From positions 1 to 36,450 of the forward strand of contig WIXG01000583.1 in NCBI GenBank assembly GCA_009869945.1: a DNA stretch of 36,450 nucleotides, written 5' to 3'. The stretch comes from Mesaphorura yosii. Taxonomy: Eukaryota; Arthropoda; Collembola; Poduromorpha; Tullbergiidae. The first letter of the stretch is position 1; each line of letters opens with the position of its first letter. The translations under genes were made by a program, and so were the position numbers. The notes under the pieces were generated by a model. That model had not been told where the DNA came from. It was given only the letters and a program-made list of their open reading frames with translations, and did not search any database. Below are positions 1 through 36,450 of this stretch, in pieces.

Positions 1-2818
1 GTAGACCCCACGGTGACCCTCCATTTGATATGTGTCCAACGTGATTCACGCCAACTGATGTACACGAGCATATTGCTTTTCCGGTTCCAAACCAACGGTA
101 GAAGCCATGTGAAGCGAAAAATGATGCTTATTGCAAAATATGTCCACTTAAGCCTAAAATCCTGGATTTGAACTTTCCTGACGACGTGCCCAAGGATTCC
201 CGAATTAGAAATTCGCTTTGAAAGAAATCGTTTCGTTGTTTCTCCTGTCATGATGACTAGACTTTGTAGAATAAGCATCAGGAAGGAAATGGACGAGGAA
301 ATGAAAATGGGAAGGTTCCAACCAACCTGGCACTTCAAGAAATTTTAAAAACTTAAAAGCATACTCCTGAGAAATTGGTCGAAAAACTTGATACATTGGC
401 AGCCACTTTGCAATACTGAAGCATCCAAAGGAGGAGTCACTAAACAGCCCCCTGTTAAAACAGACAGTTGGTTCCCTTAATGCCAACCGCACATATTGGT
501 GATTATTCCGGCTACCGTTGTCTCAAGAACTCTATAATTTATTTTCAAACGTTAAGCTGTGTAGCTACATGCAATTACAAGCTGCCATTAAACCAAGTGG
601 AGCATAGTAAATTGTGTATGTGAAATCTGACGTTATATTTAATTTAAAACTGAAAAATCACTTAGTTTACCTTAATAATATATTATTGAGTCCAGAAGCG
701 GCTCGTTCAACGAGGTATTGTGAGCGTGGGATTGTAGTTAATTGTATTCTACAAAGCGAGCACATAAAAATGATAGAGAAAGATGAAAACTAAAATAATT
801 TTTCTATCGGTTGAGATAGGATTTAGAAGGACAATGTGGTTTATTGAATTCGTGGTATCATGTCACGTACGCATGACTATTCAGGATGACTTCTTTCCTG
901 TATCACACATTCACGTTTTTGTAGCATGCCGCGACTGTTTGCCCTAATAATTTTTTGGCATAAAATGCTGCTTTTTCGCAGACTTTTGGTTGTAAAAATT
1001 TTCAGAGCTACATTTCGTTCAAAATGTTGGCGAATTCTTGTTCAGCATTAAAAGTTGCCAAATTTGGACATACGATATGGAATGGAGAGTTACAAACCTC
1101 AACAGAAAGATGGATAACGTCATTGTCGTTTGTCCTAATAAATATTGTGACAAATGTACATTTGTAGACTTATCATTCTTTCAAATGTTCAAAAGCCCCG
1201 AAAAATCTGATTGATGCTCGCACCGGTCGATTGAAACTTCAGAATTCACATAACAATGATTGATAACATCAGTCATATTGAAATGTGATAAAAAAAACTT
1301 AATCTGCCGTAAAAATAATAGTTTGGTATCAATTGTTACCAGCCCATAAAAAGGCCTCGGCATCCACTTGTAACATATGACACCAGTACAAGTATAATGT
1401 AGATTATTTTCCTGGTAACTTTCGATGCCAGTCTCTGACAATGTTGCGGGCAAAAATTTCCGATCTCCTCTTTAATCTGTCATTTTACTTTTGGGTTACT
1501 CTATATAACAAGTGAGCCAGTTCTGTTCTAACATCCTAAAAGAGTGGATTCAATTTAAAGGATCTTATCAGAAATTTTTTGCCAGTTTTGTGATCAGGTC
1601 ACAAGAACCAAAGACATGGACTAAGGCCCAACTATAGTCCGATGTATGTCCGCGATAGCTAATTTTAAAGCCCAGAGTTTACAGATTCCCATTTTGGACC
1701 CAATTGGGTCTCGAGAGATCATCACGAACCGGTATTTGCCGAAGTTTGCAAAATGGGGAAAGAATTGATCATGGCCCATTTTTCGAAGTGTATCAGACGA
1801 GCCCATTTAAATAGTCCGCAACAAGAGACCTGTAGTAAACCTTCATAGAAGAAAATCCCACGTCACCCCGACCTCTGACTCTTTCACATGTGAGAGGTAT
1901 AGTCGGTCAAAGTCGAGGCCCCCGATTTCTAACTTCCAGACCAGAGCGTGTCTACCAACGAATCCTTGTGGGATTATAGCTCTCGAGTAGGGGTAAAAAT
2001 CCCAGCATAGCCCAACTCAAAATTCGCTTGTAAAAGGCTGCCATCGTTCTCAGATGTTTCCGACTTTGAACTTTGCCCTCGCATAACTCGGGCTTGGGAT
2101 CGAATTTCAGGCCCTCTCTTTTGGGCTGTGTTTCATGCTAGTAGGGCTACACAATGAGGTACCACAGGTCTTCGACACACCTCACAGGAAAAAGTCGAAA
2201 AAATAAAATAAAATAAAAAGGTTCATGAATTTTTGTAACAAGCTGCCCATCGAATTTTTCAACAAGTGTCGGTTACTTTAGGTTCACTAGGGCCTAAGCT
2301 TTCCAAAAATATACAACTTTTCAGTCTACTCGGAGTGGCCCCCAAAAGGACCATTTTCTGGCTCGATCCTTTATGAACCAAGACTTAGAGTATGCAGTAT
2401 GAAGTCAAATAAGTTCATTTCTAAGCAAATAATTCGCGGCGGTCTAAACTCCTGTTAACTTATGTTTAAAAGTGAACATAAACCATACATTTCCAGTTTA
2501 ATCCAGTTTTAGTATTTCGGAACTGTAAGAATAAAGTTACGATTGCAGTGCCGTGCTAACTGGAAAATACCCAGCCAATTGGGATGTGAGTCGCTGTTTT
2601 GTAGGCAATGGTTGACTGCCTAATGAGTTATGCCCGAATTCGATCTGCAATTCGATGAATTTGGAAGAATCCTCTCGAATTTGTAATAACCAGAAAGAAC
2701 AAAGACATTTACTGAGCTCCAGCCAAGGCAGGCGGCCAGGTGGAGGTTTGAGATTCAAGTTTCTCCACTCCACTGCTTGCCAATTCCCGAAATTTTGCCC
2801 TCCCGTGCCTCTTTCACG
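1..2818. other. Gene-poor AT-rich stretch
   Basis: No ORF here shows a recognisable motif, a signal peptide or a believable splice chain, and the short open frames look like chance. A pentanucleotide A/T run lies near 2197-2219, and a short inverted repeat (TGTGA/TCACA) lies near 1590-1604. Old transposon debris is possible but I could not identify any family. Confidence 0.5.
2197..2219. repeat. (AAAAT)n microsatellite-like run
   Basis: A short A-rich tract in which AAAAT-type units repeat about four times. It is a simple repeat with no apparent function. Confidence 0.6.
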
Positions 2819-4377
2819 ATGAAGATGAAGTTGTGCAATCTGCTGACCCTCGACATTGAAGCGTATGTGCAGGTGATAGCTTTGGGGTTCGTGGTCGTGA
2901 CTCTTTTAATAATGTGCACAGTTCTGTAAGTCTTCCTTTGGCGCATGCTTTGCTACCGTCATTAGATTAATGATCAACAATTCTTTTTTATGCTCAGGAT
3001 CTGCGTGTCTGGAATTGGCTCATTTCTTATATCACTCCTCTGCGTTTATTTAGCTGTTCCATTTCTCGTGCACTTCAGTTCTTCAATTCAGCGCCACATT
3101 ATCTTCATGCATCGATGTAAGTCATAGTCAAGTGAAAACAAAAACTCAAAGTGGGTTTAAGTACACAGCTTGACTTGCTTGAGATTGAAATTAAAATATG
3201 GATTTGGTGTTCAGTTTACTGGCGATGGGGTGGCTCTGCCTGCTTTCACCCCGACAGGCATGGAATCAAAGGCGGTCGAAACTTGTACCTCGAGGACTCT
3301 TCCGGTATTCGGCTTGGACTCTGGTAAAATTACTTTCATACACTGTGCGAAAGTGTCGGTGAATTGATTCCCTTCACTCCTTAGGCACATCCTCCCAGAA
3401 AACCTCATTCCGAGATATGCGGAAAACCGCCATCAGGAATGGAACAACGCTCTGTCGGCAGGAAACCCAATCGTACTGTACTTTCATGGGAATATGGGCT
3501 CGAGGGCGACTGGCCACCGTTTGGAGCTCTACAAAATCCTGCAGCGGCTGAATTACCACGTCGTCTCTTTCGACTACTCTGGATTCAGTGACTCCGGGGG
3601 AGCAATTGGTGTGAGTGCACCCTCAAAGTCGTCTACTTTGGCTGATGGAGTGTTGATGTATGATTGGGTGGCGAATCTTGCTCGGGGACGAGCTCCCATT
3701 CTGTTTTGGGGTCATTCTTTGGGGTCTGGGTAAGTAAAGCCTGGGATAAGCTATTGTTTTTCACTTGAACTGTATTTGCAATTTATTCTGGACTTGCGAT
3801 TCCAGTGTTTCCAGCCTCGTGCTTGCCAAATTAGCAACTGAGGCTGACGTGGCCCAGCTGCCAGTGTCCGGATTGATCCTTGAAGCGCCCTTCACGTCTT
3901 TACGAGATGTGATATTAAGTCATCCGGTCACGAGGGTAAGTTTTCTGATTTCCAGTTCAGGTAGACGTGTATCGAATAACGTTTCCTTTCTTGTATTTAC
4001 AGCTGTACTCATTCTGGCCCCACTACGAGTGGCTCTTCACTGCCAAACTCACCGCTCACGATTTCGACTACGATTGTGGTAAATGCCTTTCATCAGTCTG
4101 CCGTGTGGCGAGAATTCCGATACAAATCCTGCACTCGATCAACGATCCCGTGATTCCTTATCACATTTGTAAGAAGTTGGTCGGCAGGCTTCAGGAGGTG
4201 CGTGGGGCAGAAGTTGCAGCAGAATCAGAGCGAGAGCAGAGCCAAAGATTAGACGCGGAGGCGAGGATCCGCTTGGAGAAATTCGACGAGTTCAGCGCGA
4301 CCTTCGCCCACGCATTCATCTGCAGATCACGAAAACTACCTATGATCGTCTCGAGCTTTGTGGGCTCGTGTGCGTAG
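2819..4377 (+). CDS. ABHD12: ABHD12-like lysophospholipid/monoacylglycerol lipase
   Basis: This is a membrane-anchored serine hydrolase. Family members cleave lysophosphatidylserine and monoacylglycerols. I read six exons, 2819-2925, 2998-3116, 3215-3323, 3385-3729, 3806-3935 and 4003-4377. All have GT-AG borders and join in frame to 394 residues, close to vertebrate ABHD12 at about 400. Exons 1-2 give a short N-terminus and two hydrophobic segments, then the family-typical VPFLVHFSSSIQ stretch. Exon 4 carries the oxyanion motif FHGN and the nucleophile elbow GHSLGSG. LILEAPFTSLRD follows in exon 5. The acid lies in HSINDPVIPYH and the likely catalytic His in FAHAFICRS, both in exon 6. A Glu/Arg-rich insertion between acid and His, from about VRGAEVAAESEREQ, is longer than I expect for the family. 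No nearby AATAAA follows the stop. Assignment to ABHD12 rather than ABHD12B or ABHD13 rests on overall order and motifs. Confidence 0.88.
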
Positions 4378-4800
4378 TAATGAGAAGGATTAGACAGGGA
4401 AAATTCTTTATTCAGCTGTGATAAGATTTGGAAAATGATTCCATTCGCATTCCAGCGTCAAGCGATTTCATACCGTAATTGGCCTTGGGCCTGAATGTGA
4501 TATTTCGAAGGCTCTGAATTAACTTACGGCATGCATAGTAAGGCGACAAACTTAGAATTGAAATATATCTCACTACCCGGAGACCTTTATTACCCGGAAT
4601 TCGATTCGCACCTTGAGCTACCAGCTTTCTGGTGATCACAAGTACTCTACTGTCCTTCCGTATTTGTTTGTACATCCTGTCCTTGGATTCAAAAGGTTTG
4701 GGATGGACTGATTAGCACTGCAGAGCTTGCACGCTTACCCGTTTTCTTACTTCATTTGTATATCTTTCGACATTCATCATCTCTTGCTAAACCCAATCCA
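4378..4800. other. Intergenic, no gene seen
   Basis: This stretch lies between the lipase stop codon and the first recognisable chemoreceptor remnant. No splice-joined coding exon or motif is visible. The N-terminal half of the downstream receptor, if it ever lay here, is not recognisable. Confidence 0.4.
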
Positions 4801-5620
4801 GGAGCTAAATCGAGAGTACGGGTAGCAGTTCAAGTTCACAGCGTCAGAATTACTTGAACGAGATGTATTTTCAATTGTTCATTCTGGTGGGGACAGTTTT
4901 TTGTATTATACCATCTCCACCGGGACTTCTATGCATATTATCGCTACTAGAAGCTGGATTGGCCACCATGCTGCTAAGTTACCTAAGTACGACCATGTTG
5001 GGTTACACTTGATCATTTGTTTTGATTTGTATTGGTTTGAATATCTTTTCGTAAGTAGTGCACTTTTATTTCATTCGTACATCATCCCAATCTCCATTAC
5101 GCCAACCCTTTTTGAGTATTCCCTGGCCACTCATCAGTGGGAGAAGACCGCGACGAGAAAAAAGTGGATTCGTGCTATGGTCCGAAGGTTTCAACTCTTA
5201 CACACTATCTTAAGCACTGATGTCATATCCTCAGCAAGAATTTGTTGGATCATCTTGTTGATGGATCTATGCATAACTCTGCTTTTCTTAACCGAATCGA
5301 CGGATCACCACCATTCCATATTCAGGACCGCGATTCTTGTGATGCCAGTATAAGCTGTCCATGACTGAAGATTTCTGATCTCCATCTTATTTAGTGTTAA
5401 ACCAATCGCAAACATTAATGACCTGTCATTGGAATACTGGCGCGAATTTAAAACAGCTAGGTATAAGTACACGAAATATGATCGTGCATTCATCAAATGT
5501 TGTGCACCAATGAAACTACCTCAAATTTGGATTGGTCTAAATTTAGATAGGAAAACATTTCTGTACATTTGTAAAGATTTCATGCTAAATCTTCTCGTAT
5601 CTATATTATTTGAGTCGTGA
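4801..5620 (+). pseudogene. Gustatory-type chemoreceptor remnant (disrupted)
   Basis: The piece resembles the C-terminal half of an arthropod gustatory-type receptor. A splice acceptor (AATCCAG) ends near 4801. From 4863 one frame encodes a strongly hydrophobic run (MYFQLFILVGTVFCII, later LLCILSLLEAGLATMLL) that stops at 5010-5012. The homologous-looking continuation (IICFDLYWFEYLFVSSALLF) is in another frame, so a frameshift sits near 5009. An intron-like gap follows at about 5348-5394, and the final exon (KPIANINDLSLEYW to LLVSILFES) ends at 5618-5620. The splice phases do not join cleanly, and the frame used downstream has a TAG at 4823. Read as an intact gene it would lack its first half. 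It may instead be a real receptor with misread exons, but several independent breaks argue for a pseudogene. Confidence 0.6.
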
Positions 5621-5838
5621 CCAAATTGGACCAAGTCTAGGCCGAGAACAGCGGCAACTTCCTAGTGGGCAAATCCGCAACCTGGTCAGACGCGTGGATC
5701 GCGAATACCCTGGACAGATTCGAGGGCACCATCGGCGGCAGCGTGCTCGACGGGTATCCAAACCTGAAGAAGTACAAGGCAGCGTTCTTCGCCATTCCCA
5801 GCGTGAAGGCGTACGTCGACAAGCGCCCAGCTTCATAA
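5614..5838 (+). pseudogene. Sigma-class glutathione S-transferase, C-terminal fragment
   Basis: From 5641 one frame reads AENSGNFLVGKSATWSDAWI, then YPNLKKYKAAFFAIPSVKAY and VDKRPAS before a TAA at 5836-5838. This is the signature of the C-terminal helical domain of sigma-class GSTs (prostaglandin-D-synthase-like), about the last 65 of 200 residues. The homology seems to extend upstream as TKLDQV, after which a TAG falls at 5638-5640 where Leu would be usual. That TAG could be a premature stop or the end of a splice acceptor. The thioredoxin-like N-terminal domain with its catalytic Tyr is not found upstream, because chemoreceptor sequence ends at 5620. I therefore read it as an orphan fragment. 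Confidence 0.75.
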
Positions 5839-5981
5839 TTATCATAATTACTTCTAATGATCATGACAGAGGTCGGAGATTGAATAAATTGAGTACTTTA
5901 TCAAGTACTCATGGCGAACAGGCTCACAGGTGTTCATGCGCTGATTGCTGATAAGGCATGCTTTCATTCGAGAGAAAAGAA

Positions 5982-6929
5982 TTATTTGGCACCAATCTCC
6001 AACTCCAGATACGAAATTTCGTTCCTGTACCCAAAAACGTCATCGTAGCTCCCGAATCCACCGATAATGTAAATCCGGCCCAATTTCGGCACGTGGACAC
6101 AAGCAGAGTCGTACACGAGCGGCCAACCAGGGACTGGAACAACCTCTGTGTCCTCCGTCGCCGGGTCGAACCGCATGAGGGCATCCAGGGTCAATATGTA
6201 GGCGTACCCGTCGGCGTGCACGGCACAAGCATGAAACACGTCTCGCAGAAGCTCTGTCGCCAGTTTGGTCGCTCTCCCCGTGGTAGGGTCGAATCGCATG
6301 ATGTCTCGGCGCGATCCTCCTGCTCCGGGGTCACCACCGAAGATGTACTCGATCCCACCGGGAGCCCTGACCGCGGAGGCTGCCCAGCGGGGCTCGGGCA
6401 GGTTTCCGACGTGGTAAATTTGGTTGGTTCGGGAGTCATACCGGAGAACGAGGTCCAAAACCGAGGTTCCGTTGTTACCGCCAAACATGTACGCCACTTC
6501 GGTCCCAGGGTGCCACGTCAGCGCCACGTCCCCGGTGCCAATCGGGAGGCTGTTGATCTGTGTATAGTTCCGGTGGCGAGTAGAGTAGCTGTACACGGCG
6601 GGGGTGTATCCGGTCGTGAACCCGCCAAAGTAGACAATATCCTCCCCGTGCATGATCGCCGTACCAAACCGGATCCCCATGAATGTCCCGATCACCTCGA
6701 CGGTGTCGGTGTCCAGCGAGTACTTCAGCACCGTGTCCTGCCAGGATCCATTGTAGCCCCCGATCATGTAAATGGAGTCTTGCCCGTCGTACACGGCGGC
6801 ATGTTCCACCATTGCTGCCGGAAGCCGCGCGTTGGTGACCACAAAGTCCAGATCTTGGCCATCGGAAGTTGTGACCCAACTCAGAATTGCGAAGAGAAGA
6901 ATTGCGGAACTTTTCGGACATAAATCCAT
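5982..6929 (-). CDS. Intronless secreted kelch-repeat protein
   Basis: A single uninterrupted frame of 315 codons on the minus strand. The N-terminus has a signal peptide (SSAILLFAILSWVTTSDGQ). At least five kelch blades follow, recognised by hydrophobic-GG cores: IYMIGGYNGS, IVYFGGFTTG, AYMFGGNNGT, EYIFGGDPGA and IYIIGGFGSY. The blades are spaced about 45-55 residues, as in a beta-propeller. There is no BTB, BACK, F-box or catalytic galactose-oxidase domain. The product is therefore probably a lone secreted propeller that binds a protein or glycan. The lack of introns contrasts with most neighbours and the sequence is GC-richer than its flanks. That fits retroposition or an ancient gene transfer. 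A 321-codon open frame on the opposite strand is its shadow. Confidence 0.82.
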   Translation of the reverse strand: MDLCPKSSAILLFAILSWVTTSDGQDLDFVVTNARLPAAMVEHAAVYDGQDSIYMIGGYNGSWQDTVLKYSLDTDTVEVIGTFMGIRFGTAIMHGEDIVYFGGFTTGYTPAVYSYSTRHRNYTQINSLPIGTGDVALTWHPGTEVAYMFGGNNGTSVLDLVLRYDSRTNQIYHVGNLPEPRWAASAVRAPGGIEYIFGGDPGAGGSRRDIMRFDPTTGRATKLATELLRDVFHACAVHADGYAYILTLDALMRFDPATEDTEVVPVPGWPLVYDSACVHVPKLGRIYIIGGFGSYDDVFGYRNEISYLELEIGAK

Positions 6930-6964
6930 GATAGAGTTACAATTTATGAATTAGGGATCGTGTA

Positions 6965-6991
6965 TGCAAGTATTAAAAATTTATACTTGCA
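6965..6991 (-). promoter_or_regulatory. Candidate TATA box inside a perfect inverted repeat
   Basis: Arms TGCAAGTAT (6965-6973) and ATACTTGCA (6983-6991) form a perfect 9-bp inverted repeat with a 9-bp spacer. A minus-strand TATAAATT (6978-6985) overlaps it. It lies about 50 bp upstream of the kelch start codon, so it could be the core promoter. A further half-site (AATACTTG) adjoins at 6991-6998. Confidence 0.4.
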
Positions 6992-6998
6992 ATACTTG

Positions 6999-8503
6999 AA
7001 AAATTTGCAAACCAGTTGAAAGTGAGATTACTTTTATCATGTTGGCCAGGTGTGCTGCTATTTTGCTGGTGTAGTAATCATCAGAATTTAATCAGATTCA
7101 GGTTTAAGTTGCACCTGGGGACCACATTCTTGCATGCGAGCTCTAAGGGGTCGACTTATCACGCGTGTGAGATAAATCCGTCAGGCAATGGATCAAGTGG
7201 GCAATTGCACTTGACATTTGGTTCTGTGACCAGTCCGTCCATTGGACACACTCATTGGGCGCATGGGGTTTGTCCTACACGTGACCGAGGTAGGCCAAGG
7301 CTTTTAGTGGCACAAGTCCATGACGTAATTTCGTAAATAGAAGGGGGTGGCTCCTTCGCACGCGTACAGGGCAACAATATGATCGAATTGTTTGAGATCT
7401 GACCCAAGGTGGGAGCTGAAAACAGTGTCTCCACAAGGGCCTCTGCCGGTAGCCACATTCCCACCAGGCCCCGGCGTTGTCAGAACGAAACTATCGGCTG
7501 TGCAGTGAGTGGCAACTGCTCTCCGATTTGGGAGAGGAGAGTGTTGCGACAGGCGTTGTTGACTTGGCTACCGTGAAATGTGCTGGAAAGAAAGAAGAAG
7601 GAACAGGAAGAAGTGTGTGTATTTACGTTCACTTTTTGTTCCAGGTCGTGCTGTGGTACCAGGACCATTTTTGCCATTAATGCAATAAATGCCAATTTAG
7701 AAACGAAGAGGAATACCAAAAATTAACTGTTTATTCTCAAACTATTAGAATATTAGATTAGTGTACAATCCCATTCATAACAGACACTATTCACTTAACA
7801 CATGGTACAGGTTACACGAGTGCTGGTCACAAATAAAATATCCATCGTTTAAATTAGTGTGCTGCATATTGACACTCTTTAACCTTTGTCAGCCATAAAT
7901 ATTTTAAATTATTAAATCATTTGATTCTCACTCGTAATTCGTAAATGCTTCATAAACGTAATTCATAATTTGTATTTATGTATTTTCCCTAGCTAAATAG
8001 ACACTATTTTCTACAATCTTCGATAGAGCTCTTCCTGCATTCTAATTTCCTGCCAAAATTATTTAAATTACTAACTTTACTAATAGTAAATCTATTACAT
8101 TACGGCTAAGAAGGTTGTTGGGTTATTACAGACACGTTTCTGCTTGTGATTCCATTCCATTGAAAGAGTAACGATTCAACAATGCCCAGAATGCTGGCTT
8201 GATTACAAATTACAAAGCTATACAAGCATACAGGAATGGAACACGCGGTTGTACTTTCTTGGATCCTCAATTTTTCTTGTCATAAGCACACAACATAAGA
8301 AAAAGAATTGATTTCTATAAACTGTTATAAATTTAACCTACTAAATGTCAACTCCATCATTTAGCTCTAAGAAATGATTTTCTCTCTATTTGTCAAGGTA
8401 TAATTGTAATTTAAAGAGTCTACACACAACAAAAACTGGCAGCAGCATAAAATTCAAATTCAACGACGACAACCCAAGCAGTTTGACCTCAACGGCAATG
8501 ATT
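6999..8503. other. Intergenic; right part probably 3' UTR of the CARD gene
   Basis: From 6999 to about 7700 I see no coding exon. From about 7700 to 8503 the sequence becomes very AT-rich and probably includes the 3' untranslated region of the minus-strand CARD gene. A minus-strand AATAAA lies at 7729-7734 (plus-strand TTTATT), but I cannot tell whether it is used. Confidence 0.4.
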
Positions 8504-10738
8504 TTAATCCACCGACTTGCGTCCCCGCTTCGCAGCTCCGCCCTCCTGCTCCGAGTCCAGAACGATGGTGGCAATGTTGTCCCAGGTCGCACCATCCGAC
8601 TTCTTCAAGTCCTTCTGCGGGCCAAACATAAACGCAGACACCTGTTCAATGTGAGTATGGAGCCAGGTGGCGGGGGGACTTACCTGAGCGATCTTCTTGC
8701 ACTTGACCTCGATGGGAATATTCTTACGGTGAGCCCGGAAGAAGGCAGCCTTCAGTTGCTCATCGTTGGCCGTCTGCATGTCGTGCAGCTTCATCTGCGC
8801 CAGAATCTCCACGTTCTCCCTGTAGAGCACCGTCTGAATGTGTGTGGTGCCGTCCTCGAACGTGACCTGTGGGTTTGATGATTGCTGTATTGAATTGAGT
8901 GTGAGAAGGAGATTTAAAGAACTCACGTAAAGCCGTGGAAACAGATTGTAGCTCTCGTTCTCGTGCTTCTCCTTGCAGACGTACTTTTTGCCCTTCCCCT
9001 TCAGCTGGACTTTCTTGGCACACCACGTTCCCCCCACCTTTGTCGGGCATCCCTCGTAGAACAAATCGCTCTTGTTGTTGAAGTGAATCGTCTTGACGAC
9101 AGCAGCCGGACTCAGAAACCCGAAAGTCGTTGCCCGTGACGCGCCTTTCTGCTTCGTTTCTACTTCCTGAAATGTCATCGGTTTGGACTTCGGGGCCGCA
9201 GCCGCACCACGCTTGAGACCGTCCTTTGGTTTGAATGGAGAGCCGGCAGGGATCTTGGCCACGAACCCACCTGCACTCGCGGCGGCTGAAGTGGACGCTG
9301 ACGGCGTGGGGCCGGGTGATGGTCTCGGAGCCAACTTAGGCTGAGCTGCAGCTGGTTTGCCGGTTGGGGTTCCGGCTGGCTTCGGGGCGGGTGGAGGCGG
9401 AGTCGGGCCTCCTAAAACGCCGCCACGAGCGATAGATGCCAAGATTTGTGCCACTTGAATAGTAATTGAGTTTTACTTTAATTGGCAGGCTTAATTTAAT
9501 TTAATTCAAGCAAGAAAGTGTCTTACATCCAGGTGGTGGTGGTGGCATTGGCGGCAATGGAACTGAAGGCTTCTTGACCGGCGGTTTTTGTGCCAGCGCC
9601 CGCTTTCCTCCTTCAGGCGGATTCGCCTTCTTGGTTGTCTTGGCTGGAGTGGCGCCCGCCGGTGGAGGAGCTGCAAATGCAAAAAGATTTCGTTAGACAT
9701 CTTGTATTTTGGTAGGGCAGGGAAGATTTACGTTTGCCCTTGCCGATTCCCGTCGCTCCGGTCGCATTGAAGAACGAGAATCCAGGAACCAACGGAGTCG
9801 TCTTTGGTGCAAGCTTCGGAGTGGCCGATGTCTTCTTCTTGCCAGCAGCAGCGTTTGGAGTCTGCGGTCCACCGACCGGGCTCTTTGGTTTCTTCATGGC
9901 GGTTCCAAGCTTTGGTTTGGCAGCTCCTGGTTTCGATGGTCCAGCATTTCCTGAATCCGCAATAAATGATTTAATTAAGATTCACGATTAAATTGTACTA
10001 ACGGTGGACGAAGTAAAATTCAACTCGATTTACCTTCAGCTTCCTTCTTGAGTGTTTTCGCAAACGATTTCTGTCCCTCGCAGTTCTTGATTCCTTCGAG
10101 GAATGCATCGAAGGCTCCTGGAGTGTTGCTGGAACCAAAAATTAGAATATTTAATGCAAATGCAGGTGATAAGAGAAGACGTGCCGGTATTTTAGCCTTA
10201 GAACGCCCACAAAGCTTGAAAGAGAACTGATTGGCCAAAGATAGTACCCAAAATAGCCAACATTACAACCAAGACAGAGAATTAAAGTATCAAAACCTAC
10301 GCAGGACACTTTAAATGTGATTCCGGTGCTAATTCAGCCCGCCAGCGACGCAAATATCCGGTATTTACGTCGTAGTGGGTTACTGGGTCATACACATGGC
10401 AAGAAGCTGAGCGCGCTTTTCCTCTACATGTGTTCTTGGCTAGCCTGCCTCTCTCACAATGCACGTAAGCTCCGAGCGCCGATTCCTAACTTAATCACTA
10501 AACCTTATCAGAATTGTCCAACTCACCACTCATCGAGAAACTCGAGCAGTGCATCCATCCGCGCATTGTTGGCCGCCTTCGAGTCGCTAATATTTCCCCC
10601 CAGATTCTTAAACTCCTTATGCTTCTCGAGGCTGAGGACCCGCTTCGCGATGAGTGGAGCTGATACGATAAAGTAATCGCAGAGCTTCATAATCTTGACT
10701 CTGTTTGAGAGCAGAGTCTCTTTCGTCTTGGAATTCAT
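8504..10738 (-). CDS. CARD plus RPA70 DBD-C-like OB-fold fusion protein
   Basis: I read seven exons in minus-strand order, 10738-10527, 10128-10034, 9950-9732, 9670-9527, 9453-8927, 8866-8684 and 8641-8504. All have GT-AG borders and sum to 505 codons plus stop. Residues 1-102 look like a CARD death fold. Core motifs are SNRVKIMKLCDYFIVSAPLI, ARMDALLEFLDE and PGAFDAFLEGIK, with the first intron inside the domain as in many death-fold genes. Residues about 103-330 form a Pro/Lys/Ala-rich linker with repeated PKLAP motifs and a polyproline run. Residues about 335-490 resemble the C-terminal OB fold of the large replication protein A subunit. Visible features are FYEGCPT, a zinc ribbon of Cys359, Cys368, Cys383 and His387, then VTFEDGTT and YRENVEILAQM. 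RPA70 has four cysteines in the ribbon, so the fourth ligand here would be His. The RPA N-terminal, DBD-A and DBD-B domains are absent. The tail is basic (KRGRKS) and could be a nuclear signal. Function is unknown. Nucleic-acid sensing or RPA-linked death signalling is inference. Confidence 0.82.
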
Positions 10739-13115
10739 CGTGGCTGGTGGTCACTGGTCACTTTCACTTGTCCACTTCACTGGAAACTGGATTCAACTGA
10801 CGAAATTGGATCGTGAGTCCGAGCAATAGCAGTACGTGTATAAGAGATCCCTCCAACTGACTAACCAACGTACCAACGTACTAAGCAGCAAGTAGGCAAA
10901 AGCATAGGAAGAGTAACGCGTAGAAACAGAAAAAAGTGAAGCCACCACTCAGAACGCTCAGAGTCAGTGCAGAGTTTCGTTGTTGAGTACGTTGCAGTTG
11001 CAGGGAGACGGATGGGGCATGCAGAGTGGCGAAATACACTCTCCGTACATATGTTGGATGTAGAGAGCGAGTACACGAGGAGGCTAGGCGGGCTTCCACA
11101 CTCGGCAGCATTAGAGACGGACGGAGTTGGACTGTGTTTCGAGGCGTAATGTGGTCGGGTCGCGCGCTCACTCTTCTTGGGCCCATAACCCAGGCAATGT
11201 TTGCATTGTGCTGATGGACCTTGAGCCAAGCCTGCCTCAGCCACGGCAAAGCACAGTATTACCATTACGTCAGATACGAGCTGTACAACGGCGTGTATTG
11301 CGGGTCGAGTACAGAGCTCGCATAGGCTTGTGCATACGCTTCCCAATGTATTGCCCGACCTGCCAGCGCAATTACGTCAGCACGTCTTTATTGCATGGGC
11401 CTGTGCATGGGACGCAGTACAGAAGCAGGATAGAGCCAGAGCACTGCTGCTTACACGCCACCATGGTACGTGTACATGAAGAGCGTAAGCGAAGGGCGGG
11501 CCGATCGAGAATCGCTGCTTTCAACGGCCACTGTGAACGCTTCTTCTGCCTGTGTGCTAAACTTGCGTGTAAAGAATAAAAGAGAATCCCCAGCAATAGA
11601 AATACGCCAGAACGACAAGTGGGGATCGAATTCTTCACTTGGGCACTGTATGGGCGCTGTACAGCCGTGCCATAGGCGAGTGTACACTGACGTGACTGTA
11701 TATGCTTTATAGAGGCGAGATGGCTGGCTGAAATACAGAATCAGAATCTAGGTCGTCGTGAAGCAATGCTGATTCCTGGGCTGTGTACGATTGTCATATA
11801 ACCAGGCCATCAAATGAGCGTGTTCACAGGCATAGGCAGTTTGCATCATAAAGCCCATCTCCATCAACGGCAACCTGTGAAATGAAGCTCAAACTCAAGC
11901 TTCTTCAGCGTACGCGTACGTACGCATTGGCTTTAGCTTCCCTTCTTCAGGTGAATGTAAATCGTAAATGCTCGCAAGCATGAAGGCAGTCGATTGGTAA
12001 GCCCATAATTGCTGCTGTTGCTTTCAACTGTTCAGATTCACGGAATACGCTGAGAATGCGTGCAATGTGTAAAAGCATAAAGGTAAAGGGTTAAGTTAAA
12101 CTAAGCGACGGCGACGACGACGACTCGACGATGATAATGGGCAATAGGCAGTAAGCAGTGGGTTTGGGCTTGGATTCAGTTTACGAGCTCGTAACATGGA
12201 AACCGTCAAGAGCTTGAAGTTTGCCAGTTTATTCATTCCTACCGTTCGTATTGCTGTAATGGTATAACTGGTAAACTGGTCGAGAATTCATGTTGTTGAA
12301 AGCGTTACTCTTCTGTTGATGTCGAGATTCGATACTCGTATTAAGTGATTCGAGTAAAGTGAACATATGCTGACTCACAATACATACGGTCTTGTGGACT
12401 GTATGCTGCTGTTTTACTGTACGTTTTTATGACCACCACGGACGCTAACGAAATAGTGAATAACGAAATGCGATGCGTTATGGGAAAATCCATGAAAGAT
12501 GAAAGCCATGCAGATGCGAGTTACGAGCCGAGATGATGAGTAATTCTAATTCTTAGTGCTGTAGTCTACTCTTTACAACGGTAATTACGGAATGGCTTAC
12601 GCTTCACGAGACGCATAAATATTTGTGAGATCTTCATCTTCTTCGTCTCCTTGCCTTTCAATACAATCATTCTGTGATTTTGCACTTCTACGATTCGCTA
12701 TTGCTTTTCCATTGCGCGATTTCTTCCACGTTCTCTGCAGATTTTGGCCTGGCATTTTGGCTTGGCTGCTTCATAAAAGGAATGAAATCTCAACTTTCTC
12801 GCCTGCGAACCTCAAAACTCGTAGCACCGCACCGTACTAAAATGGGATAAAGAGCAGGGATAAAATGCTGGTTCAGTAAAAGCAAGAGTTCGCGAGGTAA
12901 AGATTTTACGATCGCTGAGGTTTAAGACAAGCTTAGACTCAAGAAGACTTGATTTTTTATTGAATTGTTTTCGTTTTCGAATTCGGAGCGAGCAAAATCG
13001 AGTAAATAAAATCGGCAAATCGCGCGTGCAATAAAATGCAAGTGCTTAAAAGTTCTGAAACTAAAATTAGAGTGGCATGGCGCTAATCCGCAATTCCGGT
13101 AAGAAGTAGCGGAAT
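10739..13115. other. Long intergenic stretch, no gene supported
   Basis: This 2.4-kb stretch lies upstream of the minus-strand CARD gene and downstream of the next minus-strand gene. The open frames on both strands lack motifs, signal peptides or consistent splice signals. It holds an alternating purine-pyrimidine tract (11908-11927) and a CGA-rich run near 12105-12135. A minus-strand AATAAA (plus TTTATT at 12956-12961) may end the tetraspan gene to the right. Confidence 0.5.
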
Positions 13116-13898
13116 TCAGACGGTGGCCTGGACGACGGCGACGTACGAATTTGCGTACTGCTGCTTGAAGTGCTCCCTCCCGACCCCGACGAGGAGCAGG
13201 TGAAATAAAAACTGTATAGCAAACTTCCCGAGCACGTCGTACCCGTACTGCTCATACTTGAATGGGATGGACCAGCAAAAGTGGACAAGCGAAGTCATTG
13301 TCAGGGCGAGGACGGTCCAGAGCCAGAGCGTGAAGAGGGGCCGGGAGGCTTTTAGCACGACGTTCGACACGAGCCAGAGTCCAAGCAGGATTTCGATGGC
13401 GAACCAGACGCAAGGCGCGTACCCACCGACGACGGATTCTTCGCCGTCGAGCAGCAGCGGGCCCCACTGCGGGAAGTATTTGTATGCGGGGTGATGTGTG
13501 AGCCAGAAATACAGGGCGAAGACGGCCACGTCCTGGATAAGAAGGCGAAACTCTTTGATTTTAAGTTCATCACACTGCTGGAGCTTACTTACAATCTGAA
13601 TCAGCCCAGCCACCACGACGAGCACGCGGAAGGGCATCGGGCGTCCTGGACAGCGGATGTATACTTGCGAGGCTCCGCCAGCGTCGCCGTCGTCGACGGC
13701 GGTGGGCGGCTGTCGGCGAGTGCGAGGTGATGCTGACCTTCGAGACGATGGCGCATTCAGATTGTGGTTCACGTCTTCGGCTCCGGTGTGGTCGAAAATC
13801 GGGTGGCGGTAGTAATTCAGTGGACGCAGCTCGAAGCTGCTGCAGCTGGCGGTGTTGGAACCGGCTCCGGTGCCGGGTTTGGATTTGTTGTCCTTCAT
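13116..13898 (-). CDS. Uncharacterised four-pass membrane protein
   Basis: I do not recognise the family. The gene has two exons, 13898-13593 and 13532-13116. They are split by a 60-bp intron with a strong GTAAGTAAG donor and a TTATCCAG acceptor. The spliced product has 240 residues. The intron is a multiple of three and stop-free, so the retained form also reads through, but splicing gives an uninterrupted hydrophobic segment (GLIQIDVAVFALYFWL). A polar, Ser/Arg-rich cytosol-like N-terminus of about 85 residues precedes four hydrophobic segments: VLVVVAGLIQIDVAVFALYF, WFAIEILLGLWLVSNVVL, LFTLWLWTVLALTMTSLV and IQFLFHLLLVGVG. There is no signal peptide. The tetraspan layout recalls MARVEL or LAPTM-type proteins, but no diagnostic motif supports either. 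Two other unrecognised membrane genes follow upstream on the same strand. Confidence 0.65.
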   Translation of the reverse strand: MKDNKSKPGTGAGSNTASCSSFELRPLNYYRHPIFDHTGAEDVNHNLNAPSSRRSASPRTRRQPPTAVDDGDAGGASQVYIRCPGRPMPFRVLVVVAGLIQIVSKLQQCDELKIKEFRLLIQDVAVFALYFWLTHHPAYKYFPQWGPLLLDGEESVVGGYAPCVWFAIEILLGLWLVSNVVLKASRPLFTLWLWTVLALTMTSLVHFCWSIPFKYEQYGYDVLGKFAIQFLFHLLLVGVGREHFKQQYANSYVAVVQATV

Positions 13899-14263
13899 TC
13901 TTACATTTGTGGGTAAAATTTCATGTCACTCAGCGGGATGTGTAATTCGGTGGGAATTAGCAACTGGAAAGATTTTGGGTGCAGGACACTAAAAGTGGAG
14001 TTGCCAGTCGTCAAGCTTCGAAGACGGGAAACTGAAATGTGAGGCCGCCCGGTGGCTCAGCAAAAGAGAAACTTGTGAATGTAAGTGTGAACTGAGCTCG
14101 ACTGGCCTGGAGAAAGGCAGAATTATGAATAGTCACATCAGGATTTGGGTCACTCGTACAAAGGTGAGAGCCCTTAAGGCGAAGAAGACAAAATCCTCTC
14201 GCATGCATGCAGCACTGAGAAATGCAAATGAGTTGATAAATGGCAAATGACTCGATTCTTTAT
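13899..14263. other. Spacer between two minus-strand genes
   Basis: No coding exon is visible. It should hold the promoter and 5' UTR of the tetraspan gene and the 3' end of the gene to its right. Confidence 0.4.
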
Positions 14264-14264
14264 T
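14259..14264 (-). promoter_or_regulatory. Polyadenylation signal overlapping the stop codon
   Basis: The minus strand reads TGAATAAAG, so the TGA stop of the type I membrane gene (14264-14266) shares its last base with an AATAAA hexamer. If the hexamer is used, the 3' UTR would be only about 10-30 nt long. Confidence 0.45.
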
Positions 14265-15169
14265 CAATGCACCGCAGTCACCGCCGCTTCATTCTGATTC
14301 TCAGCGTCCCTTACAACCGTCTCAATCTTGATGATGGGCAACGTGAGAACGCCAAGCGTGAGTATGAAAAGCGGTACGTAAATGATCGTGATGAGAAAGG
14401 GGAAGAGTGTGATGAGCAGCTTGGACACTTCAGACTTGGTGAGTCCGCCGAGTTCGTCCAGGCGCTCCCAGTTCAGGTGCGTGATGGCGAAGAGGGGCGG
14501 GAGGGCGTTTGCAGGGTCTGCGGGAGATTTGAAAGTTAATCGGCGTTGATTAAGCTTGAAGCTGTGGCTGGAAAGGATTTTCTTACCGGTCTCGATTGGC
14601 GTCAGGATAATCGTGTGATTTCCACCGGCCCCGTTTGTGCTTGTGTGATTTCCCGTGTGAATCACAGTCGCTCCTGGAGGCAGGTTCTGGAGGACGTTCT
14701 CTGGTTCCATGGGCAGCCGAAGGGTGGTTTGCTCCTCACGCTCAGGAGTTGCTAATGCAGATTCTTGCCTCCGAATGGGAATGGCCAGTCCAGGCGGCGA
14801 AAGGGAATTGAATCCTTCAGGGTACACAAAATAAGGCGACGAAGGTGGAGTCACTGTGGCTCCGCCTTTCCGGTAGTGTTGACGTTGACCAGCGTCGCGC
14901 TCGGGCTTTCGATCGAATTGCGGCTCCCACAAGGAGCTCCACTCCTCGAGCCCCGGTCGATTGGTGTGGGCGCCGATATCGGTCAATTGTCTTTGCTGCT
15001 GCTCGAGACCGGCTTGTCGAGGGCGACCCTGACTTTGACTCCAAGGCACGTGATTCCGAATTGGTCTCCATCCATGCTCAGAGTGCATGGCTCTGGAAAA
15101 TGGCCATCCTCCTACAATCAAAGTTACTGTAATCAATAACACGAATTGAGGATAGGAATTAGATCCCAT
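14264..15169 (-). CDS. Uncharacterised type I membrane protein
   Basis: Not recognised. The gene has two exons, 15169-14587 and 14517-14264, split by a 69-bp intron (GTAAGA donor, CCCGCAG acceptor). The product has 278 residues. The N-terminus has a signal peptide (QFVLLITVTLIVGGWPFSRA). A long Gln/Arg/Pro-rich region of low complexity follows, with N-glycosylation sequons near NHTST and NHTII. The C-terminal third has a single long hydrophobic helix (LITLFPFLITIIYVPLFILT) and a short acidic tail. The intron is stop-free and in frame, so an isoform retaining it is possible. The TGA stop overlaps an AATAAA signal by one base. The start was chosen as the first ATG before the signal peptide. Confidence 0.6.
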   Translation of the reverse strand: MGSNSYPQFVLLITVTLIVGGWPFSRAMHSEHGWRPIRNHVPWSQSQGRPRQAGLEQQQRQLTDIGAHTNRPGLEEWSSLWEPQFDRKPERDAGQRQHYRKGGATVTPPSSPYFVYPEGFNSLSPPGLAIPIRRQESALATPEREEQTTLRLPMEPENVLQNLPPGATVIHTGNHTSTNGAGGNHTIILTPIETGKKILSSHSFKLNQRRLTFKSPADPANALPPLFAITHLNWERLDELGGLTKSEVSKLLITLFPFLITIIYVPLFILTLGVLTLPIIKIETVVRDAENQNEAAVTAVH

Positions 15170-15386
15170 TTGACTAGATAAGAGGAGCCCACGTTAAGTT
15201 CGCACTCAACTTTGAGAGCTGAGCAATCAATGGCGTAAGTAAAATAATATCACTCCGCAGCAGGTGATTAGAAAATAGGTTAAGATATTCAGTGCTAATT
15301 GGGTAACAGTTACATTTCTTCATTCTGCTCAACTTGATAATCCATTAAACTACTTTGCAATTTCACTACTCACCCATCAAATCACG

Positions 15387-15734
15387 TTATCCGTCATTGG
15401 CACGGGGCACAATCCGCCCGCTTCTCCGATCCACATAAAAGCTGTCTGGGAGCAGATCGTCAGCCTCCAGCTGCAGGAGCATCTGCAGTAAGGCAATAAG
15501 AATTTTACCCACGGTTCGTTTAATTCAACGATGCTGCCTGACCTCCTAATAACTCACCTGAAGGAAGACCGCTACGTAGAATGTGAACCAGCACCACACC
15601 ATCGCGAGGACGAGGCGGAGGACGACGGAGGAGGGCTCTGGTCCCGAACCCGGGCCTGAAGAGTGCCTAATCAGCCATTGAGCAAATGCGTAGGTTCTTC
15701 GAGGGTCCATCCACTCCCAATGCTCCTGGTCCAT
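15387..15734 (-). CDS. Small single-pass membrane protein, unknown
   Basis: Not recognised. Two exons, 15734-15558 and 15482-15387, are joined by a 75-bp intron with a GTGAGT donor and a TACTGCAG acceptor. They give a 90-residue protein with both exons ending in phase 0. The N-terminus is rich in Trp and acidic residues (DQEHWEWMDPRRTYAFAQWL). One hydrophobic segment (VLRLVLAMVWCWFTFYVAVF) follows, then a polar tail with LEADDLLPDSFYVDRRSG. There is no cleavable signal, so a small anchored protein is likely. The consistent splice and compact size support a real gene, but nothing in the sequence indicates function. Confidence 0.5.
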
Positions 15735-16025
15735 GATGCAATATGTAATTAACTAGTCGTGATCGCGAATTAGCAATTAGCACAAATATCACAGACGAAA
15801 TCAATGAAAATGAACACTTTGGGCTCGGCCATCCAGCCAGCTGGTTTATAACGGCACTTTGAAGCATATACACAATGGATTTCACATGATTCGTTTGAAT
15901 CTTTGAATCTCGCATCTCGCTCAACTTCACAAAGAAATAAGGAAAACCGTTCACGGATGAAACGTGCAATCACAAAGTTTATTGAACACACCATTGAAAT
16001 TGCTTATCTTAATTATTAGTTTCAA
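15735..16025. other. Spacer with 3' end of the mannanase gene
   Basis: No coding exon is seen. A minus-strand AATAAA (plus-strand TTTATT, 15978-15983) lies 43 bp beyond the mannanase stop and is its likely polyadenylation signal. Confidence 0.45.
15978..15983 (-). promoter_or_regulatory. Polyadenylation signal of the mannanase gene
   Basis: AATAAA on the minus strand, 43 bp downstream of the GH26 stop codon and in the expected orientation. It shows that the gene is fitted with a eukaryotic 3' end. Confidence 0.55.
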
Positions 16026-17432
16026 CTACCCGTACACCTCCAGCTCGTGAATCGAGTACCCAAATTCCGTCGCCCTCCCGAACGCGTACACCTTCACGTA
16101 TCTCGCCGTGGGAGGAAACATGTCCAGCCGAATCGTGTCCAGACCCCCGTCTCCGCCATAGTTCTCGTATACCGTCGTCCAGTATTCGACTTCGTCGTCC
16201 AGTGCCACCTGAACCTGATACATCCGAGCGTACGCCGCCTCCCAGTAAATACGAACTTGACGTATACTGCGTGGCTCGCCGAGGTCGACGTAAATCCACT
16301 GCTCGTCGGCGTAGGCGCTGCTCCATCGAGTGGAACGACTTCCGTCCACCGCCAGCTCGGGTTCATGGCCAGGCTCGTCCACGCTTGAGGATCGGATGGG
16401 TCGGCCTAACGCCAAATTCGGGGCTCCCCCGAGGTCAATATCGCCTTGGCTGAACACTCGCGAGTTGTAGTATGTCGCCTGCACACTCGCGTCCGTGTTG
16501 AAGGCGGGATCCTTCAGGTACTCGGCCCATACCATGAACCAGCTCCAACGGGGTTGCCGAGACAGCAGTTCGGGGTCAGGCACCGAGCCCACCTCCGCCA
16601 GCGAAATCGGCCTTCCTTCTGCGACCTCCAACATTCGATTATAATCGTAGTCGCTTGGGTAGCGGCCCACCCACATGTCCAGCGAGGCGACGTCGACGGT
16701 CTCGCCCCGCGGGAAGTACTCGCCAATTGCTCCCATCTGCACGTCCTTCACGTTCCACGTCCAGACGAGGTTCTGGAGCCCGGCCACGCCCACCATGTAC
16801 TCGTACGTGAGCTCGTAGAGGCGGCGGGAGCCCTGCGGGCCGGGTCTGCCTCCCCACCAACTCCAGCCTTCGTTGATCTCGTGAATGGGGCGCCAGATGG
16901 CGATCACACCCGCGTTGTCCAGCTGCCTCAGGAAGGGGACGATTGTGTCCACCCGCCGCTTCCACGCCGCGTTGAGCGTCCCGCTTTCATTGACGAGGTC
17001 CTCCCATTCCCAGTCTTGCAGATGACTCAGAATCCCATCGCTGTCCCAGTCACACGTCTCGCCGGTGGTCGGAGGACACACGTGCCATGTAAGAGCGACG
17101 AGGGAGCCAGCGTCCCACTGCCGGATGGCTTCGTCAATCATCGTCTGCCGACTTCGGACGTCGTCCGGGAGGAACAGAAAGTCGCCGCCCCAGAGCCCCG
17201 GGAGTTTGCCGGTGATGTCGTGGACGACGCGGGTCCATTTCGTGGGATCGGAGTTTGGCTCGCGGTTGTGCTGGCCGGAGACGGTGTGGGAGCCGGAGAT
17301 GGAATGCAGGTAGGCGATGAGGTCGATGCGTGAGAGGAGTCGGGGGCGCAGTTGTTGGCTAGTGGAAGGGTGGCTCCCACGAGTCGCAAAGACGCAGAGC
17401 GCCAACAGAATGATCTGCGGTAACAATTTCAT
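16026..17432 (-). CDS. Secreted GH26 beta-mannanase with F5/8C domain, intronless
   Basis: The product should hydrolyse beta-1,4-mannan, or a related plant or fungal glucan, outside the cell. A single 468-codon frame begins with a signal peptide (LLPQIILLALCVFA). Residues about 30-335 match glycoside hydrolase family 26. The acid/base Glu185 is in WRPIHEINEGWSWWGG and the nucleophile Glu280 is in PISLAEVGS. The conserved WVGRYPSDYDY strand lies between them. Residues about 338-468 form an F5/8 type C (discoidin, CBM32-like) carbohydrate-binding domain, from NLALGRPIRSSS to YSIHELEVYG. The linker is short and both catalytic residues are present, so the enzyme is probably active. GH26 with an appended F5/8C domain is a typically bacterial architecture. 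The absence of introns, against intron-split neighbours, suggests horizontal acquisition followed by gain of animal promoter and poly(A) signals. GH26 includes endo-mannanases, lichenases and xylanases, so substrate remains open. Confidence 0.9.
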   Translation of the reverse strand: MKLLPQIILLALCVFATRGSHPSTSQQLRPRLLSRIDLIAYLHSISGSHTVSGQHNREPNSDPTKWTRVVHDITGKLPGLWGGDFLFLPDDVRSRQTMIDEAIRQWDAGSLVALTWHVCPPTTGETCDWDSDGILSHLQDWEWEDLVNESGTLNAAWKRRVDTIVPFLRQLDNAGVIAIWRPIHEINEGWSWWGGRPGPQGSRRLYELTYEYMVGVAGLQNLVWTWNVKDVQMGAIGEYFPRGETVDVASLDMWVGRYPSDYDYNRMLEVAEGRPISLAEVGSVPDPELLSRQPRWSWFMVWAEYLKDPAFNTDASVQATYYNSRVFSQGDIDLGGAPNLALGRPIRSSSVDEPGHEPELAVDGSRSTRWSSAYADEQWIYVDLGEPRSIRQVRIYWEAAYARMYQVQVALDDEVEYWTTVYENYGGDGGLDTIRLDMFPPTARYVKVYAFGRATEFGYSIHELEVYG

Positions 17433-17963
17433 AGTTGCAGCGACTAATTTTATCGATCGCTCATCTGATCGGTTTGTTATTCTCGTTCATGGACGACAAG
17501 TACTTTGTGCCTGGAGAGTTGGAATTTGGCACTTGAGTTCAGCGAGGCTGATAAGCACTCTCCACTTTATACTTTATTGACAGCATTCACGCGTAAGGGA
17601 ATGCTCAGAGAATTGCATGATGGATGACACTTTCAACTTTCAACAACTTTCAGCTGCAGCGCCATCTGAACTGCTCTGCATGAGACAATAACCGAGCGTA
17701 CATTAATCCGGTTTAATTCGTTGTATGAATGTTTACAATTTTCTCCAAATTGCAGGAAGATGGAGGCAGCCTCTGTTGACAATGACACTTGAACGCGTGT
17801 GGTGCAGGCAGGGAAGGCGTTGCATTCCGAACCGTAAAGGAGCGGACTTCGTTCATTTGCCACAAGTTGTCTGTTCGATTTTCTAACGCGAAAAAGCGAA
17901 AATCATCCAGAGTTCCAGGAACCCAATCCTTTTGCGGGTCAGCGCCAGTGTTTCCAGTTCAGA
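17433..17963. other. Divergent intergenic region
   Basis: This region separates the minus-strand mannanase from the plus-strand signal-peptide exon and probably holds both promoters. No coding exon is seen. Confidence 0.45.
17564..17570 (-). promoter_or_regulatory. TATA box of the mannanase gene
   Basis: TATAAAG on the minus strand, with an initiator-like TCAGC about 30 bp downstream in the direction of transcription. The start codon follows after a leader of about 100 nt. Spacing is right for an animal core promoter. Confidence 0.5.
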
Positions 17964-18042
17964 ATGAAGTCGTACTTTATTTCTATCGCGAGCTTTCTTC
18001 TCTTGGCTTTGGCAGCAGCCGCTTCGGCCCCGCAGTCGGAAG
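17964..18042 (+). pseudogene. Signal-peptide exon of a Cys-rich peptide copy
   Basis: The exon encodes a signal peptide (MKSYFISIASFLLLALAAAA) ending in APQSEG and then a GTAATC donor. It has exactly the same length (79 bp), phase and APQSEG end as exon 1 of the intact gene at 20379, so the two are paralogues. No matching cysteine-rich second exon follows within about 1.5 kb. A candidate acceptor near 18143 leads to a short cysteine-free frame. It is either a relic or the first exon of the decayed copy whose Cys exon lies near 19609-19722. Confidence 0.55.
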
Positions 18043-19608
18043 GTAATCGTGAGTCTCATCCGGACTGTGTTAACGAAGCTGAGATTTTCACTTTGATTTT
18101 AATTGTCTGATTCTTGCTAATTTTTTATTTCCTACATGCAAGAATCCACTCCGAACCTCCTGCATACATGGAATAGAATACAATGACAGGAATAAATGAT
18201 TGAAGTGTATCCAAGGAGTAAAACACTAACACATTCTGGGGCTTCATGTCTGCGATTTTCGCATACACACATTTTGCCTTCTGTTTGGCACTGTTCAACA
18301 ATAAGCAAACTCATTTTCCTTGCTTGCCAGTAAACCAAGTCTTTATTCTTTATCTCGATCTGCTAAATACATAAATACCCCAGGAACGACCGACAGACGC
18401 TGCACTTGGCCGGTCTTTCTACTGTGTGCTTGCTCAGTAATATGTTTGCTCAGATCGGACGGGCTGAAAAATTCCTCTTGGCACAATGCGTCTTAAATTC
18501 CTCGGTTCGTGCTGGACCGCGACGTTGTCAAAAAGATCTGATCGCAGAAAGTGCAGGACAATTCTCTTGTCTTCGGACCAATGTGAATCAATCTTGCGCT
18601 TTGAGGCGGATTTAGTATAAATGCGCGATCACAGTGCATAATACTCCTGCGTTCATCGAAGCATGTCAACTGCTCTCGTATATGGATTGGGAAAACATGA
18701 TGTTGTCTAATAAGTGCATGGGCACAAAAGTCTTCCAGAAATCTGCGGCTGGCCAAGTTGACTTATCTCGGTTTTGAGTGTAACTTAATGGATGATTAAA
18801 GCAATATGGTGTCCTCCATTTTGAACCTATAAAGCATTTGCAGCATAGTCATTCAACATTTTTCCTTCTTAGTGTGATATAGACATATGTAACAAAGTCT
18901 AGTAAAGAAACATGGGAAACTTAAAGTTTAAATTTTAAATATTTCAGATTAATTGATGGTCCAACGCGACAATGTCTCATGATTACGTATTACTTCTTCT
19001 GTCCGAATCTCCCAAGAAAACTAAGATTGACCACCGGTTCTCAGAAATACAGCTCTTTAAAGAAACGCCAATGCAATCTAACATGAAGGTAAACTTTGAA
19101 GTTAAATTACAGAGCGAATCGGAACTAAAACCCCAAAAATGTCACCTATTCTATTCCCCGTTATCGCCTCTCTTAGAATGGTCCATTTAAACTAAAATTG
19201 ATAACTAATTTGATTGGCCACAGTTGAACATACACCTTATTAATGCAATGAAATGGGGGAGAAAATGTTTCGGTACCCCAATTTTGACTCTAACATTTGT
19301 ATTCATAACTACAAGGATTGGGCTTGGTGGTACTTCTGGAAATAACAGGACGGTGTCCTGTTCTTTTAACTCTGTCTGCAGGTATAATGCAAATTTCCTC
19401 TGCCAATCTACAGACCCATTGTATGGACAGGTATGACCATAATACCTACAATACCAATGCAATTTTTCAACACTTGAAGTATTTAGAGTATTGGCTTGGT
19501 GCACGAGACCACTCAGCACGGGCTAGCTTCACGTGGGAAGAAGGTGGACAAGTTTCTGCACTTCAAGGGTTCCGCACTTACCTTAGAATGGATAGATATG
19601 AATACAAT
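18043..19608. other. Non-coding stretch between paralogue fragments
   Basis: Short open frames on both strands carry no motif. This is either a long intron of the decayed peptide gene or sequence inserted between two copies. I saw no transposase signature. Confidence 0.4.
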
Positions 19609-19722
19609 ACATGCCTCCTGCGTCCAACGTCGTTCGGGCGAGTTCGTCTGCTGCACTCTGCCCGAGGACGGGGGCGCCACTGCCGTTGCACGTGCCCGAA
19701 GATTGCAAGCGAATCGGGATGA
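19609..19722 (+). pseudogene. Decayed Cys-rich exon of the small secreted peptide family
   Basis: Three frame segments together mirror exon 2 of the intact gene. The first is TCLLRPTSFG. The second, in the next frame, is EFVCCTLPEDGG. The third, back in the first frame, is HCRCTCPKIASESG and a stop. The intact gene has PTGVRECC, then SLQEDAKGHCYCKC, at the same places. Two opposite frameshifts therefore separate the conserved pieces, and the upstream polyproline-Cys part is missing. No clear acceptor could be fixed. Confidence 0.5.
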
Positions 19723-20378
19723 ATTCTATGCATTGTAGCTGCGTGCTTTTTGAAATCGGCAAACGCCACAGGCAAGTCGCTATTTCAAGCATGACTCACT
19801 TTAATTTATTTGATGATTTCATACATGATCACCGCTGCTGATTCAGTGCAAGAGTTGAATTAATTCTGTAAATTCGTGAGTTTGGAATTTTTAGGCTGAT
19901 TAGCATGCACAGGCAGGCGGCGGCGCAGGTTTTTGCTTGTGCACGCGAGGTCGAGACCTGTGAGTAAATCGCAAATTGGGGCCAAAAATAAACAAAGTTC
20001 ATTGACGTTATCGCCGCCGCTGGCTCTTGGAAGTTGGCGACCTCCGATTACGCGAGAAACACGCACCCGATTTACTCCGTGTCGGTTGTCTGGCCAAGAA
20101 AGTGAGGGCAACAATTTTAATAAATAATTCAGTTTAGTTATTTCGCCGCACGAATGTTTATGCTCGCTTGCTCCTTCATTAGCCTGCGCAAATGCAATTA
20201 GAATCGGCGCTCGGCGCTCGGGTCCTACAATTGTACCACGCCAACATAAAAAGACCGCACGCTGGCCATTTCTCCATAGTTGTCTCCTCGTTTCGTTTTT
20301 AAACATCCGGCAAGCCACCGGAGTCGAAGAACCGTATCACAGAATCGCATCCAGAAGATGCAGAAAGGAAGCACGAAA
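19723..20378. other. Upstream region of the intact Cys-rich peptide gene
   Basis: No coding exon is supported. A TATA-like CATAAAAAG lies near 20245-20253, with an initiator-like site about 30 bp downstream. That leaves a leader of about 100 nt before the ATG at 20379. Confidence 0.4.
20246..20252 (+). promoter_or_regulatory. TATA-like element of the Cys-rich peptide gene
   Basis: ATAAAAA precedes a plausible start site near 20275 by about 30 bp. It is the only TATA-like sequence close to the gene in this orientation. Confidence 0.35.
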
Positions 20379-20970
20379 ATGAAGCACACCACAATTTTTG
20401 TAGCAAGTCTCCTTCTCCTGGCGGTCGCGTTCGTGAATGGAGCGCCACAGTCGGAAGGTAACGTTTAATTTAACAGCACTGTAACTTTTGAATAAAGATT
20501 TTTTTTAAATCCGTGAACCCCTGTTTTTCAATGCAGACCCACCGCCACCCTGCACAATCGTCTGCCCGACGTACTGCATTCCGGGGCCGACGGGCGTACG
20601 CGAGTGCTGCTCTCTGCAGGAGGACGCGAAGGGCCACTGCTACTGCAAATGTCCTCCGCCTCCACCGCCCGTGCCGGCCATGTAGGTCAAAAAGGAAAGC
20701 GTCACTTATTTATAATTTAAAAGGTCATAACGGTACCATTCCGGTACCGTAAGTTAGCTGGTTTATTCCAGATTTAGTTTAAAATTGCTTGCTGTAAACT
20801 CCCTGGCTCTGGAGTACAAATATTGGGCCAAAAACAAAATAAATCATCAGTTTGAACTAACTTGATCAAAACACCACATTCACTACAGGCCACCGCCGCC
20901 TAATTTCCAGGGCGCGCCGGTTCACCAATATGAAAGGGCTTATGGCTTCCAATTTTTAATAGAATTGTGA
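20379..20970 (+). CDS. Small secreted Cys/Pro-rich peptide
   Basis: Exon 1 (20379-20457) encodes the signal peptide (TTIFVASLLLLAVAFVNG) and APQSEG. Exon 2 (from 20537) encodes a compact eight-cysteine domain: PPPPCTIVCPTYC, RECCSLQED, GHCYCKC, then polyproline. Two ends are possible. Reading on gives a TAG at 20683-20685 and 75 residues. Alternatively, a GTAGGT donor at 20682 joins AT to a G after CACTACAG at 20889, keeping Met and adding PPPPNFQGAPVHQYERAYG to a TGA at 20968-20970. That form has 101 residues, with AATAAA right after the stop. The spliced sum is in frame and extends the polyproline theme, so I report the longer form. The start at 20379 rather than the in-frame ATG at 20358 matches the paralogue. 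The Cys pattern suggests an extracellular peptide, possibly defence- or cuticle-related, but the family is not recognised. Confidence 0.6.
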
Positions 20971-20976
20971 AATAAA
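20971..20976 (+). promoter_or_regulatory. Polyadenylation signal after the long form stop
   Basis: AATAAA begins directly after the TGA of the three-exon form. A second AATAAA at 20838-20843 would serve the short form that ends at the TAG. Confidence 0.4.
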
Positions 20977-21119
20977 CAATAAGGCTGAGGCGAATAGCCC
21001 CCATTCCTCGGAGCTAATGTTTTGCTAATTAATTCATTGAATTAATTACTGAATTTCAATAAGTGAATATTGAAGTGTGCACTCTTAGAATTCCGAAATT
21101 AAAACCCAGGTTCCCTTCT

Positions 21120-22337
21120 TTAAAACTCCAGATACTCCCCCTTGAGAGAGAGCAGCAGATTAATCGTATTGACAACGACGAAATCCAAACAATGTGGAGT
21201 CACTTCCCTCCTGAACTCAAACACATTCCCATGGATCCGGATCGCGATCGGGCGGACCGCGCGCCATCGCCCCACTTGAACTTGATTTCTCATCCTCCTG
21301 TAGGCTTCCAAAACACCACCGCTAAGACTGTGAACCCTCGTCATCTTCTCCACCGCCCTGCCCATAATGACAAAGTAAAAGGCCCCAATGAACACGCAGA
21401 AGACTGCGACGTAGTACGAGCCGAGTTTCTTTAAGGTTTTGATCACCGCCGCGACGAGGAGCATCGTCGCCAGTGACATGAACACCACACAGGAGGTGAG
21501 GCAGACGTCGATGAACGCTACGTGGGCGGTCGTGTTGAGGATTGTGAGGGAGTTGTAGGCGAGCCAGTGCTTCTCCTCAAGGCGGCGGTCTCTCAGCATT
21601 GATCGCAAGCAGAGTCGTGCAATAATTCCGTACTTGTCCAGGGCGGCAATGTTGAGAATCAGCCCGGCTGCTGAATTTATATTCTGGAAGGCTTCCAGCA
21701 CAACGAGCGCAAGCACTTGCCAGGAATTATCGGTGTCCAGTGTCGGGAATTGAGTGAGAAGGTTCTCCGGGTTGAAAATCGGGACGATGAGCATTCCGAA
21801 TGAGACGAGGCACATAAAGCGGGTGGCGAGGAGGACGAGGAAGGCAGTTGTGCGGGTGTCGCTGCGGGCGGTCCCGTCGGCTGCTGAGAGCGGATTTAAT
21901 TAAGCAGGGGTTTAACGGAAAATTCACTGCACGATGAACAACTCACCCTTCATCCGTTTTTCCATCTCCAGCGTCCTATTCATTACTGAAATAATGCTCT
22001 CAAACCTCACCAAATTATTCCCGATAAACAAGTACATCAGTATAGAAATAGTCAGCACATAAAGATGGAGTCCAGCTTGGAGATGAGTCAGCTCATTCCA
22101 GACTAAGAAAAAGTACGCCGTCTTGAAGGCCCTGTAACAAAAGTCTACGCAGATATTTAAATACCATAGCCACTTGTTTCTTGTTGTCATGTAGATTGAG
22201 TTGCCGGTCGAATCCAATGTGAATGGCATGCTCTTGACTATGTTCCCGTACGCCAGCGCCATTCGCAGGGGGCTTTCGCTTGAACTTCGGTGGAGTTGCC
22301 AGAAATATGCGGTGAATTTTCTTAAGAGTCGGGTCAT
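21120..22337 (-). CDS. Gustatory-type chemoreceptor (7-transmembrane)
   Basis: This is a probable ligand-gated chemosensory channel of the gustatory receptor superfamily. Two exons, 22337-21947 and 21883-21120, are split by a 63-bp intron (GTGAGT donor, CTCTCAG acceptor). They join in frame to 384 residues, the usual length for the family. Hydrophobic segments include LHLYVLTISILMYLFIG, FLVLLATRFMCLVSFGMLIV, a long hydrophobic run around LTSCVVFMSLATMLLVAAV and YYVAVFCVFIGAFYFVIMG. The C-terminal part resembles the exposed end of the decayed receptor at 4801-5620. The canonical TYhhhhhQF motif is not intact at the C-terminus, where FVVVNTINLLLSL occupies that place. The ATG at 22337 is the first in the frame, because the frame is closed upstream by a stop and the more distal codon is TTG. 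Confidence 0.72.
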
Positions 22338-22998
22338 GGCGATTTTGAAGGGTTCGAAGGGATCTTGATGGAGAACGACTCGACGCAACGCAAGAAATGT
22401 ATGTTAACGAATAGCTAATGGAATTGATTGGAGTACTTGGAAAATGACGCTTCTGTCATTTGGCAAAACCGGAGAACCGAACAAATACTGCATTTTTAAT
22501 CCATTCCTGAGTGCTCGACGTTTTTAGATATGGCAATGAATTAAAACTCGGGTCACGGGCGTAGCGTGAGCGGATTTAATCGATAGAATAATAGGATCAG
22601 CTTAAATAAAAAAAACGACAAGCCACACCGGCAGATCAAGAAATTAAGAAACGGCCTGATAACAAATTGAATTTTAATCATTCAAATGGAGCGATGAACG
22701 ATAAGCGCGATGGATTCTTGAAGAATTTAATTCACTCAACATCGTCTGTGCTATCTTGAAATTAGCGCCGAAATTGGAAGTTAGAATCAAAGATATTGCT
22801 TGCGATTGCACTCTCTCAGAGCGAACGAATCAGATCATAATTCTACAGTAAAAAATTGAAGCAGGCCGGAGTCAATTCTGAATTCAAGAACATTGCCATG
22901 AACGCTTGCTTATACTTGAAATTAACGCGGCACCTCGCTCACGGGCCTTCTTCCTTGAGTTTGAATTGTTGCCAAGGGCAATTACTACGTAAAAGACA
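22338..22998. other. AT-rich intergenic stretch
   Basis: No coding exon is visible on either strand. It should contain the receptor promoter (minus) and that of the next gene (plus). Confidence 0.4.
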
Positions 22999-24918
22999 AT
23001 GTACAAATCATTCACAAGCCTGATTAAATACTCGTGCTCAAAGTTGAGCCGGACCACGAAGCTGCTACTCTTCAAAAACACAAAATCTTTAAGAAAGCAC
23101 TCCGAAATGATAGCTCGTGGGGTCGTAGAGGATGAATTTGGCGGAAAAGACACAGAATCCAGCTCAAAACTGGCCCACGAGCATATTCAACCGTGCAGCA
23201 GTTGCCCCGCCGAAGTTCAGTCCCGCACCCGCCCCGTACCGAGTTCAGGAGCAGGACAAAGGAATGAAGGCCGGCAGGCTCCAAATAGCTCAACCGACCT
23301 GAACTTTAATACAAAGCTCGAGAAGGAGATCCAGACAATACACGACCGGGTTGAGGAGAGACCTCGTCGAGCGAGTGTGATGTCTAAATCAGCCGCCTTT
23401 CTTGTCGACGAGCTACGAACACTTCCACCGCTGGTCGACCTCCTTCGGACCACAAACGTGGATTTGATTCGGAATGTGATTTTGAAATCTTGTTAGTCGA
23501 CGTCGGTTCTTCACTCTTGATTTTTTACACTAACTACTCTTTTGCAGCTCGTGAGAACCCACCAGGAGCTGAACCGACTTAGGTCTTTGTTGACTCACCG
23601 TGATCGGTTGCCCAATCGTAGCATTACGAATCTGAGGCTTACCGACGACCCCCACCTAAAATGCACAATCACAAGCTCGATTCCCCTCATACCGGAGCAC
23701 GACCTGCATGTGGAGTCCTGCTTCAATCTGGGGAAGTCCACCGCCACGTGTCTACTGGAGCCGCCGCTACTAAACGCTAAACTCCCGTCGCAAATACTTG
23801 AAGACGTGTTCGGCATGAAGGAAGTGACCGTGTCCACCGCCACCGCGAGCACTGTTCCTTTGACGGAAATTTTCCGAGACGAAGCCAGAACCGAAAGCAG
23901 CAGCAACTCCGCCTCACTCCCACTCGACCCCATCGAAACCCTCCCCGTCAACGAACGAACGATGAAGCACACGCTGCTTTACATCAACCCAAAGACGTAC
24001 ATGTGCTTTGAACAATCTGAAACGGACCTCGAGCTCCAGCGTCTCTTCACGCGCATTCCACCTGTTTCCCACACTTTGCACTTGCAACCACGGAGAGAGG
24101 AAGGATCCTCCGTCCCCCGGATCGACTCTTTTTACGGGACGAAGGACCTGCGAAGATTCGGCCACGCCTCATACTTCATTCCGGACCTCAGTGCGAGCGA
24201 GCGAAAAGTAGTTGGATGGCGCCGGTCGTTCCGCCTCGGGAGACGCAAGTATAGGAGCAGCCTGTTTCGTAGCACGACGGACCCGTGCTCAGTGACGTTC
24301 TGCGAGTGGGTTGGCGGCACGCAGGCGAGAGTCGAGAGTTTGTCCTCCTGCAACAGTCTGGACAATCAGGAGTCAGCCAGGCGAGGCCCCCGCATCTTCC
24401 CCCTCATTCGGAGTCGGTTTTGCAGGCGCGAGCCACTGCTCGACGGGGATTCGAAAGACTCTATGCAGTTTCATCGCCGTCAACAAGCTCAACTCCGACG
24501 CAATCAAGTTTATAGACACCGCCTGCAAAAAGCGTTAAATTGCATCCTCCCCTGCTGGTGGGAGCCACCTTCTCCAATCGAAGCCGCCTCCGACAATTGG
24601 CAGCAACCAGCGAGGCGGACAGTTCGGCAAAGGATTCTCCGCCTCGCTTTCGGCTGGTGCATTCCGCGAGAGGAGGGCACTTCGGCTCACGACATTGCCA
24701 TTTCGGTGGAGGGAAGCGGGGAATTTCGTCGACCACCGCCTTTGCTCGTCCCGGTAACACCAGGACCTAAACTAGGGCATCATTGGTTTTTGCCTGGGCC
24801 ACAAGCGACTGAAGGGGCCGAGTCAACGTCCCTCCTCAGCCCACAACGCCTTCATCCATTCGCTAATCTCGACAACAAGAACAATAATGCAATCATGGAC
24901 AAGTTCAACATTGATTAA
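22999..24918 (+). CDS. Uncharacterised Arg/Ser-rich protein, two exons
   Basis: Not recognised. Exon 1 (22999-23475) ends at a GTGATT donor in phase 0. Exon 2 (23548-24918) begins after TTTTGCAG and runs 1,371 bp without a stop, giving 615 residues. A frame this long in a GC-rich stretch with an AATAAA (24925-24930) just after the stop supports a real gene. Exon 1 ends in AAFLVDELRTLPPLVDLLRT and exon 2 starts LVRTHQELNRLRSLLTHRDR, both amphipathic and possibly helical. The rest is rich in Arg, Ser and Pro, with no membrane segment or signal. The first 30 residues (KSFTSLIKYSCSKLSRTTK) are basic and lack acid, so they could be a mitochondrial presequence. Translation may equally start at the ATG at 23107. 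Additional introns in exon 2 are possible, since the frame is compositionally uneven after about 24400. Confidence 0.5.
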
Positions 24919-24924
24919 TTGCCG

Positions 24925-24930
24925 AATAAA
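24925..24930 (+). promoter_or_regulatory. Polyadenylation signal
   Basis: AATAAA lies seven bases after the stop of the Arg/Ser-rich protein gene, in the correct orientation. Confidence 0.5.
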
Positions 24931-25224
24931 TTCCAAGTTACGCTCAAGTGCAAAGTACACTTTTAACACTTGAGTGACTGATTACCGTGAAAACAAGCTG
25001 GGCTGAGGGATTTTGTAGTGTAGGCGTGTTGTTGACGTGCAATAAATTGCAATTAGGTCATTGTTTTTTCAGATTACTTTGTCCGGCTATTTTAGAACCG
25101 ATGAGCTCAGCAGGCACTTGACCCTTGAATCTGTCTAGTGCAGAATTTAAGCCCGTGCCAGCTCCCATTTAAGCTCGCACAAAGCACTCAATTCAAGCCA
25201 ATTCATTCCAACTCGCGATCCACG

Positions 25225-25902
25225 ATGGCGTATTTTCGCTCCTTCCTGCTAGCAATTGTTGCCCTGCAATTCGCAGCCACCACCGCTGCTGCGCTGTCTG
25301 ACGCTGTCCAATCTACCGAGCCGATCCTCATCAGACACGAGAGGACGGGGGAGGTGTTCGCCAAGTCGTACTACTACAACCCGGCCGAGAATGGACTTGT
25401 AAGCGAGCGACGCCCATGAAATGAAGGCTCTTGTGAGTAATTTGTGCTCTCCTCCACCTTTCAGTCCAACTGGTACGACTCGATGCAATGGTGCCAGGGG
25501 CGAGGCTACGAACCGGCTAGGATCGACAGCGCCGCCGAGAACCAAATCGTGGCCAACACGCTGAACCAGCAGTTTTGTGAGTCAGCCAGGCATTCTTGTG
25601 GTTTTTCACACCTTTGAGAACCGTAGAATCTCATCTCCACCCATTTCTCTACAGCCTCCTCGCGAGTCTTCTGGCTGGGCGCCTCCGACTGGGGTCAGGA
25701 GGGCCAGTTCTACTGGCTCCGGACGGGGCAGCGTTTCACGTACCATAATTTCGTGCCCGGCTACCCGAACGGAGGGCCCGACGAGTCGTGTGCGTACGTG
25801 TGGGGCGATGGGAACTGGTACGATCAGTACTGCACCGTGGCGGAAGTGAGGCCGCTCTGCCAGGTCGTGACGCGGGTGAAGGGTGGGTCCATTGTGGAGT
25901 AG
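25225..25902 (+). CDS. Secreted C-type lectin domain protein
   Basis: This is an extracellular single-domain lectin-like protein, of a kind often linked to glycan recognition or immunity in arthropods. Three exons, 25225-25398, 25465-25576 and 25655-25902, join in frame to 177 residues. A signal peptide (SFLLAIVALQFAATTAAA) precedes a C-type lectin fold from about residue 48. Recognisable pieces are SYYYNPAENGLSNWYDSMQW, WCQGRGYEPARIDSAAENQI, VFWLGASDWGQEGQFYW, YPNGGPDESC and DGNWYDQYCTV, then PLCQV. Four cysteines fit the two usual disulfides. The calcium and sugar motif that is EPN or QPD in classical lectins is replaced by YPN/GPD, and WND by WYD. Calcium-dependent sugar binding is therefore uncertain. 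The intron positions and stop are unambiguous. Confidence 0.88.
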
Positions 25903-25938
25903 ACTTTATGCTAGTAGTGGTAATTAATGGGCATGATG

Positions 25939-25944
25939 AAATAA
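25939..25944 (+). promoter_or_regulatory. Polyadenylation signal of the lectin gene
   Basis: AATAAA sits 36 bp after the lectin stop codon, in the correct orientation. Confidence 0.55.
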
Positions 25945-26532
25945 AAAGTGTATGTGACAACCGCGACGACACGGCTCTTAGAAGGCAGTAGCAGCCTGAA
26001 AGGGAACGAGTCTTTGACTTACGATTCCCTCGAAATTCCTTCCCTCTCATACTTTTTAGCGAAACTCTTTCTACTCGAAAAGCGAAAAATACTTGACAGC
26101 ATGCGAGTGAATCCCAATCATGTCAAGTGCCTCATTGAAATCCAGACTTGTGCAGTGTAAGCAGCAAATCCACCGGCCGAAGTGGCTGTTTAGATTTTGT
26201 GATTGCTGCACGTGAAATAAAATTGGCATGAGAGCCTTGCTTTGAGTCCCGGCCCGTGTGCAAATCGTCCTGCTGACCTTCATTTAGGTTAAAACACGCG
26301 ATTCGTGACAAATACTCGAGAAAATCACAGCTGACAGCTAGACAATCGAGAATTGCTCACTCTCAATGGGGATTCAGTCACCTTGTCACGCATTAATCAG
26401 CAATCAGCGCCATTGTCCTCTGCTCTCAGTGCTCATCCCCACCATTCCACTCCAGCATTCGTTACACATTGCACTCCAGCATTCCATTTCCTGCCTTCCA
26501 TCGTCCTCTCCTTTCGACTTGAATCCGCCGCG
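25945..26532. other. Intergenic, no gene seen
   Basis: No coding exon with a motif is visible. The last 150 bp are C-rich and probably form the leader of the RidA-like gene. A longer in-frame ATG at 26353 is less likely than 26533, which directly precedes the signal peptide. Confidence 0.4.
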
Positions 26533-27139
26533 ATGCAAAAACCCGCATCACGAATCGCACTATCACTCGGCCTTCTCGTCCTGGCCCACCTCACCCCACC
26601 GTCCCTCACACTCTCCGTCCGCAAGATATTCCACTCCGACTCGCCGCTTCCGCTCAGCCAGGCGGTGCAGGTGGACGAGCTGCTGTACGTGAGCGGGACG
26701 CTCGGAACGGGACTGGACGGGACTCTCGTGCCGGGGATCGTCGGTCAGTCACGGCAGGCGTTGGACAACATTGGTCGAATTCTGGAGGCAGCGGGGAGCT
26801 CTTTTCGGAGCGGTGAGTTACTCTTGCATTGTTTCTCTGTGTTTATCGCACGAGACAAATGAGATTGGTAATCTTTTGTACTGCAGTGGTCAAGGTGAAC
26901 GTGCTGCTGAGCGACATGGCTAATTACGACTACATGAACGTCGTGTACGCTGAGTGTAAGCCGGTTGCCAGCTATTTTAAAGGAAAATTTGCCCCTTGAT
27001 TTAAAGTGCCTTCAATTTTGCAGACTTCCGCGAGAAATTCCCGGCCCGGTTCGCGTACCAGGTCGCGAGGCTTCCCATGGACGCTCTAATCGAGATCGAC
27101 GCCGTGGCCATCGTCGGTGAAGTGGTCGATATTGATTGA
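26533..27139 (+). CDS. RidA (YjgF/UK114) family protein with signal peptide
   Basis: RidA enzymes hydrolyse reactive enamine/imine intermediates made by PLP enzymes, normally in cytosol or mitochondria. Three exons, 26533-26812, 26887-26955 and 27024-27139, join in frame to 154 residues. The RidA fold starts near residue 30. The motifs are LPLSQAVQVDELLYVSG, QSRQALDNIGRILEAAGSSF, VVKVNVLLSDMANYDYMN and FPARFAYQVARLPMDALIEI. The catalytic Arg of PAR and the terminal Glu of LIEI are both present. Unusually, an N-terminal hydrophobic signal (RIALSLGLLVLAHLTPPSL) precedes the domain, which would send the product to the secretory pathway. The start at 26533 fits this signal, and a downstream start lacking it is not evident. 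An AATAAA lies 34 bp after the stop. Confidence 0.85.
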
Positions 27140-27453
27140 GAGATTCCTTGCATTAAGAGTCATTAAATCATTAATAAAAACATTAGTGCAAATTATTCTG
27201 GGCCACGGCCTTCATTTCTCCCCGTTCCCAAGGGAAAGGTGGCGGCGGAGTCTCGAGTTTCGCGCTCTTCGACTCCTCGCCTCACTCTGGCGGCCTCTCC
27301 TTCACTTCCTTCGCGCTTCGTCTCCACTCTCCAGTTTTCACGATTGTCGAATCTTCTCTTCAGGAGCCGTCACTTTAGTGACAACTGCTGCCTTCCCTTG
27401 TGCTTGTGCTGCTGCCACAAGTCATAAATTGGCCGTCAAGCTCACCAGCAGCG
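27140..27453. other. Spacer between the RidA-like and next gene
   Basis: Apart from the poly(A) signal there is no supported coding exon. The long frame crossing this region lacks motifs and is out of frame with the signal peptide that follows. Confidence 0.4.
27173..27178 (+). promoter_or_regulatory. Polyadenylation signal of the RidA-like gene
   Basis: AATAAA in the correct orientation, 34 bp after the RidA-like stop codon. Confidence 0.55.
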
Positions 27454-28218
27454 ATGGGAAATCGTCGACTCCCTCCGTCTCGCCTGGCCAGCCCCAAGTT
27501 CCTACTGGCCGCCGTTCTCTTTCTGATTGCCGGACTCACCGACTGCAGCGGGCAGCAGAGCTAAAAGTGGCTGAATTGGCTGATGTGCTGAGTGCCCGAG
27601 GTGGACGAAAAGGTGAGGCTATTCTCGGTCCAACTCGGCGCGCCCTTCCCAATCTTTACTGTGCCCTACAGCACTGTGTCCCCTTCTCGTTGAGTCCAGC
27701 CCACCGCCTCCTGCGACAACTGAAGAAAGAGCTTCAGCGCCGATCCAGCCAGTGCATTGATGAGAAACTGACACTGGAGGAGGCGAGGATTCGTCTGTAT
27801 AGACTGAGTCAACAAGTGAGTTGCGCCGCCACGCTCCAAAACATTCTACTGTGACATTCATTCTCTGACACAGAAAAAAGCGACGGTTTAACCACGTTGT
27901 AGCTAAATTGATTACGGGCAAGATGACGAGTACAAGATTGCCAACGACATTTAGATTTCTCCTGGGCAGATTCAATACTACAAAATATCACCAAACTACT
28001 TTTACAGCTACAAAGACCTTCGACTACGCGTAAGCGATCAAATAACACTAAGCCTTTTGAAAGTGCCGTTGCTTATTAATACCGATCTTTCCCAACAGTT
28101 TACGAGCGACAAGGCCCTAGTCCGAATCTGCTACTCCCGTTCTCAACTGAACGAGAATAATCACATGTGGATTACTATGAGACAACGGGCTCGTGTCAGA
28201 CACCAAGCGGTTCTGTGA
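27454..28218 (+). CDS. Tentative secreted protein, frame broken by two stops
   Basis: Not recognised. An ATG at 27454 opens a clear signal peptide (SPKFLLAAVLFLIAGLTDCS). The same frame then meets TAA at 27562 and TGA at 27589, and continues open to a GTGAGG donor after 27612. Exons 27672-27815, 27955-28029 and 28099-28218 follow with GT-AG borders and matching phase 0. They encode a charged helical stretch (LLRQLKKELQRRSSQCIDEK), a Tyr-rich piece (YKISPNYFYSYKDLRL) and a basic tail to TGA. An alternative third exon at 27874 ends after five codons. The two stops could be removed only by an implausible 33-nt GC-AG intron. The gene may therefore be a recent pseudogene, or the stop-containing stretch may be mis-sequenced. 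Confidence 0.35.
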
Positions 28219-29404
28219 AGGCTGACATTGAACTGGCTTGGGATAAACCGTGCAACAAACAAAAACGTTCCGGCTGTGCTCCAATTACATCTCCGTCACA
28301 CCAACGGTAGTCAATTCAGGCAGGGCAGGAGGAGTTGACTGTGAAGAGCATGGGTGTGAGTCACCGGATCAGATTCGTGTGACGTGGTCACAGAGAGGAC
28401 ACATCTTGAGAATGTAATAGACAAAGTCTGGAATTAGATCCGTAATTAAATGCATTTAATATTTGGCGATACCCTTGGCAGAAGCTTCGCCCTCATCCGC
28501 CAGTACCCCCTGACCAGTTTGGTTTCTCCAATTGAGGGCTTTTTCATAAACTCTCTTCTTTCGGACTTTATTTTGCAGCTTGCTCACTGTTACTCGAACC
28601 AACTCAGCGTCGGTGATCATTTGTAATCCTTCTTAATAAGAGCGAATGGTCACTCTGTCCGTGATAGAAATAAAGCCCACCCTCTTTCTTTCTTGGGTTT
28701 TTTCCACGGAGTGGAAAAGTAAAGCTTAAGTTCCTAAGAACATATTTACATTTATAACTGATCACCTAATTAGAAATTCTGACTCTGAAATCACTTGCCT
28801 ATAATTCGCCACCCTCATTTAATCCAAAATCACGGTCTCTTCTGCAGATGTCCATTTCTTATTATCTTCAATTTTTCTCCGCTTTTTAACTGGAGGCTGG
28901 CCACTTGACATGCTTAATTATTATTGATTTAACTAATTGAGTAGGACTCTCGCACCTGAGTACCTGACTAAGTTTATCAAGGTTGAAAGAGCTGATGAAG
29001 CCGGAAAATATCTGAAACTACTATGATCTTGTTATTTGAAAAAAGTAGCCCCTTGGCATGTTTTAAAGTAATAAGGTTTGTTATCTACACCAGTCAATTA
29101 GAAGCCGCGAATATGCCATCATTTTATTATTCCTTGTAAAAGTACGAAAATAAGATAACAACTGGTTCCCTTCTGGGACTCGCTAATTAGTTTTGTAGTT
29201 GTTACAAATACATGTTACTCAATAAATCTGATAAACTGTTATTTTAATATCACGCTTTGCACGATTTTGGTGTCATTTTGTACGGCACCAATTCACCAAC
29301 ACTTGAAATTGAAACAAGCGTCTGCCTCTTATCTCGACGAGCCTCGTGCACTTTTGAAGGTTTCATTTTTCAGCTGAGACTCTTTGCCTAAAGACGTGTC
29401 CACG
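28219..29404. other. AT-rich intergenic stretch
   Basis: Apart from a 54-codon minus-strand frame at 28456-28620, nothing coding is supported. The last part should hold the promoter of the GMC oxidoreductase. Confidence 0.4.
28456..28620 (-). pseudogene. Possible Myb/SANT-like domain fragment
   Basis: The minus strand encodes 54 residues from ATG to TAA, including KVRKKRVYEKALNWRNQTGQ and GVLADEGEASAKGI. The basic helix followed by a WRNQTGQGV-type turn resembles the end of the Myb/SANT-like DNA-binding domains common in arthropod genomes and Harbinger-type elements. No flanking continuation is found. It may be a transposon relic or chance. Confidence 0.3.
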
Positions 29405-31279
29405 ATGAAGTTGGCTGAATTCGTCTACCATCTCGCGTCCACCTTAATTCAACTCTACGCAGAGCAATATTTGAATGAAGATTTCGCACGTGCGTTAACT
29501 GAATCGCAAAATGAGTTAAACGTTCCTTCAATCAAGACTTACGACTTCATCGTTGGTAAGCCTATACTTTATCATGTACTCAAAGTACGCGATTCGCATT
29601 TCGTATTTTTCGCACACCTTACGTGGTTATTTTTTAAAGTTGGAGGCGGCACGGCCGGCTGCGTGGTCGCTGGACGACTTTCAGAGCATTTCAACGTCCT
29701 ACTCCTCGAAGCTGGCGGAGTCCCTCCTCCAGCTGTTCATGTCCCGGCCTACACGATCGCAATGTACCAAGCGCCCAGCATAAACGATTTGTATGTATCA
29801 CTCCCTGACTCGGAAACCGGCATAATTCAAAACAACCGCCTAGCAAGGATGTTGGGTGGCTGTGGGTCGCATAATGGAATGGTGCATAATCGTGGCAGTC
29901 CGTACGATTACGATAATTGGTCCACCATGCTGCAAGATGACAGTTGGTCCTACGCGAATGTATTGCAGTACTTTAAGAAACTGGAGAATTTCACTGGCGT
30001 GCTGTACGAAGAGGGCACGGAGGACTTGTACGGGTACGAAGGACCAATGCGAATCATCCCAGCTACTCCGCCCATTTTACCACTGTGGTTCGATGCTGGG
30101 CGTGAACTTGGTTACCCGGTTGGTGACCCCAATGGAAATCAGAGCGAAACTTTTCATCCGCTTCATGTTTCTATGGACGGTGGCCGTCGTGTAAATACGT
30201 ACCTGCAGTACATCCGCCCGTATGATGACGGAGTGCGGCCCAATCTAACGGTGGTCAAGTATGCAGATGTGCAGGAGATTCTTATTTCGGAGGACCGGCG
30301 TGCTTACGGGGTACAATTTGTGAGGCATGGGACCGTACAACGTGCTTACGCAAGTAAAGAAGTTATTCTCAGCGCAGGAACATTCAGATCACCATTGCTG
30401 TTGTTCAAATCTGGAGTTGGACCGCAAGACGTGCTCTCGGAGGCTGGAATCCCCGTAAGAGTCCCGCTTGAAGGTGTTGGCCGAAATCTTGTCGAGCATG
30501 TTGGCGTACGTGTTGGTCCGATATACGTCAACGACTCTAGGCTACTGCCACGAATTCACGAGGGAGATGAATTGAAATTGGAGAGGTACATTTTGACTGG
30601 TGAAGGTGTCCTGGGTGAAACTTCTGGTGGTCCACAAGCAATGATGCGATCAAGCAGAGCGAAGGTTGACAATCCTGAGCTCATTTGGCCTGATTTGTAC
30701 ATGGCACTCGATCAGGCTCCAAATAACCTCGTGCCCATCGAGCAAGATGAAGGCCTGGAAGTGATTGAGATCCTGGACCGGCTTGGACGCCCTAAAAGTA
30801 CGGGCAGGCTCACTTTGAATGGAACGGCATACAAGGCAGGGGAGCGGGACGATTCAAACCTGGCACTGATTGATTTCAAATTGTTATCCGACCCGACCGA
30901 CGTGAACGTGCTACTGGATGGCATCGAATACGGATTACGAATAATTGAGGAGACACAAGCATTTCAAAGTCTGGGCGCAACACTGTCAACTGAACCATGG
31001 CAAGAATGTTCCGAGTTTGAATTTCGATCCGAGGAGTACTGGAGATGTTACATCAAAGCACGGGCAGTTAGTCAGTTACATCCTGTTGGAACCTGTCGAA
31101 TGGGTCTTGCCAGTGATCCGCTTGCAGTTGTGGACTCGACGCTTCGTGTAATTGGCATGGACGGGCTACGCGTGATCGACGCTTCGGTGATGCCGACCAT
31201 TCCAAACGCAAATATCAATGCACCCATCATCATGATTGCTGAAAAGAGCGCGCACGAAATTGTGAATGAATATTTGTGA
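29405..31279 (+). CDS. GMC oxidoreductase (glucose dehydrogenase-like)
   Basis: This is an FAD-dependent alcohol/sugar oxidoreductase of the glucose-methanol-choline family. Two exons, 29405-29555 and 29640-31279, are split by an 84-bp intron (GTAAGC donor, TTTTAAAG acceptor). They give 596 residues, normal for insect GMC enzymes. Removing the intron creates the N-terminal FAD motif DFIVVGGGTAGCVVAGRLSE with its GxGxxG-like glycines at residues 52-57. Further family blocks are ARMLGGCGSHNGMVHNRGSP, VILSAGTFRSPLLLFKSGVG and the C-terminal HPVGTCRMG, whose His (about 531) is the usual catalytic base. NINAP (Asn about 577) supplies the second catalytic position. The N-terminus has no convincing signal peptide, although many insect homologues are secreted. 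Arthropod GMC genes are usually clustered, and no second copy lies here. Substrate cannot be read from sequence. Confidence 0.9.
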   Translation: MKLAEFVYHLASTLIQLYAEQYLNEDFARALTESQNELNVPSIKTYDFIVGKPILYHVLKVRDSHFVFFAHLTWLFFKVGGGTAGCVVAGRLSEHFNVLLLEAGGVPPPAVHVPAYTIAMYQAPSINDLYVSLPDSETGIIQNNRLARMLGGCGSHNGMVHNRGSPYDYDNWSTMLQDDSWSYANVLQYFKKLENFTGVLYEEGTEDLYGYEGPMRIIPATPPILPLWFDAGRELGYPVGDPNGNQSETFHPLHVSMDGGRRVNTYLQYIRPYDDGVRPNLTVVKYADVQEILISEDRRAYGVQFVRHGTVQRAYASKEVILSAGTFRSPLLLFKSGVGPQDVLSEAGIPVRVPLEGVGRNLVEHVGVRVGPIYVNDSRLLPRIHEGDELKLERYILTGEGVLGETSGGPQAMMRSSRAKVDNPELIWPDLYMALDQAPNNLVPIEQDEGLEVIEILDRLGRPKSTGRLTLNGTAYKAGERDDSNLALIDFKLLSDPTDVNVLLDGIEYGLRIIEETQAFQSLGATLSTEPWQECSEFEFRSEEYWRCYIKARAVSQLHPVGTCRMGLASDPLAVVDSTLRVIGMDGLRVIDASVMPTIPNANINAPIIMIAEKSAHEIVNEYL

Positions 31280-32069
31280 CTTGATTGCATAATTAAATCC
31301 TGATAATGGGTTGGTTTGCTTTCCATTAAAATTTTGATGCATGAAATCCGTCTCCGTGAATTTGTAATTGGTTTTTCGCGTGCTTTGCGTAAAATCTAAC
31401 AGAAGACTGCTGTTTGAATTGAATGAGTACACTAATTAGCATACACATTTCTAAGATTCTTGAGTTCCAGGTACATTTGAAGTGAAAAATAAGAATTGCT
31501 GGATGCAATCGACTTTCGTACGGCGGCGAGCAGTGCAACGATGCAGAAGACGCGACAACGCTTTTGTAACTATTGACTCAAAAACATTTCGTAATTGACT
31601 AAAGCGTTCTTCTCTTTGTATTCTTCCTGACTACTATTTAGTACGAGACGAGAGCTCAAAGTGAGCAGACGAAAATTGATTGAATACGCCAAATGTTCAC
31701 CGATTCACTGTTTTAATTAATTGCAAGTTATTAAATAAATTGATTTGCATACTTGTGATCGTGCCTGGGACTCCGAACATGGCTTTTTAGGTCATTCGAC
31801 CCGGATTTAATTGATCATAACACCAATAACAGGTACGAGGCTGACTAAAGCGCCAAACAGTAATAGCTGGATTAATTTATTCAAAAGCATGATCTGAATT
31901 ATTTACTGTTAATGAAGTCAGGAATTTTTCTCGAGAAGACGTCAACGCGGTCAACAATTTCTTAATGATCGACTATTTAAGAAATGGTCTCCTTATTGCT
32001 TGGTTCAGCATTCACTCCTGAAATCTTTACCCTGAGCATCAGCTTTAATCATAAAAGAGTTCCGCAAAA
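31280..32069. other. Intergenic stretch
   Basis: No coding exon is recognised. The right end carries the TATA box of the small Cys-rich gene. Confidence 0.4.
31974..31980 (+). promoter_or_regulatory. TATA-like box of the eight-Cys secreted protein gene
   Basis: TATTTAA at 31974-31980 has an initiator-like TTCAGC about 30 bp downstream (near 32004-32009). The ATG follows about 60 bp later. Confidence 0.45.
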
Positions 32070-32396
32070 ATGAAGCTTATCTGTGCGGCAATCTTGTGCA
32101 TTGGACTTCTGTCCAGCAGGACCGAAGCTCAAGCGACGCCTCCAGCAGCGTGCTCATTCAGCGTCCAATTTTTTGGAGTCCCACTCCATACATTCAATAG
32201 TGGCTCGTGTTCTGCAACTTCGACTCCAGCATCTGGGCAACCCAATCAGCTTTGCTGTAGTGGATTTAGTGGGCCAATCGGAATCTTAAGTCTTTCAACG
32301 ACTGCTGCATCCAGTTGTTCAGCGGGTGGACGCTACTGCTGTATCGATTCTGCACTCATCCCGTCCGTCTTTCAACGACTGTTCTTACAGTGCTAA
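32070..32396 (+). CDS. Small secreted eight-cysteine protein
   Basis: A single 108-codon exon starts with a signal peptide (LICAAILCIGLLSSRTEAQ). The mature part is Ser/Thr/Ala-rich with eight cysteines spaced C-x18-C-x14-CC-x19-C-x6-CC-x16-C. It has two CC pairs and little charge (QLCCSG, GGRYCCIDS). The last half (C-x6-CC-x16-C) fits the second half of fungal hydrophobins, but the first half does not, because hydrophobins have their first CC pair immediately after the first Cys. It may be a cuticle, egg-shell or defence protein. The family is not recognised. A TATA-like box upstream and AATAAA at 32493-32498 support a real gene. Confidence 0.68.
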   Translation: MKLICAAILCIGLLSSRTEAQATPPAACSFSVQFFGVPLHTFNSGSCSATSTPASGQPNQLCCSGFSGPIGILSLSTTAASSCSAGGRYCCIDSALIPSVFQRLFLQC

Positions 32397-32492
32397 AATC
32401 TGGACCATCGGAGATGAGCTGGCTACACAAACACTAATTTCCGTACCTTAATTCTATTGTAGTACTTTAAACATGTAGAAAAAGATGTAGAC

Positions 32493-32498
32493 CAATAA
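32493..32498 (+). promoter_or_regulatory. Polyadenylation signal of the eight-Cys gene
   Basis: AATAAA lies 96 bp after the stop in the correct orientation. Confidence 0.5.
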
Positions 32499-32611
32499 AA
32501 TAGATTCATGCAGGACTTTTCTGTCAATTTGCCAAAATATTATTCTCTTGTCACATACTTCTCTTGGACTTGTAACACAGTTGAGATTTAGTTTTTAATC
32601 GAAAAGGAAAG

Positions 32612-33971
32612 ATGAAGTCGAGTCCACTCCGACGACGTGGAAGTCTACATCACTATTTAAGACTATACCTCAATTTCTGTTACTACATACTCATCTTGCC
32701 ATTCCGCATCCGCCTGAACCCTGCAACTGATCGATACGAACTTGTAACTCATAAATTGCAAAAGTTGGCCTGCTTCATCGTCCTTGTACTTTGCTTGTGT
32801 GAGGAAGTGCTCAACGTAATTGTCGTGATTAAATCAATTCATTATCCTGAGACTGGGCAAGATGACCCACTGGCGTATTTTGCACTCATGAACCTCTTTT
32901 GCAATGTGATAATTTATTTTGCAGTGATTGACGTGATTTGGTTCAAGTCGAATGAGTTTCTCAGTCTTGTGCAGTTTATGCACGAGCACTCAAATTCGAG
33001 TGGGCGAGAAAATTCCAATATCAAGGCTTACTTATGGACCACTGTGTCCATACTGCCTTTTATCCTCTATCCTGCGCTTTATGTTGCAAGCAGTTTGCAA
33101 TCATTCGAAATTCCAGACTCGTTCGCAAAGGAAATGGCTCAGCTTTTCTTCCTAAGTGCGGAATACGTGCAAATTTCACCCGTCAAGATCAGCTTAGCTG
33201 TCTTTCGTGGATTTGTGATGCTTTCGTACACGCAAATCACAGCAGCGATGGAACTCCTGCTTCCGAATTGTGCAATTATGTTGTACGATGCAGTGGACGA
33301 CTTTCGTGCAGTGCTCAAGCAAGAAAATGTGCGGCTGTCGCAAGTACAGAGATTTTTATTAAAAACATGTGCCCGTGAATAATTCGAATAATTTATGCAT
33401 GTTTCTATTTTAAGATACTCGAAGAGTATGAGAAACTTCGTTCGATTTCATGTCGGATGAACAAGGCGGTGGGATTTTTGACGTTCACTTCGACTGTCGC
33501 CAGTCTTCCGTATTATGTAGTCATTTTGCTCGAATTTATCAAACCACGAGATGCTGGCATGTTTTTCAGACATTTGCTCTTCTTTTTTGACACTTTTGGA
33601 TTTTTACTGCTTGCTGCACAAGTTAACAAGAAGGTAATGAATGATACAACTTGACATCATTTTGGCACACAAATATAATTTTAGCACTAATTTGTCATTT
33701 TTGCAAACAGGCTCATAAGCTTGAAGAGTGGCTTATTGCACAAAAGGATTTCTCGCAACAAGTTCCACTCCCACGACTTTGTATCCTCTTACATGATCTG
33801 TCGGGTAGGAATATCGGATTCAGTGGCGCAGGATTCTTTAAAATTACTCCTGCTTTTGTTGGGACCATCATCAGTCTGCTGCTGACCTTTTCCATCATTA
33901 TTATACAGTTTAAATCTTCACAGCCGGTTGCATCCACTTCTGCACTGGCCATTTCACATTTGACTGGATGA
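32612..33971 (+). CDS. Gustatory-type chemoreceptor, complete
   Basis: This is a probable seven-transmembrane chemosensory channel. Three exons, 32612-33343, 33415-33633 and 33711-33971, all join in phase 0 and give 403 residues. The N-terminus is short and charged, followed by ILILPFRIRLNPATDRYEL. Hydrophobic segments include CFIVLVLCLCEEVLNVIVVI, FCNVIIYFAVIDVIW, ILPFILYPALYVASSL and FLTFTSTVASLPYYVVILL, then HLLFFFDTFGFLLLAA. The last exon holds the family signature helix TFSIIIIQF, matching the canonical TYhhhhhQF of gustatory receptors. Intron positions near the C-terminus, all phase 0, are typical of the superfamily. It is divergent from the minus-strand receptor at 21120-22337, so it is not a recent tandem copy. 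The ligand cannot be inferred. Confidence 0.82.
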
Positions 33972-34131
33972 AGGTCGCCGCCAGTTTTGAAGAGTGTGAC
34001 CAAGGCAACTGGCAAAGAAATTCCGAAATACCCCGTCATTTGCAATGCGATTCGTCTGTAGTTAACTGGAGCAGCAGTAGAGTTTCCTAGGCGAGGATCC
34101 AACTCTTCAGAAGTCGCAACAGTCGCAGTCT

Positions 34132-34978
34132 TTGCTCAGCTTATCGTTCAAGAGTAACTTGAAAGACTTGGGGTTCGAAGATGACGGGAATGGTGTCGCC
34201 ATCATGGTCGAACCAGAATTCAGGATTCCGGTCATGACTGCATTGCGTCGCCTGGAGTTGTTGGGAGAACCGAATGTGTTGACGGTGAAGTTCGAGAGCT
34301 GTCCAGCATTGAGTTCACTCTAGATCACTTACAATCGCAAGGCTCCAGCGGTGGCTCAAGCCGTCTGAAGTCGCCCCCCCCCCACCCGCACCCTGGCATT
34401 GCTTCCAGTCGTCACAGACCTGACGTTTTGGGGAAAACACGAGACCAGGGATCACTTGCAGGCTTTGGCTACTCATTTTCCTGGACTGACTAGACTCACA
34501 GTGCAACCAGAATCTCTGTCGCTTCTCTTCACTCTGTGACTTGAACTGGAATTCCTGGACGTGACGATGACCGTGATCCACAACACATCATGGCCTTCGT
34601 GAACTGGAACCAAAACCGTTGCATGTGTGAGTTTGATTCACCTCTGACTGGAATCAAGCCCGAAGACTGTGAGCTTCTACGACGTCGAATTGAGGAGACA
34701 GAAGGAGAAGAGGCTGACATCGACCACGATGAAGCAGTAAGAATGAAGACGGCTCCAGGACTCACGGATCTGAAAAACTCCGACAGATCAGATTCACACA
34801 CGACTGCGACTGCCCAACGACGGACGAGAGGACGAACTATGTGGTCGGCTACTACGTATTTGGAGCTCCTGAAACAAGACTTCAGCGGATTACGCTTCAA
34901 AACGTTGTTGGACTCTCGACTGAATGTCAGGCTGCACTTCGAAAACATCTTGGATCAATTGCTGCACTGGAGTTCTAA
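34132..34978 (+). pseudogene. F-box/LRR-like protein pseudogene
   Basis: Leucine-rich fragments follow one another in different frames. 34132-34323 encodes TALRRLELLGEPNVLTVKFE and CPALSSL before a stop. Near 34450-34550 another piece reads ATHFPGLTRLTVQPESLSLL and stops. 34590-34770 encodes GIKPEDCELLRRRIEETEGE and APGLTDLKN. From 34778 the frame shifts to LRQIRFTHDCDCPTTDE, then GAPETRLQRITLQNVVG and TECQAALRKHLGSIAALEF up to TAA at 34976-34978. The periodic L-x-x-L spacing and the order look like one LRR-type protein, perhaps F-box associated, broken by at least two frameshifts. A ten-C tract (34374-34383) sits inside. The family call is tentative, but the decay is evident. Confidence 0.5.
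34374..34383. repeat. Homopolymer C tract
   Basis: Ten consecutive C bases inside the LRR-like pseudogene. The tract is a likely source of frameshifts, either biological or from sequencing. Confidence 0.7.
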
Positions 34979-35128
34979 CTCCTACTTAGCAAACATTTGC
35001 TACTTAACATTATATCTCTCTTCATTTGTATATTTCACGATTTTTGCTCTCGTTTTAAGTCGAGTTTGAACTGAACCTGGTCATTATATTACATTAGTGC
35101 ATAGTGTATTCCATACTTGAAGATAATA

Positions 35129-35159
35129 ACGGGCTACAACATGAAATCCGGACTGACTT
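35129..35159 (+). repeat. Left terminal inverted repeat
   Basis: This 31-bp repeat is identical to the reverse complement of 36418-36448. It starts just after the TA duplication. Confidence 0.95.
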
Positions 35160-35247
35160 AAAACACGCGTAACTTTTACTGCAGTGAACATTTTGCAAAT
35201 CGGTAAACAGATTCAGAATGAGCATGAACAGATCTTTAACATAAGTA

Positions 35248-36288
35248 TTAGTGATTAATGGAGTAGGGCCCTTCTTCAGCACATTTTCTCAGCTTACTCC
35301 TCACTGTCTCCATACTCCTTCGGACGACGTCCAGGTCCACTTTCTTCAAGCAGGACTTGACCCTCCTGCGAAGCTGCTTCACGTCGGCCGCTCTCCAACC
35401 ATCCTTGTAGACCATTTGGTCCAGATAACCAAAGAAATCCTCAATTGGACGAGCTTGAGGCAGGTTCGTGGGATTGTCCTTCTTCATCACGAAATTGATG
35501 TGTTCAGCCTGGAGGAAGCTCGTCACTGATTTGGCGTAATGTGATGACGCCTTGTCCGGCCAGAACACGTAATCGTTCTCGGGGTACTTCTCCCTGATGA
35601 ATGGGACCAGGATCCGCCGGAGACACTCCTCTCGGTACACCTCCTGGTTAACGGCGTTCTTGGAAGGGAGGAAGTACGGCGCCGAGACACCACGTGGAGA
35701 GACGGCGATCCACAGGAGCACCTTCGCCTCGAACTTGTGCTTGAAATAATATTTCTTGCTCGGCGACAGGTTTCCTTTGTCGCTGGTGTAAAACCTGTCA
35801 TTTCCTGGCACTTGAGACTTGCTAAGAGTGAAGTAATGCTCATCATCAATAACGAACTCTTTACCCACGGAATTCCGATTCAGTCTTCGGCACTGCGTCT
35901 TGACGAGGGCAATTTGAGACTCAGTGTACTCAGGTGAGCGAATCTTCTTGTAAGTCTTGATGTTGGTCTTGTTCTTCAACGTTGTGGAGATGTGCTGCTG
36001 GGTACAGTTGAATTTGGATGCTGCTCTGGTCTGGGAAATGCTGTCACTTCCGTCAAAGAGCTTCTTGATTGAGGTCAGCCTTCTTTTGGTCATTATGACC
36101 GGCTTCTTTCCTGACCCAGGCCTTCTGTCCATCGTTTCTCCACGATCATACCTTTGAATGATGCCATAGATCGTCGATTTTGCGACCCCTTCCGCCTTGA
36201 AGTGCTTGGCGATGTCCAACTTGCTCCAGTCTGGATTGAGTTCAATTAGACGTCCGACGCGCTGTCTTAACTGCAGTTGCGCTGACAT
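35248..36288 (-). CDS. Tc1/mariner DD37E transposase
   Basis: This protein cuts and pastes the element that carries it. It has 346 residues, the usual size for the superfamily. The N-terminal third has paired helix-turn-helix signatures (GRLIELNPDWSKLDIAKHF and GVAKSTIYGIIQRYDRG), with GRPR-like DRRPGSGKKP between them. The catalytic domain shows VIDDEHYFTLS with the first Asp, VFWPDKASSHY with the second Asp, and NPTNLPQARPIEDFFGYL with the Glu. Exactly 37 residues separate the second Asp from that Glu, which is the DD37E arrangement best known from mosquito elements. The frame has no stop or frameshift and starts at the first ATG inside the left-hand repeat. Activity is plausible but unproven. 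Confidence 0.93.
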   Translation of the reverse strand: MSAQLQLRQRVGRLIELNPDWSKLDIAKHFKAEGVAKSTIYGIIQRYDRGETMDRRPGSGKKPVIMTKRRLTSIKKLFDGSDSISQTRAASKFNCTQQHISTTLKNKTNIKTYKKIRSPEYTESQIALVKTQCRRLNRNSVGKEFVIDDEHYFTLSKSQVPGNDRFYTSDKGNLSPSKKYYFKHKFEAKVLLWIAVSPRGVSAPYFLPSKNAVNQEVYREECLRRILVPFIREKYPENDYVFWPDKASSHYAKSVTSFLQAEHINFVMKKDNPTNLPQARPIEDFFGYLDQMVYKDGWRAADVKQLRRRVKSCLKKVDLDVVRRSMETVRSKLRKCAEEGPYSINH

Positions 36289-36417
36289 TTTTATTTTGGT
36301 ACATGCCTGAGAGAAAATTGCACAAAATTGGTTTTCATGAGCTTAAATGTGTAAGGATGAAGAATATGAAAAATGGAGGCCAAGAAAAAACGATTCCTTG
36401 GCCAGAATTTGAATTTG

Positions 36418-36448
36418 AAGTCAGTCCGGATTTCATGTTGTAGCCCGT
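36418..36448 (-). repeat. Right terminal inverted repeat
   Basis: This is the exact inverted partner of 35129-35159, followed by the TA duplication that ends the window. Confidence 0.95.
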
Positions 36449-36450
36449 TA

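Follow-up and report, generated by a model that had tools for sequence, protein, structure and literature searches.

The locus analyzed here raises the question of whether a single arthropod gene encodes a CARD joined to an OB fold of the type found in the large subunit of replication protein A (RPA1/RPA70) and, if so, what such a protein might do. The window, i.e., the whole stretch of 36,450 nt under analysis, is an entire contig (C583) of a source genome of 93.0 Mb in 1,127 contigs. The cuticle domain Chitin_bind_4 is matched 66 times in this genome, which marks the source as an arthropod.

Structure of the gene and of its corrected 3′ end

The gene lies on the minus strand (window positions 10738 to 8504) and comprises seven exons separated by GT-AG introns, the spliced frame being open from ATG to stop, as the first-pass annotation had described. 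An in-frame stop is found just upstream of the ATG, and the stop-to-stop frame holding this codon starts at 10750. The long Pro/Lys/Ala linker noted in the first pass was confirmed in the spliced frame and is strongly basic (pI 12.3). The features of the corrected model are as follows.

10527..10738, minus strand: exon 1, initiating ATG and N-terminal portion of the CARD (residues 1 to 70 plus two bases of codon 71), ending in a phase-2 donor
10034..10128, minus strand: exon 2, the rest of the CARD (NTPGAFDAFLEGIKNCEGQKSFAKTLKKEAEG)
9732..9950, minus strand: exon 3, first part of the basic Pro/Ala/Lys linker
9527..9670, minus strand: exon 4, linker with a polyproline stretch
8927..9453, minus strand: exon 5, remainder of the linker, then the beginning of the RPA-C domain, where C359, C368, C383, and H387 are candidate zinc ligands
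8684..8866, minus strand: exon 6, OB-fold strands and helical insertion (YRENVEILAQM...), the fold being assigned by alignment to RPA1
8615..8683, minus strand: intron 6, corrected to 69 nt (its end lies at 8642 in the 505-residue model)
8504..8614, minus strand: exon 7 from its corrected start, with the final OB strand followed by the conserved basic tail AAKRGRKSVD and the stop codon

The initial model of 505 residues was right as to exon number and open frame but not as to length. In that model, exon 7 starts at 8641 rather than 8614 and thereby includes nine residues, VSAFMFGPQ, without which two metagenome proteins, P0001 and P0002, cross the exon 6/7 junction; an acceptor ending in CCGCAG at 8615 fits the corrected start. 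Because of these two observations the 505-residue model was rejected, and the protein has 496 aa. The correction raised the score of the domain against the Pfam family PF08646 from 29.5 to 31.1 bits and leaves introns 1 to 6 with lengths of 398, 83, 61, 73, 60, and 69 nt. We infer that exons 1 to 7 form one transcript.

Both metagenome proteins, P0001 (126 aa, 91% identity) and P0002 (125 aa, 58% identity), cover 68% of the domain query. They represent the C-terminal part only, with no part of exons 1 to 4, and could derive either from cDNA or from intronless genomic DNA; the exon 5/6 junction is crossed as RLY-VTFED. C383, H387, and the basic tail are kept in both. Taken alone, P0001 gave no PF08646 match at an E value of ≤0.01, and P0002 matched with an E value of 0.0079 (16.4 bits, under the cutoff of 28.5). 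Their first residues nearly coincide, both lying immediately ahead of GKGKK, which may reflect an intron in their source.

Three other minus- or plus-strand frames in the window may be recorded here. One of 486 aa (16029 to 17486, minus strand) carries a Glycosyl hydrolase family 26 domain and an F5/8 type C domain, which in an arthropod may point to horizontal acquisition. Another, an open frame of 364 aa (35251 to 36342, minus strand), has weak, sub-cutoff matches to DDE endonuclease and helix-turn-helix domains and is perhaps a Tc1/mariner-type transposase. The third is a Cys-rich frame of 113 aa (32055 to 32393, plus strand), secreted-looking and with CC pairs, with no Pfam match at an E value of ≤0.01.

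The C-terminal and N-terminal domains

On the evidence of profile comparisons, the C-terminal domain is genuinely related to RPA1 DBD-C, the similarity being beyond chance. The corrected domain matched PF08646 (Rep_fac-A_C) with an E value of 2.3e-7 and 31.1 bits, over the cutoff of 28.5; the whole protein scored 27.9 bits, slightly below it. Alignment by hhalign with the C-terminal domain of this genome's own RPA1 gave a probability of 93.5 (P = 2.3e-7 over 69 columns). When a profile of four sequences (the window protein, its paralog described below, P0001, and P0002) was compared with the PDB, ten sequences were listed, the best nine with E values of 1.1e-4 to 0.049, three of them below 0.001. 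Eight of these nine are named replication protein or factor A, and the other is 4gnx (“putative uncharacterized protein”), which we take to be Ustilago RPA. The top match was 1l1o with its relatives (E values of 1.1e-4 and up), and archaeal RPA was among the nine. PMC6303327 identifies 1l1o as a human RPA structure. A profile of the window protein and its paralog alone also ranked RPA70 first (E value of 0.027), and the single window sequence found no RPA match among PDB sequences. With PF08646 over the cutoff on the domain and RPA structures at the top of the PDB results, the first-pass description of an RPA70 DBD-C-like zinc-ribbon OB fold is supported.

According to PMC10122647, a zinc finger separates strands 1 and 2 in DBD-C of RPA1 and a helical segment separates strands 3 and 4, and the RPA trimer is built by the C-terminal helix of RPA1. 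The window protein has sequence matching both the zinc ribbon (beta1/beta2) and the helical insertion (beta3/beta4). Its zinc-ligand candidates, C359, C368, C383, and H387, stand at the positions first reported; their order is CCCH, the fourth being His, in contrast to the CCCC of RPA1. It differs further from RPA1 in lacking the trimerization helix, its chain closing with a Gly/Ala/Lys/Arg tail (AAKRGRKSVD) a short way past the final strand, and in that no other RPA1 domain was found by Pfam. This genome's own RPA1 has a longer C-terminal extension, with the sequence corresponding to the trimerization helix. Without that helix the window protein should not build RPA trimers, and the suggestion that it nucleates the RPA trimer was therefore dropped. 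Its identity as RPA1 itself was likewise rejected, the canonical RPA1 being a separate gene on contig C823. The OB domains of the window gene and the paralog are basic (pI 9.65 and 8.24, respectively); PMC6303327 reports that the RPA core holding DBD-C (DBD-C, D, and E) is a weak single-stranded DNA binder, as measured on isolated domains.

The N-terminal region appears to be a CARD-type domain, weak by Pfam but supported by a profile of the genome's own CARDs and by a common intron. Residues 1 to 103 alone matched Pfam CARD (PF00619) with an E value of 0.019 and 15.4 bits, under the cutoff of 23.9, and CARD was not listed when Pfam was run on the whole protein. In the genome, 26 CARD matches reach an E value of ≤1, and 10 of these are over the Pfam cutoff. 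From regions holding 20 of these 26, and with the window protein left out, a profile of 15 other CARDs was built, 9 of which pass the Pfam cutoff as single exons. The second copy at locus L032 and the CARDs of L033, L039, L040, and L042 were omitted, the reasons being a second exon not found, a second exon only, or a contig end; so were six other matches. Compared with the PDB, this profile finds CARD8, Apaf-1, cIAP1, RAIDD, NOD1, CED-3, and caspase-9.

Against the corresponding HMM, residues 1 to 103 scored 19.3 bits, a value reached by none of 1,000 shuffles (best shuffle, 8.4 bits), and hhalign with the 15-CARD profile gave a probability of 73 (P = 3.1e-5). Among 470 real ORF pieces, which come from overlapping loci and hence include some duplicates, 27 scored at least 10 bits and all looked like CARD exons by eye, the next scoring 4.4 bits; 22 of the 27 belong to CARDs of the profile and 5 to L040, L042, and the second L032 copy. 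In addition, all 13 profile CARDs that are split by an intron have it in phase 2 at the same place (the remaining 2 of the 15 are unsplit there), and in the window gene, too, this point is interrupted by a phase-2 intron. We presume that this common intron sits at the boundary of helices 4 and 5.

As a single query the N terminus had no PDB sequence match, and the weak PDB matches of a profile built from both genes included no CARD. Exon 1 alone was modeled (pLDDT of 73.7) with helices over residues 3 to 38 and 54 to 69 and no CARD bundle. A further model, of the unspliced window frame (with two introns read through) together with P0001 and P0002, had a pLDDT of 32.3, too low to be usable.

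A paralog and the search for further relatives

A second gene with the same order of N-terminal exons, long linker, and RPA-C domain was found on contig C626 (28528 to 30352; five exons, 500 residues). Its OB domain has 31% identity to that of the window protein, with an alignment score 20 standard deviations above shuffles, and passes PF08646 with 30.8 bits (the whole paralog, at 28.1 bits, is slightly under the cutoff). Zinc-ligand candidates occur in the order C, C, C, H, as in the window protein. The intron phases are 2, 1, 1, and 0, of which the first, second, and last match introns 1, 2, and 6 of the window gene (phases 2, 1, and 0); intron 5 of the window gene is absent. The linker of the paralog is acidic, with a pI of 3.4 versus 12.3 for that of the window protein, and contains (C626, 29029 to 29475) the V/I-K-x-E sites VKEE, VKQE, and IKTE, which resemble the SUMO acceptor consensus.

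The N terminus of the paralog had no Pfam CARD match, scored 2.5 bits against the genome CARD profile (with 59 of 1,000 shuffles as good), and gave a P value of 0.25 with that profile by hhalign. Taken together, the two N termini reached a probability of 16.5 (P = 0.0015), compared with 73 for that of the window protein alone. Between them the similarity is weak, 13 of 2,000 shuffles and 2 of the 470 ORF pieces being as good; the two pieces are one CARD exon in duplicate. If the N termini are homologous, as the intron phase and this weak similarity favor, the fusion would be older than the duplication.

Outside this genome no CARD-bearing relative was found in searches bounded by protein length and shared words. 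The full-length search yielded nothing at an E value of ≤1 among the 7,992 best word-sharing candidates, its length limits excluding fragments such as P0001 and P0002; the search with the N-terminal pair yielded nothing at an E value of ≤10 among 36 candidates. A scan of viral contigs for two peptide patterns produced 265 matches, of which not one was confirmed. Within the genome, the OB domain of the paralog retrieved the window gene (E value of 0.0016) and places on C217 (0.18) and C26 (5.4). The latter two both look like chance matches, there being no Pfam match at an E value of ≤10 and stops nearby; the C217 place is also overlapped by a Cys-rich frame in a different reading. A Pfam RPA-C search of the genome found the canonical RPA1 exons only. 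It missed both the window gene and the paralog, and further diverged copies are therefore possible.

Candidate partners and possible roles of the CARD–RPA-C protein

Several genes of this genome could supply CARD partners. On contig C895 (289 to 1816, minus strand), a CARD has caspase pieces after it on the same strand; together they probably form a CARD-caspase, a possible signaling partner. For 7 of the 26 CARD matches (contigs C689, C354, C371, C339, C1006, C958, and C277), an NB-ARC match lies within approximately 1 kb downstream on the same strand. The genome has 52 NB-ARC matches above the cutoff (counted as pieces, not genes), e.g., on C339, C689, C354, C371, and C463. Together with the CARD matches, this suggests an enlarged Apaf-1/NLR-like family in a 93-Mb arthropod genome, which to our knowledge would be unusual for an arthropod. 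The CARD-NB-ARC (Apaf-1-like) and CARD-caspase genes resemble the window gene in the phase-2 CARD intron, as seen in the 13 intron-split CARDs of the profile, but differ in their further domains, which, where seen, are NB-ARC or caspase and not an OB fold.

The nearest likeness in layout is to the PYHIN proteins IFI16 and AIM2, the latter a mammalian DNA alarm protein, in which, according to PMC7734173, a death-fold domain is joined to a HIN of two OB folds. The window protein likewise combines a putative N-terminal death-fold domain with a predicted C-terminal nucleic-acid-binding module of OB-fold type. The window protein differs in being CARD-like and not PYD, in having one zinc-ribbon OB of the RPA DBD-C type and not a two-OB HIN-200, and in being from an arthropod; no homology with PYHIN is claimed. 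Consistent with these differences, the Pfam matches of residues 1 to 103 list CARD only and no Pyrin domain, and the window protein has no HIN-200 match, the one-OB family Rep_fac-A_C being the only one near the cutoff. A role in sensing and signaling is plausible, and an AIM2-like framing of the protein is preferable to an RPA-like one.

Specifically, the protein may be a nucleic-acid-triggered CARD scaffold with the AIM2/IFI16-like order of death fold, linker, and OB fold assembled from unrelated parts, the reading that we favor, although we would place its likelihood somewhat short of even. The OB domain, as a member of the RPA1 DBD-C family, would bind single-stranded nucleic acid; the CARDs of several molecules on one strand would be able to meet thanks to the long flexible linker; and the clustered CARDs could seed a CARD oligomer engaging other CARD proteins, such as the C895 CARD-caspase or the CARD-NB-ARC proteins. 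As the conserved basic tail hints that the protein resides in the nucleus, the trigger could be viral or damaged nuclear DNA.

Two alternatives concern the architecture itself. That the N terminus is a helical non-CARD region, and the protein simply a divergent RPA-C-like one, would accord with the sub-threshold Pfam score, the lack of a CARD among PDB matches of either the single N terminus or the two-gene profile, the unrecognized N terminus of the paralog, and the exon 1 model without a CARD bundle. We nevertheless hold it to be distinctly improbable given the 19.3 bits unmatched by any of 1,000 shuffles, the CARD-like appearance of every one of the 27 ORF pieces at or above 10 bits with the next at 4.4, and an intron that agrees in position and phase with that of CARD genes. 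Less credible still is that the model is an artefact joining CARD exons and OB exons of two neighboring genes. Introns 2 to 4, of 61 to 83 nt, leave little room for a gene boundary, there is no AATAAA within the gene on its strand, and a second locus has the same order and the same first two intron phases; these points stand against metagenome relatives that reach the C-terminal part only, with no transcript over exons 1 to 4, and a 3′ end left unpinned by a nearest downstream AATAAA approximately 770 nt past the stop.

Two further alternatives accept the architecture and assign it another role, and we regard both as unlikely, one no less so than the other. The protein might be a nuclear adaptor in DNA damage or replication stress with no role in immunity, the OB domain binding single-stranded DNA or RPA-coated forks and the CARD recruiting a repair or cell-death partner. 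An OB domain of the RPA1 family, the conserved basic tail, and the SUMO-consensus-like sites in the paralog's linker are in keeping with this; however, the missing trimerization helix makes joining RPA by the known route unlikely, and CARDs are, as far as we know, uncommon in repair factors. Alternatively, the OB domain could be a protein-binding module with no part in nucleic-acid sensing, the protein regulating CARD-caspase or CARD-NB-ARC signaling, or acting as its decoy, in a dampening sense. OB domains can bind protein, as does the N-terminal one of RPA70, which PMC10479964 describes as a major protein interaction element; the CARDs here have also diverged, and CARD and NB-ARC matches are numerous in the genome. 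Against such a regulator stand the zinc-ligand candidates, kept in the paralog at a mere 31% domain identity, and the basic nature of both OB domains, as expected of a nucleic-acid binder.

The CARD and RPA-C parts are each known singly, and their combination appears to be new: among the open-literature matches listed, no CARD–RPA-C protein is described. We know of no AIM2-like receptors in arthropods, where the detection of foreign or damaged DNA and its coupling to cell death are poorly known, and a CARD fused directly with an OB fold of the RPA family provides a concrete candidate for such detection. More tentatively than for the scaffold reading, and with doubt prevailing, we propose that an arthropod lineage may independently have made AIM2-like sensors from a CARD and an RPA-type zinc-ribbon OB, feeding CARD-caspases or the enlarged CARD-NB-ARC set in an inflammasome-like DNA alarm. 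If this is true, “death fold plus OB fold” would be a solution reached more than once.
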